NCBI RefSeq assembly: GCF_003999195.1 | Contig: NZ_RJVR01000126.1 | Coordinates: 1 to 64,000 of the forward strand | Source of the DNA: Streptomyces soli | Lineage (GTDB): Bacteria > Actinomycetota > Actinomycetes > Streptomycetales > Streptomycetaceae | Direction of reading: 5' to 3' | Length of the DNA stretch: 64,000 nt | Shown: piece by piece, positions 1 to 64,000 of the stretch | Layout: every line of letters begins with the position of its first letter | Numbering within the stretch: the first letter of the stretch is position 1 | Notes under the pieces: generated by a model | Seen by the model: only the letters and a program-made list of their open reading frames with translations | What the model was told of the DNA's origin: nothing | Database searches by the model: none | Made by a program: the position numbers and the translations under genes

Positions 1-2
1 GC

Positions 3-539
3 GGTGGCGGTGGCGGCGGCGGCAGGCCGGGCGGAGCGGGCGGCGGCGGCAAGGCGCCGCAGGGCCAGGCCGGTACGGGTACGGGTACGGCGCCGCAGGG
101 CCAGGGCGGGACCACGGGTTCGGCCCCGGGCGGGCAGCCGGGAGGCGGCATGGGTGGTGGCATGGGCGGTGGCGGTGGCAACTCCCTGCTCAACGGCGTC
201 ACTGTCAGCTCCGAGATGACGACACTGCTGAAGACCGACACGGGCTCCTACACCTGGACCGCCGCCACGGTCGGCTCCACCAGCGCCGCCGGCTTCCAAC
301 TGGCCAGTGGGGTACCCGTCATGGCGATCGGTGGCTTCAACGGCACGGACCCGACACCGACGCTCGCGCAGTTCCAGCAGTATGTGGCCGAAGGAAAGAT
401 CCACTACTTCATCGACGCGGGTGGCAAGTCGAACAGCGGCACCACCACCACGGCGTCGCAGATCACCGCGTGGGTGGCAGCGAACTACACGAAGACGACC
501 GTGGGCACCACGACGGTCTACGACCTGAGCGGCAACTGA
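3..539 (+). CDS. C-terminal part of ArnT-like membrane glycosyltransferase (partial)
   Basis: The reading frame is open from base 3, so the gene starts before the window. The visible 178 residues begin with a long Gly/Pro/Gln/Thr-rich linker (to about residue 58), followed by a compact extracellular domain ending in YDLSGN. This linker-plus-domain layout is typical of the C-terminal region of actinobacterial GT39/ArnT-like (YkcB-type) polyprenyl-sugar transferases, whose catalytic membrane domain would lie upstream. The G-rich DNA at the start is coding linker, not a repeat element. The substrate cannot be inferred. The family call rests on this tail only. Confidence 0.7.
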   Translation, partial: GGGGGGGRPGGAGGGGKAPQGQAGTGTGTAPQGQGGTTGSAPGGQPGGGMGGGMGGGGGNSLLNGVTVSSEMTTLLKTDTGSYTWTAATVGSTSAAGFQLASGVPVMAIGGFNGTDPTPTLAQFQQYVAEGKIHYFIDAGGKSNSGTTTTASQITAWVAANYTKTTVGTTTVYDLSGN

Positions 540-643
540 GCGGTAACTGCGAGAGCAGTACCCGGCGCGATGCCGGACCCGCCTGACCGGCGCCATGGAC
601 TCCATGGCCCCGGTCAGGCGCGTTCAGCCGTCCGCTACGCACG

Positions 644-1075
644 TCATGCGGTCGCGACGGACGTCCCGCCCCATTCCTCCGGGGCGACGTCCGCGAGCGT
701 CTCCGAGAACGTCCACTGGTGGCCCGCAAGGTCCTCGGCGGCGTACTGCCTTTCGCCGTACTCGAAGTCGGTCGGTTCCATGACGATCTGCGCGCCGTGC
801 TCCCGGGCTCGTTCGCAGTGGGCACGAGCGTCCTCCACGCGCACCATCACCGAGTGCGTGACCTCGCCGGGGCGTGGCGGTCGGCGATCCTGGCGTACAT
901 CCCCGACGATCACGGCACCGTCGCCGAAAGCGAGTTGTGCGCGGTGGTCCTCCCCGATCCGCACCCGCTCGACGAAACCGAAGGCCGCGCCCAGCCAGGC
1001 GACCGCCTCGCGTACATCGGGATAGATCAGAACGGGGATGACCGTCGACGCCGGGATGGACCGATTCGGCTTCAT
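644..1075 (-). CDS. VOC (glyoxalase/bleomycin-resistance) family protein
   Basis: This 143-aa protein has one vicinal-oxygen-chelate fold: a beta-strand start (TVIPVLIYPDVREAVAW), a dimer-like central part and the closing DLAGHQWTFSET motif. The EDLAGHQW segment matches the last strand of PhnB/glyoxalase-like single-domain VOC proteins, where a metal-ligand Glu is often found. Length is normal. It is transcribed convergently to the glycosyltransferase, with about 100 bp between the two ends. The substrate is not predictable. The ATG at 1075 is the only good start. Confidence 0.8.
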   Translation of the reverse strand: MKPNRSIPASTVIPVLIYPDVREAVAWLGAAFGFVERVRIGEDHRAQLAFGDGAVIVGDVRQDRRPPRPGEVTHSVMVRVEDARAHCERAREHGAQIVMEPTDFEYGERQYAAEDLAGHQWTFSETLADVAPEEWGGTSVATA

Positions 1076-1201
1076 GTCTGACTCCAGACGACGTACTTAC
1101 GTGTGCTGCAGCATACGTTCCGCGTCGCCGCCCCACGCGGGTCCTGACCGCGAGGGGCGGGCGAGCAGTCCGGCGAGCAGCACTTCGAGCAGCCCGCGGA
1201 G

Positions 1202-1624
1202 CGTCGTGGTGAAGCCGAGCCCAAGCTCGCCGACCTCATCTCGCCCCGGCAGCTCGCCGCCGTCGCCGCCGAACGCGGCTGGGACCTGCTGAGCACCGGC
1301 GCCGACCCCGGCTACACCCGTACGAATCTCCAGACGGCGGGCGCGAGCCTGGGACGTGACAAGCCGAAGCGCTCACTGCTCAATTCGCTCGACCTCCTGC
1401 CCTCCCAGGGCGTCGAGCAGGGCACCGAGCCGCTGCTGTACGCCGCGACCAGCCCCGACGCCGTCCGCGGCGGCTACTACGGCCCGGGCGGACGCTTCGG
1501 CCTGGTCGGCCCCACCGCCACCGCCCGCATCACCCGCAGGGCCCTCGACGCCGCGACCAACGCCCGCCTGTGGGCCGAGGCCGAACGCCTCACCGGCGTG
1601 GCCCTGCCCGCCCTCACCGCCTGA
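1202..1624 (+). pseudogene. C-terminal remnant of a short-chain dehydrogenase/reductase
   Basis: A coherent frame without a start codon ends at the TGA at 1622-1624. It reads as the last third of a classical SDR: KLADLISPRQ (after the catalytic Tyr/Lys region), GWDLLSTGADPGYTRTNLQ, then EPLLYAATSPDAVRGGYYGP and a closing ALDAATNARLWAEAERLTGV. The N-terminal Rossmann half with the nucleotide-binding motif is absent upstream (1076-1200 shows no recognisable SDR sequence), so this is a truncated pseudogene. Its 3' end overlaps the end of the convergent methyltransferase by 11 bp. Confidence 0.75.
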
Positions 1625-2414
1625 CGGCGCGCGCCTTGAAGAAGGTGTAGTGGAAGGTGCCGTCCTCCTCAGCCGTCCGGCGCAGCCCGGCGATGCCCCG
1701 GTCCCACTCGGCCGGGGTGCCGAGGCCGGCGGCCAGGGCGTCGTCCCGGACGGATTCCATCACCGCGATGAAGGTCCTGCGGGTGAAGCCGTCGACCAGT
1801 GCAGGGCGGGTCCGGTCGGCGTAGACCGTACGAGGACGTACGACGATGTCGTCGTATCCGGCGCCGGTCAGGAGCGGTTGCAGCTGCCGCCCGATCAGCG
1901 CGTTGCCCCCGGCGGCGGACTGCAGGCGGACCTGGTGGGCGATCGCCGCGTGGGCGTCCGGGTCGTCGGGGTGGAAGAACGCGGAACCGTGGTCGCCCTC
2001 GATCACGGTGATGCTGCCGCCGGGCCGCAGGACGCGCCGCAGCTCGGCCAACACCCGCAGTGGTTCGGCGAGATGCTCCAGGACGAAGCAGACGAAGACG
2101 TGGTCGAAGGACCCGTCGGCGAACGGCAGGCCGTAGAGGTCGGCGTGACACCACTCCACGTCCGTCAGGCCGGCCGATCGGGCGCGGGCCTGCGCGAGAG
2201 AGCCGGCGTTGCGGTCGACCGCGACGATGTGCGCCCCCGGGCTGGCCGCGGCCAGGTGCACCGTCTGGGCGCCCACCCCGCAGCCGGCCTCCAGGACCCT
2301 GCTGCCCGCGGGGTACGCGGTGTCGCGGTGCAGCAGTTCCGCCAGGGTGTCGGCCTGATCTCCCAGGCGGCGGGCTTCGGTTGACGAGTAGCCGTGGACG
2401 TAACTCATGCTCAT
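1614..2414 (-). CDS. class I SAM-dependent methyltransferase
   Basis: 266 aa. Motif I is VLEAGCGVGAQT near residues 39-50, followed by an acidic residue ending strand 2 (VAVDRN) and a CHADLYGLPFADGSFDHV post-I region, all typical of a UbiE/Methyltransf_11-type Rossmann methyltransferase. The C-terminal part (FFHPDDPDAHAAI onward) is a cap region with no recognised substrate signature, so the acceptor is unknown. The start at 2414 lies 29 bp from the divergent MocR regulator at 2444, which makes it the obvious candidate target of that regulator. It overlaps the SDR remnant at its 3' end. Confidence 0.85.
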   Translation of the reverse strand: MSMSYVHGYSSTEARRLGDQADTLAELLHRDTAYPAGSRVLEAGCGVGAQTVHLAAASPGAHIVAVDRNAGSLAQARARSAGLTDVEWCHADLYGLPFADGSFDHVFVCFVLEHLAEPLRVLAELRRVLRPGGSITVIEGDHGSAFFHPDDPDAHAAIAHQVRLQSAAGGNALIGRQLQPLLTGAGYDDIVVRPRTVYADRTRPALVDGFTRRTFIAVMESVRDDALAAGLGTPAEWDRGIAGLRRTAEEDGTFHYTFFKARAVRR

Positions 2415-2443
2415 GCGACTCAGCCTGTCGGCACAATGGACTG

Positions 2444-3928
2444 ATGAACAGGTCCAATGGCGATGCCCCCGACCGGTCCATAACGGTCGGCGCGTCCGGG
2501 TCCGACTTCCTCCAGCTGGACATGGCCGACGCGCCGCCCGGCGGCCTGTCCGACTGGCTGGCCCGGCACCTCCGGATGGCGATCGCGGACGGCCGGCTGC
2601 CGGTGGGGAGCAGGCTGCCGGCCACCAGGGTGCTGGCCGGCGAACTGCGCGTATCGCGTGGCGTGGTCACCGAGGCCTACCAGCGGCTGACGGAGGACGG
2701 GCAGGTCGCCGGGCGGGGCCGCGCCGGCACGGTGGTCGTCGCCGCTCCGGTGCTGCCGCCAGGGTCCGCTGCTGCGCCCTTCACCGCAGGGCCGTTCACC
2801 GCCCGCCCCGGGGCGGATGTCTTCGACACGTTGCGGACGGCGCCGGCCCGGATCGACCTGTCGCCGGGCGTGCCCGACCTGGCCGCCTTCCCGCGAGCGG
2901 CGTGGCTGCGCGCCGAACGCTCCGTACTCGCGGACCTCTCGGCGTCCAAGCTCGGCTACGGAGACTCCCGGGGGACCCCGGAGTTGCGTGGCGCCGTCGC
3001 CAACTGGCTGGCCCGCAACCGGGGGATCAGGGTGGATCCGGACGAGGTGATCATCGTTGCCGGCACGGCCCAGGCGCTCAGCCTGCTCGCGCGGGTGCTG
3101 CACGGCGCGGGGATTCGCGAGATCGCCGTGGAGGACCCCGGGTCACTCGGAGCCTGTCAGCAGCTGAGCACCGGGCAGTTGGCCACCCCGCCCGTCCCGG
3201 TCGACGCCGACGGCATACGGGTCGACGAACTGCGGGCCACCGGCGCCCCGGGCGTCCTGCTCACCCCGGCCCACCAGTTCCCGACCGGCGTAGTCCTCGG
3301 CGGGGAACGGCGCCGTGAGTTGATGCGCTGGGCCGAGGAGGGCGGACTGATCATCGAGGACGACTACGACGCCGAACACCGCTACGACCGCCCTCCGGTC
3401 CCCGCCCTGCGCGCGATGCTCGCGGAGCGCGTCTGCTACGCCGGAAGCGTCTCCAAGCTTCTCGCCCCGGCCCTGCGAACCGGATGGCTCCTCGCCCCGC
3501 CGCCCTACCGCGACGCCCTCCTCGCCGCCAAACGCTTCGCCGACCTCGGCAACGCCGCCCTGCCGCAACTGGTGCTGGCCCGCCTCATGGAATCCGGCGA
3601 ACTTGAACGCCACCTGCGCCTCCTGCGCCGACGCCATCGCCGCCGCCGGGACGCGATGACCGAGGCGATCCGGCACCACCTCCCGGACGCCGTCGTTCAC
3701 GGCGCGGCAGCCGGCCTGCACCTGATGGTGACCTTCAACGTGGCCTTCGCCGACACCGACCTCGCCGCGGCCGCCCTGGCGCGGGGCGTCAAAACACAGC
3801 CCCTGTCCTGGCACACCCAGCGCCCGCACCCCCCAGGACTGGTGCTCGGCTACGCCGCGAGCCCCCCGCCCGACATCGCCGAGGGGATCGCGACCCTCGG
3901 CGACCTGCTCCGTACGGTCGTCCGCTGA
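2444..3928 (+). CDS. MocR/PdxR-type GntR-aminotransferase transcriptional regulator
   Basis: 494 aa from the ATG at 2444. Residues about 25-100 are a GntR winged helix (LPVGSRLPATRVLAGELRVS, then VVTEAYQRL). After a linker, residues about 125-490 form a class-I aminotransferase-like domain. The PLP-binding lysine is in YAGSVSKLLAPALRTGW (Lys338), with an upstream EDDYDAEHRYDRPP segment. Such proteins sense PLP or amino-compound imines and often control the divergently transcribed gene, here the methyltransferase 29 bp away. A longer upstream frame exists but overlaps the methyltransferase; the 2444 start restores the usual MocR length. Confidence 0.9.
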   Translation: MNRSNGDAPDRSITVGASGSDFLQLDMADAPPGGLSDWLARHLRMAIADGRLPVGSRLPATRVLAGELRVSRGVVTEAYQRLTEDGQVAGRGRAGTVVVAAPVLPPGSAAAPFTAGPFTARPGADVFDTLRTAPARIDLSPGVPDLAAFPRAAWLRAERSVLADLSASKLGYGDSRGTPELRGAVANWLARNRGIRVDPDEVIIVAGTAQALSLLARVLHGAGIREIAVEDPGSLGACQQLSTGQLATPPVPVDADGIRVDELRATGAPGVLLTPAHQFPTGVVLGGERRRELMRWAEEGGLIIEDDYDAEHRYDRPPVPALRAMLAERVCYAGSVSKLLAPALRTGWLLAPPPYRDALLAAKRFADLGNAALPQLVLARLMESGELERHLRLLRRRHRRRRDAMTEAIRHHLPDAVVHGAAAGLHLMVTFNVAFADTDLAAAALARGVKTQPLSWHTQRPHPPGLVLGYAASPPPDIAEGIATLGDLLRTVVR

Positions 3929-4140
3929 AACGAGTCGCCGGCCACCCCCGCCCGGACGGCGCGGGCGCCCAGCTCGCGCAGACACGCCGACAGCTCCGGC
4001 GGCTCGTGCACCTGGAGCTCGCAGCCGATCATGAGCAACCGCGCCGCGAGCCACTCCAGAGTGTCGGCGCGACGTGTACTGGCTGACCGGCACCTCCGGG
4101 TCGTCATCGTGGCCGATGTAAGCACCGCCAACTGCCCTGT
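3929..4140 (-). pseudogene. C-terminal remnant of a WYL-domain (YafY-type) regulator
   Basis: On the minus strand a segment reads DTLEWLAARLLMIGCELQVH, then EPPELSACLRELGARA, which matches the C-terminal extension of WYL regulators, where the last helix pair is typically AARLL-LG----V-EPPEL--L. Just upstream, the matching DDDPEVPVSQ strand is in another frame, so at least one frameshift is present. No HTH or WYL core is found. The remnant abuts the end of the MocR gene. Boundaries are approximate. Confidence 0.5.
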
Positions 4141-4207
4141 CGGCCAGGCGAATTCAAAGCAGAGACCGGTCTGCTGCGGGCCGCCCGCGATCCGCAGGCC
4201 GGCCGAG

Positions 4208-4327
4208 CGCGACAACACCGTCATCCACTGGCCGGAGTCCAACCCCGGACGGCACCACTTCGTCGCCATGACGACTCCCGGCGCACGGGCGGCCGACCTG
4301 CGGGACTTCTTCGGCAAGGTCCGCTGA
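4208..4327 (+). pseudogene. C-terminal remnant of an epoxide hydrolase (alpha/beta fold)
   Basis: The last 39 codons before the TGA at 4325-4327 read RDNTVIHWPE, then GRHHFVAMTTP and DLRDFFGKVR. This corresponds to the end of juvenile-hormone-type epoxide hydrolases (pattern N-V-HW-E---GGHF-AME-P--L--DLR-FF), including the catalytic-His region. The canonical GGHF is altered to RHHF, and nothing of the catalytic core is found upstream, so it is a dead fragment. It sits between the WYL and LysR remnants. Confidence 0.5.
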
Positions 4328-4355
4328 GCCCAAAAGCCGGCTGACCCGCACCCGG

Positions 4356-5142
4356 TCAGGCCGCCGCCCGCGCCGCCGTCGACTGCGTGAACAGCTCCCG
4401 TACGGCCTCGACGGCGCCGGCCACCATCGCCGGGTCGGCGCCGCTGCGGGCGTGGGCGCTCATCCGGATCGCCGGGACCGAGGGCAGGTCGGCACGCTCG
4501 GCGAGGCCGTCCGGGCCCTGGCCGCCGACGGTGGCGAGGACGCTCAGGGCGCGGCGGCGGATGGCGCAGGGGTCCTCAATGGCGACGAGGGGGAGCGGGG
4601 CCGGCCCGGCGGGGGCGCTCCCCCTCGGGGGCGGCGTACCAGGCGAGGGGGAGACCGCCGACCGGGATGCCCTCGGTGGCGGCGGCCTCGGTGACGTAGA
4701 CCGCGAGATCGACCGCGCCCCGGTCCACGGCCTCGACCAGCCGGGCGGAGCGGTCGATGCGGAAACGTACCCGGCAGTCGGGCAGGACCTCGCGGACGGC
4801 GGCGGTCAGGCGGGGGAGGATCTGGTCGGCGGCGTGCTCGGTGGAGCCGATGACGATGACGTCGGGGTCGCCCTCCACGCCCAGCAGGGTGCGCAGCGCC
4901 TCGTCGTGGACGGCGATGATGCGCCGGGCCTGCTCGAGCAGCAGCCGGCCCTCGGCGGTGAACCGGGTACGGCGGCCGTCGCGTTCCACGACCGGGCGGC
5001 CCAGGGTCTTCTCCAGTCGCCGCACATGCTGGCTGACCGCGGACTGGCTGAGCGCCAGCGACTCGGCGGCCCGGTGGAAGCCGCCGCGGTCAGCGACGGC
5101 GATGAGGCTGCGGAGCGCCACGATGTCGAGCACATGTGCCAT
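4356..5142 (-). pseudogene. LysR-family regulator, frameshifted and internally deleted
   Basis: From the ATG at 5142 the frame encodes a good LysR N-terminus: a winged HTH at residues 3-62 (AVADRGGFHRAAESLALSQS) and half of the effector domain (VIVIGSTEHAADQILPRL to GLPLAWYAAPEG). The frame then stops near 4576, while a second frame continues with PLPLVAIEDPCAIRRRAL and a family-like end (RADLPSVPAIRMSAHARS) to the TGA at 4356-4358. The middle section normally found between RRRALSVLA and the end is missing. It therefore carries a frameshift near 4600-4630 plus an internal deletion. It diverges from the sulfur cluster. Confidence 0.8.
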
Positions 5143-5201
5143 GGGCGAACGCTAGCACCCATCGATCAGGATTCGTGATCGGATCCGATGGTGAATCGTC
5201 G

Positions 5202-5232
5202 TTGGACGAGTGCAGCCTGCATCGGACATGCT
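5202..5232 (+). promoter_or_regulatory. candidate promoter for a leaderless leader-peptide transcript
   Basis: TTGGAC (5202-5207) and CATGCT (5227-5232) resemble -35 and -10 boxes with a 19-bp spacer, slightly longer than ideal. The leader ATG at 5239 begins 6 nt after the putative -10, which is where transcription would start, so a leaderless mRNA is plausible. This is inferred from spacing alone. Confidence 0.35.
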
Positions 5233-5238
5233 GGGGTC

Positions 5239-5376
5239 ATGTTGTTGCGAGCAGTTCCCGGGACGGCCGTCGCGCCGCGCCCCTTCGACGCCCGGCGGCG
5301 CCACGCCGCGGGCGCGCTGCTGACGCAACGCCGCGTGGTCGACTTCGGCCTCGTCAACACCATGTGTTGTCTGTGA
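5239..5376 (+). CDS. cysteine-codon leader peptide (putative attenuator ORF)
   Basis: This 45-aa ORF ends in VVDFGLVNTMCCL, with tandem Cys codons (TGT TGT) just before the stop. It lies 174 bp upstream of a sulfurtransferase/sulfonate-uptake cluster. Short ORFs with clustered Cys codons are known in mycobacteria as cysteine-responsive attenuators, and Streptomyces sulfur operons often carry an LxxRRxxDL-type leader; LTQRRVVDFGL here fits that pattern. The inferred role is that ribosomes stall at Cys-Cys when cysteine is low, changing expression downstream. An upstream in-frame ATG at 5188 exists, but the 5239 start suits a leaderless message. The 5377-5550 stretch is GC-rich and could hold the attenuator structure. 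Confidence 0.55.
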   Translation: MLLRAVPGTAVAPRPFDARRRHAAGALLTQRRVVDFGLVNTMCCL

Positions 5377-5550
5377 CCCACTGACCCGCCGCCCCCGCCG
5401 CGCTCGCGCTGAGCCCCGGGGCCCAGGCCCTTTGTGCTGCCCCGCTGCCCCCGGCTCGCCTGTGACGCCGGTCCGTGCGCGCTCGGCCTGCCTTCCCTGT
5501 CGTACACCGGCCGGCGCCGCCCTTCACATCCTCCCGAATCGAGGACCCCC

Positions 5551-6282
5551 ATGACCTACGACCAGCATGTCCACGCCTGGGACGAACCCGAGGGCCTGGC
5601 CCCGCGCGGCACCCTCATCGTGCTGCCCGGGCGCGGCGAAAACAGTGCCGTGTACGAGCGGTTCGGCCGCCGCCTCGCCTTCGACGCCTACCGGGTACGG
5701 GTCCTGGGCGACGCCACCCGAGACCCGGCCGTCCCCGGGCAGGCCGCCAAACTGCTGCTCGACGAGGCCGACCCCGGCCCCAAGGTGCTGGTCGGCTCCG
5801 ACACCGGCGCCCTGTACGCGACCGCGCTCGCCGCCCGCGAAGGCGCCCGGGTGGACGCGCTGGTCCTGGCCGGGCTGCCCACCGCCGACACGGCGCCCAG
5901 CGGCTCCGGCTGGGAGGACGAGCTCGAACTGCGCACCGCCTGCCCTACCCACCGGGGCCGGCTCACCGCCGACCCGGACTTCCTGCGCGGCGCCCTGGCC
6001 GGGCAGTTGTCCGACGTGCTGCCGGCCGCCGAGCTGGACCGGGTGGCCGTGCCCGTGCTGGGCCTGCACGGCAGCGACGACGCCGTCAGCCCCCTGGCCG
6101 GGGCCCGGCGGGCGTACAGCGGCTTCCCCGGGGTGCAGCTGATCAGCTTCGCGGGCGGGCGGCACGACGTGTTCAACGACGTGACGCACCGCACCGTCGC
6201 CGCCACGGTCGTGCTCTTCCTCGAACGGCTCCGCCTGTCGCCCGAGCTGCCCGCCATCGCCACGCCGGAGGCGACCGCATGA
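5551..6282 (+). CDS. alpha/beta-fold hydrolase of the organosulfur cluster
   Basis: 243 aa from the ATG at 5551, preceded by a GAGGAC ribosome-binding site; upstream in-frame starts are unlikely. The fold is clear: TLIVLPGRGENSAVYERF oxyanion segment, nucleophile elbow LVGSDTGALYA, acid in HGSDDAVSP, and His in GGRHDVFND. The elbow reads G-S-D-T-G, putting Asp84 at the nucleophile position as in dehalogenase- and epoxide-hydrolase-like enzymes rather than Ser. The TGA overlaps the next ATG (ATGA), so it is translationally coupled to the sulfurtransferase. Its substrate is unknown; the context suggests organosulfur use. Confidence 0.8.
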   Translation: MTYDQHVHAWDEPEGLAPRGTLIVLPGRGENSAVYERFGRRLAFDAYRVRVLGDATRDPAVPGQAAKLLLDEADPGPKVLVGSDTGALYATALAAREGARVDALVLAGLPTADTAPSGSGWEDELELRTACPTHRGRLTADPDFLRGALAGQLSDVLPAAELDRVAVPVLGLHGSDDAVSPLAGARRAYSGFPGVQLISFAGGRHDVFNDVTHRTVAATVVLFLERLRLSPELPAIATPEATA

Positions 6283-7129
6283 GTACCGCCGTCACCATCA
6301 CGCCGACCGGGCTGGACCTCGCGCTGCGCTCCGACGCGCCGCCCGTCGTCCTCGACGTACGGTGGCAGCTCGGCGACCCCAACGGGCGCGAGTACTACCG
6401 CGTCGGTCACATCCCCGGCGCCGTCTTCGCCGACCTCGACACCGAACTGGCCGCGCCCCGACCCCGGCCGGCGGCCGCCACCCCATCCCCGACGTGGCGC
6501 GGCTCCAGGAGGCCGCCCGCCGCTGGGGCATCAGCGCGGGCCGTCCGGTCGTGGTCTACGACGACAACGGCAACACCGCCGCCGCCCGCGCCTGGTGGCT
6601 GCTGCGCTGGGCGGGCGTCGAGGACGTCACCCTGCTCGACGGCGCGCTCGCCGCCTGGCAGAGCGCGGGCCTGCACCTAGCAGCCGGCGACCCGGTGCCC
6701 GCGCCGCCGCCCGGCGACATCACCCTCACGCCCGGCCGCCTCCCCGTCCTCGACGCCGACGAGGCCGCCGGCCTCGCTAGCAAGGGCCTCCTCCTCGACG
6801 CCCGCGCCGCCGAGCGCTACCGGGGCGAGACCGAGCCCGTCGACCCCCGAGCCGGCCACATCCCAGGGGCCGTCAGCGCCCCCACCGGCGACAACCTCAC
6901 CGCCGTCGGCACCTTCCTCCCGGCCGCCGAACTGCGCGCCCGCTTCGCGGAGCTCGGCGCCGACCCGGCAACCGCCGTCGGCGTCTACTGCGGCTCCGGC
7001 GTCACCGCCGCCCACCAGATCGCCGACCTCGCCATCGCCGGCATCGACGCCGCCCTCTTCCCCGGCTCCTGGTCCGCCTGGTCCGCCGACCCCGCCCGCC
7101 CCGCCGCGCTTGGCTCCCAGCCCGGCTGA
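6279..7129 (+). pseudogene. thiosulfate/3-mercaptopyruvate sulfurtransferase with one-base frameshift
   Basis: Two rhodanese domains are encoded. The N-terminal half (VVLDVRWQLGDPNGREYY, GHIPGAVFADLDTEL) is in the frame of the ATG at 6279. From GGRHPIPDVARLQEA onward the frame moves by -1 near 6453-6465, at a GCCCCG run where one extra C would restore it. The C-terminal domain carries the active-site loop VYCGSGVTAAHQ (Cys near residue 238), as in SseA-type sulfurtransferases. Total size, about 283 aa, is normal. It is either a recent pseudogene or a sequencing error. It overlaps the upstream hydrolase by 4 bp. Confidence 0.8.
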
Positions 7130-7201
7130 TCCAAGAGCGCGCTGAAGGTCTGTACCGGGCTCGCGACGCCCAGCACGCCCATCTGCTGCGTTGGCCGAAG
7201 C

Positions 7202-7226
7202 CCCAGATAGGACACCACTATCTGGG
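7202..7226. promoter_or_regulatory. perfect 9-bp inverted repeat upstream of ssuC (candidate operator)
   Basis: CCCAGATAG (7202-7210) and CTATCTGGG (7218-7226) are exact inverted copies separated by GACACCA. The site lies 93 bp before the ssuC start in the 189-bp gap after the sulfurtransferase. No poly-T follows, so an operator is more likely than a terminator. The binding protein is unknown. Confidence 0.45.
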
Positions 7227-7318
7227 AATCCGTCCGCCTTGCAGCGACACACCGGACGCCGCTCCCTGATCCGGCCCAGACCTTCAGCACACTCCTGGCC
7301 GAACCCGAGAGGACCCCC

Positions 7319-8206
7319 ATGTCAGTCAAGGAGTACGCCGCCCCCGGTGCGGTTCCGCCGAAACCGACGGCACAGGCCGCCGCCCCGCCCGACACCCGCC
7401 TCACCATCCGCCCCGCCCGCCGGGCCCGTCGCATCCCCCGGCTGCCCCGCGCCGTACGCCGGGCCATCGGGCCGGTCGGGCTGCTGGTCGCCTGGTACCT
7501 CGGCAGCGTGACGGGCGTCCTGCCGGAGAATGTGCTGGCCTCGCCCGTCGACGTCGTACGCCAGGCCATCGAGCTCACCTCCAGCGGCGAACTGCCCCGC
7601 GCCATCGCCGCCTCCGGGCGCCGCGCCGCCACCGGCTTCGTCATCGGAGCCGCCATCGCGCTCGCGCTGTCGCTCACCGCGGGGCTCTTCCGGCTCGGCG
7701 AGGACGTCGTCGACGCGTCGATGGGCATGTTCCGGGCGATCCCCTGGGTGGGTCTGATCCCGCTGTTCATCGTCTGGTTCGGCATCGACGAGACCCCGAA
7801 GATCGCACTGGTCGCCCTCGGCGTCACGTATCCGCTGTACTTCAACATCTACGGCGGCATCCGCTCCGCCGACTCCCAGCTCGTCGAGGCCGCCCGCATG
7901 CTGGGCCTCGGCCGGATCGCGCTCATCCGCTACGTCATCCTGCCCTCCGCCCTGCCCGGCGCGCTGGTCGGACTGCGGTACGCCCTGTCGACGGCCTGGC
8001 TGGCCCTGGTCTTCGGTGAGCAGATCAACGCCGACGCCGGTATCGGCTACCTGATGAGCAACGCCGAGCAGTACTTCCGCACCGACGTGATCGTGCTCTG
8101 CCTCGCCGTCTACGCGATCCTCGGGCTGCTCTGCGACTTCGTCGTACGGCTGCTCTCCAAGCGCCTGCTGTCCTGGCGGGCCTCCTTCGACGGCGACGGG
8201 GCGTGA
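7319..8206 (+). CDS. ssuC: sulfonate-type ABC transporter permease
   Basis: 295 aa. After a basic cytoplasmic N-terminus rich in Pro/Ala/Arg, there are about six membrane segments starting at GPVGLLVAWYLGSVTGVL. The BPD-type ABC coupling loop is SQLVEAARMLGLGRIALIRY (about residues 184-203), containing the EAA signature. The SsuC/TauC features (LASPVDVVRQAI and FRAIPWVGLIPLFIVWFG) indicate uptake of an aliphatic sulfonate or similar anion. It partners with the ATPase and lipoprotein encoded directly downstream; its TGA overlaps the ssuB GTG start. Confidence 0.9.
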   Translation: MSVKEYAAPGAVPPKPTAQAAAPPDTRLTIRPARRARRIPRLPRAVRRAIGPVGLLVAWYLGSVTGVLPENVLASPVDVVRQAIELTSSGELPRAIAASGRRAATGFVIGAAIALALSLTAGLFRLGEDVVDASMGMFRAIPWVGLIPLFIVWFGIDETPKIALVALGVTYPLYFNIYGGIRSADSQLVEAARMLGLGRIALIRYVILPSALPGALVGLRYALSTAWLALVFGEQINADAGIGYLMSNAEQYFRTDVIVLCLAVYAILGLLCDFVVRLLSKRLLSWRASFDGDGA

Positions 8207-8997
8207 ACGACGACATGAGCAGCGACGCCAGCAGCGCCAGCAGCGGCGACAAGAGTGAGACCAGCAGCGTCGACATCCGCGGGCTAAGCCGGACCTTCGA
8301 CGGCCGTACGGTCATCGACGACCTCGATCTGACCATCGCGAAGGGCGAGTTCGTCGCCCTTCTCGGCCACAGCGGCTGCGGCAAGAGCACCCTGCTGCGC
8401 ATCCTCGCCGGCCTCGACGACGAGATCAGCGGCGAGGTCATCGTCCCTGCCCGCCGGTCGGCCGCCTTCCAGTCACCCCGGCTCATGCCGTGGCTGAGGG
8501 TCTGGCGCAACGTCGTCCTCGGCCTGCCCGGGAGGGCCAACCGCGACCGTGCGCTGGCCACCCGCTACCTCGCCGAGGTCGGCATCGAGGAACGCGCCGG
8601 GGTATGGCCCAAGACGCTCTCCGGCGGCGAGGCCCAGCGCGTCTCGCTTGCCCGGGCCCTCGTACGCGAACCGGAACTGCTGCTGCTCGACGAGCCGTTC
8701 GGCGCGCTGGACGCCCTGACCCGGGTCAACGCCCAGCGACTGGTCGGCGAGCTGTGGCAGCGGCACGGCTGCTCCATCCTCCTGGTCACGCACGACGTGG
8801 AGGAGGCGCTGCTGCTCGCCGACCGCGTCCTGGTCATGGACGCCGGTGGCATCGCCCACGAGGTGACCGTCGACCTGCCCCGCCCCCGCGCCCTCGGCTC
8901 GCCCGAATTCGTCAGCCTGCGCAGCCGGTTGCTCGGCTGGCTGGGCGTCCACGACGCATCGGCCTCGGAAACACCCCTCGAAAGGATCTCGTCATGA
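8203..8997 (+). CDS. ssuB: sulfonate-type ABC transporter ATP-binding protein
   Basis: 264 aa. After an Asp/Ser-rich 25-residue leader come Walker A (GHSGCGKST, about residues 57-65), the Q-loop region (AFQSPRLMPWLRVWRN), the signature LSGGEAQRVSLARAL, Walker B (LLLLDEPFGALDAL) and the H-loop (LVTHDVEEAL). The order and the LMPWLRV wording match SsuB/TauB. The GTG at 8203 overlaps the ssuC stop (GTGA); an ATG at 8215 is the alternative start. It energises uptake through SsuC. Confidence 0.9.
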   Translation: MNDDMSSDASSASSGDKSETSSVDIRGLSRTFDGRTVIDDLDLTIAKGEFVALLGHSGCGKSTLLRILAGLDDEISGEVIVPARRSAAFQSPRLMPWLRVWRNVVLGLPGRANRDRALATRYLAEVGIEERAGVWPKTLSGGEAQRVSLARALVREPELLLLDEPFGALDALTRVNAQRLVGELWQRHGCSILLVTHDVEEALLLADRVLVMDAGGIAHEVTVDLPRPRALGSPEFVSLRSRLLGWLGVHDASASETPLERISS

Positions 8998-9971
8998 CCC
9001 GCGGACTCCGCGCCCTCCTCGCATCGCTCACCCTCGCCGCCACGGGCTTCGCCGCGACCGGCTGCGGAGGCGCGGCCGGCGCGGCATCGTCCTCCCCCCA
9101 GGTCACCCTCACCGTCGGCGACCAGGCCAAGAGCCTCCAGACGCTGCTCAACGCCTCCGGGGTCCTCAAGGGCACCTCGTACAAGGTCAAGTGGGCCGAG
9201 TTCGAGGGCGCCGCCCCGCTCTTCCAGGCCGTGCAGGCGGGCGCCGCCGACACCTCGTACGCGGCCGATCTGCCCACCCTCCAGGCGCAGAGCGGGGGCG
9301 TACCGGTCAAGGGGGTCGCGGCGCTGCACAACGACGGGTCGTCGACCGGCATCGTCGTCCAGAAGAACTCGAGCGTGAAGACAGTCAGCGACTTGAAGGG
9401 CAAGAACGTCGTCGTCTCCTCCGCCCGGGGCAGCATTGCCGAATACCTGCTCGCCAACGCCCTGCAGCAGGCCGGGCTGAAGTACTCCGACGTGCACGTG
9501 CAATACCTGCTGCCCACCCAGGCACAGGCCGCCTTCACCGCCGGCAAGATCGAGGCCTGGGCGACCTTCGGCACCTACAAGGCGGCCGTGGTCGACCAGG
9601 GCGCCCGGCAGATAGTCGACGGGACCGGCGGCCGGGTCAGTGGCTACGGCTTCATCGGCGCTGCGGACAAGGCGCTGGCCGACCAGGGCAAGAAGGCCGC
9701 GATCAAGGACTTCCTGGGGCGCTTGGACAAGGCGCTGACCTGGAGCGGCACCCACCAGGACGCGTACGCCCAGGCCATAGAGAAGGCGACCGGCGCAAAG
9801 GCGGCGGTCGCGCAGCTGATCGTCAAGCAGGGCTACGGCGAACTGGTCCCGATCACCCCGGCCGTGACCAAGACGGTCCAGAACGTGGCGGACACGATGC
9901 ACGGCATCAAGATCCTCGACCCCAACGTCAATGTCGCCGACTCCGTCGACACCAGCCTCTTCGCCAAGTAA
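8994..9971 (+). CDS. ssuA: sulfonate-type ABC transporter substrate-binding lipoprotein
   Basis: 325 aa. A type II signal peptide ends at the lipobox AATGC (Cys24), anchoring the protein outside the membrane. The mature part is an NMT1/SsuA-like periplasmic-binding fold with the usual DLPTLQAQSGGVPVKGVAAL and DLKGKNVVVSSARGSIAEYL segments. The ATG overlaps the ssuB stop (ATGA), completing a coupled C-B-A transporter unit. The ligand is inferred to be a sulfonate or other organosulfur compound from the neighbouring sulfurtransferase and flavin monooxygenase remnant. Confidence 0.9.
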   Translation: MTRGLRALLASLTLAATGFAATGCGGAAGAASSSPQVTLTVGDQAKSLQTLLNASGVLKGTSYKVKWAEFEGAAPLFQAVQAGAADTSYAADLPTLQAQSGGVPVKGVAALHNDGSSTGIVVQKNSSVKTVSDLKGKNVVVSSARGSIAEYLLANALQQAGLKYSDVHVQYLLPTQAQAAFTAGKIEAWATFGTYKAAVVDQGARQIVDGTGGRVSGYGFIGAADKALADQGKKAAIKDFLGRLDKALTWSGTHQDAYAQAIEKATGAKAAVAQLIVKQGYGELVPITPAVTKTVQNVADTMHGIKILDPNVNVADSVDTSLFAK

Positions 9972-10002
9972 CCGGCACAAGCCACGTAAGGAGCCCGCGG
10001 CC

Positions 10003-10924
10003 ATGCCCGTGGAATTCATCAGCGCCATCCACCCCAACCGCGCCAACGACGGCGAACCGATCCGCGGCCTCGGTATCGACCCCGACCACACGCGCAGGTT
10101 CGCCCGCGCGCTGGACGACGGCGGCTTCGACTACACCCTCGTCGCCTACCACTCCTCCTCGCCCGACGCCCTCCAGCTCGCCCAGTTCGTCGCCACCAAC
10201 ACCGAGCGGCTCAAGCCGATGCTCGCCCACCGCCCCGGCGTGACCTTCCCGACCCACGCCGCCCGCGCCTTCGCCACGCTCGACCGGATCAGTAAGGGCA
10301 GGCTGTCCGTCCACATCATCTCCGGCGGCAACGACGAGGAGCAGCGCCGCGAGGGCGACTACCTCTCCAAGTCCGAGCGATACGCCCGCTCGGACGAGTA
10401 CATCCAGATCCTGCGCAAGGTGTGGTCCGCGGGCGGCCCCGTCTCGCACGAGGGTGCGCACTACCGCTTCGAGGGCTTCCAGTCCCAAGTGGCGCCCTAT
10501 CAGGACACCATCCCGATCTCTGTCGGCGGCTCCTCCGAGGACGCCTACCGCGTGGGCGGACAGCAGGGCGACATCTTCGGCCTGTGGGGCGAGCCGCTGA
10601 AGGAGACCGCCGAGCAGATCGCCTCCGTCAACGCGTACGCCGACGCCGCCTGGCGCCCCCGGCCGCGTATCTGGGTCTCCTTCCGGCCGATCATCGCCCC
10701 CACGGACGAGCTTGCCTGGGAGAAGGCCCACCGCATCCTCGGACAGGTCAAGGCCAACCACGCCGAGAGCGCCAAGCACACCCACTACCCGGCCTTCGGC
10801 ACCGGCCGCCCCGCAAACGTCGGCTCCCAGCGGCTGCTGGATGTCGCCGCCCGTGGCGATCTGCACGACCGCGCGCTGTGGACCCCGCTGGCCACCGCCA
10901 CCAACGCTTCCGGCTCCACCACCG
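10003..10924 (+). pseudogene. LLM-class (SsuD-like) flavin monooxygenase, C-terminus lost
   Basis: From the ATG at 10003 the frame gives about 307 residues of a bacterial-luciferase-like monooxygenase: FISAIHPNRANDGEPIRGLG, FARALDDGGFDYTLVAYHSS, RPGVTFPTHAARAFATLD and RLSVHIISGGNDEEQRREGD, as in SsuD-type desulfonating enzymes. At about 10924 the homology stops after ATATNASGSTTA, just before the conserved C-terminal region. The following DNA is the middle of an acyl-CoA-dehydrogenase-like gene in another frame. A deletion has therefore removed this gene's 3' end. It begins 31 bp after ssuA. Confidence 0.8.
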
Positions 10925-11601
10925 CGGCGCCGAGGGCCTGGACTACTTCCTGGTCTGGGCCACCACCGACGAACCCGAGCCCCGGGTCGGCACCTTCGCC
11001 GTCCCGGGCTCCACCCCCGGCATCGAGATCACGCAGCGCTGGGACCACCTGGGCCTGCGCGCCAGCGGCAGCCACGACATCACCTTCCGCGAGGTCGAGG
11101 TGCCCGAGGACAACCTGGTCGAGATCGCCGCCCAGGGCCCCGGCGCCCAGCAGGACAACCGCGCCCTCGCCGCCCTCCACCTGCCGCTCAACGCCCTCTA
11201 CCTGGGCGTCGCCCGAGCCGCCCAGCGCTACTTCCACCGCTTCGCTCACGAACGCGTCCCCAGCAACCTCGGCCACCCCGTCGCCGAGACCGAACGCTTC
11301 CGCCGCGCCGCAGGCGAGATCGAGCTGCTCCTCGACAGCGCCGAGCAACTCGTCTTCGGCGGCGCCGAACGCGTCGACGCCGGCGACGGCTCGTACACCC
11401 CCGAACAGGCCCTCGGCACCAAGGTCCTGGCCGCCCGGCACGCCACCACGGCCGTGGAAACCGCCGTCCGGCTCCTCGGCAACCCGGGCCTGAGCCGCGC
11501 CAACCCCCTGGAGCGGCACTACCGCGACATCCAGTGCGCCCCCTCCACGCGCCCCAGGACGACATCGTCCTGCTCGCCCTCGGGAAGGCGGCCCTGGGCC
11601 G

Positions 11602-11605
<4 letters not shown>
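10925..11605 (+). pseudogene. acyl-CoA dehydrogenase-like (DszC/SfnB-type) gene, N-terminus lost and frameshifted
   Basis: From about 10926 another frame reads GAEGLDYFLVWATTDEPEPR, WDHLGLRASGSHDITFREV, then the C-terminal helical domain (AAGEIELLLDSAEQLVFGG, TAVETAVRLLGNPGLSR). This is the middle and C-terminal portion of a flavin-dependent acyl-CoA-dehydrogenase-fold monooxygenase such as DszC. The N-terminal domain is missing. A second lesion lies near 11531 (CGCCCCCTCC), after which the natural end HAPQDDIVLLALGKAALGR is in another frame, ending at 11603-11605. The stop overlaps the next ATG, the ancestral coupling. Confidence 0.8.
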
Positions 11606-13068
<1,463 letters not shown>

Positions 13069-13275
13069 GAGGCCGCGCGAATAGGTGGGGCGGTGTCGCG
13101 TGCCGATGGGCGGCGCCTGGTGGCGTTGTCGTCGGTCGACGACGTCTCCCAGCCTGGCGGCTGGGTGGGGGCACTCTCCCCCCGGACGGAGTCTGGGGGG
13201 AGAGTGCCCCCACCGCCTTGCCAGACTCGGCCCTCGACACGCTCCATCCTCCGCCCCACCTATTTGCGCGGCCTC
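13069..13275. mobile_element. MITE-like element A (207 bp, 25-bp TIRs, TAA target duplication)
   Basis: Terminal inverted repeats start GAGGCCGCGC at 13069 and end GCGCGGCCTC at 13275; 24 of 25 terminal bases match. TAA occurs directly on both sides (13066-13068 and 13276-13278), a TNA-type 3-bp duplication as known for the IS1031 group of the IS5 family. The left TAA is the stop codon of the FAD oxidase. Inside is a perfect 20-bp hairpin (13164-13183 and 13195-13214, 11-nt loop) that could also terminate transcription. There is no coding capacity, so any transposase would act in trans. Confidence 0.75.
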
Positions 13276-13367
13276 TAAAACGTAGTCGCCCGCTTCCCAG
13301 GCGCGGTTGTCAGTGCCCGGTGCAAGACTGAGGACGACCAGGGACAGCACCTGTCGAAGGAGCGGAC

Positions 13368-14165
13368 ATGCTCAGCACAAACTATGTTCCCGGCGCCCCC
13401 AACTGGATCGACCTGGGTTCGCCCGACATCGACGCCTCCGTCGCCTTCTACGGCGGCCTGTTCGGCTGGACCTTCCAGTCGCTCGGCCCCGAGGCGGGCG
13501 GTTACGGCTTCTTCCAGCTCGACGGCAGGACCGTGGCAGCCGTCGGCCCGCTCATGCAGCAGGGCGCCGGCCCGGCCTGGACCATCTACTTCCAGACCCC
13601 CGACGCCGACCTCACCGCCAAGACCGTCGAGCAGGCCGGCGGCACCGTCCGCTTCGAGCCGATGGACGTCTTCACCGCCGGCCGGATGGCTGGGTTCACC
13701 GACCCCACCGGCGCCGAATTCGCGGCCTGGCAGCCGAACGAGACCAAGGGCCTGGACGCCGTCACCGAACCCGGCACGCTCTGCTGGACCGAGCTGCACA
13801 CCACCGACGCGGCCGCCGCCCGCAACTTCTACCACGCGGTCTTCGCCTGGGACGCCCAGGACATGCCGCTCCCCGGCGGCCTGACCTACACCGTCGTCTC
13901 CACCACCGGCGGCGGCCAGGAAGCCTCCATCGGCGGCATCATGCAACTCGCCGACGAGTACGTCTCCTCCGGCGCGACCTCGCACTGGCTGCCGTACTTC
14001 GAGGTCACCGACGTCGACGCCGTCGTCACCAAGGCCAACCAGACCGGCGGCACCGTCCACATGCCCGCCGTCGACATGGAAGGGGTCGGCCGCATGGCCG
14101 CACTCGCCGACCCGTCCGGCGCGCTCTTCTCCGTCATCAAGAGCCAGCCGCCCATGCAGGCCTGA
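13368..14165 (+). CDS. two-domain VOC family protein
   Basis: 265 aa with two tandem glyoxalase-like modules. The first (about residues 8-118) contains NWIDLGSPDIDASVAFYGGL and ends DPTGAEFAAWQ; the second (about 135-260) contains CWTELHTTDAAAARNFYHAV and ends DPSGALFSVIKS. The GLFGWTF and LHTTD wording matches the Streptomyces family often annotated as hydroxylase or Cfp30B-like. The substrate is unknown. It starts 92 bp after MITE A, whose insertion may have displaced upstream regulatory DNA. Confidence 0.85.
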   Translation: MLSTNYVPGAPNWIDLGSPDIDASVAFYGGLFGWTFQSLGPEAGGYGFFQLDGRTVAAVGPLMQQGAGPAWTIYFQTPDADLTAKTVEQAGGTVRFEPMDVFTAGRMAGFTDPTGAEFAAWQPNETKGLDAVTEPGTLCWTELHTTDAAAARNFYHAVFAWDAQDMPLPGGLTYTVVSTTGGGQEASIGGIMQLADEYVSSGATSHWLPYFEVTDVDAVVTKANQTGGTVHMPAVDMEGVGRMAALADPSGALFSVIKSQPPMQA

Positions 14166-14187
14166 CCAACCCGGCACCGTCTGCTCG

Positions 14188-15093
14188 CTACTCCGGGGGC
14201 GTCGGGGTGTCGTGGCTGGCGAACATGGCCTGGATGTCCAGCTCGAGCTGGATCGTCGGACCGACGACCGCGATGCCCCGCGCCAGCATCTTGCGCCAGT
14301 TGAGGGTGTAGTCCTCGCGATGCAGTTCGGCCTTGGCCAGGGCGGCGCAGCGGAGCTCCTCGCCATAGCCGCCGGTGGTGAGGCCGAGGTAGGTGGTCTC
14401 GAGGCCGACCGAGCGGCTGATGCCGTGCATGGTCAGGTGGCCCTGGAGGGTCCACTTGGAGCCGCCGCGGTGCACGAAGCGGTCGCTGGCGAAGTGGACG
14501 TAGGGATAGCGGTCGACGTCGAGGAAGTCGTCGGAGCGCAGGTGGTTGTCGCGGGTCTTGTTGCAGGTGGCGATGCTGGCGGCCTCGATATGGACCTCGA
14601 CCTGCGAGTCCTCCATCCGGTCGGCGATGCGGATGCTGCCCTCGAAGCGCTCGAAGCGGCCGTGCACATTTGCCATGCCCACGTGCTTGGCGATGAAGCG
14701 GATCGCGGTGTGCGGCGGGTCGAAGAGCCAGGTGCCGGGCGGCGGGAGCTCGGCCTGCGGCGACGGCGCCAACTGCACCTGGCCGATGGGGGACTGGAGC
14801 CCCTCGGCTATCTCCACCGTGCCGCGGTACGGATGCAGGCTGTCGGCGCTGATGGTGACGGTGTAGTTGCCGGGCGGCAGCGTGGTCAGGAAGGTGCCGT
14901 ACGGGTCGCTGGTGCCCTTCACCCGGGTCCGGCCGGTGGCCATGTCGCTGACCGTGATATCCGCGCTGCCCATCGGATGGCCGATCGGATCCAGGACCTG
15001 GCAGCTCAGCAGACCCGCGCCCGAGGCGATCGGTGGAAGCAGTGGCGTCCCGCCGCTGTCGGATGTCGTACCCCTGCGCCGCAGCAGCGCCAT
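14188..15093 (-). CDS. YceI-family protein with N-terminal carboxypeptidase-regulatory-like domain
   Basis: 301 aa. Residues about 25-105 form a Cna-B/carboxypeptidase-regulatory-like beta domain (LLSCQVLDPIGHPMGSADIT, LPPGNYTVTISAD). Residues about 115-290 are a YceI lipocalin-like domain with the typical opening GTWLFDPPHTAIRFIAKHVG, DNHLRSDDFLDVDRYPYVHF and LTMHGISRSVGLETTYLG. YceI proteins bind long-chain isoprenoid or amide ligands. No signal peptide is seen, so a cytoplasmic form is expected. This fusion is common in Streptomyces. It ends 22 bp from the convergent VOC gene. Confidence 0.88.
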   Translation of the reverse strand: MALLRRRGTTSDSGGTPLLPPIASGAGLLSCQVLDPIGHPMGSADITVSDMATGRTRVKGTSDPYGTFLTTLPPGNYTVTISADSLHPYRGTVEIAEGLQSPIGQVQLAPSPQAELPPPGTWLFDPPHTAIRFIAKHVGMANVHGRFERFEGSIRIADRMEDSQVEVHIEAASIATCNKTRDNHLRSDDFLDVDRYPYVHFASDRFVHRGGSKWTLQGHLTMHGISRSVGLETTYLGLTTGGYGEELRCAALAKAELHREDYTLNWRKMLARGIAVVGPTIQLELDIQAMFASHDTPTPPE

Positions 15094-15242
15094 GACCGCC
15101 TATCCTCTCTGCCGCTCGCTGTCCTCCGCGGTAGGCGCGGAGAGATGGACTCAACCCTAGATGGTTGCGCTCTGCAATCGCGAATCGGGGGGACCGTCAG
15201 ATCCCGCCCGGTCCCGGCTGACGCACCGGCAGCCACACGCGC

Positions 15243-15521
15243 ATGCCCCCCTATCAACAACGGGGCTTCACATTCGTCCTCCGCTCCCGGGACGAAATCC
15301 TGCGCTTCCTCACCGACAGCGGTCCGGAGGTGGTCGAGCCCGGCATCGTCCCGGCCCACCACTGGCGTCCCGACCATGCCTCGGACAACGGCGACGGCGA
15401 AGCCGTGAACCAGGACATCCTCGACTCCCTCGAGCCCATCGACAAGGTCCGCCACCTCGACATCAACGACGTCACGGACGACGACATCAACGCCTACGGC
15501 ACGGTCGCGTACAAGCCCTGA
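15243..15521 (+). pseudogene. C-terminal fragment of a DUF574-type SAM methyltransferase
   Basis: 92 codons from the ATG at 15243. FVLRSRDEILRFLTDSGPEV, then VEPGIVPAHHWRPD, matches the C-terminal part of Methyltransf_19 (DUF574) enzymes (R---E---F-dG--LVEPG-V-v--WRPD), and the end YGTVAYKP matches their closing YGGVARKP. The SAM-binding half is absent, and the intervening acidic stretch (DILDSLEPIDKVRHLDINDV) is not typical, so the fragment may be a fusion of two remnants. It could be expressed as a small protein. Confidence 0.5.
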
Positions 15522-15576
15522 CCGGCAAGGACACGAACCTTCCGCCGGACCACGGGCCGGGGCTACGCTCCGGCCC

Positions 15577-16080
15577 GTGACTCTCATCGAAACCGATCGC
15601 CTGCGCCTGAGACCGCTGACCACCGCGGACGTGGACGCATTCGTCGCCCTGCACCAGGACGAGCGGGTGAACCGCTTCGTCGGTACTTACACCCAGCGCC
15701 AGGCCCTGGAGCGGCTCTCCGCTATCGAGACCCAGTGGGCCACCCGTGGTCACGGGCTGTGCGCCGTGGAACTGAAGGCAACGGGGGAGTTCCTCGGCCG
15801 CTGCGGCCTCCACTACTGGCGGCAGTTCGACGAGGTCGAGGTCGGCTGGACCCTGCGCGCCGAGGCCTGGGGCCACGGCTACGCGACGGAGGCCGCCCGC
15901 GCCGCCGTCGACTGGGGCTTCAGCCACCTCGGGCTCGACCTCATCACCGCCATGATCCACCACGGCAACACCGCGTCCGAGCGCGTCGCCGAACGGCTCG
16001 GCTTCACCTACGGCCGCGAGGACGTCCTGTTCGGCAAGCCGGTGAACGTCTTCGCCCTCAAGCCGGGCGGCGCCCGGTGA
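15577..16080 (+). CDS. GNAT N-acetyltransferase (RimJ/RimL-like)
   Basis: 167 aa starting with GTG at 15577. It opens LIETDRLRLRPLTTADVDAF and carries the acetyl-CoA-binding region VEVGWTLRAEAWGHGYATEA, followed by GLDLITAMIHHGNTASERVA and RLGFTYGRED, the usual order of RimJ/RimL acetyltransferases. These enzymes acetylate protein N-termini or small amines; the substrate here is unknown. It starts 55 bp after the methyltransferase fragment. Confidence 0.88.
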   Translation: MTLIETDRLRLRPLTTADVDAFVALHQDERVNRFVGTYTQRQALERLSAIETQWATRGHGLCAVELKATGEFLGRCGLHYWRQFDEVEVGWTLRAEAWGHGYATEAARAAVDWGFSHLGLDLITAMIHHGNTASERVAERLGFTYGREDVLFGKPVNVFALKPGGAR

Positions 16081-16248
16081 CCGGCCGGCAGGGCGCGTGG
16101 AACGCAGCCCTTCCCTTCCGCTTACGTTGAGCGTTGAGCCGTTGAGCCGCTTAGCCGTGACGATGACCGGCTGTCCGAAGCTCACGTCCGCCCTCGTACG
16201 GGCCACCCCGGCCCCGCGGTGAAGTAGGCCCTCCTGCGCCGCGGGGCC

Positions 16249-16374
16249 ATGAACCACCCCGACCTGGTGACGAAACCGACGGTCGGCCATGCTTACCTGA
16301 CGAGCGACGGCCCCGAACCGGCGGCCAGCGAACCGCCGGCGGACGAGCCGCTGCCCTCGCGCTTCGCGCCCTGA
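16249..16374 (+). CDS. small hypothetical ORF (41 aa)
   Basis: ATG at 16249 to TGA at 16372-16374 encodes MNHPDLVTKPTVGHAYLTSD and an acidic Pro/Ala-rich tail. No family is recognised. It ends 13 bp before the peroxiredoxin start, so it may be an upstream ORF of that mRNA or a decayed gene end. Evidence for translation is weak. Confidence 0.25.
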   Translation: MNHPDLVTKPTVGHAYLTSDGPEPAASEPPADEPLPSRFAP

Positions 16375-16387
16375 GCTAAGGACTCCC

Positions 16388-16888
16388 ATGGCCAAAACCC
16401 CCGAGGTCGGCACCCCCGCGCCCGACTTCACCCTGCCCGGCCTCCTCCTCGCCACCGACGACAGTGCCGGTGACGCCGTGCGCGGCAGCTACACGCTCTC
16501 CGAGCAGCGCGGCAAGCCGCTGGTCCTGGTCTTCTACCCGGGCGACAACACCGCCGTCTGCACCAAGCAGTTGTGCGCCTACACCTCCGACCTGGACCGC
16601 TTCAAGGACCTCGGCGCCACCGTCTGGGGCATCAGCCCCCAGGACCTGGACAGCCACGAGGGCTTCGCCCGCCGTTACGACCTGCGCTTCCCGCTGCTCG
16701 CCGACACCGCCCGCGAGGTGGTGAAGTCGTACGGCATCGCCGTGCCCGGACTCGGCCTGCGCCGCTCGGTGTTCATCATCGACGCGGCCGGGACCGTGCG
16801 CTGGAAGCACGTGGCCCTGGCCGGGCTGACCTTCCAGAGCACTGACATCCTCACCGGTGAGCTGGAGAAGGCGCTGGCCACTAGCTAG
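16388..16888 (+). CDS. peroxiredoxin of the Bcp/PrxQ type
   Basis: 166 aa thioredoxin-fold protein. It has PAPDFTLPGL near the start, GKPLVLVFYPGDNTAVCTKQ with the peroxidatic Cys58, and Cys63 five residues on (TxxCTxxxC), the arrangement of two-cysteine PrxQ/Bcp enzymes that reduce hydroperoxides with thioredoxin. RSVFIIDAAGTVRWKHVAL closes the fold. Length matches the family. It converges with a TetR regulator gene 17 bp downstream. It is cytoplasmic, with no signal peptide. Confidence 0.9.
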   Translation: MAKTPEVGTPAPDFTLPGLLLATDDSAGDAVRGSYTLSEQRGKPLVLVFYPGDNTAVCTKQLCAYTSDLDRFKDLGATVWGISPQDLDSHEGFARRYDLRFPLLADTAREVVKSYGIAVPGLGLRRSVFIIDAAGTVRWKHVALAGLTFQSTDILTGELEKALATS

Positions 16889-16905
16889 GACAGGCCTGGG
16901 CCTGG

Positions 16906-17535
16906 CTAGCCGCCCAGCCAGTGCTGCCGGCCGAGGTGCATCAGGTAGAGCTGACGGCGCGCGGTCCCCGCGATCCGCGCCTCGGCCTCCGGGTCCTCGG
17001 CCGGCGCCTCCATGAAGGCGGTGGCGGTCATCAGCATGCGGTCGACGTAGAGCTCGGACAGCATCCGCAGATCCGCCGCGCTCCAACCCTCCGACAGCGG
17101 TTGCGCCCCGAGCGCGGCGCCCACCTCGTCGGCGAACTGCCCCAGTTCGGCCGCGATCGCCTCCCGTACCGGCTTTACGCCGCCGTGCCGTTCCCGCGCG
17201 ATGAAGCGGATGTGGGCGCGGTGCTCGCGTACATGCCGGGCGATGACGTCGACCGAGCGGTTGATGACCTCGGCGGCGTCGTCCTGCTCGTCGAGGATCG
17301 CCTGGATCATCGCGTGCAGACTTCCCAATGACTCGCCGACCAGGGCGACTCCGAGGTCCGCGATGTCCCGGAAGTGCCGGTAGAAGCCGGCCGGTGCGAC
17401 CCCCACGGCGCGGGTGACCTCGCGCAGGCCAAGGCTGCTCAGGCTCTGGTTCTCCAGCAGGCGCAGGCCGGCGTCGAGGAGGGCCTGACGGGTTTGCAGC
17501 TTTTGGGCCTGTCTGACCCCGAGGGTGTGACTCAT
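16906..17535 (-). CDS. TetR-family regulator (FabR-like)
   Basis: 209 aa. HTH at residues about 14-60: RQALLDAGLRLLENQSLSSL, then LREVTRAVGVAPAGFYRHF. The C-terminal ligand domain (AEVINRSVDVIARHVREHRA, RIAGTARRQLYLMHLGRQHW) resembles the FabR-like TetR subgroup. The gene diverges from a small membrane protein gene, and the 141-bp spacer contains two GTRAACAACTGTT sites, the likely operators. Autoregulation and control of the 17677-18146 pair are inferred. Confidence 0.88.
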   Translation of the reverse strand: MSHTLGVRQAQKLQTRQALLDAGLRLLENQSLSSLGLREVTRAVGVAPAGFYRHFRDIADLGVALVGESLGSLHAMIQAILDEQDDAAEVINRSVDVIARHVREHRAHIRFIARERHGGVKPVREAIAAELGQFADEVGAALGAQPLSEGWSAADLRMLSELYVDRMLMTATAFMEAPAEDPEAEARIAGTARRQLYLMHLGRQHWLGG

Positions 17536-17543
17536 GTCATCCA

Positions 17544-17626
17544 GTAAACAACTGTTCGCCGAGTCTGGCGACCCGTGGGACGAGTAGTCTTTAAGTCAGT
17601 GAACAACTGTTACTCCAACTGTTCAC
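17544..17626. promoter_or_regulatory. candidate TetR operators in divergent intergenic region
   Basis: GTAAACAACTGTT (17544-17556) and GTGAACAACTGTT (17599-17611) are near-identical direct copies. The second is part of a larger palindrome, GTGAACA (17599-17605) facing TGTTCAC (17620-17626). One site lies next to the TetR start, the other upstream of the small membrane gene, suggesting joint repression of both promoters. Confidence 0.5.
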
Positions 17627-17676
17627 TCAAAATCTCTTCGCAGGTCCTTCGCCACCACCCGAGAAAGAGCGCGCAC

Positions 17677-17832
17677 ATGGCCCTCCTTGTCGTCCTGGTC
17701 GCCTTCGGGGTCCTCCTCGGCGCCGCCTCCTACACCTCCCTCCCGGTTCTGATGGCCGGTGCCGGGCTCGTCGGTGCCTGGCTGCTCGCCTTCTACATCC
17801 GCGAGCGCGTCTCGCACACCCGCAACCGCTGA
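17677..17832 (+). CDS. small membrane protein (51 aa)
   Basis: From the ATG at 17677 the protein is almost wholly two hydrophobic segments (ALLVVLVAFGVLLGAASY and VLMAGAGLVGAWLLAFYI) with a basic tail RERVSHTRNR. It is widespread in Streptomyces next to FabR-like TetR genes, but its function is unknown. A longer frame from 17575 would read through the operator region and is unlikely. It is followed 20 bp later by another membrane protein gene, probably in one operon. Confidence 0.65.
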   Translation: MALLVVLVAFGVLLGAASYTSLPVLMAGAGLVGAWLLAFYIRERVSHTRNR

Positions 17833-17852
17833 CAACCCAGGGGGAAGCACTC

Positions 17853-18146
17853 ATGGACACCTACGCAACGCCCGACGCCACCAGGGCCCGCACCCGTCCC
17901 AAGGACGGCACCGACGGCGCCGACGGCATGGCCGTCGCCTCCTTCGTGCTCGGCCTGCTCGGGCTCCTCGCCTTCAACGCCGTCCTGGGCCCCTTCGCCC
18001 TGATCCTCGGCGGCATCTCCCTCGTCCGCGGCACCCGCCGCCCGGGCCGGGCGATCCTGGGTCTCTTCCTGGGCGCGGCCGACCTGGTCGTGCTGGTCGT
18101 GCTGGTCACGATGCACCACGGCGTCATCTGGCCGTTCGGCCTCTGA
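17853..18146 (+). CDS. DUF4190-type small membrane protein
   Basis: 97 aa: a charged N-terminus (ARTRPKDGTDGADG), then GMAVASFVLGLLGLLAFNAV and a second membrane segment ending VLVVLVTMHHGVIW. The A-A/S-x-VLG-LGLL pattern with GxRRPGRAI between the helices is the DUF4190 signature. Function unknown. It is preceded by a GGGGGAAG-type ribosome-binding region and followed by a strong terminator. Likely co-transcribed with the 17677 gene under the TetR regulator. Confidence 0.75.
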   Translation: MDTYATPDATRARTRPKDGTDGADGMAVASFVLGLLGLLAFNAVLGPFALILGGISLVRGTRRPGRAILGLFLGAADLVVLVVLVTMHHGVIWPFGL

Positions 18147-18169
18147 CCGGCGATCTTCGTTCACACGCC

Positions 18170-18204
18170 AGCGGGCCCCACCCCTTCCCGGGGTGGGGCC
18201 CGCT
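18170..18204 (+). terminator. strong hairpin terminator
   Basis: AGCGGGCCCCACCCC (18170-18184) pairs perfectly with GGGGTGGGGCCCGCT (18190-18204) around a 5-nt loop. It sits 24 bp after the DUF4190 stop and is followed by GTGTGTT, a weak U-containing tract usual for high-GC terminators. Confidence 0.8.
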
Positions 18205-18343
18205 GTGTGTTCGCGCGTAGCGAGTCCGTTTCCCGGGTCAATTACCGGCGTCCGGGGGTTGGCGCGGGTCGCGGGCGTGGTTGTCGTTCACGGACTTCAC
18301 TTAATCGTTCCGGCGAGCGATTAGTGAGAGGGGCGGTGGCCGT

Positions 18344-18566
18344 ATGCCCGACACCTCCCGACACCGAAGAGGCGCCGCGAGCGTCCCCTGGCGGTCGGTG
18401 CTCACCGCCGCAGCGGCCGGAGGCGGCGCGCTCGGCGCCTCCTGGCTGCTCAGCGGCTGCTCGCGCCGCCGCGTCCGTCCCCGCCACCCCGGCAAGCCCG
18501 ACCAGGGCGGCACGATGTGGATCGCCCGCCCCCGGCCTCCGACGCCAGACCTTCGACCCGGCGAGA
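18344..18566 (+). pseudogene. N-terminal remnant of a lipoprotein (peptide ABC substrate-binding type)
   Basis: ATG at 18344 opens a lipoprotein signal: WRSVLTAAAAGGGALGASWL, then LSGC with lipobox Cys near residue 40, followed by a short hinge and GGTMWIARP. Reading with small indels gives ARPASDAQTFDPA, as in peptide/oligopeptide binding lipoproteins. The rest is missing and replaced by palindromic repeat sequence. It is a truncated gene, not the start of the hydrolase that shares its frame further on. Confidence 0.5.
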
Positions 18567-18606
18567 GGGGCACCCGGCCAGGGACCCGCAGCCGACAACG
18601 CACCCT

Positions 18607-18640
18607 CCCGGGGTCCAGGGGCAGCGCCCCTGGTTTCGGG
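18607..18640. repeat. palindromic repeat (CCAGGGGC/GCCCCTGG hairpin)
   Basis: CCAGGGGC (18615-18622) and GCCCCTGG (18626-18633) form a tight stem nested in CCCG...CGGG. Hairpins of this kind recur between Streptomyces genes. It lies at the truncation point of the lipoprotein remnant, and 18641-18787 shows no gene. Confidence 0.6.
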
Positions 18641-18787
18641 AAGGGGCGGGGTGGGGGAACAACCACCTGGCCACCGGCCCGCACCCGACCGACAACCACA
18701 GCCACCCGCGCCAACCCCGGCACGACGGACGGAGTCCGGCGCAGCCGTCCCGAGGCCTGCGAGGGCGGCGTCAAGAAAAGGGGCAGT

Positions 18788-20803
18788 ATGCGGTACCGAG
18801 AGCAGTTCGACCGCCAGGTCGAGGTCCAGGACGTCTGGATCCCCACCCGCGACGGCACGCGCCTGCACGCCCGAATATGGCGCCCGGCGGACGCCGACAC
18901 GGCCCGCGTCCCCGCCCTCCTCGAGTACCTTCCGTACCGCAAGAGCGACTGGACCGCCCCGCGCGACGTGCAGCGGCACCCCTATTACGCCGGGCACGGA
19001 TATGCCTCCGTACGCGTCGACATGCGCGGCAGCGGCGACTCCGAGGGCGTGATGCTGGACGAGTACACGCCCACCGAGCTGGACGACGGCGTGGACGTGA
19101 TCAACTGGCTCGCGGCGCAGCCGTGGTGCACCGGCAAGGTCGGGATGTTCGGCATCAGTTGGGGTGGCTTCAACGCCCTCCAGGTCGCCGCTCTTCGCCC
19201 GGAACCCCTCAAGGCGATCGTCACCGTCTGCTCGACCGACGACCGGTACGACAACGACGTGCACTACACCGGCGGAGCGGTCCTCGGGATCGACATGCTC
19301 GCCTGGGCGGGCACCATGCTGGCGTTCACGGCCCGGCCGCCGGACCCGGCCACCGTCGGGGACGAGTGGCTGCCGATGTGGCGCGAGCGGCTGGACGCGC
19401 TGGAGCCGTACCTGCACACGTGGCTGGCCCACCAGGAGCGGGACGCGTACTGGCGGCACGGCAGTGTCTGCGAGGACTACGCGGCGATCGACGCCGCCGT
19501 TCTCGCGGTGGGCGGCTGGGCCGACCCGTACCGGGACACGGTGCTGCGCCTGGTCGAGAATCTGGACGGCATAACCCCCGTCCGTGGCCTCATCGGCCCC
19601 TGGTCGCACCAGTATCCCGACACGGGCCTGCCGCCGGGCCCGGCGATCGGGTTCCTGCAGGAGACGCTGCGGTGGTGGGACCACTGGCTGAAGGGCGAGG
19701 AGACGGGGGTCATGGACGACCCGGCGCTGCGCGGCTGGATCAATGACTCGGTGCCGCCGGCCACCTTCTACGAGACCATGCCGGGCCGCTGGGTCGGCGA
19801 GGACACCTGGCCGTCGCCGTCCGTCACCTGGGACGAACGTCCTCTGGGCACTGCCGAGCCGGTGGTGGTCAGGTCGCCGCAGCACACGGGCGTCGACGCC
19901 GGCCGCTTCTGCCCGTACGGAAACCCGACCGACCTCCCGACCGACCAGCGTGAGGAGGACGGGCGCTCCGTCTGCTTCGACTCGGCCCCGCTCACCGACC
20001 GCGTGGAGATTCTGGGCCGCCCGCGCGTCCGCCTCCGCCTCGACAGCGACACCCCGCGCGCCAACGTCATCGCCCGCGTCTGCGACGTGGCCCCGGACGG
20101 CTCGTCCACCCTCGTGACCCGAGGCGTGCTCAACCTGCTCAGCCGCCACGGCCGCGACCAGGCGGTCGAGTGGACGCCGGGCACCTTCGAGGACGTCGAG
20201 TTCGGGCTCAATGCCACCGGTTACGCCTTCCCGCCCGGCCACCGCATCCGCGTGGCCGTCTCGGACGCGTACTGGCCCTGGGTCTGGCCGCACGGCGAGC
20301 GGGGCGCGCTGACCGTGCTCCCCGCGGACAGCGCCGTACTGCTCCCGGTGCGTGACCCGGCGTACGACGAGGGCCGTGAGCCCATCCACTTCGAGGAGCC
20401 CGAACAGGCCGTGCCGCTCGCGGGGACGACCGAGCCGCCTGCCGGCGCTGCCGACCGGCCCGAGCGCCGCGTCACGCACGATGTGGCGACGGGGGAGTGG
20501 ACCCTGGAGGTCGACCCCAACTACGGCGGGACCCGTACTTACCCCGACGGACTGCGCTACGAGGAGAGCGCGACCGAGACCTATCGGATCCGCTCCGGCG
20601 ATCCGCTGTCGGCCGTGGCAAGCTCACGGTGGAAGACGCGGCTGCGGCGAGGCGAGGCATGGGACGTGGAGATCACCACCGGGACCGAGCTGCGCGCGAC
20701 CGCGACGGAATTCATCATGGACAGCCACGTCGAGGCACGGGCGAACGGAGAGACAGTGGCCAAGCGAGCATGGCACCGCGCAGTGCCGAGGACCTCCGCA
20801 TGA
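18788..20803 (+). CDS. CocE/NonD-family serine hydrolase
   Basis: 671 aa from the ATG at 18788, chosen because RYREQFDRQVEVQDVWIPTR is the family's usual opening and AAAAGGGGC precedes it. The alpha/beta-hydrolase domain has VRVDMRGSGDSEG (oxyanion region), the nucleophile elbow GMFGISWGGFNAL (Ser near 123), and an acid/His pair around GGWADPYRD and GPWSHQYPD. After about residue 380 an X-Pro dipeptidyl-peptidase C-terminal jelly roll follows (LGRPRVRLRLDSD, PGHRIRVAVSDAYWP). Such enzymes hydrolyse acyl esters or peptides. No signal peptide. It overlaps the next TetR gene by 4 bp. Confidence 0.9.
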   Translation: MRYREQFDRQVEVQDVWIPTRDGTRLHARIWRPADADTARVPALLEYLPYRKSDWTAPRDVQRHPYYAGHGYASVRVDMRGSGDSEGVMLDEYTPTELDDGVDVINWLAAQPWCTGKVGMFGISWGGFNALQVAALRPEPLKAIVTVCSTDDRYDNDVHYTGGAVLGIDMLAWAGTMLAFTARPPDPATVGDEWLPMWRERLDALEPYLHTWLAHQERDAYWRHGSVCEDYAAIDAAVLAVGGWADPYRDTVLRLVENLDGITPVRGLIGPWSHQYPDTGLPPGPAIGFLQETLRWWDHWLKGEETGVMDDPALRGWINDSVPPATFYETMPGRWVGEDTWPSPSVTWDERPLGTAEPVVVRSPQHTGVDAGRFCPYGNPTDLPTDQREEDGRSVCFDSAPLTDRVEILGRPRVRLRLDSDTPRANVIARVCDVAPDGSSTLVTRGVLNLLSRHGRDQAVEWTPGTFEDVEFGLNATGYAFPPGHRIRVAVSDAYWPWVWPHGERGALTVLPADSAVLLPVRDPAYDEGREPIHFEEPEQAVPLAGTTEPPAGAADRPERRVTHDVATGEWTLEVDPNYGGTRTYPDGLRYEESATETYRIRSGDPLSAVASSRWKTRLRRGEAWDVEITTGTELRATATEFIMDSHVEARANGETVAKRAWHRAVPRTSA

Positions 20804-21446
20804 CCTCAGCCCCCGAACGCAAGCCGCGTCGCGCCGTTGCCGCCGCCGCCCGCACCCGTCAGCCCACGGAGGTCAGGCGCCGCCTGATCGTGGAGGCGGC
20901 GGTCCCGCTGATCGCCGAGCGCGGTTATGCGTCGGTCGGGGTGCGCGACGTGGCGGCTGCGGTGGGGGTGTCGGTCGGCACGGTCACGTACCACTTCGGC
21001 AGCGTTCAGGAGATCCTCTCCGAGGCGATGGTCCTGCACTTCGAGCCCTACTACGCCGCCATGAGCGAGGCCGCCGACAGTGCGCCCGGTGCCACGCAGG
21101 GTCTGCGGCTGATGATCGACACCCTCTTCACGGACGACACCGACCGGCACTGGCGCATGTGGTTCGACTACTGGAACGCCGGTGACCGCGGCGACCAGGC
21201 CTTCGCCCGTGGCCAGGCCGAACGCTACGCCGCCTGCACGCCGAGATCCGTGCCCTCGTGGAACGCGGCCACGCCGAGGGCGACTTCACCTGCGACGACT
21301 CCGACGACTCCGACGGCTTCGCCGTCCGCTTCTCCGCCCTGGTCGACGGCCTCGCCCTGCAGCGGCTCTGCCAGGCGCCCCCGCTGAGCACGGACGACGC
21401 CAGGCGGCACCTGTACCGGCTGGTCGAGGTGGAGTTGGAGCGGTGA
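20800..21446 (+). pseudogene. TetR-family regulator with one-base frameshift
   Basis: ATG at 20800 overlaps the hydrolase stop. The HTH is intact (RRRLIVEAAVPLIAERGYAS, VGVRDVAAAVGVSVGTVTYH). The frame is lost near 21233, where GCCTGCACGCC would read AAWHAEIRALVERG with one extra G. The proper C-terminus (GFAVRFSALVDGLALQRLCQ to LVEVELER) continues in the other frame to 21446. Combined length, about 215 aa, is typical. Either a recent pseudogene or an assembly error; translational coupling suggests it regulated the hydrolase operon. Confidence 0.8.
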
Positions 21447-21470
21447 GCGGTAGCTCAGTGGCTCCGCCGG

Positions 21471-21962
21471 TCAGAAGTGTGTGGCGATACCGAAAACCCT
21501 GCGGAGCTGGGCCATGTCACGGCGGTCGTGGTCGGCCGGTTCGTACCCCTGGTGGAAGTAGACCTGTTGCCGCGCTGACAGGCAGGGGACGGGCGTCCCC
21601 TGGATCGTCCCCGTGACGAAGCAGTCAGCAGGGTAGACGAACGGGCGCTCCGGGTCCGGCGAGGCCTGTACGGCCGCGCCGTCCGGAGCGAAGACCAGGG
21701 GGTGCAGATCGAGTTCCTGGCCGCCCGGACTCGTGACGACGAACCTCACCGGACGCAGGTCGAGGGTCTCGGCGAAACCGGCGTTCGCGAGAGCTGCGAC
21801 GACGGTCGGTTCCTGGTCCTGCCGGTGCATGAGATCCAGATCGCGGTGGCGGCGGGACTGCTCCCCGATGAGTGCGTCGATGCCCCAGCCGCCACCGATC
21901 CAGACACTGACGCGGGCCCCCCGGAGCACGGCGAGGACGGACAGCACGTCGTCAGCGGTCAT
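21471..21962 (-). CDS. nucleotidyltransferase (LinA/AadA2''-like fold)
   Basis: 163 aa from the ATG at 21962. VWIGGGWGIDALIGEQSRRH, then RDLDLMH, is the GG(W)x-D-x-D active-site signature of lincosamide/aminoglycoside-type nucleotidyltransferases, with Asp residues that bind Mg-ATP. ELDLHPLVFAPDG and FHQGYEPADHDRRDMAQL complete the family pattern. Members can inactivate antibiotics or be housekeeping proteins; the substrate is not predictable. It ends 24 bp from the frameshifted TetR gene and starts 5 bp downstream of the aldo/keto reductase stop, so one operon is likely. Confidence 0.8.
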   Translation of the reverse strand: MTADDVLSVLAVLRGARVSVWIGGGWGIDALIGEQSRRHRDLDLMHRQDQEPTVVAALANAGFAETLDLRPVRFVVTSPGGQELDLHPLVFAPDGAAVQASPDPERPFVYPADCFVTGTIQGTPVPCLSARQQVYFHQGYEPADHDRRDMAQLRRVFGIATHF

Positions 21963-21967
21963 CACGG

Positions 21968-22933
21968 TCAGTACCGAGTCCCCTCCGCCGCCGGCAGGGC
22001 GTCGAGCTCCGCCAGATCGGCCGCGGACAGGACCAGGTCGGCCGCGCCGGCGTTGTCGGCGAGGTAGGCGGGCGTCTTGGTGCCGGGGATGGGTACGACG
22101 TACCGGCCCTGGGCCAGCACCCAGGCGAGGGCGACCTGGGCGGGGGTGGAGCCGAGGCGGTCGGCGATCTGCCGCGCCTTGCCCACGATGGCGAGGTTGG
22201 CGCGCAGCGCCTCCTGCTGGAAGCGGGGGAGCCGGCGGCGCATGTCGTCGGCGGGAAGGTCGTCGAAGGAGGCGAAGCGGCCGGCGAGGAAGCCACGGCC
22301 CAGCGGGGAGAAGGGCAGGAAGGCGATGCCCTGCTCCTCGCAGTAGGGCAGGACGTCCGCCATCGGGTCCCGCGTCCACAGCGAGAGCTCGGACTGCACC
22401 GAGGCCACCGGATGGATCGCGGTCGCCCGCTTGATCTCCTCGACCGAGACCTCCGAGAGCCCGATCTCCCGCACCTTGCCCGCCGTGACCGCCTCCGCCA
22501 GCGCGCCCCAGGTCTCCTCGACCGGCACCTCCTCGTCGATGCGGTGCAGCTGGTAGAGGTCGACGTAGTCGGTGCCGAGGCGGCGCAGGCTGTCGTCGAT
22601 CGACCTGCGGATGTGCTCCGGGCGCCCGTCGCGCCCGTACACGGGCCTGCCGTCCTCCGAACCCGTCACCACCAGGCCGACCTTGGTGGCCAGCACCGCC
22701 CGCTCCCGGTACGGGCCGGCCAGCGCGCGGCCGACCAGCTCCTCGTTGGTGTGGGGCCCGTACGCGTCCGCCGTGTCGATCAGGGTCACGCCCAGGTCCA
22801 GCGCCTGCCGGATGACCGCGACCGAGGTTGCCTCGTCGCGGCCGGCCGGATCGTAGGCATAGGTCATCCCCATGCAGCCCAGGCCGACGACTCCGACCTC
22901 GGGGCCCTTGCTGCCGAGCGTTGTGGTGCGCAT
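21968..22933 (-). CDS. aldo/keto reductase
   Basis: 321 aa TIM-barrel oxidoreductase. Family marks: VGVVGLGCMGMTYAYDPAGR, TLIDTADAYGPHTNEELVG with catalytic Asp and Tyr, ATKVGLVV with the Lys, DYVDLYQLHRID with the His, and VPIPGTKTPAYLADNAGAA for NADPH phosphate binding. Closest to the AKR13-like group that reduces aldehydes. Length is standard. It is transcribed after the ABC-F gene on the same strand (42-bp gap) and ahead of the nucleotidyltransferase gene. Confidence 0.92.
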   Translation of the reverse strand: MRTTTLGSKGPEVGVVGLGCMGMTYAYDPAGRDEATSVAVIRQALDLGVTLIDTADAYGPHTNEELVGRALAGPYRERAVLATKVGLVVTGSEDGRPVYGRDGRPEHIRRSIDDSLRRLGTDYVDLYQLHRIDEEVPVEETWGALAEAVTAGKVREIGLSEVSVEEIKRATAIHPVASVQSELSLWTRDPMADVLPYCEEQGIAFLPFSPLGRGFLAGRFASFDDLPADDMRRRLPRFQQEALRANLAIVGKARQIADRLGSTPAQVALAWVLAQGRYVVPIPGTKTPAYLADNAGAADLVLSAADLAELDALPAAEGTRY

Positions 22934-22975
22934 CAGTTGCCTCTCCTCGCGTCGCGGTTTTCTCTCAACTCGCGC

Positions 22976-24586
22976 TCACAGTGGATCAATTCCCGTCAGC
23001 TCGTCGTCCAGCCGGTACCACCGCGTGATTCCGATGTCCCGCAGGAAGGGCACATCGTGGCCGGCCACGATCAGTGCGCCTTTGTACGAGGCGAGAGCAG
23101 CCGTGAGCTGGCGGACGCTCGCCATGTCCAGGTTGTTCGTCGGCTCGTCGAGCAGCAGCAGTTGCGGCGCGGGCTCGGCCAGCATCAGGGCGGCCAGGGT
23201 CGCGCGGAAGCGTTCGCCGCCCGAGAGGGTGCCGACCGGCTGGTCGGCGCGGGCGCCCTTGAAGAGGAAGCGGGCGAGCCGGGCCCGGATCTGGTTGTTG
23301 GTGGCGGCCGGCGCGAAGGCGGCGACATTCTGGACCACGGTCAGTTCGTCGTCCAGGACGTCGAGGCGCTGCGGCAGACAGCGCAGCGGTACGTGCGCCA
23401 CCGCCTCGCCCGCCACCGGCGGGATCTCGCCCGCGATCGTACGCAGCAGCGTCGACTTGCCGGCGCCGTTGCGCCCGGTGAGCGCGATCCGCTCGGGCCC
23501 GCGGATTTCCGTACCGGCCACACGGCCCCCGTAACGCAGGTGCAGGTCGCGCAGCGTCAGCACGATGCGGCCGGCCGGCACGGCGGTGTGCGGCAGGTCG
23601 ACGCGGATCTCGGCGTCGTCGCGGACCGCCTCGGCGGCCTCGTCCAGCCGCTCCTTGGCCTCCTCCAGCTTCTCGGTGTGCATGATGCGGTATTTGCCGG
23701 CGGAGACCTGAGCTTGGCGTTTCCGCGCATTGGCCACGATGCGCGGTACCACCTTGTTCTCGTAGCTCTTCTGCCCGTAGCGCGCCCGCCGCGCCAACGC
23801 GACCTGGGCGTCGGCCAGTTCGCGTTTCTGCCGCTTCATGTCGGCCTCGGCGACGCGCACCATGCGCTCCGCCGCCTCCTGCTCGACGGCGAGCTGCTCC
23901 TCGTAGGCGTCCAGATTGCCGCCGTACCACTGGACCTCGCCGTCGCGCAGGTCGGCGATCTGGTCGACCAGTCCCAGCAGCTCGCGGTCGTGCGAGACGA
24001 CCACCATGACGCCGTTCCAGGCGGCGACGGCGTCGTAGAGCCGATGCCGTGCCTCCAGGTCCAGGTTGTTGGTGGGCTCGTCCAGCAGCAGGACGTCCAG
24101 GCGGCGCAGCAGCAGCGCCGCCAGCCGCAGCAGCACCGACTCGCCGCCCGACACCTCGCCGATGGTCCGGTCGAGGGTGATGTGCGGCAGGCCGAGCTGG
24201 TCGAGGGTCGCCCGGGCCCGCTCCTCCACGTCCCAGTCGTCGCCGACCGCCGCGAAGTGCTCGTCGGCCGTGTCGCCTGCCTCGATGGCGTGCAGTGCGC
24301 GCCGCGCTACCGCGACGCCCAGCGCCTCGTCGACGCGGAGCGCGGTGTCCAGGGCGACGCTCTGCGGGAGGTAGCCGACCTCGCCGCTGACGCGGACGGT
24401 GCCGCCGGTGGGGACGAGCTCGCCGGCGATGAGCTTGAGGAGGGTCGACTTCCCCGAGCCGTTGACCCCGATCAGGCCGCTGCGGCCGGGGCCGACGACC
24501 AGATGGAAGTCGTCGAGGACCGGTGTGCCGTCCGGCCAGGCGAAGGAGAGGCGGGAGCAGGTGATCGAGGTGGGTGAGTGCCCCAT
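22976..24586 (-). CDS. ABC-F family ATPase (antibiotic-resistance/translation factor type)
   Basis: 536 aa from the ATG at 24586 (GGAGG lies just upstream). Two ABC domains without membrane segments: first Walker A GVNGSGKST, signature VSGGESVLL, Walker B LLLDEPTNNLD; second Walker A GRNGAGKST, signature LSGGERFR, Walker B LLLLDEPTNNLD. A charged linker with EEQLAVEQEAAERMVRVAEA lies between. ABC-F proteins bind the ribosomal E site and relieve stalling, in many cases caused by antibiotics. A roughly 250-nt structured leader upstream suggests attenuation control. A longer frame up to 24841 is leader sequence. Confidence 0.9.
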   Translation of the reverse strand: MGHSPTSITCSRLSFAWPDGTPVLDDFHLVVGPGRSGLIGVNGSGKSTLLKLIAGELVPTGGTVRVSGEVGYLPQSVALDTALRVDEALGVAVARRALHAIEAGDTADEHFAAVGDDWDVEERARATLDQLGLPHITLDRTIGEVSGGESVLLRLAALLLRRLDVLLLDEPTNNLDLEARHRLYDAVAAWNGVMVVVSHDRELLGLVDQIADLRDGEVQWYGGNLDAYEEQLAVEQEAAERMVRVAEADMKRQKRELADAQVALARRARYGQKSYENKVVPRIVANARKRQAQVSAGKYRIMHTEKLEEAKERLDEAAEAVRDDAEIRVDLPHTAVPAGRIVLTLRDLHLRYGGRVAGTEIRGPERIALTGRNGAGKSTLLRTIAGEIPPVAGEAVAHVPLRCLPQRLDVLDDELTVVQNVAAFAPAATNNQIRARLARFLFKGARADQPVGTLSGGERFRATLAALMLAEPAPQLLLLDEPTNNLDMASVRQLTAALASYKGALIVAGHDVPFLRDIGITRWYRLDDELTGIDPL

Positions 24587-24846
24587 ACGGGCCTCCAGGT
24601 TGCTCGCAGTGGCGATGGGCAACGTGTGGAGACACCGGGAAAAAAGTCGGGATACGGCGGGGATGCGCAGGCCTGAAGGCGGCTCGCTGCCGAGGTCGAC
24701 GACGTATCCGGGCCGCGCGGACGCGCAGAAGCGCCGGCACGGTCGGTGTCTCAGGACCTCAGACGAGCAACAGCCTTCTCCGATCAACGACAACAGGGCC
24801 GGACCAGAAGTTACGGCCCGGCCCTGACGTCCGCAACGCAATTATC
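24587..24846 (-). promoter_or_regulatory. structured leader/attenuator candidate upstream of the ABC-F gene
   Basis: On the minus strand, GATAAT (24841-24846) is a good -10 box. The transcript would begin near 24834, leaving a leader of about 250 nt. It contains a 9-bp stem CAGGGCCGG/CCGGCCCTG (24794-24802 and 24818-24826). Downstream, a GGATACG/CGTATCC pair (24650-24656, 24703-24709) is followed by a T6 run (24640-24645), 54 nt before the start codon. A T-run after a stem in such GC-rich DNA suggests a conditional terminator. The stretch 24847-25043 shows no gene. Confidence 0.45.
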
Positions 24847-25043
24847 GGCTCCTGCTGGCGCCCCTGGGGCGCACGGACATCACCGCGCTCCGCGACATCC
24901 TGGGTCGCGTCCGCGAACACATGCGTTCCATCCCGCCCCGTTCCGCCGCTCCGCGCCGCAGGCCCACGCAGACCGCGTGAGCGCTGCCCTTCCGGGCGCG
25001 ATTTGGTTCTGCGGACCACACACCGTAAGGTTGGGTTCAACGA

Positions 25044-25117
25044 CGCGGGGTGGAGCAGCTCGGTAGCTCGCTGGGCTCATAACCCAGAGGTCGCAGGTTC
25101 AAATCCTGTCCCCGCTA
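25044..25117 (+). tRNA. initiator tRNA-fMet (CAT)
   Basis: A 74-nt cloverleaf: acceptor CGCGGGG/CCCCGCT with an unpaired 1-72 position (C1, U72), D arm GAGC/GCTC, anticodon stem CTGGG/CCCAG with loop CTCATAA, T arm GCAGG/CCTGT with loop TTCAAAT, discriminator A. The mismatch at 1-72 and three G-C pairs next to the anticodon loop are the bacterial initiator hallmarks. No CCA is encoded (CTG follows). Confidence 0.95.
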
Positions 25118-25184
25118 CTGAATCGGAAGGCCCGGAGGCATCAGCCCCGGGCCTTCCGCCTTTTCCGCCCTTCCCCGTGGGCGC

Positions 25185-25445
25185 TCAGTGCCGGTCGGCC
25201 GGCCCGTGCGGCGGCACATCCGGCCCCGGCTGCCAGTGCGGGCCCTGCCGGATACGGTGCGCGATCACCGCCAGGTCCACGGCTGCCAGCACCGCGACCA
25301 CCCCGAACACGATCGCCCACCCGGGCCGCCCGGCCGCCGCGAAGATCGCCGTCCCGACCAGGGCCCAGACCAGCCCCCACACGGTGAAGGCGCGCCGCAT
25401 CCGCAGCGGACTCAGTGCCTGCCTCGGTTCACTCCCAGTACGCAT
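25185..25445 (-). CDS. DUF6343 family small membrane protein
   Basis: 86 aa from the ATG at 25445 (GGGAGAGGCG upstream). It opens MRTGSEPRQALSPLRMRRAF, followed by two membrane helices (TVWGLVWALVGTAIFAAAG and AIVFGVVAVLAAVDLAVIA) and ends HRIRQGPHWQPGPDVPP. The MRTGSEP start and RQGPH-QPG-DVPP end are the family signature. Function unknown. Confidence 0.85.
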   Translation of the reverse strand: MRTGSEPRQALSPLRMRRAFTVWGLVWALVGTAIFAAAGRPGWAIVFGVVAVLAAVDLAVIAHRIRQGPHWQPGPDVPPHGPADRH

Positions 25446-25575
25446 GGCAATCGCCTCTCCCACCTGACCCCTACCCGCACCCGGCGTCGCCTACCACCGG
25501 GTGTACGAGGTGCGGGATCGGGCAGCCGAAGAGCGGGCAGACAGATCGGACTAATCGGGGCGATCGGAGCGGACG

Positions 25576-26736
25576 ATGAAGGCTGTGGTCTGGAAGCGCC
25601 CACGGAAGGTCGCGGTCGAGGAGGTGCCCGACCCCCGGATCGAGGCGGTCACCGACGCGGTGGTCCGGGTGACCGCCACCGCGATCTGCGGGTCGGACCT
25701 GCATCTGTACGACCACGGGGCGAGCCTGGCGATGGAACCCGGGGACATCCTCGGCCATGAGGTGATGGGCGTCGTCGAGGAGGTCGGCCCGCGCGCGGCC
25801 CCGCATCTGTCGCTGGGCGACACCGTCGTGGTGCCGTTCAACATCTCCTGCGGCCACTGCTACATGTGCGACCGCGGGCTCTTCGCGCAGTGCGAGACCA
25901 CGCAGAACCTCAAGGGCCACAAAGGTGCCTCGCTGTTCGGCTACACGCACATGTACGGCGGCGTCCCCGGCGGCCAGGCGGAGTATCTGCGCGTGCCGCA
26001 GGCCCAGTTCGGGCCGGTCGTACTGGATCCGGAGAAGGACGCCGACGTGCCGGAGGCGGCGGCACTGCTGCTGTCGGACGTGCTGCCGACCGCGTGGCAG
26101 GCGGTGGAGTACGCGGACGTCTCGCGCGGTGGCAGCGTCACCGTCCACGGGCTGGGCCCGGTGGGGCAGATGTGCGTACGGATCGCCCGCCACCGGGGCG
26201 CCGAACGGGTCATCGCCGTCGACCCGGCAGCCGACCGCCGTGAGCTGGCCGCCGCGCACGGCGCCGAGACCCTGGACCCTGGGTCGGCGCACGACGTCGT
26301 AGGAGCGGTGCGCGAGCTGACCGGGGGCCGCGGCACCGACAGCTCCATCGACGCGGTCGGCATGGACGCCGAGGGCTCCTGGCCAGACCGCTTGCTGCAG
26401 ACGCTCAAGGTGCAGCCGGACCGCCTGATCGCCCTGCACCACGCCCTGGGCACGGTCCGGCGCGGCGGCACCTGCTCGGTGGTCGGGGTGTACGGGGGCT
26501 GGTTCCCACAGTTCCCGCTCGGCGACCTGTTCGATCGGGCCATCACACTGCGCTGGGGCCAGGCCAACGTACGGCGCTGGACCGACCAGCTGCTCGCCCT
26601 GCTGCGCGAAGGCGACCCCCTCGACGCGGCCGGCCTGATCACCACCTGGGCCACGCTGGATGACGCGCCGGACCTGTACGAGCGCCTCCGCGCCAGGGAG
26701 CCCGGGATCATCAAGGCGGCCCTGCGGCCCGTCTAG
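25576..26736 (+). CDS. zinc-dependent alcohol dehydrogenase (glutathione-independent formaldehyde dehydrogenase-like)
   Basis: 386 aa MDR-type enzyme. Catalytic zinc ligands lie in AICGSDLHLYD (Cys near 38), GHEVMG (His/Glu) and LSDVLPTAW (Asp). The structural-zinc lobe is CGHCYMCDRGLFAQC. The NAD-binding motif is VHGLGPVGQMCVRIA (about residues 192-206). The long loop GVPGGQAEYLRVPQA and overall length match FdhA-like dehydrogenases. It is a stand-alone gene whose stop overlaps the end of the convergent ANTAR gene by 4 bp. The physiological alcohol or aldehyde is unknown. Confidence 0.9.
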   Translation: MKAVVWKRPRKVAVEEVPDPRIEAVTDAVVRVTATAICGSDLHLYDHGASLAMEPGDILGHEVMGVVEEVGPRAAPHLSLGDTVVVPFNISCGHCYMCDRGLFAQCETTQNLKGHKGASLFGYTHMYGGVPGGQAEYLRVPQAQFGPVVLDPEKDADVPEAAALLLSDVLPTAWQAVEYADVSRGGSVTVHGLGPVGQMCVRIARHRGAERVIAVDPAADRRELAAAHGAETLDPGSAHDVVGAVRELTGGRGTDSSIDAVGMDAEGSWPDRLLQTLKVQPDRLIALHHALGTVRRGGTCSVVGVYGGWFPQFPLGDLFDRAITLRWGQANVRRWTDQLLALLREGDPLDAAGLITTWATLDDAPDLYERLRAREPGIIKAALRPV

Positions 26737-27050
26737 GGACTGGGCTCGGGCTTGGGCTTCGGGGTCCGTGCCGCCGCGCGAAGGGGATCGAGGGTCCGGG
26801 CGACCTCGCGGGGAAGAGGGGTTCCGTCGGTTGTGGCGACCAAGGCCTCGCACACGGCACGGAGTTTGGTGTTGCTGTGCTGGGAGACCCGGACCAGGAA
26901 GGCCCAGGCGTCGTCGCGCGAGCAGGGGGCCATGGCCATGATCATGCCCAGGGCCTGGTCGATCACGGCCCTCCCGGACAGGGCCTGGCGCTGTTGCTCG
27001 TTCCCGGCGCGCAGCCGCGCGAGTTCGGCGTCGGGCCCGGGCGGTGCCAA
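26733..27050 (-). CDS. ANTAR-domain protein
   Basis: 105 aa. The ANTAR RNA-binding signature is clear: LRAGNEQQRQALSGRAVIDQ, then ALGMIMAMAPCSRDDAWAFL and VSQHSNTKLRAVCEALVATT. Such Streptomyces proteins bind tandem hairpins in mRNA leaders to prevent termination. No sensory domain is fused. The start is uncertain: TTG at 27050 is the first plausible codon and the frame stays open upstream. The tail is Pro/Lys-rich. Confidence 0.8.
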   Translation of the reverse strand: MAPPGPDAELARLRAGNEQQRQALSGRAVIDQALGMIMAMAPCSRDDAWAFLVRVSQHSNTKLRAVCEALVATTDGTPLPREVARTLDPLRAAARTPKPKPEPSP

Positions 27051-27100
27051 CGGCGTCCGGGTTCGTGCGGCCGTACGACTGCTCAGTCGTACCGGCGGGG

Positions 27101-27220
27101 TCAGTGAGTCGCCCTTCGCCCCCCGCCGAACAGCCGGGCCAGAGCCCGGAATGGCAGGGTCACGACGGTCGCGATCGCGCTTCCGATGCTGCGCAGCACG
27201 TCTGCTATTGCCTGGAACAT
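27101..27220 (-). CDS. small amphipathic protein (39 aa), LPFRALARLFGG family
   Basis: ATG at 27220 with a perfect AGGAGG (27228-27233) 7 nt upstream. It reads MFQAIADVLRSIGSAIATVV, then TLPFRALARLFGGGRRATH. This hydrophobic-helix-plus-LPFRALARLFGG pattern recurs as tiny unannotated Streptomyces proteins. The strong ribosome-binding site supports translation. Function unknown; membrane association is likely. Confidence 0.65.
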   Translation of the reverse strand: MFQAIADVLRSIGSAIATVVTLPFRALARLFGGGRRATH

Positions 27221-27274
27221 GGGATGGCCTCCTATGGCCTATGGGTCTGGCCTACGGGTCCTGCGGGCGGTTCG

Positions 27275-27310
27275 TACGGGCGGTGTCCTACGGGCGGTGT
27301 CCTACGGGCG
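27275..27310. repeat. 14-bp tandem repeat
   Basis: TACGGGCGGTGTCC occurs at 27275-27288 and 27289-27302, then partially (TACGGGCG) at 27303-27310. Degenerate CCTAYGGG copies precede it at 27231-27266. It lies upstream of the 39-aa gene on the other strand and could be part of its promoter region. Confidence 0.6.
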
Positions 27311-27424
27311 CGTCCGAGGGGCAACTGGTCGGCTTCCCCTGTTCCCCCCGGGAAAACGGCGGCATCAGCGCGGACGCACCGGGTAGCCGTCCGGCAGGCA
27401 CCGCGAACCAACGGGAGGTCCGTG

Positions 27425-27664
27425 ATGGGTACACCGTCAGTCCCTGATTCCCCCGCCCTGCGACCCGACCCCGTGCCCCCGTCGCCGACGCCCTCGCCGC
27501 CCGGCGGCCCGGAACCCGGGCCCACGCCCGGCCCGAGGCCCCCGCTGGACCCGGACCCCGTACCGCCCGCCCGGCCCGGACCGCTGGAGCCGGATCCGCT
27601 TCCTCCGCCGCCGCCCGGGCGGCCCGGGCCCGGCCCGCAACCGCCGACGCCCCGGAATCCGTAA
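27425..27664 (+). CDS. proline-rich low-complexity protein (79 aa)
   Basis: ATG at 27425 preceded by GGGAGGTCC. About 45% of the residues are proline, in PDPVPP-like runs (LRPDPVPPSPTPSPPGG, PLEPDPLPPPPPG). There is no signal peptide or membrane segment. Similar proline-rich small proteins occur near ANTAR genes in Streptomyces, but low complexity makes homology unreliable. It could be non-coding GC-rich sequence. Confidence 0.45.
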   Translation: MGTPSVPDSPALRPDPVPPSPTPSPPGGPEPGPTPGPRPPLDPDPVPPARPGPLEPDPLPPPPPGRPGPGPQPPTPRNP

Positions 27665-27684
27665 CCGGGAAAGTCAGAAGTACC

Positions 27685-28512
27685 TCAGCCCGTGAGGGCG
27701 GCGAGGCCGAATATGCCGCCCTCCGGGTCGCGCAGCACCGCGACCCGCCCGAACGGCGACGTGCCCGGCCCGGCGATCACCGTGCCGCCCAGCCCGGCGG
27801 CCCGCCCGACCACCTCGTCGACGTCGTCCACGCAGAAGTACGCCTGCCAGCGCGGCCGCACCTGCGGATCGGGGGCCGCCTCCACGGCCCCGCCGAACAT
27901 CCCGGCCACCGGCCGCCCGCCGATCCGCAGGACCACCCGGTCGACCTCGAACCGCACGTCGTACGGCACCGGGCCGCCGGCGTCCCAGCCGAACACGGCG
28001 CCGTAGAACCGTGCCGCGTCGAAGGCGTCCCGGGTCCGCAGCTCCAGCCGCACGGGGCCGGGTGCCTGCCGCTCCACCCGCCAGGCGGGCGACACATCCC
28101 CCTCCCAGATGGCGAACCTCGCGCCCGCCGGGTCCGAGGCCCACGCCACCCGCCCCTTGCCGTACTCCAGCGGCCCCACGGCGACCGTGGCCCCGTTCTC
28201 ACGGCAGCTCTGCGCTACCTGGTGCACGTCCTCCGCCCCGAAGAACACCGTCCACGCCACCGGGCACTCCGCGCCCTCCGCCGTCCGTCCCAGACCCGCG
28301 ACGGGCATCCCGTCCACGTGGGCCACGGTGTAGCGGTCCTCGCCCTGCCAGCCCGGCCGGAAGTCCCAGCCGAGCAGCTCACCGTAGAAGAGCTGCGCCG
28401 CCTTCAGGTCATGCGTCAGCAGGCTCACCCAGCAGGGCGCGCCCTGGACAGCTCGTCCTCGGCCTGCCAAGCGCCTCACCTCACCCGGAACGCCGCGCAC
28501 CGATCGCCTCAC
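27685..28512 (-). CDS. two-domain VOC family protein
   Basis: 275 aa. After a basic N-terminal stretch (possibly over-extended; a later start is possible), the first module opens GAPCWVSLLTHDLKAAQLFY and closes DPAGARFAIWEGD. The second opens VRLELRTRDAFDAARFYGAV and closes DPEGGIFGLAALTG. This resembles the VOC protein at 13368 in architecture, but the two are clearly different sequences. Substrate unknown. It diverges from the BrkB gene, 93 bp away. Confidence 0.82.
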   Translation of the reverse strand: MRRSVRGVPGEVRRLAGRGRAVQGAPCWVSLLTHDLKAAQLFYGELLGWDFRPGWQGEDRYTVAHVDGMPVAGLGRTAEGAECPVAWTVFFGAEDVHQVAQSCRENGATVAVGPLEYGKGRVAWASDPAGARFAIWEGDVSPAWRVERQAPGPVRLELRTRDAFDAARFYGAVFGWDAGGPVPYDVRFEVDRVVLRIGGRPVAGMFGGAVEAAPDPQVRPRWQAYFCVDDVDEVVGRAAGLGGTVIAGPGTSPFGRVAVLRDPEGGIFGLAALTG

Positions 28513-28605
28513 TTGCCCTCCAGCTTCCTCCGGTCACCGGCGGCCCGCCACCGGCGCCCGACTGGCCGCCGCCCCGCAGGGCAGACGTCCCGTGGGAGGT
28601 ATGCG

Positions 28606-29403
28606 ATGAAGCTGCACCGGCTGCACCAGGGCTGGCACGACTCATGGGCCGGGCGGCTTCGGCAGCAGGGCGGCGAGCTGGAGCTGCTGCACCGCTCCAT
28701 GGGCTTCGCCGCGCTCGGCATGGTCACCCTGGTGCCGCTGCTGATCGTGGTCGCGGCCGCCGTGCCCTTCCGGCACCACGGCTTCGGCCAATGGGTCGTC
28801 GACGGCATGGGCCTGTCCGCACGGCCCGCGGAGGCAGTGCAGAAGCTGTTCTCCGCGCCCCGCAAGGTGTTGAGCGCCACCAGTGCCTTCAGCGTCCTGG
28901 CGCTGGCGCTGTTCGGGCTGTCCTTCGCCGCGAGCGTGGAGACCGCCTACCTGAAGATCTGGGAGCTGCCCTCCAGCCCCTGGCACAGCCAGTGGCGCCG
29001 CGCCGTCTGGCTCGCCGCGCTCACCGCGTACCTCTTCGTCGAGGCCCAGACCGGCAGCTTTCTCCGCCACGGATGGATCGACGCCATCCTGCGCGCCGGG
29101 GCCGCCGTCCTGTTCGGATTCCTGTTCTTCTGGTGGGGCCAGCGCTTCCTCCTCGGTGGCCAGATCCCCTGGCCCGCCCTCCTGCCGGGCGCCGTGGCCA
29201 CCATGCTCGGCCTCGTCGGCCTGCGCGCCTTCTCCTCGCTCGTCTTCTCCCCGCTGATCATCACCAACGCCGTGACGTATGGCGCCGTGGGCACCGTCCT
29301 GATCGTGCAGTGCTACCTGATCGGCGTCGGCTTCGTGGTCGTCGGCGGCGCCCTCTTCGGCCGCCACGTCCACGAGTCGCGTGGCCAGGCCCTGTCCGGG
29401 TGA
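28606..29403 (+). CDS. YihY/BrkB-family integral membrane protein
   Basis: 265 aa from the ATG at 28606 (GGGAGGT 10 nt before). About six transmembrane segments: AALGMVTLVPLLIVVAAAV, FSVLALALFGLSFAASVETA, WLAALTAYLFVEAQTG, GAAVLFGFLFFWWGQRF, LLPGAVATMLGLVGLRAF and VQCYLIGVGFVVVGGALF. The ATMLGLVGLRAF segment matches the YihY core. Function is uncertain (transport or envelope). The last six codons and the TGA lie in the left arm of MITE-like element C, so the natural C-terminus may have been changed by insertion. Confidence 0.82.
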   Translation: MKLHRLHQGWHDSWAGRLRQQGGELELLHRSMGFAALGMVTLVPLLIVVAAAVPFRHHGFGQWVVDGMGLSARPAEAVQKLFSAPRKVLSATSAFSVLALALFGLSFAASVETAYLKIWELPSSPWHSQWRRAVWLAALTAYLFVEAQTGSFLRHGWIDAILRAGAAVLFGFLFFWWGQRFLLGGQIPWPALLPGAVATMLGLVGLRAFSSLVFSPLIITNAVTYGAVGTVLIVQCYLIGVGFVVVGGALFGRHVHESRGQALSG

Positions 29404-29590
29404 TCATGGCCGGGCCAGCGACGCTCCCCCAGCTAGACGCTGGGTGGGGGTCCTCCCCAGCCTGGCGGCTGGGGGTGCCCCCGGACACGACACCTTGCGG
29501 CGTTGCCGAAACACCCACGGACAAACCAGTCTGCTGGCATTCTCCGGGTGAGCCGCGGCCTATCCGACCCTGATCGCCCGGACAGGGCCT
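29387..29590. mobile_element. MITE-like element C (204 bp, 20-bp TIRs)
   Basis: AGGCCCTGTCCGGGTGATCA (29387-29406) and TGATCGCCCGGACAGGGCCT (29571-29590) are inverted repeats with 19 of 20 matching. The interior is rich in hairpins (CTCCCCCAGCTAGACGCTGG; CCCCAGCCTGGCGGCTGGGG). No clear target duplication is seen. It shares its terminal sequence with element D at 50661-50847. No coding capacity. It covers most of the 29404-29625 gap. Confidence 0.65.
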
Positions 29591-29625
29591 AGTTTTCAGC
29601 GGGACCCGGGGGGCAGGCGCTCATC

Positions 29626-29799
29626 ATGAGTACACACAAGAAGGCAAAGAACACCGGCGAAACGATCAAGGGCAAGGCCAAGGAGGCCACCGGCAAGGCG
29701 ACCGGCAACGAGAGCCTGGAGATGGAGGGCAAGATCGACCAGACCAAGGGCGACGCCAAGCAGGCCATCCAGAAGATCAAGGACGCCACGAAACACTGA
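29626..29799 (+). CDS. CsbD-family stress protein (57 aa)
   Basis: ATG at 29626 to TGA at 29797-29799. The sequence KKAKNTGETIKGKAKEATGK, then GNESLEMEGKIDQTKGDAKQ, is the repeated KGK-KE--G---G---LE--GK--Q--G pattern of CsbD/YjbJ proteins, small Lys/Glu/Gly-rich proteins induced by general stress. Length is typical. It lies directly after MITE-like element C and upstream of convergent DUF5133 and anti-sigma genes, fitting a stress-response neighbourhood. Confidence 0.85.
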   Translation: MSTHKKAKNTGETIKGKAKEATGKATGNESLEMEGKIDQTKGDAKQAIQKIKDATKH

Positions 29800-29847
29800 C
29801 CCACGAAGCACAGAACAACCCGGCCGCCGGGCACGCCCGGGCGTGAC

Positions 29848-30066
29848 TCAGGTCTTGGCGCTGCCCGTACGGTCGCGTAGGAGTCGCCGCGCGCGGGACA
29901 TGGCAGCGTGCGGATCGCGGAGCCCTGTGTAGACGCAGACCGTGTACTGCACATCCTCCACGCGGCGCCGGATCGCCTTCGAGACGGCGCGGGGCGCCGC
30001 CACCGCGCTGAGGCGGTCGAACTCGGCGACGAGTTCACGCAAGGCACGGAAATCGATGAGCGGCAT
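29848..30066 (-). CDS. DUF5133 family protein
   Basis: 72 aa from the ATG at 30066. LRELVAEFDRLSAVAAP, then IRRRVEDVQYTVCVYTGLRD and AMSRARRLL, matches DUF5133, whose hallmark is L--LV--Y--L--------R--LEDV-YTLCV-TGTR. Members are small soluble proteins of unknown function found beside SpoIIE/anti-sigma and ANTAR genes in Streptomyces. Upstream in-frame codons to 30150 are probably untranslated. Confidence 0.75.
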   Translation of the reverse strand: MPLIDFRALRELVAEFDRLSAVAAPRAVSKAIRRRVEDVQYTVCVYTGLRDPHAAMSRARRLLRDRTGSAKT

Positions 30067-30162
30067 GCTGCGTCCCTTTCTCGTGGGACTGGAACATTCG
30101 CACCGTTCTCGGAACTCTCCCACCGGACTGTGGCCCCCGCCACCCCGCAAGGAACCCGCAGG

Positions 30163-31095
30163 TCAGCGGTCCATGTAGAAGCGCGTGGTGGTGCCGTCCG
30201 GGCCCGTGTGAACGCGGACGAGGTCGGCGAGGTAGTGAACCATGAGCAGGCCGCGGCCGTTGGGCTGGTCCCGCGACGGCGGCCGGCGCCCGGCGAGCGG
30301 GTCGGTGTGGTGCCCGGCATCGCGGACCTCGCACACCACGCGGCCGTCCTCGGTCCAGACGCGTACGACGCCCGAGCCGCCGGCGTGCACCACGCTGTTG
30401 GTGATCAACTCGCCTGCGGCCAGGGAGAAGTCCACGAGCCGGGCCTCCGCCAGGCCGAGCCCCCGGGCCTCCTCGACAGCGGCGTGCCGGGCGTCGGTCA
30501 GGCCGTCGCCATCGAAGGAGTGGGCGGCGGCGCCCGCCGGATGGGCCAGCGGCCGGTTGTAGGCGGCGACGACGCGGGCGGGGGCGTAGACGGCGCTGAT
30601 CTGCTCGCGGCCGCCGTCCACCACGACAGGGTGCGTGGCGTGGGCGTCGGCCAGTACGGCGTCGTCCAGGCGCCCGGCGTCGTAGGGGCACAGGATGGTG
30701 ACGTCACGCCCGGCGAACGCCAGGTTGATCAGGGCCTCGTGCTGGACGCAGGCGGGGTACTCCACGTCGCCGCGGCCCGGCCAGATCGGCTCACCGATGA
30801 TCCGTACCCTGTCGGCGTCGGGATGGGAGTCGGCGAAGGCCCGCAGGACACGCGGAATGATGCGCCCGGGGTTACGGCCGGCCTGCTGCATGTCGAGGCA
30901 GTGGACATCGGCGGCGCGGTCACCCAACTCCGCCCGCAGCAACTCCAGGTTGCCGGCCGGAACGGCCGCCGCCACCGGCTCGCCCTTGGCGAGGCCGTCG
31001 AGCAGGAAGGGCACCGTACCGGCCAGGTACTCCTTCGGGTCCCGGTAGAACAGCGCCGGGTGCACAAAGCGCTCGGCTGCCTGGGCCTGTCTCAA
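30163..31095 (-). CDS. MEDS-domain/HATPase anti-sigma regulatory protein
   Basis: 310 aa. Residues about 10-165 form a MEDS (sensor-type) domain: HPALFYRDPKEYLAGTVPFL, PAGNLELLRAELGD and GEPIWPGRGDVEYPACVQHE. Residues about 205-310 form a HATPase_c_2 domain with the N-box AGELITNSVVHAGGSGVVRV, DAGHHTDPL and GRGLLMVHYLADLVRVHTG, typical of RsbW-like serine kinases/anti-sigma factors. It is probably regulated by sensing and by the STAS protein encoded just upstream, whose stop codon overlaps its TTG start (TTGA). Confidence 0.88.
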   Translation of the reverse strand: MRQAQAAERFVHPALFYRDPKEYLAGTVPFLLDGLAKGEPVAAAVPAGNLELLRAELGDRAADVHCLDMQQAGRNPGRIIPRVLRAFADSHPDADRVRIIGEPIWPGRGDVEYPACVQHEALINLAFAGRDVTILCPYDAGRLDDAVLADAHATHPVVVDGGREQISAVYAPARVVAAYNRPLAHPAGAAAHSFDGDGLTDARHAAVEEARGLGLAEARLVDFSLAAGELITNSVVHAGGSGVVRVWTEDGRVVCEVRDAGHHTDPLAGRRPPSRDQPNGRGLLMVHYLADLVRVHTGPDGTTTRFYMDR

Positions 31096-31406
31096 CTCAG
31101 CGTCACCTCAATCGCCGTCAGGCCGGGCCAGAAGGCGTCCAGGGCGAGCCGCAACTGCGGCGGTGTCCCGTGCAGCACCAACCGCCTGCCCCCCTCCAGC
31201 CTCGTGGCGGCGGCAGCCACCGCCGACGCCCCTGCCACATCGACATACGTGACACCCGACAGCTCCAGGTGCACGTCGTCCCCCGGCCCCACCAGAGCGC
31301 CCAGCGCGCGCTCCCACGACGCGCGCGTGGTCAGACAGACCTCACCGGCCGCCCGGACCCCCATGCGGTCGGTGAGCGGCAGCAATTCCAGTACGGCGGC
31401 TGTCAC
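31092..31406 (-). CDS. STAS-domain anti-anti-sigma-like protein lacking the phospho-acceptor
   Basis: 104 aa STAS fold: HLELSGVTYVDVAGASAVAA is the strand-loop-helix holding the usual phosphorylation motif. Anti-sigma antagonists normally read D-S/A-S/T-G there; this protein has D-V-A-G, so the acceptor Ser/Thr is absent and it may act as an unregulated binder. The C-terminal half (RLVLHGTPPQLRLALDAFW) is normal. It is translationally coupled to the MEDS-ATPase gene and is its probable partner. Confidence 0.8.
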   Translation of the reverse strand: MTAAVLELLPLTDRMGVRAAGEVCLTTRASWERALGALVGPGDDVHLELSGVTYVDVAGASAVAAAATRLEGGRRLVLHGTPPQLRLALDAFWPGLTAIEVTLS

Positions 31407-31441
31407 GACTCCACCATAATCCCGTGTGCGGCTTCACCCAC

Positions 31442-31588
31442 AGGGTATCCGGGCTCCGTACGGATCCGACGCGAGAGGGAGTCCACCGGATGGCCGCCCG
31501 GCTCCGCCGGCCGCCGTCCCGCGCCGACTTTGTTGTGCACGACCTCGTTGTGATCGACCTCGCCGAACCGATGGAGACCCCTGCGTGA
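31442..31588 (+). pseudogene. C-terminal remnant of a HAD phosphatase (beta-phosphoglucomutase-like)
   Basis: An open frame ends at TGA 31586-31588. REGVHRMAARLRR, then RADFVVHDLVVIDLAEPMET, resembles the end of beta-phosphoglucomutase-type HAD enzymes (G-DR-G-A--L---GAD-VV-DLAEL). Everything upstream is missing. The final GTGA overlaps the start of the GH65 remnant, the arrangement of intact HAD-GH65 operons. Confidence 0.5.
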
Positions 31589-32242
31589 TAAACGACCCGG
31601 CTACACCGTCGAGCCGTGGCAACTGCGCGAGGCCGCCCTGAACCTCGACGTGCTGGCCCAGAGCGAATCCGTCTTCGCCCTCTCCAACGGCCACATCGGC
31701 TGGCGCGGCAACCCGACGAGTACAGCGCCATCGCCGACGACAACACGTACACCAACCTCATGGCCCAGGCGAACCTGCGCGCCGCCGCCGAAGCCGCCGC
31801 CCGCCACCCCGGCGCCGCCGACGCACTGGGCGCCGCCGACGCACTGGGCGTCGACGACGCCGAACAGGCGAGCTGGCAGGAGGCCGCCGACGCCATGGCC
31901 GTCCCGTACAACCACGGGCTCGGCGTCCACTCCGTCATCGCCGCCGAGACCGGCCATCTGCGCCTCGCCTACGACTACCTCGCCGAAGCCGCCACCATCG
32001 ACCTCCACGACCTCCAGCACAACACCCGCGACGTCGGCCTCCACCTCGCCTCCCCCGCCGGCAGCTGGACCGCCCTCGTCGCCGGCTTCGGCGGCCTGCG
32101 CCGGACCGGAAACACCGTCACCTTCGCCCCCCGGCTGCCCCCGCACCTCACCCGCCTCGCGTTCCGGATCCTGGTGCGCGGCCGCCGGCTCGGCGTCGAC
32201 ATTCCGCCCACCCTGTGGGCCGAATGTAGGGTGCGCGCGTGA
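31585..32242 (+). pseudogene. glycoside hydrolase family 65 phosphorylase, large internal deletion
   Basis: The N-terminus reads YTVEPWQLREAALNLDVLAQ, then SESVFALSNGHIGWRGN, the standard GH65 opening. At about 31712 it jumps, out of frame, to DEYSAIADDNTYTNLMAQAN, GLGVHSVIAAETGHLRLAYD and GLHLASPAGSWTALVAGFGG, the end of the catalytic barrel and the C-terminal domain. Some 500-600 residues are lost. A further frame change lies between the GTG at 31585 and YTVEP. The gene once encoded a kojibiose/trehalose/maltose-phosphorylase-like enzyme. Its TGA overlaps the next GTG. Confidence 0.8.
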
Positions 32243-32982
32243 CGAGACACATCGAGTTCGCCCGGCTGCACAACTTCCGCGATCTGGGCGGCTATACGGG
32301 CGACGGCGGCCGTACCGTGCGCTGGGGGCGGCTGTACAGGTCCGACTCGCTGTCCAAGCTGGCGGGGGAAGACGCGGGGGAGGACCGGGAGCGCTTCCGG
32401 GCGCTCGGGATACGTACGGTCATCGACCTGCGGTACCCGCAGGAGATCGCCGCCAAGGGCCGGGTGCCGGCGAGCGACGGGCTCGCATGGCACAACCTGA
32501 GCGTCGAGCACCGGCCTGTCAGTCAGTCCCGGCTGGCCCACGACGTGGATCCGGTGCGCTTCTTCGCCGACCTGCACGCCGAGGTTGCCGAGGACGGCGT
32601 CGAGGAGCTGCGCCAGGTCCTCCACCTGATCGCAGGCGACGGGACCGCGCCGCTGGTCTTCCACTGCGCAGCCGGCAAGGACCGTACCGGGCTGGTGGCG
32701 GGGCTCGTGCTGGCACTGCTGGGCGTGGGAGAGGAGGACATCATCGCCGACTACGCGCTCTCCGAACTCGCCACCGAGCGCCTCATCGCCGACTGGAAGG
32801 CCGGCCGCCCCGACAGGGAGGACTTCTGGCCCGGCTACGGCCTGGCCCCCGCCGACTCGATGCGGCTCTTCCTCGCGGCGCTGAACGCCGGGCACGGCTC
32901 GGTGTGCGGCTACGCCCGCGACCGGCTGGGCATCGGCGACAACCTGATCGCCGACCTGCGTACGCAGTTGCTCGAAGCCTGA
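32239..32982 (+). CDS. protein tyrosine/serine phosphatase (PtpA-like, DUF family Y_phosphatase3)
   Basis: 247 aa from GTG at 32239 (GTGA overlap with the GH65 remnant). It opens ARLHNFRDLGGYTGDGGRTV, has FRALGIRTVIDLRYPQEIA, and the P-loop HCAAGKDRTGLVAG (Cys near 142, Arg at +6), the C-x5-R catalytic signature with the K preference of lipid/phosphotyrosine phosphatases such as MptpB. No signal peptide. Its coupling to GH65 may be accidental; the phosphatase itself looks intact. Confidence 0.9.
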   Translation: MTRHIEFARLHNFRDLGGYTGDGGRTVRWGRLYRSDSLSKLAGEDAGEDRERFRALGIRTVIDLRYPQEIAAKGRVPASDGLAWHNLSVEHRPVSQSRLAHDVDPVRFFADLHAEVAEDGVEELRQVLHLIAGDGTAPLVFHCAAGKDRTGLVAGLVLALLGVGEEDIIADYALSELATERLIADWKAGRPDREDFWPGYGLAPADSMRLFLAALNAGHGSVCGYARDRLGIGDNLIADLRTQLLEA

Positions 32983-32989
32983 TCTGACC

Positions 32990-33700
32990 TCAGAGCTTGA
33001 TCCCGTGGACGGTCAGCCAATCACCGCCGGTCGGCCGGTACCCGTACGCGGAGTTCAGGTGCCGTACGACAGCCGGCATGTGCGCGGCGCCGTAGACGAC
33101 GGCGACATTGACGGGCTCGGCGGCCCGCTCCTCGTGGAGCCGGGTGAGGGCGGCCACCAGCAGGTCGTCGCGGTCGTCGAGGACGATGGCCGAGAGGTGG
33201 TCGCCGTCGCTGAGCACCGTGGTGTCATCGATGCTGAGGTCCATCGACTGCGCCAGGAAACGGGCGCCACCCAGCGCCAGGACGGCCAGGGCCTTGAGCG
33301 GGAGCAGTAGGACAAAGCCCATGAAGAGCAGATAGCTCCACAGTGGCCGCTTGGTGCGCGCTGCGGCGTCCTGCGGCGGCGGGGGGTCCATGTCGGGCCA
33401 GAGCACCGGCACTGCGAGGGAGGCGTAGTCGATGTGCTGGTAGACCAGTTCGGAGCCGTGGGCGCGGTGCGTGAGGCCGTAGAAGCGGAGCCGGAGCCGG
33501 GTGAAGCGCCGCCGCGACTGGCCGAAGCCCTCGGCGACGACCACGTCGCAGTCGCCGAGGCGAGCCGCCACCTCGTCGTAGAAGGTCTGCGAGCCGATGT
33601 GGACCATGCAGAACAGATGAAAGCGCAGCGGGGTCTCGCGGCGTTGCAGCACCCACGCCGCGGATCGCACGCTGAGCCCGGTCGCCTCGACAAACTGCAC
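32990..33700 (-). CDS. TraB/GumN-like membrane protein
   Basis: 236 aa. LRFHLFCMVHIGSQTFYDEV, then CDVVVAEGF, resembles the conserved start of TraB/PrgY/GumN-type proteins (HiG---Y-------D-V--EG), and YGAAHMPAVVRHL near the end matches their G--H---l-----G. A single hydrophobic segment (WSYLLFMGFVLLLPLKALAV) crosses the membrane. These proteins are putative metal-dependent peptidases or inhibitors; function here unknown. It converges with the phosphatase gene. Confidence 0.6.
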   Translation of the reverse strand: MQFVEATGLSVRSAAWVLQRRETPLRFHLFCMVHIGSQTFYDEVAARLGDCDVVVAEGFGQSRRRFTRLRLRFYGLTHRAHGSELVYQHIDYASLAVPVLWPDMDPPPPQDAAARTKRPLWSYLLFMGFVLLLPLKALAVLALGGARFLAQSMDLSIDDTTVLSDGDHLSAIVLDDRDDLLVAALTRLHEERAAEPVNVAVVYGAAHMPAVVRHLNSAYGYRPTGGDWLTVHGIKL

Positions 33701-33746
33701 ACAGGTTCGGACGCGCGGCGGTGGGGGACCGGTTCCGCGAAGCCCG

Positions 33747-33960
33747 TCAGCCGTACCGCTGGAAGAGCGCCCCGACGTAGTCCTCCAGCCGTCCGGTGAG
33801 CACTTCCGGCGTCAGGTCGGTGCGGCCCAGCTCGCGCCACGGCACGGCGGCCTTCTCGGCGTCAGGGGCGAAGGCCAGGGCGTCCAGTAGCCGCCATTAC
33901 AGGTGGTCGGCGGGCTCGGCGGCGAGGCGGCCGCCCTCGGCGGCGTAACGGTCGGCGAAG
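33747..33960 (-). pseudogene. C-terminal remnant of an unrecognised gene with internal stop
   Basis: On the minus strand, FADRYAAEGGRLAAEPADHL is followed by a TAA and then continues in frame with WRLLDALAFAPDAEKAAVPW, RELGRTDLTPEVLTGRLEDY and VGALFQRYG to the TGA at 33747-33749. The composition is clearly protein-like on both sides of the stop, so this is a decayed coding segment. I cannot name the family with confidence. Confidence 0.45.
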
Positions 33961-33996
33961 GCGGATGTGTTCGCCGTCGGGCAGTTGCTTCTCGAC

Positions 33997-34776
33997 CTAG
34001 GCCCGGGCCTGCGCCCAGCCCGGCTCACCGTCGCCCTCGTCCTCGCCCTCGCCCAGCAGTGCCTCCACGAACCGCCCCCGGTCGTCGGCGTGGTCGCGGA
34101 GCCACATCCCCAACTGGTGGTCCGCCCGGTTGAGGACGAGCCGGGTGAAACGCGACCGAGTCCCCAGCGCCTCCGCGACCGCCTCGGTGACGGCCTGCGG
34201 AATCACCGCGTCGGCGCCCGGCACGACGAGCACCGCCCGGCCCCCGTACGCCCGGTAGAACTCCAGCGCCCCGGAGTCCCGCCAACTCCCGGGCCTGCGG
34301 ATGATCTCGGTGAACCCGGCACCGAACCGCACCGGCCAGGCCTCGGCCGCGTACACCGCCGGTGCGCACAGCCCGATCGCCGTCACCCGGGGACCGTAGT
34401 GCGCCGCGAGATCCGCGACCGTCTGCCCGCTCATGCTGAACCCCGCCAGCACCAGCGCGTCCCCGGCCGGCACCCGCTCGCCGATCACGGCCACCGCCTG
34501 CTCGAAGCGCCGCCGCAGACTCAGCTCGCTCAGCTCACCCGAACTGCCGCCATGGCCCGAGAAGTCGAAGGCCAGCGTCCGGCAGCCGCGAGCCGCGAAC
34601 TCCTCCATGAGCGCGGTGAGCCGTCCCTTCTCGCTCGTGCCGGCGCCGTGCAGCAGCACAACGGTCGTCGCTACCGCGGCTGCCGCGTCCACGGGGGTCA
34701 GCAGCGCGCAGCTCAGCTGTTCGCCGTCGTGCTCGATGACGTCAACGACCATGTCCTGGCTGGTGGATGGCTTCAT
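33997..34776 (-). CDS. alpha/beta hydrolase (dienelactone-hydrolase/serine-aminopeptidase-like)
   Basis: 259 aa. TTVVLLHGAGTSEKGRLTAL is the oxyanion region, GCRTLAFDFSGHGGSSGELS the next strand, LVLAGFSMSGQTVADLAAHY the nucleophile elbow (Ser in G-F-S-M-S), VLVVPGADAVIPQ carries the acid, and LNRADHQLGMWLRD the His. Length is normal for a monomeric esterase-like enzyme. No signal peptide. The substrate is unknown. It diverges from the DUF3626 gene 72 bp away. Confidence 0.85.
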   Translation of the reverse strand: MKPSTSQDMVVDVIEHDGEQLSCALLTPVDAAAAVATTVVLLHGAGTSEKGRLTALMEEFAARGCRTLAFDFSGHGGSSGELSELSLRRRFEQAVAVIGERVPAGDALVLAGFSMSGQTVADLAAHYGPRVTAIGLCAPAVYAAEAWPVRFGAGFTEIIRRPGSWRDSGALEFYRAYGGRAVLVVPGADAVIPQAVTEAVAEALGTRSRFTRLVLNRADHQLGMWLRDHADDRGRFVEALLGEGEDEGDGEPGWAQARA

Positions 34777-34848
34777 CGCTCCTGGTTCCGTCCAAGGGTC
34801 GGCGGTCGACGATCGATCCTAGAGGCACCCTGTGGAATGATCACCGCT

Positions 34849-35703
34849 ATGGCCCGCTCGGGTAAGCCGATGCAGCGGTCGTCCCAGGAACGGGCCGTCC
34901 GCCACGTCGCGTCGCTCTCCTCCGGCGGCCCTGTCGACCCGGAGCTGCGGGTCACCCTCAACCTCCACCCGGACCGCTTGGTGCGCGGGCGGCCGATCCT
35001 GCTCGCCCTGGCCGAGGACGGCGTCTACCACTCGCAGTTCGTCACCGGTACGAGCAACGGCGGCCTGACCGCCCACTCCGGCGGCGACCGCTGGCGCTGG
35101 GAGAGCCGGATCTTCGGCGCCGCCTATGACGACGTGCCCCCGCACGAGCGGCCGGTCTACGGCGCGCTCAACTTCCGCCGCAAGCCGGTCGGCGGTGCGC
35201 CACGGTTCGGCTCGGCGCACTTCCGGCTGGGCGGGCGCGTGCTGCCGAGAACCACGTTCTGCTACCCGGACAGCTTCTTCGAGCCGGTGGCCTTCGGCGT
35301 CGCGACCGCCGTGACGCCGCTGATCGCGGCGGCCGAGGCCGACAACCACGACGCCCTCGACGACTACGTCGAGGCCCAGGTGCACGGCCCGGTGACGCTC
35401 AGCCGCGACGTCGAGGCCCTGGTGCTCGACCCAAGCCACCGCGGCACGGCGGTGGAGGCCGCGGCGCGCCGGCTGCCGTGCCCGGTCGAGTGGCACGCCG
35501 GATTCCGGCTGGGCGTCGAGGAGTTGCGCGGCCACGCGGACTACCGCGGGCAGGAGTACGTCGACCTGGGCGCCGCGATCGCCGTTGACGGCCACCTCGA
35601 CCCCCGGGCCGTCGGCGACGCCGCGCGCACGGGCCGCCACGACCCGCAGGCGCTGAAGAAGGTCTGGCACTGTCTGGCGCGCTTCGGCGCCCCGCCGCAG
35701 TAA
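34849..35703 (+). CDS. DUF3626 family protein
   Basis: 284 aa from the ATG at 34849; an in-frame ATG at 34837 is also possible. It contains LRVTLNLHPDRLVRGRPILL, ALAEDGVYHSQFVTGTSNGG, ALNFRRKPVGGAPRFGSAHF and YVEAQVHGPVTLSRDVEALV, the conserved blocks of DUF3626, a family of uncharacterised proteins with invariant His and Arg residues that suggest an ADP-ribosyltransferase-like or toxin fold. No partner antitoxin is obvious; the neighbour is a divergent hydrolase gene. Confidence 0.8.
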   Translation: MARSGKPMQRSSQERAVRHVASLSSGGPVDPELRVTLNLHPDRLVRGRPILLALAEDGVYHSQFVTGTSNGGLTAHSGGDRWRWESRIFGAAYDDVPPHERPVYGALNFRRKPVGGAPRFGSAHFRLGGRVLPRTTFCYPDSFFEPVAFGVATAVTPLIAAAEADNHDALDDYVEAQVHGPVTLSRDVEALVLDPSHRGTAVEAAARRLPCPVEWHAGFRLGVEELRGHADYRGQEYVDLGAAIAVDGHLDPRAVGDAARTGRHDPQALKKVWHCLARFGAPPQ

Positions 35704-35724
35704 AGGGGCCGACCGGCCGCGAGA

Positions 35725-36231
35725 TCAGGCGCCGACGGTGCCGTCGATGCCCTCGCGCAGGAAGTCGGCGTGCCCGTTGTGGCGACCGTACTCGAGGATC
35801 ATGTGCATCATCACCAGGCGCAGCGAGACATCCTCGCCCCACCTGGCGTTGTGCGCAGTGACGTCGAGCGACTCGGCCTCCCGCTCGATCCGGCGGGCGT
35901 GTTCGACTTCCGCCTGCCACGCGTCGAAGGCCTCGGAGCGCGTCGCGCCGGTGGCGTCGTACGCCACCTGGTAGTCCATCTCCTTCGACCAGACCAGCGG
36001 GATGTCCTCGCCGTTGACGACGATGCGGAACCAGGTGCGCTCCACCTCGGCCATGTGCCGGACCAGGCCGAGCAGCGAGAGCGTCGAGGGCGGCATCGAC
36101 TGGCGGCGCAGATCCTCGTCGGACAGGCCCTCGCACTTCATGGCGAGCGTGGCCCGGTGGTAGTCGAGGAAGGTGCGCAGCGTCTCGCGCTCGTCCCCGG
36201 CGAGGGGCGGGCCGATGCGTTCGGTGGTCAC
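35725..36231 (-). CDS. DinB-family (DUF664) protein
   Basis: 168 aa four-helix protein. LDYHRATLAMKCEGLSDEDL, LGLVRHMAEVERTWFRIVVN and HMILEYGRHNGHADFLREGI supply the three metal-binding His residues of the DinB fold (H in LVRHM and two in GRHNGHAD). Such proteins act as mycothiol- or bacillithiol-dependent transferases in actinobacteria. It converges with DUF3626 (21-bp gap). The ATG at 36231 is well placed. Confidence 0.88.
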   Translation of the reverse strand: MTTERIGPPLAGDERETLRTFLDYHRATLAMKCEGLSDEDLRRQSMPPSTLSLLGLVRHMAEVERTWFRIVVNGEDIPLVWSKEMDYQVAYDATGATRSEAFDAWQAEVEHARRIEREAESLDVTAHNARWGEDVSLRLVMMHMILEYGRHNGHADFLREGIDGTVGA

Positions 36232-36389
36232 GGCTGGGTCCTTCGTGTACGGTCCGGAGCGTCAAGATCGACTCATTGTGGCGTCGCGGCTCTGCGCGGG
36301 CCAGCGATTAGTTTGCGGTCCGGGATCCGCCGACGGGGTATTCAACTGCCGGCCCTCGAAGTCGGGTAAGTGAGCGTAACCATGTATGA

Positions 36390-36602
36390 GTGAGTGTCGT
36401 TGTCAGAGCGTCCGACGGCTTCACCACGTGCCTGTGGTTCGACGGGCAGGCCGAAGAGGCTGCCAACCACTACATCTCGATCTTCAAGAACTCCCAGCTC
36501 GGACGGATCGGCCGCTACACCGAGGCCGGTCCCGGCCCGGCCGGCTCGGTGCTGGCCGTCGAGTTCGAGCTCAACGGCCAGAAGTTCGCCGGGACACCGT
36601 GA
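36390..36602 (+). pseudogene. N-terminal fragment of a PhnB-like VOC protein
   Basis: From GTG at 36390 it reads FTTCLWFDGQAEEAANHYIS, IFKNSQLGRIGRYTEAGPGP and VLAVEFELNGQKFAGTP, then stops. Intact homologues of this 3-demethylubiquinone-methyltransferase-like group run about 150 residues and continue with NGGP-F-F--A-S after GQKF. The second half is missing. Probably a recent 3' truncation. Confidence 0.7.
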
Positions 36603-36914
36603 GCGCGCCCCAGCTGCGCGGCAGGGCGATCAGCGCCGGCAACGGCAGCAGCAACGGATGAGTCGTTGCAAAAGCTGCGTGTCTCTTTCCTCGCCGATCC
36701 GAGTGACTGAGGTCACATGGCGGTGACCTGATCTGAGTCTCTTGTCGCCCGAACTCAGGACGTCCGGCAGCGCCCGTTCTCAGGGAGCCCGCACTGCGCT
36801 ATGGCGTCCGGGTGGAAGGAGCCGGCCTGCTGGCCCTCGGGGTTCCTCGGCGAACCGTCGGTATTCAGCGGCCGTGGCGCCCGGCGAGGGACCATGGATG
36901 GTGGTCCGCATCGG
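36603..36914. other. 312-bp gap without a recognisable gene; contains a short palindrome
   Basis: No frame gives a recognisable protein. AGGTCAC (36710-36716) and GTGACCT (36723-36729) form a perfect 7-bp inverted repeat around ATGGCG, a possible operator. The rest looks like decayed sequence following the truncated VOC gene. Confidence 0.4.
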
Positions 36915-37877
36915 TCAGGCGGTGGCGTAGCGGGCCGCCAGAGCGCGGGATGTCTCGGCGAGGCGAGCCCGCAAATCCGGTGGTCCGAGGACCTCGATGT
37001 CCGCGCCAAGGGCGAGGAACACCCCGTGGGCGTGGTCGAGCGACTCGATGGGGAGCACCGCGCGGGTCCAGCCGTCCGGTTCGGCGGTTCCGGTGTCGGT
37101 CAGGGCCCGGGCGGCCGCTCCCGTGAGGCGGGACGCGGCTCGGGGCGAGAGGCGGACAACCGCCTCTCCCCGGTACAGGCGGGCGTGGAAGTCTGTCTGG
37201 TAGCGCTGCCAGTAGGTGGCCAGGTCGAAGTCCCCTGGAGGCTGGAACTTCTCGTCCCGTACGACGAGTTCGAGGATCTGGTCGACACGGTACGTGCGCG
37301 GTCCCGGTCCCGCCACGATGTACCAGCGGCCTGCCTTGAGCACCAGACCGTACGGCTCCAGGCGCCGGTCCACATCAGTCGGCTCCTTCCAGCGGCGGTA
37401 GCGGATATCGAGCACCCGGCTGTGCCATACCGCGTCCGCGACCTGTGGCAGATGCGGGACGTCGTCGTCCTCCGCGTACCAGCCGGGCGCGTCGAGGTGG
37501 AAGCGGGACTGCATCCGTTCGGCCTGCGTGCGCAGTTCGGGTGGGAGCGCCGCGCGCATCTTGAGCTGCGCCGCCGCGAGGGCCGAGCCGAGCCCGAGCT
37601 CGGTGGCGGGTCCGGGGATGCCGGAGAGGAAGAGCGCCTCCGCCTCTCCGGCACTCAGCCCGGTGAGGCGGGTGCGGTAGCCGGAGAGCAACTGGTAGCC
37701 GCCAAAGTGCCCGGCGTCTCCGTAGAGCGGTACGCCGGCCACGTGCAGCGACTCGATGTCGCGGTAGATGGTCCGTACCGACACTTCCAGCTCCCCGGCG
37801 AGCTGGGCGGCGGTCATTCGGCCCCTGGTCTGGAGCAGCAGAAGGATCGACAGGAGGCGGCTCGACTTCACTGACAC
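36915..37877 (-). CDS. YafY-type HTH/WYL-domain transcriptional regulator
   Basis: 320 aa. N-terminal HTH_11: SRLLSILLLLQTRGRMTAAQ, then LAGELEVSVRTIYRDIESL. The WYL domain follows at about residues 140-215 (VLDIRYRRWKEPTDVDRRLE, YGLVLKAGRWYIVAG), and a C-terminal WCX region ends LGADIEVLGPPDLRARLAE. WYL regulators sense ligands or nucleic acid. A perfect 25-bp palindrome covers its GTG start, strongly suggesting autoregulation and control of the divergent 37911 gene. It is intact, unlike the WYL remnant at 3929. Confidence 0.9.
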   Translation of the reverse strand: MSVKSSRLLSILLLLQTRGRMTAAQLAGELEVSVRTIYRDIESLHVAGVPLYGDAGHFGGYQLLSGYRTRLTGLSAGEAEALFLSGIPGPATELGLGSALAAAQLKMRAALPPELRTQAERMQSRFHLDAPGWYAEDDDVPHLPQVADAVWHSRVLDIRYRRWKEPTDVDRRLEPYGLVLKAGRWYIVAGPGPRTYRVDQILELVVRDEKFQPPGDFDLATYWQRYQTDFHARLYRGEAVVRLSPRAASRLTGAAARALTDTGTAEPDGWTRAVLPIESLDHAHGVFLALGADIEVLGPPDLRARLAETSRALAARYATA

Positions 37878-37891
37878 AAGATGTCAGTGAA
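37867..37891. promoter_or_regulatory. perfect 10-bp inverted repeat over both divergent starts (operator)
   Basis: TTCACTGACA (37867-37876) and TGTCAGTGAA (37882-37891) are exact inverted copies with CAAGA between. The palindrome spans the GTG of the WYL regulator and sits 20 bp before the ATG of the divergent gene. It explains why both strands can be read as M-S-V-K here. Confidence 0.7.
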
Positions 37892-37910
37892 GCGGCTCTA
37901 CGGTCCACTC

Positions 37911-38390
37911 ATGGCTTTCACAGAGAAACTGCTGCGCGTGCTGTCCCCCGTCGAGGTGGGCGGCCGCCGCATCAAGCGCTATCACGTCACCGCCGACCCG
38001 GCCGGTATCGATCCGGAGGTCGAGAAGGCGGCGTACGCGATTCTCCCCGAGCTTCTGCCGGGGCCGGACGGCACGCCGCCGGCCGCCTTCGTCGTCCTCC
38101 ACCGGGGAGGGGACGACGGGGCTTACCTCAACGCGTACAGCTGGGTGTGGGACAACGTCCTGCACTTCGGCGGGGCGGCGGCGGGTCAGCCGGTACTGGG
38201 CTGCCCGAACAGCGATCCGACGCACTTCGTCCGGCTGGACCGGTCGCTGATCGGCTGCGTTTGGGAGCTGCCGCCGATCCTCCATGAACGCGACGCATGG
38301 GTAAGGCACATGCTCGCGCCTGACCGCCCCGACTTTGACGCCTATCTCGCCGATTCGCTCCCCGAGGGCACCACAGGAGACCGCTCATGA
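37911..38390 (+). CDS. uncharacterised protein (159 aa) of the WYL-controlled operon
   Basis: ATG at 37911; an in-frame ATG at 37881 lies inside the operator and is less likely. The sequence has KRYHVTADPAGIDPEVEKAA, PPAAFVVLHRGGDDGAYLNA, YSWVWDNVLHFGGAAAGQPV and FVRLDRSLIGCVWELPPILH. No catalytic motif is recognised. It is soluble with no signal peptide. The last 4 bp overlap the next start (ATGA), so the two are coupled and probably repressed by the WYL regulator. Confidence 0.65.
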   Translation: MAFTEKLLRVLSPVEVGGRRIKRYHVTADPAGIDPEVEKAAYAILPELLPGPDGTPPAAFVVLHRGGDDGAYLNAYSWVWDNVLHFGGAAAGQPVLGCPNSDPTHFVRLDRSLIGCVWELPPILHERDAWVRHMLAPDRPDFDAYLADSLPEGTTGDRS

Positions 38391-38836
38391 ACGACTTCGA
38401 CTTCCTCACCGGCATCTGGGATGTCACCAACCGGTGGCGGACGGACTTCCTCGACGAAACGAGCGCGTGGGAGGAGTTCCCGGCCGTCAGCCGCGCCTCC
38501 CGGCATTTCGACGGCGGGGCGAACTTCGACGAGATCAAGTTCCCGACGAGGGGCTTTGCCGGGCTCACCCTGCGGCTGTTTGATCCCCAGCGCGAGCAGT
38601 GGTCCCTGTACTGGTCGAGCAAGCGCACCGGCAAGCTGTTCCCGCCGGTCGTCGGCCGGTTCACCGATGGTCGGGGCGAGTTCTACGGGGACGACACCCA
38701 TGCGGGCAAGGAGATCCGGGCGCGCTTCATCTGGTCGGACATCACCGAGGAGTCCGCCCGCTGGGAGCAGGCGTTCTCCGTGGACGGGGGAAAGACCTGG
38801 GTGACCAACTGGATCATGGAGCTTACCCGCCGCTGA
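38387..38836 (+). CDS. DUF1579-like protein (lipocalin-type fold)
   Basis: 149 aa. FDFLTGIWDVTNRWRTDFLD, FDGGANFDEIKFPTRGFAGL, LRLFDPQREQWSLYWSSKRT and WEQAFSVDGGKTWVTNWIME match the family that begins FDFL-G-W-----RL, predicted to be a small beta-barrel ligand-binding fold. Function unknown. Coupled to the preceding gene by an ATGA overlap. YafY/WYL regulators are commonly found beside such proteins. Confidence 0.75.
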   Translation: MNDFDFLTGIWDVTNRWRTDFLDETSAWEEFPAVSRASRHFDGGANFDEIKFPTRGFAGLTLRLFDPQREQWSLYWSSKRTGKLFPPVVGRFTDGRGEFYGDDTHAGKEIRARFIWSDITEESARWEQAFSVDGGKTWVTNWIMELTRR

Positions 38837-39985
<1,149 letters not shown>

Positions 39986-40130
39986 CGGCGGCTCCGCCGG
40001 GGCCGCCGCGCCGCTCACCCGAACGGACGCGGTCATCTGGCCGCCGCACGGGCACCGGGGCCTGATGGAGATGCCCGCCGAACATGATCGGCGAGAGGCA
40101 TTCACTCACCCCGGAAATCCGGAGACACTG

Positions 40131-40962
40131 ATGACCTCTGCGACCTCTGTGCGTGCCCACCTGCGTCTGCTCGCGATCGTCGCCGCGGCGGCGAGCCTGG
40201 GAGCCGGCGCGCTCCTGGCCCTCCCGGCCTCGGCGGCCCCGGCCGCCGCCCGGGCGCCCAAACCCACGATCGTGCTGGTGCACGGCGCCTTCGCCGACGC
40301 CTCCGGCTTGGACACGGTCGTAGGCCGCCTCCAGCGGGACGGCTACCGCGTCGTCGCCCCCGCCAACCCGCTGCGCAGCCTGTCCGGGGACTCGGCGTAC
40401 CTGAAGGCCCTGCTCAAGACGGTGACCGGGCCCGTCGTCCTGGTCGGCCACTCCTACGGCGGTGCGGTCATCAGCAACGCCGCGACCGGCAACGCCAACG
40501 TCAAGGCGCTCGTCTACCTGGCCGCGTACGCCCTTGAGAAGGGAGAGACCATCGCGTCCATCGGCACCAAGTTCCCCGGCTCGCACCTGACGCCGGGCAC
40601 CCTCAACCGGGTGCCGCTCACCGGGGCTGGCGGCGGCGCCGACCTGTACATCAAGCCGGACAAGTTCCGGGACGTCTTCCTCAGTAACCGGCTCTCTGCC
40701 GCCCGGGCGGCAGTCCTGGCTGCCACCCAGCGCCCGCCCAAGGCGGCGGTCTTCGCCGAGGCGTCCGGGACCCCCGCCTGGAAGACGATCCCCCTCCTGG
40801 TACCTCGTCGCCCGCCAGGACCACGCCATCGCGCCCGCCGCCGAGCGCTCCATGGCCAAGCGAGCCAAGGCCCATACCGTCGAGGTCAACGCACCCCACG
40901 CGGTCTACCTGACCGACCCGGGCGCGGTGACCCGCATCATTCTCGACGCCGCGAAAAGGTGA
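40131..40962 (+). pseudogene. secreted alpha/beta hydrolase with one-base frameshift
   Basis: ATG at 40131 (CGGAGACACTG upstream). A Sec signal peptide (LRLLAIVAAAASLGAGALLA, cleavage near ASA-AP) precedes TIVLVHGAFADASGLDTVVG and the elbow VVLVGHSYGGAVISNAATG. Near 40795, ATCCCCCTCCTGG has one C too many; removing it gives SWYLVARQDHAIAPAAERSM and the His-containing end NAPHAVYLTDPGAVTRIILD, to the TGA at 40960-40962. The gene is complete apart from this homopolymer indel, so an assembly error is a real possibility. Confidence 0.8.
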
Positions 40963-40999
40963 CGCGTGAATGAGACGATGATCGTGTCCGACTCTCACC

Positions 41000-41029
41000 A
41001 CTCCGGTGGACTCCGGTGAACGCCGGTGT
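41000..41029. repeat. three 10-bp direct repeats upstream of the DyP gene
   Basis: ACTCCGGTGG, ACTCCGGTGA and ACGCCGGTGT lie head to tail at 41000-41029, one DNA turn apart, ending 22 bp before the DyP start codon. Helically phased repeats in this position can be regulator-binding sites. They were not seen elsewhere in the window. Confidence 0.4.
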
Positions 41030-41051
41030 TCCCGAGGGTCAGGAGCGAGCC

Positions 41052-42113
41052 ATGCCCGAGCAGCAGGCCGTCCCGCAGGCGGTGCTGAGCCCGATCACCA
41101 GCTCGGCCATCTTCCTGGTTGTGACCATCGACCCCGGCGGGGAGTCCGTCGTCCGCGAGCTGCTCTCCGACCTCGCCGGGCTGGTGCGTTCGGTCGGCTT
41201 CCGCATCCTGGAAGGGAAGCTGACCTGCGTCACGGGCATCGGCTCCGAGGCCTGGGACCGCCTCTTCGCCGGGCCGCGCCCGGCCGAACTGCACCCCTTC
41301 CGGGAGGTCGCCGGCGCCCGGCACACCGCGATCGCCACCCCGGGGGACCTGCTCTTCCACATCAGGGCCGGCAAGCTCGACCTGTGCTTCGAGCTGGCCT
41401 CGCAGCTCATGGAACGGCTGCGCGGCGCGGTAACCGTCCAGGACGAGGTGCACGGCTTCAAGTACTTCGACGAACGCGATCTCATCGGCTTCGTCGACGG
41501 CACCGAGAACCCCAGCGGGCCCGCGGCGAACACCGCCGCCGTGATCGGCGCCGCCGACCCCGAACAGGACCCGGACTTCACCGGAGGCAGCTACGTCGTC
41601 GTACAGAAGTACCTCCACGACCTGGACGCCTGGAACGCCCTGCCGGTCGAGGCCCAGGAACGCGCTATCGGCCGCCGAAAGCTCTCCGACATCGAGCTGC
41701 CCGACGACATCAAGCCGGCCGACTCGCACGTCGCGCTCACCACCATCACCGACCCCGACGGCACGGAACGGCAGATCATCCGCGACAACATGCCCTTCGG
41801 CGCTCCAGGGCGCGGTGAGTTCGGCACGTACTTCATCGGCTACGCCGCTACCCCGTCGGTCATCGAGCAGATGCTGGACAACATGTTCATCGGCGACCCC
41901 CCGGGCAACCATGACCGGCTGCTCGACTTCTCCACCGCGGTCACGGGGACCCTCTTCCATGTCCCGACCGCCGACTTCCTCGACGACCCGCCGCCTTCGC
42001 CCGAGTCGGAGTCGCAGCCGCTATCGGAGCCGGAAGCAGAGCATCGAGCCGAAAACCCCGCCGCCGACGGCTCCCTCGGCATCGGCGACCTGAAGAGGAG
42101 GATCGCGCGATGA
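41052..42113 (+). CDS. DyP-type heme peroxidase with encapsulin cargo-loading peptide
   Basis: 353 aa from the ATG at 41052 (AGGAGCGA ribosome-binding site). The two ferredoxin-like halves contain GFVDGTENPSGPAAN (distal catalytic Asp, about residues 145-159), DSHVALTTI (likely heme-ligand His), and RQIIRDNMPFGAPGRGEFGT with the distal Arg. It belongs to the DyP class B/P group. After an acidic Pro/Glu/Ser-rich tether (residues about 315-338) it ends DGSLGIGDLKRRIAR, the GIGxLK-type targeting peptide that docks cargo inside encapsulin shells. The stop overlaps the encapsulin start (ATGA), so enzyme and shell are co-translated. Confidence 0.95.
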   Translation: MPEQQAVPQAVLSPITSSAIFLVVTIDPGGESVVRELLSDLAGLVRSVGFRILEGKLTCVTGIGSEAWDRLFAGPRPAELHPFREVAGARHTAIATPGDLLFHIRAGKLDLCFELASQLMERLRGAVTVQDEVHGFKYFDERDLIGFVDGTENPSGPAANTAAVIGAADPEQDPDFTGGSYVVVQKYLHDLDAWNALPVEAQERAIGRRKLSDIELPDDIKPADSHVALTTITDPDGTERQIIRDNMPFGAPGRGEFGTYFIGYAATPSVIEQMLDNMFIGDPPGNHDRLLDFSTAVTGTLFHVPTADFLDDPPPSPESESQPLSEPEAEHRAENPAADGSLGIGDLKRRIAR

Positions 42114-42904
42114 ACAACCTCCACCGCGAACTCGCCCCCGTCTCCGAGGCCGCCTGGGCCGACCTGGAGGACGAGGTCCGCCGCACCTTCACCCGCCACA
42201 TCGCCGGGCGCCGACTCGTCGACGTACCCGACGCGGAAGGCGCCACCCTCGCCGCGATCTCCACCGGGCACACCGCACCGATCGACCCACCCGGGCCTGG
42301 CGTCATCGCCCGCCTGCGCCGCTCCCAGCCGCTGGTCGAGCTGCGCGTGCCCTTCACCGTCGACCGCCGGGCCGTCGACGACGTCGAGCGCGGCGCCAAG
42401 GACCCCGACTGGCAGCCCGCCAAGGACGCCGCCCGTCTGATCGCCTTCGCCGAGGACAGTGCCATCTTCGAGGGCTACGCCGCCGTCGGCATCCACGGCA
42501 TCCGGGCCGCCTCCGACAACCCCCCGCTGACCCTGCCCGCCCAGGCCCTGGACTACCCGGACAGCATCAGCCAGGCCATAACCGCCCTGCGCCTGGCCGG
42601 CGTCGACGGCCCGTACTCGCTGGCGCTCAGCGCGGACGCGTACACGACCGTCAACGAGACCTCCGACCACGGCTACCCCATCCACGAGCACCTCGCCCGC
42701 CTCATCGACGGCGAGATCATCTGGGCGCCCGCGATCACCGGCGCCTTCCTGCTCACCACCCGTGGCGGCGACTACGAACTCCGTCTGGGCCAGGACCTGT
42801 CCATCGGCTACCAGTCCCACGACACCACCAGCGTCGACCTCTATCTGCAGGAGTCCTTCACCTTCCTCACCCACACGAGTGAGGCGGCAGTGGCCCTGAC
42901 CTGA
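42110..42904 (+). CDS. family 1 encapsulin nanocompartment shell protein
   Basis: 264 aa, the size of T=1 HK97-fold encapsulins. It opens MNNLHRELAPVSEAAWADLE with the N-terminal helix that forms the cargo-binding groove. Other family blocks are GRRLVDVPDAEGATLAAIST, ELRVPFTVDRRAVDDVERGA (E-loop), AIFEGYAAVGIHGIRAASDN and a C-terminal GQDLSIGYQSHDTTSVDLYL, ESFTFLTHTSEAAVAL. It should assemble into 60-mer shells loaded with the DyP encoded just upstream. No membrane segment. Confidence 0.96.
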   Translation: MNNLHRELAPVSEAAWADLEDEVRRTFTRHIAGRRLVDVPDAEGATLAAISTGHTAPIDPPGPGVIARLRRSQPLVELRVPFTVDRRAVDDVERGAKDPDWQPAKDAARLIAFAEDSAIFEGYAAVGIHGIRAASDNPPLTLPAQALDYPDSISQAITALRLAGVDGPYSLALSADAYTTVNETSDHGYPIHEHLARLIDGEIIWAPAITGAFLLTTRGGDYELRLGQDLSIGYQSHDTTSVDLYLQESFTFLTHTSEAAVALT

Positions 42905-42938
42905 TCGCTGCGGAAAAGGCCCTGAAAGGTGGCACAGC

Positions 42939-44675
42939 ATGGCGCGTACGGTCTCCGACCTCATCATCGAGTCCCTCAAGGCCGCGGGCGTACGCCGGGT
43001 CTACGGCCTCCCGGGTGACTCCCTCAACGGCCTCACCGACGCCCTCCGCAAGGACGGCACCCTCACCTGGCAGCACGTCCGCCACGAGGAGGCCGCCGCC
43101 TTCGCCGCCGTCGGGGAGGCCTCGCTCACCGGCGGGCTCGCGGTCTGCGCGGCGAGCTGCGGCCCCGGCAACCTCCACCTCATCAACGGCCTGTACGACG
43201 CCTACCGCAGCCGGGTCCCGGTGCTGGCCATCGCCGCCCACATCCCCTCCGCCGAAATCGGCGGCAACTACTTCCAGGAGACCCACCCCCAGGAGCTCTA
43301 CCGGGAGTGCTCCGTCTTCAGCGAACTGGCCGGCAACCCCGACCAGTTCCCGTACATCCTCGACATCGCCGTCCGTACGGCCGTCGAGAAGCGCGGCGTG
43401 TCCGTGCTCGTCATCCCCGGCGACGTCCTCACCGCCTCCATCGACCGCGACACGCGCGCCTCTGTCATCCGCGCCACCGCCCCGGTCGCCCGCCCGTCCG
43501 ACACCGAACTCGACACCGCGGCCGACATCCTCAACCGCTCCGAACGCGTCACCATCCTTGCCGGCGCAGGCTGCGCCGGAGCGCACGACCAGGTCGTCTC
43601 ACTGGCCGCCGCCCTGCAGGCCCCGGTCGTCCACGCGCTGCGCGGCAAGGACTACGTCGAGTACGACAACCCGTACGACGTCGGCATGACCGGCCTGCTC
43701 GGCTTCAGCTCCGGCTACCGCGCGATGGAGAACTGCGACACCCTGCTCATGCTCGGCACCGACTTCCCCTACCGCCAGTTCTATCCGGAAGACGCCCGCG
43801 TCGTTCAGGTCGACATCCGCGGCGAGCAGATCGGCCGGCGCACCCGCGTCGACCTCCCCCTCGTCGGCACCGTACGCGACACGGCCGACGCGCTCCTGCC
43901 CCGCCTCAACCCCAAGACCGACACCCGGCACGTCGACCGCATGCGCCAGCACTACGCCAAAGCCCGCAAATCCCTCGACGAACTCGCGGTCAACGACCAC
44001 AACCGCACCCCCATGCACCCCCAGTACGTCGCCCGCGTCATCAACGAACTCGCCGCCGACGACGCCGTGTTCCTCCCCGACGTCGGCACCCCGGTCGTCT
44101 GGGCGTCCCGCTACCTCACCATGAACGGCCGCCGCCGCCTCGTCGGCTCCTTCACCCACGGCACCATGGCCAACGCCGTCCCCCAGGCCATCGGCGTCCA
44201 GGCCTCCCACCCCGGCCGCCAGGTCATCACCCTCTCCGGTGACGGCGGCATCGCCATGATGCTCGGCGACCTCATCACCCTCAAGCAGCTCAACCTGCCG
44301 GTGAAGGTCGTCGTCTTCAACAACAGCGCCCTCAGCTTCGTCGAGCTCGAGATGAAAGCCGCCGGCTACGTCACCTTCGGCACCGGCCTCGACAACCCCG
44401 ACTTCGCCGGCGTCGCCCAATCCCTCGGCCTCCACGGCCGGCGCGTCGAACGCCCCGACGACCTCAAAGCCGCCCTCCAGACCGCCCTCGACCACGACGG
44501 CCCCGCCCTCGTCGAAGTCCTCACCGCCCGCCAAGAGCTCTCCATGCCCCCCACCATCACCAAGGAACAGCTCACCGGCTTCGCCCTCTACGCCACCCGC
44601 ACCATCCTCTCCGGCCGCGGCGACGAACTCCTCGACCTCGCCACCACCAACGTCACCCGCCGCCTCCTCTCCTGA
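42939..44675 (+). CDS. poxB: thiamine-diphosphate pyruvate oxidase/dehydrogenase (PoxB-like)
   Basis: 578 aa. The pyrimidine-binding domain has YGLPGDSLNGLTDALRK and the activating Glu in HEEAAAFAA (near residue 50). The central domain binds FAD (GKDYVEYDNPYDVGMTGLLG). The ThDP motif is LSGDGGIAMMLGD with VVVFNNSALSF about 26 residues on. The order and the C-terminus match pyruvate:quinone oxidoreductases. They decarboxylate pyruvate to acetate, passing electrons to quinone, or to O2 with H2O2 release in oxidase variants. It follows encapsulin by 34 bp and is likely co-transcribed. It has no cargo peptide. It overlaps the convergent 44653 gene by 23 bp. Confidence 0.88.
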   Translation: MARTVSDLIIESLKAAGVRRVYGLPGDSLNGLTDALRKDGTLTWQHVRHEEAAAFAAVGEASLTGGLAVCAASCGPGNLHLINGLYDAYRSRVPVLAIAAHIPSAEIGGNYFQETHPQELYRECSVFSELAGNPDQFPYILDIAVRTAVEKRGVSVLVIPGDVLTASIDRDTRASVIRATAPVARPSDTELDTAADILNRSERVTILAGAGCAGAHDQVVSLAAALQAPVVHALRGKDYVEYDNPYDVGMTGLLGFSSGYRAMENCDTLLMLGTDFPYRQFYPEDARVVQVDIRGEQIGRRTRVDLPLVGTVRDTADALLPRLNPKTDTRHVDRMRQHYAKARKSLDELAVNDHNRTPMHPQYVARVINELAADDAVFLPDVGTPVVWASRYLTMNGRRRLVGSFTHGTMANAVPQAIGVQASHPGRQVITLSGDGGIAMMLGDLITLKQLNLPVKVVVFNNSALSFVELEMKAAGYVTFGTGLDNPDFAGVAQSLGLHGRRVERPDDLKAALQTALDHDGPALVEVLTARQELSMPPTITKEQLTGFALYATRTILSGRGDELLDLATTNVTRRLLS

Positions 44676-45906
44676 CCCGCCGCCCCGAGCCACGCAGCGA
44701 GGCCAGGACGAGGCGTCCGTACCGGGTCGTGAGCGCAGCCCCGGTCGCGGCGAAGGCCGCGGCCAGGGCGACGAGAAGATGCCAGGGACTCTGATCCCCG
44801 AGCACCTGAAGGATGCTCAGCGCCGTACCGAGCGGCAGCCCGAGGACGGTGAGTACCCCGAGGGCGCCGCTGATCTGTTGGCTCTCCTGCGTCTGCACCA
44901 GTCGCGCGTAGTCCGCCGCCTCTGCCAGGATCGCCTCGAACCGCGCCGGCAGCCGGTGCAGCGCCTGATACGCCACCAGCAGCTCATTCGCCGGGCCGTG
45001 CGCCGTCAGGTGCTGACGCCAGTACGTACTCCGGAAACGCGCGATCCGCTCCTCCAGCGCGGCCACCCGGCGTGCCAGCCCGGTGTCCCCCTCGAAGACC
45101 TCCGACAGATCGTCCGCCAACTCGTTGATGTGGTCGCGCTGTACGGTCCCCAGCAGCAGCGCGTCCAGATAGACGGTGCGGGCGTGGAGCGCGGCGAAGT
45201 CGTAGAAGTCCCCGTCGCCCCGATCGGGCCGATGGCCGACATACGCGGCACCATGCCGCAGCACCAGCGCACTCCAGTCGGCCGATATCCGTACGACATC
45301 GCTCAACATCCCCGGCAGATCCTCTGCCCGCACCGGGAAGTCCACGGGGCTGGACCGCGACGCGAGCGCCCACAACCACTCCTCCGGCACCCTGTCACCC
45401 TCTGCCGGGGTCATAAAGGCGACGGTGTACGGCCGCGCGAGCGCAAACGGCGCCTGCGGCGAAACCGCGTCGACAACGCCGCCGAGGAGTGTCTCCGGCG
45501 CCAACGGCCCACTCAACGGATCCGGTCCGGACGTATGCCGATGCCCGATCGCCCGCAACACTTCCAGCAGATGCGGCCCCTCGACGGTGAAGTGCAGCAC
45601 CGCCAGCGCCCGTTCGGCGTCCCGGTCCGTGCCCGTCCGCAGCAGCTCCATCCCCTGCAACCGCATCGGCCCATGCGTCACATCCGCGACCTGGTGCCAC
45701 CTGTAGGGTCGCCCCGGCGCCCCGTACAAGACCCGCGCCGCCGCCGGCGTGAAGTACCTCTCCCGCGTCCCCGCATCCGTCCGCCGTTCACCGAGCTCGA
45801 ACGGCATCGGCCCCTCCGGCCACCCAGGTTCGGCGGCCATCCGCACCGGCAGGATGACGGTGACCGCCTGCCGTGCGCCGGCGACGGAGTCGAGCGGTGT
45901 GTTCAA
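44653..45906 (-). CDS. uncharacterised protein with C-terminal membrane anchor (CorA-like topology)
   Basis: 417 aa from TTG at 45906 (a later ATG at 45840 is possible). The N-terminal 300 residues are soluble (WHQVADVTHGPMRLQGMELL, AAYVGHRPDRGDGDFYDFAA). A coiled helix (LARRVAALEERIARFRSTYW) leads to two C-terminal membrane segments, GALGVLTVLGLPLGTALSIL and WHLLVALAAAFAATGAALTT. The long-helix-plus-two-TM design recalls CorA-like proteins, but no GMN motif is present. Function unknown. Confidence 0.6.
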   Translation of the reverse strand: MNTPLDSVAGARQAVTVILPVRMAAEPGWPEGPMPFELGERRTDAGTRERYFTPAAARVLYGAPGRPYRWHQVADVTHGPMRLQGMELLRTGTDRDAERALAVLHFTVEGPHLLEVLRAIGHRHTSGPDPLSGPLAPETLLGGVVDAVSPQAPFALARPYTVAFMTPAEGDRVPEEWLWALASRSSPVDFPVRAEDLPGMLSDVVRISADWSALVLRHGAAYVGHRPDRGDGDFYDFAALHARTVYLDALLLGTVQRDHINELADDLSEVFEGDTGLARRVAALEERIARFRSTYWRQHLTAHGPANELLVAYQALHRLPARFEAILAEAADYARLVQTQESQQISGALGVLTVLGLPLGTALSILQVLGDQSPWHLLVALAAAFAATGAALTTRYGRLVLASLRGSGRRVRRGGGG

Positions 45907-46073
45907 CGGTGGTCAGCCTCGCGGTCGGACGCCGGGTCGGACCAGAAGATTACCGGGATGAGCAGCGCAGGGCGCTACGGAACACCCGGCGAAGGGAATA
46001 CCGCAGCAGTCTCCCGTCCCCGGAAAACCAGTTGAGCGTTCCGGCTCATCGTCTCTATCGTTGGCACTACCGA

Positions 46074-46147
46074 CGCGGGGTGGTGCAGTTCGGCAGCACG
46101 TTGGGCTCATAATCCAAAGGTCGCGGGTTCAAATCCCGCCCCCGCCA
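46074..46147 (+). tRNA. second, divergent initiator-type tRNA-Met (CAT) with encoded CCA
   Basis: A 74-nt cloverleaf 85% identical to the tRNA at 25044. Acceptor CGCGGGG/CCCCGCC keeps the unpaired 1-72 position (C1, C72); D arm GTGC/GCAC; anticodon stem TTGGG/TCCAA with loop CTCATAA; T arm GCGGG/CCCGC. Changes in the D, anticodon and T stems are compensatory, so pairing is kept, although G31 now faces U39. CCA follows directly at 46148-46150, unlike the first copy. The initiator marks (1-72 mismatch, GGG in the anticodon stem) are retained. Confidence 0.88.
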
Positions 46148-46166
46148 CCAAAGCCGGGGGACCGGG

Positions 46167-46433
46167 ATGGCGACGCGCTTGGACGGGACGCGCCTGGCGC
46201 TGTGTTCCCTGCATCACGCGCTCTTTGATCTCGGGGTCCTCGGCCTGATGCCGGATCTCCGGATCCAGGTCTCCCAGATGTACGTGGCCCGCAGCAAGGC
46301 GGGACAGACCGTGGATGCCCTGCACGGACAGCCGCTGGCTGCGCCCCGGCCTGGGCGGCCAGCCGTCGATCCCGATTTCGTCGTCTGGCACGGGTTGCAG
46401 GTCTTCAAGCGGCCGGGTGCGCACGCCGCGTAG
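46167..46433 (+). pseudogene. C-terminal remnant of an HNH restriction endonuclease (COG3440-like)
   Basis: 88 codons beginning 17 bp after the tRNA's CCA. GTRLALCSLHHALFDLGVLG, then LMPDLRIQVSQMYVARSKAG and WHGLQVFKRPG, matches the end of COG3440/ScoMcrA-type HNH nucleases (N-LALC-LHH--FD-G-lG----l-i-VS). The catalytic C--H region is reduced to CSLHH, and the N-terminal DNA-recognition and first HNH parts are gone. Phosphorothioate- or methyl-DNA-dependent nucleases have this C-terminus. It is probably debris of a mobile region beside the tRNA. Confidence 0.6.
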
Positions 46434-46493
46434 TTGGCGTCAGGCTCCGAAGCACTTTAGGCCCTCTTTCTGGGCCCGACCTCACCTCCGCGG

Positions 46494-46952
46494 TCAGGCC
46501 ATCTTCTCGGCCGCTGCCTTGATGGCCTCGCGGATGCGGACGTACGTGCCGCAGCGGCAGACGTTGGCTATGGCGTCGATGTCGGCGTCGGTGGGGGTGC
46601 TGGTGGTCTTGAGGAGGGCGGCGGCGGCCATGATCTGGCCGGGCTGGCAGTAGCCGCATTGGGGGACGTCCACGTCGAGCCAGGCTTCTTGGACGGGGTG
46701 GAGGGTGTCGCCGTTGGCGAGGCCTTCGATGGTGGTGATTTCGTGGCCGGCGGCTTCGGAGACGGGGACGACGCAGGGGTTGATGGCGGCGCCGTCGAGG
46801 TGGCTGGTGCAGGCTTTGCAGACGTCGATGCCGCAGCCGTATTTGGGGCCGCGGATGCCGAGGAGGTCGCGGAGGACCCAGAGGAGGGGGAGGTCGGAGG
46901 GGGCGTCGACGGTGACGGATTTCCCGTTGACGGAGAAGGTGTGGGAGGGCAC
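46494..46952 (-). CDS. (2Fe-2S) subunit of a molybdenum hydroxylase (IorA-like)
   Basis: 152 aa from GTG at 46952, with GAGGAG upstream. The plant-ferredoxin-type cluster ligands are in YGCGIDVCKACTSHLDG plus a later Cys (NPCVVPVSEAAG). The second cluster is in CGYCQPGQIMAAAALLK and VCRCGTYVRIREAIKAA. This is the small electron-transfer subunit of isoquinoline 1-oxidoreductase-type aldehyde/heterocycle hydroxylases, passing electrons from molybdopterin. It starts 11 bp after the large-subunit gene stop, so the pair is one operon. Confidence 0.92.
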   Translation of the reverse strand: MPSHTFSVNGKSVTVDAPSDLPLLWVLRDLLGIRGPKYGCGIDVCKACTSHLDGAAINPCVVPVSEAAGHEITTIEGLANGDTLHPVQEAWLDVDVPQCGYCQPGQIMAAAALLKTTSTPTDADIDAIANVCRCGTYVRIREAIKAAAEKMA

Positions 46953-46962
46953 GAAGGACTCC

Positions 46963-49170
46963 TCAGCGGGGGAAGGGGGTGAAGTCGACGTCGAAGTTGA
47001 TGGGGAAGGTGCGGGGGTGGGTGCCCGTGGCGCGGGCGTAGGCGTTGGCGATGGCGCCGACGGCGGCGGGGACGCCGAGTTCGCCGGCGCCGCCGGGCTC
47101 GGCGTCAGCCGCAGGGGGCAGGACGATGACCTGGACGTCGGTGGGGGAGTTCTTCTGGCGGGCGTAGTGGAACTGGGAGTAGCTGCCCTCCAGCGGCAGG
47201 CCCTTGTCGATGTGGAGGCCGGCGCGCAGGGTGGTGGAGATGGCGTCGGTGAGGCCGCCGAGCATCTGGGCTTCCAGGCCGCGTGGGTTGATGGGGCGGC
47301 CGACGTCGACGGCGACGACGGCCTTGGTGACGCGGGGGGCCTTGGGGTCGGTGGCGTCGATCTCGACGAGGCAGGCGGTACGGGACTTGTACTCCTCGTG
47401 GAAGGCGATGCCCTGGGCGTGGCCGGGCGGCATGGTGCGGCCCCAGTTGCCGGCGGCGGCGGCCTTGTCGAGGACGGCGCGCTGGGCGTCGGACTTGAGG
47501 AAGGTGCGGCGGAAGGAGAGGGGGTCCTTGCCGAAGGCGGTGGCGAGTTCGTCGACGAGGATCTCTTCGGCGCCGCGCGCGTTCGCGGAGTAGACGGACC
47601 GCCAGGAGCCGGTGTGCATGGTGAGGGGGACTTCGGTGAGGGTCTGGGTGGTGACGCCGAAGTTGTAGGGGGACTTGACGGTGGTGAGGAAGAGGGTCTG
47701 GGCGATGGTCTCGTTGCCGAGTCCGGTGGGGAGCTTGGCGGCCATCGCGGTGAGGATCTCGCCGAGGCCGTGGCGGAAGTCGGTCTCGACGGCGGCGACG
47801 CGGTGCTCGAAGGTGAGGACCTGGCCGAGTGCGTAGGTCGCACGGAGCTTGTGGTGGGTGGCGGGGCGCATGCGGCCGTGGCGCATGTCGTCGATGCGGG
47901 ACCACATGAGGCGGATGGGCCGGCCCGAGGCCTTGGAGACCTGGGCGGCTTCCAGCGCCGCGTCGAAGAAGAGCCGCCGCCCGAAGGAGCCGCCGGCCTG
48001 GACGACGTGGACGGTGACCTTGTCCTCGGGCAGCCCGAGTTCGGCGGCGATGGTCTGCTGGGCGACGATCGGGGACTTCAGGCCGGACCAGATGGTGGCG
48101 TGGTCGGAACGTACGTCGGCGACCGCCGAGTTGGTCTCCAGCGGCGCGTGGCTGACGAAGGCGAAGTCGAATTCGGCGTCGATGTGCTTGGTCAGCGCCA
48201 GGAAGGAGAAGGAAGGGGCCGCGGCCTTCAGCTTCGTACGGATGCCGTCGTCCGAGAGGCCGTCGATGGTGCCGGGGCCCCAGGCGACCTCCAGGGCATC
48301 CTTACCGGCGAGGGCCTGGCCGAAGGTCTCGGCGACGACCGCCACGCCCGTCGGGATGACGACGACGTCGAGCACCCCGGGCATGGCCCGGATCGCGGCC
48401 TCGTTGGCCACCGACTTCACCGTGCCGTTGACCGTCGGTGGACGGCGGACCATGCAGGGCTTGGCGCCGGGGATGTCCAGGTCGAGGGTGTACTCCTGCC
48501 GGCCGGTGACTATCTTCCGGGCGTCGATGCGCGAGGTCGGGGTGCCGACCAGGGTGTGCTGCGACTCCGCCTTGAGGGTGACGGTCAGGCCGGTGAGGCT
48601 CGCGTCCGCGGCGGCCACCGACAGCGATCCGTACGACGCCGTACGTCCGTCGGGCGCGACGACCGAGCCGTTGCCGGTGGTGAGCTTGCCCGCGGCGAGC
48701 CCCCAGCGGGCGGCGGCGGCCGCGACCAGGCGTACCCGGGCGGCGGCCGCGGCGCGGCGCACCGGGTCGTACAGGGAGCGTATGGAGTTCGAGCTGCCGG
48801 TGAGCTGGTCGAACAGCAACTCGGGGCGGGCGTCGTCGAGTTCGATTCGTACGTCGGTGAGCGGGAGGTCCAGTTCCTCCGCGACCAGCATCGCGATGGC
48901 GGTGGTCAGGCCCTGGCCGACCTCCTCCCTGGGGAGCCCGAGGGTGGCGGTGCCGTCCTCGCCGACCGCCAGGACGAGCATGTCCGAGGTCGGCAGCCCG
49001 GCGAGGATCAGGATGTCGCCGAGGTCGACGAGATCCGCGATCGCGGGCGCTGTCGGGATCACCGCAGAGGCGGTGGCGGGGGCGACCGCGTCCATCACGA
49101 GCTGAGCGGCTACGGTCAGCGTGGGGGCGGCGACCAGGTAGGTCAGGAACCTGCGTCTCGCGACTGCCAT
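46963..49170 (-). CDS. molybdopterin-binding subunit of xanthine-dehydrogenase-family enzyme (IorB-like)
   Basis: 735 aa. A twin-arginine-like signal (AVARRRFLTYLVAAPTLTVA) predicts Tat export with its small subunit. Duplicated aldehyde-oxidase folds contain VVQAGGSFGRRLFFDAALEA (Mo-cofactor loop), MHTGSWRSVYSANARGAEEI and, near the end, GGAGELGVPAAVGAIANAYA with the catalytic Glu. The organisation matches IorB-type enzymes lacking an FAD subunit, which oxidise aldehydes or N-heterocycles and pass electrons to an outside acceptor. The substrate is unknown. Coupled to the 2Fe-2S gene downstream. Confidence 0.9.
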   Translation of the reverse strand: MAVARRRFLTYLVAAPTLTVAAQLVMDAVAPATASAVIPTAPAIADLVDLGDILILAGLPTSDMLVLAVGEDGTATLGLPREEVGQGLTTAIAMLVAEELDLPLTDVRIELDDARPELLFDQLTGSSNSIRSLYDPVRRAAAAARVRLVAAAAARWGLAAGKLTTGNGSVVAPDGRTASYGSLSVAAADASLTGLTVTLKAESQHTLVGTPTSRIDARKIVTGRQEYTLDLDIPGAKPCMVRRPPTVNGTVKSVANEAAIRAMPGVLDVVVIPTGVAVVAETFGQALAGKDALEVAWGPGTIDGLSDDGIRTKLKAAAPSFSFLALTKHIDAEFDFAFVSHAPLETNSAVADVRSDHATIWSGLKSPIVAQQTIAAELGLPEDKVTVHVVQAGGSFGRRLFFDAALEAAQVSKASGRPIRLMWSRIDDMRHGRMRPATHHKLRATYALGQVLTFEHRVAAVETDFRHGLGEILTAMAAKLPTGLGNETIAQTLFLTTVKSPYNFGVTTQTLTEVPLTMHTGSWRSVYSANARGAEEILVDELATAFGKDPLSFRRTFLKSDAQRAVLDKAAAAGNWGRTMPPGHAQGIAFHEEYKSRTACLVEIDATDPKAPRVTKAVVAVDVGRPINPRGLEAQMLGGLTDAISTTLRAGLHIDKGLPLEGSYSQFHYARQKNSPTDVQVIVLPPAADAEPGGAGELGVPAAVGAIANAYARATGTHPRTFPINFDVDFTPFPR

Positions 49171-49340
49171 GGCGGACTCCGTTCACGGGCGGCTCCGTTG
49201 CGCGCCCGTGGCGGGATCATTACCGGTGAGTAAGCGGAGCGCAAGGCCCCGGTCGACGCCGTGATCGACTCGTGGCCGGCCGTTCGAACGGAAATCGGCC
49301 GACACCGCAGTGACGGCCGGGCGTGCCTGTGCCCGCCTCA

Positions 49341-49531
49341 GAGCCTGTCGGGTGACCTTCGATCGGAGAGCGGATGCGGTCTGGTGCGTGCGATTCCAAG
49401 GCGCTGGGGGTCCCCCCGGACGGAGTCTGGGGGAGGATGTCCTCGTAGCGGAGCTACTAGGGCATTTCGGCAACGTGGGAAGCGTGCGTGCCAGGGCGTG
49501 GCCGCCCGATCAGAGGTCACCCGACAGGCTC
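49341..49531. mobile_element. MITE-like element B (191 bp, TCA target duplication at a stop codon)
   Basis: The arms start GAGCCTGTCGGGTGACCT at 49341 and end AGGTCACCCGACAGGCTC at 49531: 18 perfect bases, then GATCGG/CCGATC after two mismatches. TCA flanks both ends (49338-49340 and 49532-49534), again a TNA-type duplication. The right TCA is the complement of the TerD TGA stop. The interior has the hairpin TGGGGGTCCCCCCGGACGGA, then GTCTGGGGGAGGA, also present in element A. With 49171-49337 it fills the gap before TerD, where no gene is seen. Confidence 0.75.
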
Positions 49532-50053
49532 TCAGGCCCCCATCGTCCGGGCGAAGGAATCCGGGTCGGCGTCGAACCCGCGCAGGACGGCGCGGAATTG
49601 CCAGGCGCTCGAGCCGTCGCGAATGAACTCGGCGACCGTCGCGGCGGTGGAGGTGGCGACGGGCGAGAAGTCGGTCTCGGAGAGCTTGTTGTAGCCCTCG
49701 GTGAGGCGGACGGCGGGGTTGGCGATGTCGGCGAAGGTGAGGTGGCCGCCGCGTTGTTGGATGGCTATGCCGACGAGGACGCGGGAGTAGTCGGGGGAGA
49801 GGCGGTCAAGTTCGAGGGTCATGACCTCGTCGTCGCCCAGGCCCTTGCCGTTCTTGCTGTCGCGGTTGAGGGTGATGGTGCCGTCGGGGGAGCGGCTGTC
49901 GAAGTGCACGAGGTACGCCGGCGCACCGTGCGGGCTCGCCGCACGGTAGGTGGCGGCGATGATGTCGAGGTCGCTGGGTGGGGCGCCCAGGGGGCTGGGG
50001 TCCCAGCGGAGCCTCACTTCGACTTTGGCGGCTCCCTTGTTGAGGCTGCTCAC
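49532..50053 (-). CDS. TerD-family stress protein
   Basis: 173 aa. The TerD core is recognisable: KVEVRLRWDPSPLGAPPSDL, DLDIIAATYR, SPDGTITLNRDSKNGKGLGD and DDEVMTLELDRLSPDYSRVL (Ca-binding acidic NDDxTGxGxGDDE-like region), then FADIANPAVRLTEGYNKLSE and FSPVATSTAATVAEFIRDGS. TerD proteins bind calcium and act in tellurite and general stress responses. It lies 61 bp downstream of L31 on the same strand. Its stop codon is one copy of the MITE B target duplication. Confidence 0.88.
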   Translation of the reverse strand: MSSLNKGAAKVEVRLRWDPSPLGAPPSDLDIIAATYRAASPHGAPAYLVHFDSRSPDGTITLNRDSKNGKGLGDDEVMTLELDRLSPDYSRVLVGIAIQQRGGHLTFADIANPAVRLTEGYNKLSETDFSPVATSTAATVAEFIRDGSSAWQFRAVLRGFDADPDSFARTMGA

Positions 50054-50114
50054 CGGACGTCCTCTCTGTGGAACTGGGCCGACCGGATGATCAGATCTCG
50101 CCGACAGGCAGACG

Positions 50115-50366
50115 TCAAGCCCCAGTTGAGCCGTAGCGGCGCCGGAACTTCTCTACGCGGCCGGCGGTGTCCATGACGCGGGAGTTGCCGGTGTAGAAGG
50201 GGTGGCTGGCGGAGGAGACCTCCACGTCGATGACGGGGTAGGTGTTGCCGTCCTCCCACGCGACGTGCTGCGCGGAGTCCGCGGTCGAGCGGGTCAGGAA
50301 GGCGAAGCCGGCGGAGCGGTCGCGGAAGACGACGGGGCGGTAGGTGGGGTGGATACGAATGTTCAT
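50115..50366 (-). CDS. rpmE2: ribosomal protein bL31 type B (zinc-independent)
   Basis: 83 aa. [20 protein letters not shown], then ITRST-like [29 protein letters not shown] and VEKFRRRYG form the type-B L31 pattern. The CxxC zinc ligands of the housekeeping L31 are absent, so it is the C-minus paralog that replaces the zinc form during zinc limitation. It starts 26 bp after L33 and shares its probable promoter. Confidence 0.95.
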
Positions 50367-50392
50367 GCGGGATCCTTCACAAGGGGAGGGGG

Positions 50393-50557
50393 TCAGCGCG
50401 TCTCGCGGTAGAGGACGTGCTCGCCCGCGGTGGGGTCGTACTTGCGCAGCACGAGGCGGTCGGGGTCGTTGCGCCGGTTCTTGCGCGTGACGTACGTGTG
50501 GCCGGTTCCGGCGGTGGAACGCAGCGTGATGACGGGGCGGGCGTCGTTACGTGCCAT
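50393..50557 (-). CDS. rpmG: ribosomal protein bL33 (cysteine-free paralog)
   Basis: 54 aa from the ATG at 50557: [40 protein letters not shown] and [11 protein letters not shown]. The usual K-x-R-N--P-RLELKKYcP pattern is present, but the zinc-ligand cysteines are replaced, making this the C-minus form. It leads a likely operon with L31 (and possibly TerD), preceded by a Zur-box-like sequence. GGAGG lies upstream (GGCGGGCCTCC on the plus strand). Confidence 0.92.
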
Positions 50558-50594
50558 TGGCGGGCCTCCAGATCGTTTCACCGGTCCCTGGGGA

Positions 50595-50609
50595 TGGGAT
50601 TCATGTTCA
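50595..50609 (-). promoter_or_regulatory. candidate Zur box upstream of rpmG
   Basis: On the minus strand TGAACATGAATCCCA is close to the Streptomyces Zur consensus TGAAAATGATTTTCA (11 of 15 positions by eye). It lies 38 bp upstream of the L33 start. Zinc-free L31/L33 paralogs are known Zur targets in Streptomyces, so repression by Zn-Zur is the likely mode. Confidence 0.45.
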
Positions 50610-50660
50610 TCCGGTGTCTCTGGTGACCGTAACGCCATACCCCCCGCCCGCATTCCCGCC

Positions 50661-50847
50661 GGCCCGGTCCGGGCGATCACGGGCGCCCGCCGCGCCGGCG
50701 GCTGATGTCACAGCGGCGTCGTCCGGTGCGGTGCATCGCAAGGCGCTGGGGGCACTCTCTCCCCCAGCCTTCGGCCGGGGGACCCCCACCCAGCCGCCAG
50801 GCTGGGGGAGCGGCGAAGGGGCCGTTCGTGATCGCCCGTACAGGGCC
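50661..50847. mobile_element. MITE-like element D (187 bp, 21-bp TIRs)
   Basis: GGCCCGGTCCGGGCGATCAC at 50661 and GTGATCGCCCGTACAGGGCC ending at 50847 are inverted repeats (19 of 21 matching) and share the terminal sequence of element C (GGCCCTGTCCGGGYGATCA). Inside are CTCTCTCCCCCAGCCTTCGG and CCCAGCCGCCAGGCTGGGGG hairpins. The right end touches the TAG stop of the zinc-finger gene. No coding capacity and no obvious target duplication. Confidence 0.6.
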
Positions 50848-51197
50848 TAGTTCAGGAGGCTGCGCCAGTTCGCGGGCACCCGGCCCGCAGGACCGGGAAC
50901 GGGCTGGTCAACGGGGTGGGACTCGGGCGGGGCCAGGGGCGGGCCGGTCTCGGCGAACTCCTTGGCGGGGTAGCTCCAGTACCAGGTCTCGCCGGGCTCG
51001 AAGCTGCGGATGAGGGGGTGCCCGGTGGCGGCGGCGTGGGCCGTGGCGTGCTGGGCGGGGGAGGTGTCGCAGCAGCCGATGTGGCCGCACTGGGCGCAGC
51101 GGCGCAGGTGCAGCCACCAGCCGCCACGGGCGTCACACTCGGCACAGCCGCTCCCGCTGGGCGGGACGGCGGGGTCGATGCCGGGGATGGTGGTCAT
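50847..51197 (-). CDS. UBP-type zinc-finger protein
   Basis: 116 aa. The ZnF-UBP ligands appear in order: GSGCAECDARGGWWLHLRRC, AQCGHIGCCDTSPAQHATAH and AAATGHPLIRSFEPGETWYW, giving the C--C, C--C and H--H sets of this finger. Outside eukaryotic deubiquitinases, actinobacteria carry stand-alone copies of unknown role. The 3' part (PAGRVPANWRSLL) is low in structure. It is the last gene of the histidine kinase/receiver-oxidoreductase operon and overlaps the kinase stop by 4 bp, so a shared pathway is likely. Confidence 0.88.
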   Translation of the reverse strand: MTTIPGIDPAVPPSGSGCAECDARGGWWLHLRRCAQCGHIGCCDTSPAQHATAHAAATGHPLIRSFEPGETWYWSYPAKEFAETGPPLAPPESHPVDQPVPGPAGRVPANWRSLLN

Positions 51198-52729
51198 GAT
51201 GACTCCTGCTGTCGGTCAGGCGCGGGCACGGGCTCAGGCTTGGGCGCAGGCTCGCGCTCCGGGGCAGTGAGCGGGAGGTGTACGCGGAAACGGGTGTCAC
51301 CGGGGACGGACTCCACCTGGAGGTCGCCGTGGTGCTTGTTGACCACGATGCGCCAGGAGATGTCGAGCCCGAGGCCGGTGCCCTCGCCGACGGGCTTGGT
51401 GGTGAAGAAGGGCTCGAAGATCCGCTCGCGGATGTCGGGGCCCACGCCCGGCCCGGTGTCGCCGAACTCGACGAGGACGTGGTCACGGTCGCTGTCCAGG
51501 GCGGTACGCACCGTGAGGGTGCCGGTGCCCTCCATGGCGGAGACCGCGTTGTCGATCAGGTTCGTCCAGACCTGGTTGAGCTCGCTCGGGTAGCCGGGGA
51601 TCCTGGGCAGCGTGCGGTCGTACTCCTTGACGATGGTGACGCCCGGACCGATCTTTCCGGAGAACATCTGCAGGGTGCTGTCGAGCAACTCGTGGACGTC
51701 GACGACCTGGAAGGGCGAGCGGTCCAGCTGTGAGTACTGGCGGGCGGCGCCGACGAGGCTCGAGATTCGGCTGGTGGAGTCCTGGATCTCGTTCATCAGC
51801 AGCTCGGTCTCGACGGTGTAGTTCAGCCACCGCAGCGCGCCTTCCAGCGTGCCCTCGTCCACCGCCGCCGCGACCTGCTCCAGCCAGTCGATGTCCAGCC
51901 CCGCCTGTACGAAGGTCGGGGCCAGGTCCCAGCCGCCGGCGATGCCGTGCGCGTCGAGCCAGTCGCCGACGGCGTCCTCGCGGTCGGACGCCTCCATCGG
52001 GCTGAGCGGCGGAGCCTTCGCGACCTGCTCGGCGGCGCCTTCCTGCAGGCCGACCAGGGTTTCCAGAGTGGCGCGCTCGAAGGGCCCGGCCGCGATCATG
52101 CCCAGCTTGTGACGCATTCCGGCGACCCGCTCGCGCAGTGCGGAGGTGGCGCGCAGCGCGGCGGCGGCGGGGTTGTTCAGCTCGTGGGTGAGGCCGGCCG
52201 ACAGCGAGCCCAGGGCCAGCAGCCGCTCGCGCTGGCTTACGGCCTGCTGGGTGGTCCGGTTGCCGAAGAACAGCCCCTCCAGCATGTGCACGGCCATCGG
52301 GAACCATTCGCGCATCATCCAGGCGAAGGAGTCCGCCGAGATAACGAAGAAGCGCGACGGCACCGTGACCCGCAGTGAGCTGTTGTAGACCTGCGGGACC
52401 CGGTCGCCGAGGTAGGCCATGAAGGCGCCGGAGTACACCCCGGTGGCGGAGGTGCGGTTGACCTCCACATCGTCCTCCCCGACCCGCCGGGACAGGACGA
52501 CCGTGCCCTCGAGCAGTACGTAGAAGCAGGTCGCGGCGTCGCCCTCGGCGTACACCTGGCCGGGGCCGAAGAGCTCCACCCGGCCCTCCCCGCAGAGCCA
52601 CACCAGCTGCTCGTCGGACAGCTTCTCGAACAGGAACAGCGAGCGCAGCTCGTCCACGCCGCACGGCATCGCCTGCGAGGTCTGCGGGGCCCGCGACGGC
52701 TGGGCGGGTGGCAGCGGCTGCGTGGTCAC
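51194..52729 (-). CDS. cyclic-nucleotide-binding-domain sensor histidine kinase
   Basis: 511 aa from GTG at 52729. Residues about 25-140 form a cNMP-binding/Crp-like sensor (LFLFEKLSDEQLVWLCGEGR, VYAEGDAATCFYVLLEGTVV). The dimerisation His is in LGSLSAGLTHELNNPAAAAL (His182). The ATPase domain has ELNQVWTNLIDNAVSAMEG (N box), VEFGDTGPGVGPDIRERIFE (G1) and FTTKPVGEGTGLGLDISW (F/G2). It has no membrane segment, so it senses in the cytoplasm. The GTG overlaps the stop of the receiver-oxidoreductase gene (GTGA), and that protein carries the matching receiver domain. Confidence 0.9.
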   Translation of the reverse strand: MTTQPLPPAQPSRAPQTSQAMPCGVDELRSLFLFEKLSDEQLVWLCGEGRVELFGPGQVYAEGDAATCFYVLLEGTVVLSRRVGEDDVEVNRTSATGVYSGAFMAYLGDRVPQVYNSSLRVTVPSRFFVISADSFAWMMREWFPMAVHMLEGLFFGNRTTQQAVSQRERLLALGSLSAGLTHELNNPAAAALRATSALRERVAGMRHKLGMIAAGPFERATLETLVGLQEGAAEQVAKAPPLSPMEASDREDAVGDWLDAHGIAGGWDLAPTFVQAGLDIDWLEQVAAAVDEGTLEGALRWLNYTVETELLMNEIQDSTSRISSLVGAARQYSQLDRSPFQVVDVHELLDSTLQMFSGKIGPGVTIVKEYDRTLPRIPGYPSELNQVWTNLIDNAVSAMEGTGTLTVRTALDSDRDHVLVEFGDTGPGVGPDIRERIFEPFFTTKPVGEGTGLGLDISWRIVVNKHHGDLQVESVPGDTRFRVHLPLTAPEREPAPKPEPVPAPDRQQESS

Positions 52730-54408
52730 AGCCGCTCCAGATACCGGTGCACGAGCATGACGGCCATGGCTCCCTCTCCGACGGCGGACGCGACTCGCTT
52801 GGCGGACTCGGCGCGTACGTCGCCCGCGGCGAAGACCCCGGGGACGGATGTCTCCAGGTGGTACGGGGGCCGGTCCAGCTCCCAGCCCACGGGCGGCCGG
52901 CCTTCCGTGGACAGGTCGGGGCCGGCGATGACGAAGCCGCGGCTGTCGCGCATCACGACGCCTTCGAGCCAGTCGGTCCGCGGGGCGGCGCCGATGAAGA
53001 CGAACAGCCACTGGGCGTCGACGAGCTCGGTCTGCCCGGTCTTCGTGTCGCGCAGCAGGAGCCCTTCCAGGTGCTTGTCGCCGTGCGCGGCGGCCACCTC
53101 GGTGGACGTACGGACCGAGATGCCGGGTACGCCGGCGACCTGCTCGATGAGGTAGTGCGACATCGACGCGGTGATCGACGATCCGCGCACCAGGATCGTC
53201 ACGGACTTCGCGCCCTTGGCGAGGTAGACCGCGGCCTGCCCGGCGGAGTTCGCCCCGCCGACGATGTAGATGTCCTGCCCTTCGCAGGCGGTCGCCTCGG
53301 TCAGCGCGGAGCCGTAGAAGATGCCGCGACCGGTCAGCTCGGCCACGCCGGGCGCGTCAAGCTGCCGGTACGAGACGCCGGTCGCCAGGATCACGGTGTG
53401 TGCCGCGATGGCGGACCCGTCCCAGAGCCGAGTGGCGCGGGACGGGCCGTTGATCTCCAGGCCGGTGACCTCGCAGGCGGTGAGCAGCTCGGTGCCGAAC
53501 TTGGCGGCCTGGCGGCGGGCGCGCTCGGTCAGCTGGGCCCCGGACACGCCGTCCGGGAAGCCGAGGTAGTTCTCGATCCGGGAGCTCTGGCCTGCCTGGC
53601 CGCCGGTCGCGGTGCGCTCGACCAGTACGGTACGCAGCCCCTCGGAGGCGCCGTAGAGGGCCGCGCCCAGGCCGGCCGGGCCGCCCCCGACGACGATGAG
53701 GTCGTAGAAGTCCGCAGACGGCGTCGTTGACAGCCCCACGCGGGTGGCCAGCTCCTGGTCGGACGGCTTCACCAGCGGCTCTCCCTCCGGCGTGAGCACC
53801 AGCGGCAGCCGGAGCCCGTCCGCGCCGGCGGCGGCGAGCAGGCGCTGCCCCTCCGGCTCCTCGGAGGCGTACCAGCGGTAGGGCACCTGGTTGCGGGCGA
53901 GGAACTCGCGGACCCCGGACGAGCGCGCCGACCAGCGGTGCCCGACGACCTTGATCGCCGGCGTAGGCCGGTAGTCCGAGGCCAGCCACGTCTGCAGCAG
54001 GTCGTCCACGACCGGGTAGAGCTTCTCCTCCGGCGGGTCCCACGGCTTGAGCAGGTAGTGGTCGAGGTCGATCACATTGATCGCCTCGATGGCCGCGCCG
54101 GTGTCGGCGTACGCGGTGAGCAGGACCCGCCGCGCGCCGGGGTAGATGTCCATGGCCTGTTCCAGGAACTCGAGGCCGTTCATCCGTGGCATGCGGTAGT
54201 CGGCGAGGATCACCGCGACCAGGTCGCCCCGCAGCTTCATCTGCCGCAGGGCGTCGAGTGCCGATTCCCCGGCCTCCGCGCGCACCACACGGTACTGCTC
54301 GCCGTACCTGCGCCGCAGGTCACGGGCGACCGCGCGGGACACCCCGGGGTCGTCGTCCACGGTCACGATGACCGTCCGTGTCGCGCCGCCGGGCTCTGTC
54401 ACTGGCAT
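52726..54408 (-). CDS. receiver domain fused to thioredoxin-reductase-like flavoprotein
   Basis: 560 aa. Residues 1-125 form a response-regulator receiver: DDD at 18-20, phosphorylatable Asp70 in ILADYRMPRMNG, Lys121 in YLLKPW. Residues about 145-225 look like a thioredoxin/glutaredoxin-type insert (VVGHRWSARSSGVREFLARN). From 235 on it is a thioredoxin-reductase fold: FAD motif VVGGGPAGLGAALYG, then NADP motif IVGGANSAGQAAVYL, then GVFAAGDVRAES. Between them, where the redox CxxC should be (GSALTEATACEGQD, residues 366-379), there is only one Cys, so classic disulfide reduction is unlikely. It is the probable phospho-output partner of the coupled kinase. Confidence 0.9.
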   Translation of the reverse strand: MPVTEPGGATRTVIVTVDDDPGVSRAVARDLRRRYGEQYRVVRAEAGESALDALRQMKLRGDLVAVILADYRMPRMNGLEFLEQAMDIYPGARRVLLTAYADTGAAIEAINVIDLDHYLLKPWDPPEEKLYPVVDDLLQTWLASDYRPTPAIKVVGHRWSARSSGVREFLARNQVPYRWYASEEPEGQRLLAAAGADGLRLPLVLTPEGEPLVKPSDQELATRVGLSTTPSADFYDLIVVGGGPAGLGAALYGASEGLRTVLVERTATGGQAGQSSRIENYLGFPDGVSGAQLTERARRQAAKFGTELLTACEVTGLEINGPSRATRLWDGSAIAAHTVILATGVSYRQLDAPGVAELTGRGIFYGSALTEATACEGQDIYIVGGANSAGQAAVYLAKGAKSVTILVRGSSITASMSHYLIEQVAGVPGISVRTSTEVAAAHGDKHLEGLLLRDTKTGQTELVDAQWLFVFIGAAPRTDWLEGVVMRDSRGFVIAGPDLSTEGRPPVGWELDRPPYHLETSVPGVFAAGDVRAESAKRVASAVGEGAMAVMLVHRYLERL

Positions 54409-54518
54409 CCCCGCCCCGAATCGTCGGTGTCACCTGGATCACAGCACCACCCATCGTAGGCACCCGGGGCCCGCCTCGCAGGCCGACGGTGTTCGGCGGT
54501 CCGCGGCGGTCGGACGCC

Positions 54519-55052
54519 CTACGCCTGGTACTCGGTGAGGTCGATCGCGTGGACGCGCAGCGGGTGGCCGTAGACGGGGTGCGTGGTGACGCGCTCCGGC
54601 GTCATGCCGAGCTTGCGCATCACGTTCTCGGAGGCGTCATTTCCGACCCGGGCGATGCTGACGACGCGGTCGAGGCCGCGGTCCTCAAGGGCGAACTCCA
54701 GCGCGGCGTGGGCGGCCTCGGAGGCGTACCCCTGGCCCCAGAACTGGGTGCCCAGGCGCCAGCCGATCTCCACGGCGGGCAGCACCTCCGGCAAGAAGGT
54801 GGGCACGGACAGGCCGGTGAACCCGGCCAGCTCGCCGGAGGCCAGCAGTTCGACGGCGAAGAGGCCGAAGCCCTCCTCGTCCCACTCGTCCTCCCACCGC
54901 TCGATGGCTTCCGCCGTCTGCTCCAGGTCGCGTACGGAGCCGTCGCCGATCCAGCGCATGACCTCCGGGTCCGCGTTGATCTCCGCCAGGGGGGCGAGGT
55001 CGTCGTCGGTCCAGCGGCGCAGCAGGAGGCGGGGGGTATGGATCTCGGTCAT
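54519..55052 (-). CDS. GNAT N-acetyltransferase (RimJ/RimL-like)
   Basis: 177 aa. The opening IHTPRLLLRRWTDDDLAPLA, acetyl-CoA region VEIGWRLGTQFWGQGYASEA, and VVSIARVGNDASENVMRKLG, then GMTPERVTTHPVYGHPLRVH follow the RimJ/RimL order. It belongs to the same broad family as the gene at 15577 but is a distinct sequence. The target is unknown. It is isolated between the kinase operon and a two-component system; 33 bp separate it from the histidine kinase stop. Confidence 0.9.
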   Translation of the reverse strand: MTEIHTPRLLLRRWTDDDLAPLAEINADPEVMRWIGDGSVRDLEQTAEAIERWEDEWDEEGFGLFAVELLASGELAGFTGLSVPTFLPEVLPAVEIGWRLGTQFWGQGYASEAAHAALEFALEDRGLDRVVSIARVGNDASENVMRKLGMTPERVTTHPVYGHPLRVHAIDLTEYQA

Positions 55053-55085
55053 GGCCCCATCCTGTCCAAAGCGGGGCCCGGGGCG

Positions 55086-56180
55086 TTAATCGGCCTCCGT
55101 ACGCCGCCGCAGCAGCCCCCGGATGACGTCGCGGGCGCGGCCGTCCCTGGTGTCCTTGCCGTGGCGCGGTATCCGCAGCGTGACGGAAGTGCCTTCCTGG
55201 GGTGCGGAGTGCACTGTGAGGTGTGCGTTGAGCAGGTCAGCGCGTTCATGCATCGCCGCCAGGCCCATGCCTCCGGAAGCGGTCTCGCGAGGCGGAGAGC
55301 AGATGGCGGCCGCGGCGGGAGGGTGCGTCATCCCGCTGCCGTCGTCCGTGACCTTCGTGAAGAGCGTGTGGTCGTCGCTGCCGAGTTCGACGCGTATCCG
55401 TGTCGGGTTGGCGTGCTTGACCGCGTTGGTCACCGCTTCCTGCACGATGCGGTAGACGTGGGCCTGTGCCTCGGGCCCCAGTTCCGCGTCGAACCGGCCC
55501 CAGTGTGCCCCCACGCGCAGTTCGGCATCGATACCGAAGGTGGCCGATGTACTGCGGCACAGCGCCTCAAGAGCCGGCCGCAGTCCGAGTTGGTCGAGGG
55601 CGGCCGGGCGAAGCTCCGTGATCAGGTGTCGCAGAGACGTGATCTGGTTACTTATAAGGCCCCGGGCCTGGCCGATGGCCGCCTCCATGGCGCCGGGGCG
55701 GTTGCCGGCAGTTGCCGAGGCCAGCACGATCTGCACGGCACCCAGCTCCTGGAGCGTGTCGTCGTGCAGCTCACGGGCCCAGCGTCGTCGCTCCCGTTCT
55801 TCGCCGTCGCGGCGGGCCTGGCTCCACTCCCGCTCGAGACCGTGGCGGCGCAGAGCCGAACGGTGTCCGAGCGCGGCGGCGCAGGAAATCAGCGTGAGAG
55901 GCACGAGGTGCAGACTGTTGACCAGCGGATTGTCCACGATGTGGACCAGTAGGGTCACGGCGATCAAGAGCGAGATCCCACTGATGATCGCCAGCCAGAA
56001 CCGTCGGGCTTCGGTATTCAGGGCTGCAGCCGCCAGGAAGACGACGCCGGCGGCGAGGGAGAGCGCGCATTCGGTGCGCAGCGAGTGGTAGGCGACCTCG
56101 AAGGCGAGGGCGGCCAGGAGCAGCAGTGTGCCCGCAGTCTCCACGACGGCGCCGGCGCGCGCTCGCGGCACGATGGTCAC
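55086..56180 (-). CDS. NarL-type membrane sensor histidine kinase
   Basis: 364 aa from GTG at 56180. Four hydrophobic segments in residues about 12-105 (AGTLLLLAALAFEVAYHSL, CALSLAAGVVFLAAAAL, WLAIISGISLLIAVTLLVHI, LVPLTLISCAAALGH) lead to the HisKA_3 box ERERRRWARELHDDTLQELG (His139). The ATPase domain has VYRIVQEAVTNAVKHANPTR, VTDDGSGM and GGMGLAAMHERADLLNAHL. The signal is unknown; the sensor is membrane-embedded without a large outer loop. Its start overlaps the stop of the response regulator gene (GTGA). Confidence 0.92.
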   Translation of the reverse strand: MTIVPRARAGAVVETAGTLLLLAALAFEVAYHSLRTECALSLAAGVVFLAAAALNTEARRFWLAIISGISLLIAVTLLVHIVDNPLVNSLHLVPLTLISCAAALGHRSALRRHGLEREWSQARRDGEERERRRWARELHDDTLQELGAVQIVLASATAGNRPGAMEAAIGQARGLISNQITSLRHLITELRPAALDQLGLRPALEALCRSTSATFGIDAELRVGAHWGRFDAELGPEAQAHVYRIVQEAVTNAVKHANPTRIRVELGSDDHTLFTKVTDDGSGMTHPPAAAAICSPPRETASGGMGLAAMHERADLLNAHLTVHSAPQEGTSVTLRIPRHGKDTRDGRARDVIRGLLRRRTEAD

Positions 56181-56848
56181 GGCAGCAGCCCGCGCTCTCG
56201 TGCCGCCATGACCAGGTCGGCTTTGGTCTCGGCATCGAGCTTGTCCCGGATCCTGGCCCGGTGCGTTTCCACCGTCCTGACGGATATGTGCAAACGCCCC
56301 GCGATTTCTTGGTTGGTGTGGCCCAGAGCGAGCAGGGACAGCACCTCCACCTCGCGCGCCGTCAAAAGGTCATCGGCTCCTGCGCGGGAGGTGGCGAGGT
56401 CGGCGACGGCCAGGTGGGCGCCCAGGGAGGGCTGGACATAGGTGGCTCCTGCGGCAACCTGACGAGCAGCCCCCAGGAGCTCCTCCGCGGCCGCTTCCTT
56501 CAACAGGTAGCCTGCGGCGCCGCCCCGCAGCGCCTCGCGCGCGAACGCAGGATCTCCCTGCATCGTGAGGACCAGAATCCGGGTGTGAGGTGACGCCTCC
56601 AGCAGTTCGGGAATCGATCGCAGGCTGGACTGGCCCGCGATGGCCAGATCCAGGACCAGCACGGACGGATGGTGCCGCCTTACGGCCAGGAAAGTCTCGG
56701 GAAGCGTAGAGCTTTCGGCGACGATGTCGAACGCCGGGTCCTGGGACAGCAGCAGCCGCATGCCCGCGCGGACAACCAGGTGGTCGTCCGCGAGTACCAC
56801 GGTCAGCTGTGGCGTTGACTCACCACTGGTGACGCGGTCCGCATCCAT
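56177..56848 (-). CDS. NarL/FixJ-family response regulator
   Basis: 223 aa from the ATG at 56848 (an upstream frame to 56902 is less likely). Receiver: DDH at 21-23, Asp67 in VLVLDLAIAGQSSLRSIP, Lys in AAGYLLKEAAAEELLGAARQ. LuxR-type HTH at about residues 155-210: LLTAREVEVLSLLALGHTNQ, EIAGRLHISVRTVETHRARI. It pairs with the coupled kinase downstream. The 207-bp divergent region to the SpoIIE-like gene may hold its operator. Confidence 0.92.
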   Translation of the reverse strand: MDADRVTSGESTPQLTVVLADDHLVVRAGMRLLLSQDPAFDIVAESSTLPETFLAVRRHHPSVLVLDLAIAGQSSLRSIPELLEASPHTRILVLTMQGDPAFAREALRGGAAGYLLKEAAAEELLGAARQVAAGATYVQPSLGAHLAVADLATSRAGADDLLTAREVEVLSLLALGHTNQEIAGRLHISVRTVETHRARIRDKLDAETKADLVMAARERGLLP

Positions 56849-57055
56849 AAGACCACCGTAAAGCCCGAGACACCTCGATAAGCTGCGGGGAACCCGCACC
56901 ACCCTCGCGGCAAAGCTGCCGCCCGGGCGGGAAAGCCCCGCAACCAGTGCGGAGTAAGACGCGGCCCACCTGCGGATCAGTGCGGACGCCTCGGGAGTCG
57001 CTCACCCTGCACGCTCGGAAGAAACGGTTCATCGTGTCTCATATAGGACGAAACC

Positions 57056-58726
57056 ATGACTTCCCCCCGCGCCGCGCTCGAAGCCACCATCGCCTCCAAG
57101 AGGCTCTTCCGCGTCGCTCAGAGCCTTGCTCTGACTGCGGTGCTCACGCTGGCCGACGCGTCCTCCGTTGACGTTGTCGAGTCTTTGTTTGACGACTCGG
57201 CGCGAACGTCTGGACAAGTGGTCAGGGGCATCCGGCTTCGCTCTGCCGCCTACCTGCGCGCGCGGGGAGGAGAGGTCAGGCATACGTATGCCGCAGACGA
57301 AGTGAGCTCGGTCCTGCCCGCGCCCCCTTCCTGGCAGGGCCTTGCCGACTTGCGCCCTCGCCTCATTCGCCGCCTGGACCAGGACAGCCGATGGCCGGCC
57401 CGCGACACGACGCGCGCCTGGCTGCTCCGCGAGGCAGGGGCGCATTCCCTCGTCGTGCTCCCGCTGGCTGTCGGGGGCGTGGTCCTCGGCGTGGTCGGTC
57501 TCTACCGGCGGGCCGACTCGGCTCCCTTCGAGGAAGACGACCTCCGAGAAGCCGGCCGGCTCGCGGACCACGCTGCGCTGTGCCTGGACACCGTCAGCCG
57601 CCACCCCAAGGAGGGTGATCCCGCCCGCCCCGCGCAACGTTCCCTACTGCCTGAGGAGCTCCCGACGCTCAGCGCACTCGAGGCAGCCGAAGGCCATCTC
57701 CCGGCAGAGGACTGCGCCGGACAGTGGTTCGACGTCCTCCCGCTGTCCAGCGCCCGGGTGGCCCTGGTGGTGGGCGCAGCAGAAGGGAGAGGCGTGCACG
57801 CCGCGGTCCGAATGACCCAGCTGAGAGCGGCGATCACCGCACTCGCGGCTCTCGACGTGTCGCCCGACCGACTGCTCGCCCACCTGGACGACGTGCTGAT
57901 TCGCCTGGCCCGTCAACACCCGGCCCTACGCAGCCGTTCCCGCAACCAGGAGCAGACAGGCACCAACTGCCTGTACGTGGTCTATGACCCGGTCACCGGG
58001 CACGGCACCGCGGCCCGGGCGGGCAGCCCCTCTCTGGTGATCGCCCACCCGGACGGCACCACCAGCGCGCCCCGCCTCGCCACCCGTAGCCCTGTGGGTA
58101 CTGATGGGGACGCTAACGGCCGGCCCTTCGAGTCCACCGGGTTCGATATACCCGCGGGCAGCACTCTGCTTCTGTACAGCGGTAGTTCCGACGCGTCGCA
58201 AGGTGCTCCCGGCCCGGCGGCGGAGAGGCTCCGCGGGGCTCTTACTCGGACCGGACCGGACCTGGCGCGAGTTCTCGAGCACGTCACGCGTGACGTGCTC
58301 CCAGGCCGCGAGTCGGTCCTCCTCCTGGCCCGCACCCGGAGGTTGGAGGTGCAGGACGTCGCCACCCGGACCCTGCCACAGGATCCTGCCGCGGTCGCGG
58401 TCGCGCGCGCCTGGGCCAGCCGGCAGTTGACGACATGGACGCTTGATGAACTCGCGGACACCACCACCCTGGTCGTCAGCGAACTCGTGACCAACGCCAT
58501 TCGCTACTCCGACGGTCCCATCGAGCTCCGCCTGATCCGTGACGACCGCACCCTCATCTGCGAAGTCACCGACACCAACGGCGCAGGTGCCCACCGGCTC
58601 GAGCCGCAGGTGAGCGACGAAGGCGGCCGCGGTCTGTCCATCGTCGCCCAGCTCACCCAGCGCCAAGGGACTCGCTACACCATCTCCGGTAAGACCATCT
58701 GGACCGAGCAGTGCATTGCGAGCTGA
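57056..58726 (+). CDS. GAF/SpoIIE-like/HATPase regulator with degenerate phosphatase domain
   Basis: 556 aa. Residues about 65-180 are a GAF domain (SLVVLPLAVGGVVLGVVGLY). Residues about 190-420 are SpoIIE/PP2C-like (AAEGHLPAEDCAGQWFDVLP, ALVVGAAEGRGVHAAVRMTQ). Residues about 440-556 are HATPase_c_2 (LADTTTLVVSELVTNAIRYS, GGRGLSIVAQLTQRQGTRYT). Active SpoIIE phosphatases read GGDWYDV and VGDVxGHG; here the metal ligands are replaced (AGQWFDV, VGAAEGRG), so phosphatase activity is doubtful, while the ATPase N-box is intact. It may act as an anti-sigma kinase with sensory and scaffold domains. It diverges from the NarL regulator. Confidence 0.85.
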   Translation: MTSPRAALEATIASKRLFRVAQSLALTAVLTLADASSVDVVESLFDDSARTSGQVVRGIRLRSAAYLRARGGEVRHTYAADEVSSVLPAPPSWQGLADLRPRLIRRLDQDSRWPARDTTRAWLLREAGAHSLVVLPLAVGGVVLGVVGLYRRADSAPFEEDDLREAGRLADHAALCLDTVSRHPKEGDPARPAQRSLLPEELPTLSALEAAEGHLPAEDCAGQWFDVLPLSSARVALVVGAAEGRGVHAAVRMTQLRAAITALAALDVSPDRLLAHLDDVLIRLARQHPALRSRSRNQEQTGTNCLYVVYDPVTGHGTAARAGSPSLVIAHPDGTTSAPRLATRSPVGTDGDANGRPFESTGFDIPAGSTLLLYSGSSDASQGAPGPAAERLRGALTRTGPDLARVLEHVTRDVLPGRESVLLLARTRRLEVQDVATRTLPQDPAAVAVARAWASRQLTTWTLDELADTTTLVVSELVTNAIRYSDGPIELRLIRDDRTLICEVTDTNGAGAHRLEPQVSDEGGRGLSIVAQLTQRQGTRYTISGKTIWTEQCIAS

Positions 58727-58741
58727 GGACGCCGGCGCCGC

Positions 58742-59752
58742 TCACCCGGCGGTGGCGCGGAACTGGCCCCAGAGGAGCTCGAGGCCGAGGCCGCTGATCA
58801 GCAGGCGCTCCTTGGCGTTGCTCAGCAGATCGGCGGTCCACGGGGTGAACCCGCCGTCGCCGAGGCTCAGTTCGGTGCCCCTTGGGGTGGTGGCGCGGAT
58901 CTCGAAGCAGGCGCCGGTGTAGTAGCCGCGGCCCCGCGCGCGTTCGTCGTCGAAGCCGAACGCAGTACCGGGGTGAGCTTCGGCGAGGCTGTCCACCACG
59001 CGCTCCCGCAGCGCCGCGCGGTGCTGCCCGGCGGTCAGATCGGTGACGGTGACCCGCAGCTTCGAGGCCAGCGGACCGAGCGCGCGGACACGGTCGAGGA
59101 GATCCAGATGGAGACCGATCTGCCCGGCGAGCGCCGCCGTCTCGAAGCGGAACGAGCCCTCGTCGCGCCCGGCCGTGCACAGCGCCAGTAGCTGGAAGTG
59201 CGCCGCCATGCCGGGTCCGTCGAAGAGCTGGGCGCGTACGACTCGATGCGTCGCGCCCAGCCGGACCTGCTGCCGCGAGCGGGCGGAGGCTCGCAGCAAC
59301 TCCCGTCGGCGCACGGCGCATTCCAGGGCCAGAACATTGGTGGCGTCCGCGACGACCTCGGTGTTGCGGACGGTCGTCAGCACCTTGTTCTGGCCGACGG
59401 TCGCCACCGCGGAGTTGGTGCCCAGCGGGCAGACCGGTGAGAGGGCGACCCCGGCGAAGCCCTGGTCGGCCAGCCGTTCGTGGACCAGGACCTCCAGGCG
59501 TGCCAGGTCGGCCGGGGCATGCGCCGAGGGCGCGGTGAAGCGGTTGCGTTCGTACTGCTCCAGCAGCCGGCCCGGGGTGACGGCGGCCGCCCGGCGCCGG
59601 TAGGCCGCCAGCAGCAGCGTCTGCAGATCCGTGGGCGACAGCCGCTCGGCGAGCGCCTCCAGCACGCCGGGCGCGCCCGCCTCGCGGAGCACCCGCGCCA
59701 GCCGGGCGTCATCCACTCGGTCGGCCGGGGCGATCCGGGGGAGTTCGCTCAT
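58742..59752 (-). CDS. class-II-aminoacyl-tRNA-synthetase-like (HisRS/HisZ-like) protein of unknown role
   Basis: 336 aa from the ATG at 59752. CPLGTNSAVATVGQNKVLTT, VRNTEVVADATNVLALECAV, RVVRAQLFDGPGMAAHFQLL (motif-2-like) and FDDERARGRGYYTGACFEIR near residues 268-287 recall HisRS/HisZ, where R-YYTG--FE is a histidine-binding block. No anticodon-binding domain is present. It could be an amino-acid-binding regulator or ligase. The assignment is by motif only. It ends 15 bp from the convergent SpoIIE-like gene. Confidence 0.5.
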   Translation of the reverse strand: MSELPRIAPADRVDDARLARVLREAGAPGVLEALAERLSPTDLQTLLLAAYRRRAAAVTPGRLLEQYERNRFTAPSAHAPADLARLEVLVHERLADQGFAGVALSPVCPLGTNSAVATVGQNKVLTTVRNTEVVADATNVLALECAVRRRELLRASARSRQQVRLGATHRVVRAQLFDGPGMAAHFQLLALCTAGRDEGSFRFETAALAGQIGLHLDLLDRVRALGPLASKLRVTVTDLTAGQHRAALRERVVDSLAEAHPGTAFGFDDERARGRGYYTGACFEIRATTPRGTELSLGDGGFTPWTADLLSNAKERLLISGLGLELLWGQFRATAG

Positions 59753-59821
59753 CGCCCCATCGTGGCGCGCCCCGGGCCCCGGCCGCACCGGGATTACGAG
59801 TGCGCGGGCGGCGCCTTGGCG

Positions 59822-60097
59822 GTGCAGGTCAGCGGTACGCCGGTGGGCACCAGGCGTTCGACGGATCCGGTCGTCGGCCGGCTCCGCGAGGAGCACCGGG
59901 CGGTGGCGCGGGCGCTGACCGGGATCGAGGAGCTGCTGACGAATCTGGCCGCCGGTACGGCCGCCGGTCCGGCCGACGCCGAGAAGCTGCGAGCCGACCT
60001 GGAAGGGCCGGCATCCGAGCTGGAGACACACTTCGCGTACGAAGAGGAACATCTCTTTCCCCAACTACGATCGAGTTCCGCTCGCGAACCGCGATGA
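59822..60097 (+). CDS. short hemerythrin-like protein
   Basis: 91 aa from GTG at 59822. VVGRLREEHRAVARALTGIE and ELETHFAYEEEHLFPQL supply several hemerythrin iron ligands (H in EEHR; H, E, H in THFAYEEEH), the HHE pattern. Canonical HHE proteins are longer, with four helices; this is about two, so it may be truncated. It ends 12 bp before the SDR ATG and could be co-transcribed with it. The start is uncertain. Confidence 0.5.
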   Translation: MQVSGTPVGTRRSTDPVVGRLREEHRAVARALTGIEELLTNLAAGTAAGPADAEKLRADLEGPASELETHFAYEEEHLFPQLRSSSAREPR

Positions 60098-60109
60098 GAG
60101 GAACCCGCC

Positions 60110-60898
60110 ATGGAGCTCCGTCTTTCCGGCAAGGCAGCTGTGGTCACCGGCGCGAGCATGGGCATCGGGCTGGCCATCACGCGGGCGCTGGCCGAGGAGG
60201 GGGTGCGGGTGGCGGCGGGCGCTCGCCACGTCACCGAGGAGCTGGCCAGGCTCGCCGAGAAGTTCCCGGTCCACCCGGTGGCGGTGGACCTCGGCACGGT
60301 GGACGGCCCGGCAGAGCTGGTCGCCGAGGCGGCGGCCGAGTTCGGCGGGCTCGACATCCTGGTCAACAACGTCGGGGCCGTGCGCCCACGGCTGGGCGGA
60401 TTCCTGTCGGTGACCGACGAGGACTGGATGGCGGCGCTGAACCTCAACTTCCTCTCCGCCGTCCGGGCCACCCGTGCGGTGCTGCCGCACCTGCTGGAGC
60501 GCGGCGCCGGCAGCATCGTCACGGTCGCCTCGGTCAACTCCTTCCTCCCCGACCCGCTGGTCATCGACTACTCCGCCGCCAAGGCCGCCCTCGCCAACTT
60601 CAGCAAGTCCCTGTCCAAAGAGGTCGGCCCGCGCGGTATCCGCGTCAACACCGTCAGCCCCGGGCCCGTCGCCACCGACCTCTGGCTGGGCGCAGACGGC
60701 GTCGCCGCGACCGTCGCCAGCGCCGCCGGGGGTGAGCCCGGCGACGTGGTCGACCAGGCCGCCGGCGGTTCGGTGACGGGCCGCTTCACCCGCCCGGAGG
60801 AGGTCGCCGACCTCGTCCTGATGCTCGCGGGGGAGCGTACGGGCAATGTCACCGGTGCGGACTTCGTCATCGACGGCGGGCTGATCACCACCTTGTGA
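60110..60898 (+). CDS. short-chain dehydrogenase/reductase
   Basis: 262 aa classical SDR: cofactor motif VVTGASMGIGLAI (TGxxxGIG), NNVGA motif (LVNNVGAVRP), catalytic Ser in VTVASVNSFLP and YxxxK in DYSAAKAALANFSKSLSKEV, then VNTVSPGPVATDLW. The Arg in AAGARHVTEE suggests NADP use. The substrate is unknown. A good ribosome-binding site (GAGAGGAACC) precedes the ATG. Standard length and intact, in contrast with the SDR remnant at 1202. Confidence 0.92.
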   Translation: MELRLSGKAAVVTGASMGIGLAITRALAEEGVRVAAGARHVTEELARLAEKFPVHPVAVDLGTVDGPAELVAEAAAEFGGLDILVNNVGAVRPRLGGFLSVTDEDWMAALNLNFLSAVRATRAVLPHLLERGAGSIVTVASVNSFLPDPLVIDYSAAKAALANFSKSLSKEVGPRGIRVNTVSPGPVATDLWLGADGVAATVASAAGGEPGDVVDQAAGGSVTGRFTRPEEVADLVLMLAGERTGNVTGADFVIDGGLITTL

Positions 60899-60908
60899 CG
60901 CCGCGTGA

Positions 60909-61811
60909 TCAGCCGGCGTAGACCACGGTGCACAGCAGATTCTTGCCGTCGTCCACCTTCCAGGCGTAATACCTGGTCGTGTCGCCGGCGACGCGACTGC
61001 AATCACCGGCGACGATGCTCCCGGAGTGCTGGTAGATGCCGGTGATGTGCATGATCTTGTTGTACGGCTTCGGGACCTTCGTGTCCGTGCAGTCCACGCC
61101 CGTCATGTCCCCCAGGCTGATCCTGGCGTTGCTGCCGCTGCCCTTCTGCTCGGCGAGCAGGCAGTAGTTCTTGCGATAGATGCGGCTCAGGCACAGCACC
61201 GTGGTCTTGCCGTCGCCGTCGGACGTATGGCTCCAGGTGCCCCGTCCCGTCCCGGAGGGGCAGCTGCTGGTGTACTCGGTGACCTCGGTGACCTTCACCA
61301 GGGCCTTCGTGCTGGAGCAGCTGGACACCGGGGCCGGCGGGACGTCGGTGCTCCACTCGTACGTGTCGAAACCACCCGAGCCGGTGTCGTAGACGGTGAG
61401 GCAGTCGCCGGCCGACACCGCCGCGAAGACGGACGCGGTGGGGTCCGGGGTGGCGATGGTCGGGTCGACGGTCGGGCCGTCGTACGAGCCGCTGCCCGTG
61501 CTGTCGTACGTGCTGCTGAAGCTGGGCACGGACGGCGACCCGGAGGTTATGTCACCCGCCTTGGAGTCGAACCATCCCGCCACGAAGCCCAGGCCCACGA
61601 CCGCGACCAGCGCCAGTACGAGGGTGCCGCCGATCCCGACGATGAGGATGGCCGCCGCATTGCTCTTGCGCGGTGGCTGCGGACCGCCGGGCGGCGGCCC
61701 GTACGGCCATTGCGGACCCTGCGGCGGACCCTGCGGACCCTGCGGACCGGGTGGGCCCGGCGGCTGACCGGATGGGCCGAACTGGCCCGGCGGGCCAAAG
61801 GAATTGCTCAT
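60909..61811 (-). CDS. LppU-like membrane-anchored extracytoplasmic protein
   Basis: 300 aa. A 45-residue Pro/Gly/Gln-rich cytoplasmic tail (GPPGQFGPSGQPPGPPG) precedes one transmembrane helix (AAILIVGIGGTLVLALVAVV). The outer part has a Ser/Thr/Pro linker and a Cys-rich domain (AVSAGDCLTVYD, VSSCSSTKALVKVTEV, VDCTDTKVP, DCSRVAGDTT) typical of Streptomyces LppU/SCO3897-like proteins. Function unknown. It converges with the SDR gene (10-bp gap). Confidence 0.75.
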   Translation of the reverse strand: MSNSFGPPGQFGPSGQPPGPPGPQGPQGPPQGPQWPYGPPPGGPQPPRKSNAAAILIVGIGGTLVLALVAVVGLGFVAGWFDSKAGDITSGSPSVPSFSSTYDSTGSGSYDGPTVDPTIATPDPTASVFAAVSAGDCLTVYDTGSGGFDTYEWSTDVPPAPVSSCSSTKALVKVTEVTEYTSSCPSGTGRGTWSHTSDGDGKTTVLCLSRIYRKNYCLLAEQKGSGSNARISLGDMTGVDCTDTKVPKPYNKIMHITGIYQHSGSIVAGDCSRVAGDTTRYYAWKVDDGKNLLCTVVYAG

Positions 61812-61958
61812 GCTGTCCCCCGAAGATGCGGCGTACGAGCGTACTTATGTGGTGCGCGCACGCATGCTATCCGGGCCCGTCCGGCGGTGGCTTTTGGATG
61901 GCCCGCGGGCGGACTGACGCAGCGCAGGGGTGCTCTCGCCCGCGGCCCTCGCAAGGAC

Positions 61959-62465
61959 TCAGCCGAAGTAACTGTGCCCGCCGTGTCCGCGTCCGCCGTT
62001 CGCGTCCTCGGTGGGCGCTGTGGTGGGGGCGGTGGAGCCGTCGGCGGCCTTGAACTTGGCCTTGTCGAGGGCCGACTGCAGGGATGCGGCGTAGCTCTTG
62101 CTGGTGAAGGTCGCGCCGCTGACGGTGTCGATGGCGGCGCTCTGCTTGGTGAGCGCACTTTGCCGGAGTGTCGGTTCGGCGTAGCTGCTGATTTGCGCCG
62201 ACCGCGGGTCGCCGCTCGGGGTCTGCAGCGCCTTGACGTCGGTGATCTTCCCGTTCTTGATGGTGACCTGTACTTGTGTGGTGCCGAACTGCGTGTCGAC
62301 CGGCGAGCCGGTGGCGACCGTCGAAGTGCCGCTCTTCTTGACGGTGGCCTGCTGGCTCGTGGATGTGTCGGAAGCCAGGGCGGGGGTCGCCTCGCGTGGC
62401 TTGAACATGAGGACACCCGTGGTGCCCAGGATGGTGGCGGCCAGCACGATGGGTGCACGTCGCAT
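61959..62465 (-). CDS. FMN-binding-domain secreted protein
   Basis: 168 aa. N-terminal signal/anchor APIVLAATILGTTGVLMF, then an FMN_bind domain: VDTQFGTTQVQVTIKNGKIT, SYAEPTLRQSALTKQSAAID and TVSGATFTSKSYAASLQSAL, where the Thr of SGAT is the covalent flavin attachment site used by ApbE-type transferases. The tail is Ala/Thr/His-rich. It lies 50 bp downstream of the ferric-reductase-like gene and probably receives electrons from it outside the membrane. Confidence 0.88.
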   Translation of the reverse strand: MRRAPIVLAATILGTTGVLMFKPREATPALASDTSTSQQATVKKSGTSTVATGSPVDTQFGTTQVQVTIKNGKITDVKALQTPSGDPRSAQISSYAEPTLRQSALTKQSAAIDTVSGATFTSKSYAASLQSALDKAKFKAADGSTAPTTAPTEDANGGRGHGGHSYFG

Positions 62466-62515
62466 CGAGATCTCCAGAAGTCAGTGGAACGCGGCGGGTG
62501 ACGGTAGTCGGCGGG

Positions 62516-63964
62516 TCAGAAGGCGAAGTCCTCGTGGTGGATACAGTCCACGGACACCCCGGCGTCGCAGGCCGCGCTGACGAAGGCTCGGGTGAAGGCG
62601 TCGGGCCCGCAGACGAAGACATCGCGGCGTGTCACGTCGGGCACGAGGGCCCGAAGCGCGGCTGCGTCCAGCCGGACTTCGTCGCGGGGCCCGGTCAACG
62701 TCCGCAGCCGGGCCGGATGGTGGGCGAGGAGACGGGTGAACTCGTCGAGGTGCGCGATGTCCTCGGGGCGGGAACCACGCAGGATAACGACAGTGTTGGT
62801 GTCCGGCGGGAGTTCCTCCAGCAGTGCCCGGATCGGCGTCGTTCCTACCCCGGCGCCGACCAGCAGCACGTACCGGGACCGTCGGACGTCGGGGGTGAAC
62901 ACGCCGTAGGGCCCCTCGAACGCCACCCGGGTGCCTGGGGTGAGCCCGGCCAGCGCCGTGCTGTGGTCGCCCAGTTCCTTGACGGTGATACGCAGACGTC
63001 CTGGCCTGGGCGCGGCCGACAGGGAGTAGGGGTGGGCCTGCCACCACAGGCCGCGCCGCAGGAACCGCCACATCATGAACTGGCCGCCGGCCACCGGCAG
63101 CCGGTCCAGGCGGCGTCCGGAGAGCACCACCGACCAGGTACGCGGCCCGACCTGGGAGACCTGGGCGATGCGCAGATCGTGGCGGACGGAGCGCCACAGC
63201 GGGAGCCCCACCCGGAAGGCCAGTACGACAGCGAGGGTGCCCACCCACAGGCTGGTCCACCAGGCGCGGGCCAGCGGGTGCCCGATGAACGGTGCGCCGG
63301 TGTCGACCTGGTGGACGAAGGAGAGTCCCAGGCCCAGGTACGTATAGAGGTGGACGGCCCACCACGTCTCGTACTTCATCCGGCGCCGCGCCCGCCGGTA
63401 GGAGGTGACACCGGCCATCAGCAGCAGCCCGCTGCCGGCGGTGGCGGACAGCACCCCGGGGTACGTCCACAGCAACTGGCCCACCTCGGCGAGCAGGCCG
63501 GTCTTCGCCGCCCCCGCGTACCCGACGGTGATGAGCACCGTGTGGGCCAGGACCAGGTACAGACCCCACGGGCCGAGCCGGCGGTGCCAGACGATCAGGC
63601 GGTCCTGGCCGAGCGTGCGCTCCAGCGGAGGGATGCGCGCCGAAAGCAGGACGGTGATGACCATGGCGTACCCGGAGAGCATGCCGGTGATCCGCCCCAG
63701 AGCGGTCGCCACCCCGCCGGGCGCACTCAGCGCGCTCACGCTCTGCGCGGACAGGCCGAGCGCGAGCGAGGCACCCAGGCCCAGACCGGCCGCTGCCGCC
63801 AGCAGGTCCACGGCGAGCGGGCGGCGGCGCGCCGGACGGCGGCGCGGGGACGGGGAGTTGTGGTGGCGATCCGGCGACCCGGGTGACCGACGGACCTCCG
63901 GTGGCCGCGATACCCGCCGGGCCTGGGCTGGTCGCGGGGATTGAGGCGTGCGCTGCGCGGTCAC
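62516..63964 (-). CDS. ferric-reductase-like heme/flavin membrane oxidoreductase
   Basis: 482 aa from GTG at 63964. An Arg/Pro-rich N-terminus precedes six membrane helices with heme-ligand His residues (RLIVWHRRLGPWGLYLVLAH, WWAVHLYTYLGLGLSFVHQV). A ferredoxin-reductase domain follows: FAD motif HPYSLSAAPRPGRLRITVKE, NAD motif VLLVGAGVGTTPIRALLEEL and VFVCGPDAFTRAFV. It should carry electrons from NAD(P)H across the membrane, most plausibly to the FMN-binding protein encoded next. The GTG overlaps a stop codon of an upstream gene cut by the window edge. Confidence 0.9.
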   Translation of the reverse strand: MTAQRTPQSPRPAQARRVSRPPEVRRSPGSPDRHHNSPSPRRRPARRRPLAVDLLAAAAGLGLGASLALGLSAQSVSALSAPGGVATALGRITGMLSGYAMVITVLLSARIPPLERTLGQDRLIVWHRRLGPWGLYLVLAHTVLITVGYAGAAKTGLLAEVGQLLWTYPGVLSATAGSGLLLMAGVTSYRRARRRMKYETWWAVHLYTYLGLGLSFVHQVDTGAPFIGHPLARAWWTSLWVGTLAVVLAFRVGLPLWRSVRHDLRIAQVSQVGPRTWSVVLSGRRLDRLPVAGGQFMMWRFLRRGLWWQAHPYSLSAAPRPGRLRITVKELGDHSTALAGLTPGTRVAFEGPYGVFTPDVRRSRYVLLVGAGVGTTPIRALLEELPPDTNTVVILRGSRPEDIAHLDEFTRLLAHHPARLRTLTGPRDEVRLDAAALRALVPDVTRRDVFVCGPDAFTRAFVSAACDAGVSVDCIHHEDFAF

Positions 63965-64000
63965 CGGGTGTCCTGTCCCGGATCGGCCACGGGAAAGCCC
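63961..64000 (-). CDS. 3' end of a gene truncated by the window edge
   Basis: The last codons read GFPVADPGQDTR then TGA (63961-63963), overlapping the GTG of the ferric-reductase-like gene. The GTGA overlap indicates translational coupling. Too little is visible to name it; in similar operons this position often holds an ApbE flavin transferase or a sensor gene. Confidence 0.4.
   Translation of the reverse strand, partial: GFPVADPGQDTR

Follow-up and report, generated by a model that had tools for sequence, protein, structure and literature searches.

Why does a short open reading frame (ORF) ending in two cysteine codons stand directly before a set of organosulfur genes in Streptomyces soli, and might it report cysteine supply to them? 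Within the window, that is, the whole stretch of 64,000 nucleotides analysed, the ORF occupies positions 5239-5376 of the forward strand, from an ATG at 5239 to a TGA at 5374-5376, and its 45 codons (45 aa) encode MLLRAVPGTAVAPRPFDARRRHAAGALLTQRRVVDFGLVNTMCCL. The C-terminal end of the peptide is VNTMCCL, with TGT codons at 5365-5367 and 5368-5370 near the 3′ end, and 174 nt lie between the leader stop and the hydrolase ATG at 5551. The original prediction had described this ORF, its cysteine-rich end, its distance of 174 bp and a TTGGAC/CATGCT pair before the ATG, and all of these are found in the sequence at the coordinates below. Residues are numbered from the Asp (D) of the peptide core.

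5170-5197, forward strand: inverted repeat GATTC-N18-GAATC, directly 5′ of the −35 element; a GAATC-like box is conserved among aligned orthologs
5202-5207, forward strand: −35 element TTGGAC, aligned in 10/10 Actinacidiphila leaders; occurs with the −10 element and an in-frame start in 61/64 leaders
5227-5232, forward strand: −10 element CATGCT, mostly CATnnT by ortholog comparison
5239-5376, forward strand: leader peptide ORF, 45 codons, with a probable leaderless start at the ATG
5320-5346, forward strand: peptide core LTQRRVVDF (D−7 to D+1), conserved (pN/pS 0.19 in 15 representatives)
5365-5367, forward strand: first Cys codon, TGT (D+8), lineage-specific; Cys at D+8 occurs in a minority of leaders
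5368-5370, forward strand: Cys codon TGT at D+9, the proposed stall codon; the Cys is invariant, and TGT is used in 64/65 orthologs and 58/60 wider-family leaders
5551-6282, forward strand: alpha/beta hydrolase, first structural gene
6279-7129, forward strand: rhodanese-type sulfurtransferase; the frame shifts near 6466
7319-8206, forward strand: SsuC-like permease
8203-8997, forward strand: SsuB-like ATPase

The leader ORF and its organosulfur locus

The genes following the leader had been read as hydrolase-sulfurtransferase-ssuCBA. The hydrolase, sulfurtransferase, SsuC and SsuB assignments hold; the ORF in the SsuA position (9008-9970) gave no family hit, and an alkanesulfonate-monooxygenase-like gene lies beyond it. 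Within the sulfurtransferase gene, a one-base difference at 6460-6470 from a relative whose hydrolase is 85% identical (L010) shifts the frame, and reflects either a sequencing error or real damage. The divergent LysR-type regulator at 4576-5142 (reverse strand) has 188 aa here versus 291 aa in A. oryziradicis (L102), which is probably another frameshift. In 9931-11493, an alkanesulfonate-monooxygenase-like N-terminus is joined out of frame to what looks like an acyl-CoA-dehydrogenase-like C-terminus, a hybrid reading attributable to either a deletion or a misassembly. At Rfam gathering thresholds, two tRNAs were the only matches in the window.

The promoter elements are separated by 19 nt, CATGCT is followed by the ATG after 6 nt, and the spacing of the promoter pair and the start codon is nearly unchanged across ten aligned Actinacidiphila sequences. 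More broadly, TTGGAC, 17-19 nt (mostly 19), [CT]AnnnT, 6-7 nt and an in-frame ATG/GTG are found in 61/64 testable leaders, as against 93/12,911 (0.7%) control windows of the same loci, where the search used looser spacing limits. Because this geometry is conserved and is consistent with the leaderless promoters of S. lividans, in which some 6 nt separate a TAnnnT −10 element from the start (PMC8079986), we infer that the transcript begins at ATG 5239 or right beside it and that the leader is translated leaderless. Comparative genomics favors the leaderless cysteine leader first proposed for this organosulfur operon. A sigma-70 and terminator scan gave no promoter match and no intrinsic terminator. 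Relatives carry TGATCGATCNCGATCA directly upstream of the −35 element, at the position of the inverted repeat, and the repeat at 5170-5197 is possibly a regulator site.

Conservation was assessed in 80 hydrolase loci from a scan of named genomes. Leaders before the same hydrolase-sulfurtransferase-ssu operon were found in Actinacidiphila, Streptomyces, some Frankia, Parafrankia and Pseudonocardia, so that the conservation across relatives expected of a genuine leader was borne out. One precedes the hydrolase in every fetched Streptomyces locus whose upstream sequence extends far enough (L146 stops at a contig edge). Where the motif occurs, its distance 5′ of the hydrolase is almost always 112-322 nt; a few Frankia leaders are farther away. 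The leaders of Actinacidiphila orthologs end in LTQRRVVDFGLVNSACCR, LTQRRVIDFGTGTSASCRCS, LTQRRVIDFGTATSARCRRG and similar sequences, and typical Streptomyces ends are LTQRRVIDFGVACSARCR or LTRRRVVDFGRTGAMRCR. Under the pattern LTxRRx[VI]D[FL], the loci of Actinoplanes, Nocardioides and several other hydrolase bearers are without a leader. All of this evidence is comparative, and since the sequences share ancestry, P-values overstate their independence, control comparisons included.

Related leaders at L031 and L061 (LTRRLHIDLLRVCSAAGPAI and LTSRRHIDLQRVCSAMGSQG) form a variant class with Gly at D+9 and Cys at D+5. In A. oryziradicis (L102), a second leader, LTQRRVVDFGLAGAMRCRCL, at 5490-5552 on the reverse strand, has a UGU and precedes a divergent lipoprotein/substrate-binding gene.

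The peptide core and the UGU codon

The leaders share the layout LTxRRx[VI]D[FL], seven freer residues and one Cys nine codons past the Asp. The set of 65 leaders was collected by demanding this core at the protein level, a selection that inflates core conservation and cannot bias the Cys codon. In 15 representatives, pN/pS from uncorrected counts was about 0.19 for the nine core codons versus 1.11 for the next seven, and by this measure the peptide core is under purifying selection and the codons that follow it are not. Cys at D+9 is present in all 65 leaders. Apart from the nearest Actinacidiphila, few and distant relatives share the Cys-Cys doublet; the majority of orthologs carry one Cys at that position, to which some add another at a different point of the tail. 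The doublet was consequently rejected as a conserved feature, and the earlier idea that clustered cysteine codons are the working part is not supported: what is conserved is one UGU Cys.

The choice of codon is as strict as the choice of residue. TGT encodes the D+9 Cys in 64/65 leaders; the remaining one has TGC at D+9, followed directly by TGT. By comparison, TGT accounts for 10/69 (14%) of Cys codons in the corresponding hydrolase genes and for 6/47 where these leader tails have Cys at another position. G/C in the third position is 0.02-0.03 at the D+9 codon versus 0.74-1.00 at nearly all others, apart from an Arg codon (0.49) common to a clade of close relatives. The bases flanking the UGU differ between clades, which places the constraint on the codon itself.

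The same codon recurs in a wider actinobacterial family. The NF042934 model (cis_reg_atten, cut-off 27 bits) finds five leaders above its cut-off in the source genome; the 5239-5376 ORF is not among them and shows no match to this model at E up to 10. The Ms5788A (NF042933) and Ms4527A (NF042936) models both have a cut-off of 45 bits and reach 14-15 bits, namely 14.8 bits for the C-terminal part of the leader ORF and 14.3 bits for one ortholog. These comparisons support a weak but colinear relationship between the leader and the mycobacterial Cys-rich leaders. As delimited here, the superfamily has the core Rx[1-2][VI]D[FL] and a Cys exactly nine residues past the Asp and few before the stop; the 5239-5376 ORF has this core and spacing, UGU at 5368-5370 and sulfur genes downstream. 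In place of the Cys run of polycysteine leaderless attenuators, it has CC, and most of its orthologs a single Cys.

In the source genome, the leaders over the NF042934 cut-off, together with lower-scoring hits, stand before an FMN monooxygenase, cysO-cysM (the name cysO being taken from a small MoaD-like protein adjoining cysteine synthase), an SsuA-family gene, a sulfite/nitrite-reductase-family gene, a rhodanese and a proV-like ABC gene. Relatives of NF042936 (the Ms4527A family) occur in 69/118 genomes of the class versus 0/14 control genomes. Across the wider set (NF042934, NF042933 and NF042936), which spans many actinobacterial families, 58/60 distinct leaders with Cys at D+9 use UGU there, versus 21 TGT and 50 TGC at the other Cys codons of their tails. 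An Ms5788A-like mycobacterial leader, LTKRRAVDLCRVAGCCCCCCSC, is colinear with the rhodanese leader of the source genome, LTKRRAVDLCRVAAMLCRMR; the Cys run is present in only one of the two and the UGU in both. Orthologs and wider family together have UGU at D+9 in 122/125 leaders, a pattern which suggests that the ribosome waits at a single codon when cysteine is short. A literature search returned no mention of either the UGU rule or the present leader, and an earlier notice in Canestrari 2020 is possible.

Proposed attenuation and the competing readings

The element is likely a cysteine-responsive leader-peptide attenuator of the organosulfur-scavenging operon. Transcription would begin at or next to ATG 5239, the leader would be translated leaderless, and scarcity of Cys-tRNA would make the ribosome wait at UGU 5368, as argued by analogy with the reported cysteine-responsive attenuators of mycobacteria. 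UGU is decoded by G:U wobble if tRNA-Cys has the GCA anticodon alone, and such reading by tRNA-Cys(GCA) would make the wait more sensitive. With the ribosome at this codon, LTQRRVVDF would sit 7-15 residues behind the P-site residue, inside the exit tunnel, so that the nascent chain might assist the stall. A wait near the leader stop would switch the operon on; when cysteine is plentiful, the ribosome would finish and leave, and the C-rich spacer and a masked Shine-Dalgarno sequence (SD) would hold the operon low. As output, Rho-type termination within the spacer and unmasking of the SD are the candidates, alone or in combination. We infer the stall, its cysteine dependence and this output step alike. 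One or two Cys codons are few for a classical attenuator, which counts against the attenuator reading, as do the position of the ORF below every NCBIfam leader cut-off and the fold predictions given below, and neither the alternative hairpins nor the intrinsic terminator of a classical transcription attenuator was found. Two features bear on the output:

5377-5550, forward strand: untranslated C-rich, G-poor spacer from leader stop to hydrolase start, of rut-like composition (C/G 1.81)
5529-5545, forward strand: predicted hairpin TCCTC-N7-GAGGA covering the hydrolase SD, from fold prediction

Rho-type transcription attenuation, an output resembling that of TnaC and compatible with the attenuator reading, has a little less than an even chance of being correct. 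A ribosome held at the leader end would cover the start of the C-rich spacer and block Rho, and its release would expose the spacer. The composition of the spacer, high in C and low in G, is what one would expect if Rho loads there: its C/G median is 1.93 in orthologous loci versus 1.11 in control upstream regions, C/G exceeds the 90th percentile of the own locus in 59/62 loci, and the bias is seen downstream of wider-family leaders too, in weaker form. The evidence from the loci themselves is one of base composition, which tells against the reading; as a precedent, Rho has been proposed for mycobacterial cys leaders (Seliverstov 2005, PMC1262725).

A second reading overlaps with the attenuator and differs in what does the sensing. 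Here LTxRRx[VI]D[FL] would bind the exit tunnel and arrest the ribosome at the D+9 UGU, either sensing free cysteine or another thiol or only strengthening the wait for Cys-tRNA. Arrest peptides such as TnaC and SecM use residues 7-15 from the P-site residue, the range in which the core would lie. The low pN/pS of the core reflects 169 synonymous versus 39 non-synonymous pairwise differences, and the spacing from the first Leu to the Cys is fixed at 16 residues in 125 leaders while the linker varies. Core conservation could also reflect another role of the peptide, and we regard arrest by the nascent peptide as a tentative proposal that we would sooner doubt than adopt.

Stalling could instead rearrange the mRNA and free the hydrolase SD, as it reportedly does in M. 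smegmatis. Across orthologs, predictions leave the hydrolase SD less exposed than the SDs of control genes (0.14 vs 0.31 unpaired), in keeping with the hairpin at 5529-5545. The predicted masking is, however, a local one at a distance of some 160 nt from the stall codon, and a stalled ribosome does not relieve it: with a ribosome modelled at D+9 in 45 loci, the SD did not open (0.13 to 0.12), single-strand folding being a weak test for very GC-rich RNA. Direct SD release is therefore not favored; we consider such translational attenuation rather unlikely, and Rho-type output ranks somewhat above it. Nor are alternative hairpins evident in 5377-5550, as the spacer folds no better than shuffled sequences (z 0.27), leader and spacer together fold in an ordinary way (z 0.98), and no stall-dependent change at the SD was seen. 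RNAalifold on 32 Streptomyces spacers drew a small mid-spacer hairpin and an SD hairpin from a gappy alignment, which was not used as evidence. A CUGACACGUGAC element is conserved mid-spacer in one large Streptomyces clade (L104-L147).

That the UGU is fixed for an RNA-level reason, such as a structure or a nucleotide motif, in place of decoding, is improbable. The sequence CAGCG-CG-CGCUG, next to the UGU in one Streptomyces clade, has the pairing for a small hairpin, but both flanks vary freely between clades and the codon alone stays fixed. A chance ORF or non-functional coding remnant, for which the shortness of the ORF and its lack of a Pfam or NCBIfam score might speak, is contradicted by the promoter, peptide and codon conserved across many genera and can be dismissed. 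On the comparative evidence, the 5239-5376 ORF is a real and widely conserved regulatory leader peptide.

Relation to known leaders and attenuators

The attenuator reading may extend well beyond this operon. Actinobacteria might share one nascent-peptide cysteine sensor, in which a tunnel-binding L[TV]xR[RL]x[VI]D[LF] core sets an invariant, wobble-read UGU in the A-site and which has been reused before many sulfur operons, the mycobacterial polycysteine runs being a later addition; we offer this as a conjecture that is more apt to need revision than to stand. Conservation of the UGU and of the core moves the question from the number of cysteine codons to why one UGU and these peptide residues are kept, in what would be a regulon comprising several sulfur operons in each genome. 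As current annotation models overlook the subfamily, sulfonate-use operons in Streptomycetaceae would carry an unannotated control element.

Mycobacterial Cys-rich leaders were described earlier by Shell 2015 (PMC4633059). For members of that group a role as cysteine-responsive attenuators is reported (Canestrari 2020, cited in PMC9031893 and PMC13236596), and PMC13236596 terms the mechanism translation attenuation. Ms4527A and Ms5788A resemble the present leader in being leaderless short ORFs before sulfur genes (the leaderless start being putative here), with a colinear core LxxRRx[VI]D...C and UGU at D+9. They differ in their Cys run and RRHVDF or RRAVDL core, as against RRVVDFG and one conserved Cys, and in the operon they precede, and the present leader scores below the cut-offs of both. 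The NF042934 "putative leader peptide", abundant in Streptomyces, is alike in core length, Cys position, UGU, sulfur contexts and the presence of several copies per genome; in that wider set H at D−2 and R at D+3 are nearly fixed, whereas the present leader has V at D−2 and G at D+2.

In the trp and his attenuators, too, a ribosome on the leader senses the shortage of one amino acid, but these attenuators use a run of regulatory codons and an intrinsic terminator, neither of which is seen here. The leader of the tna operon, TnaC, shares conserved tunnel residues, a stall near the leader end, a C-rich spacer and Rho as a possible output; TnaC is induced by abundant free tryptophan, whereas for the present leader cysteine scarcity is the proposed signal.
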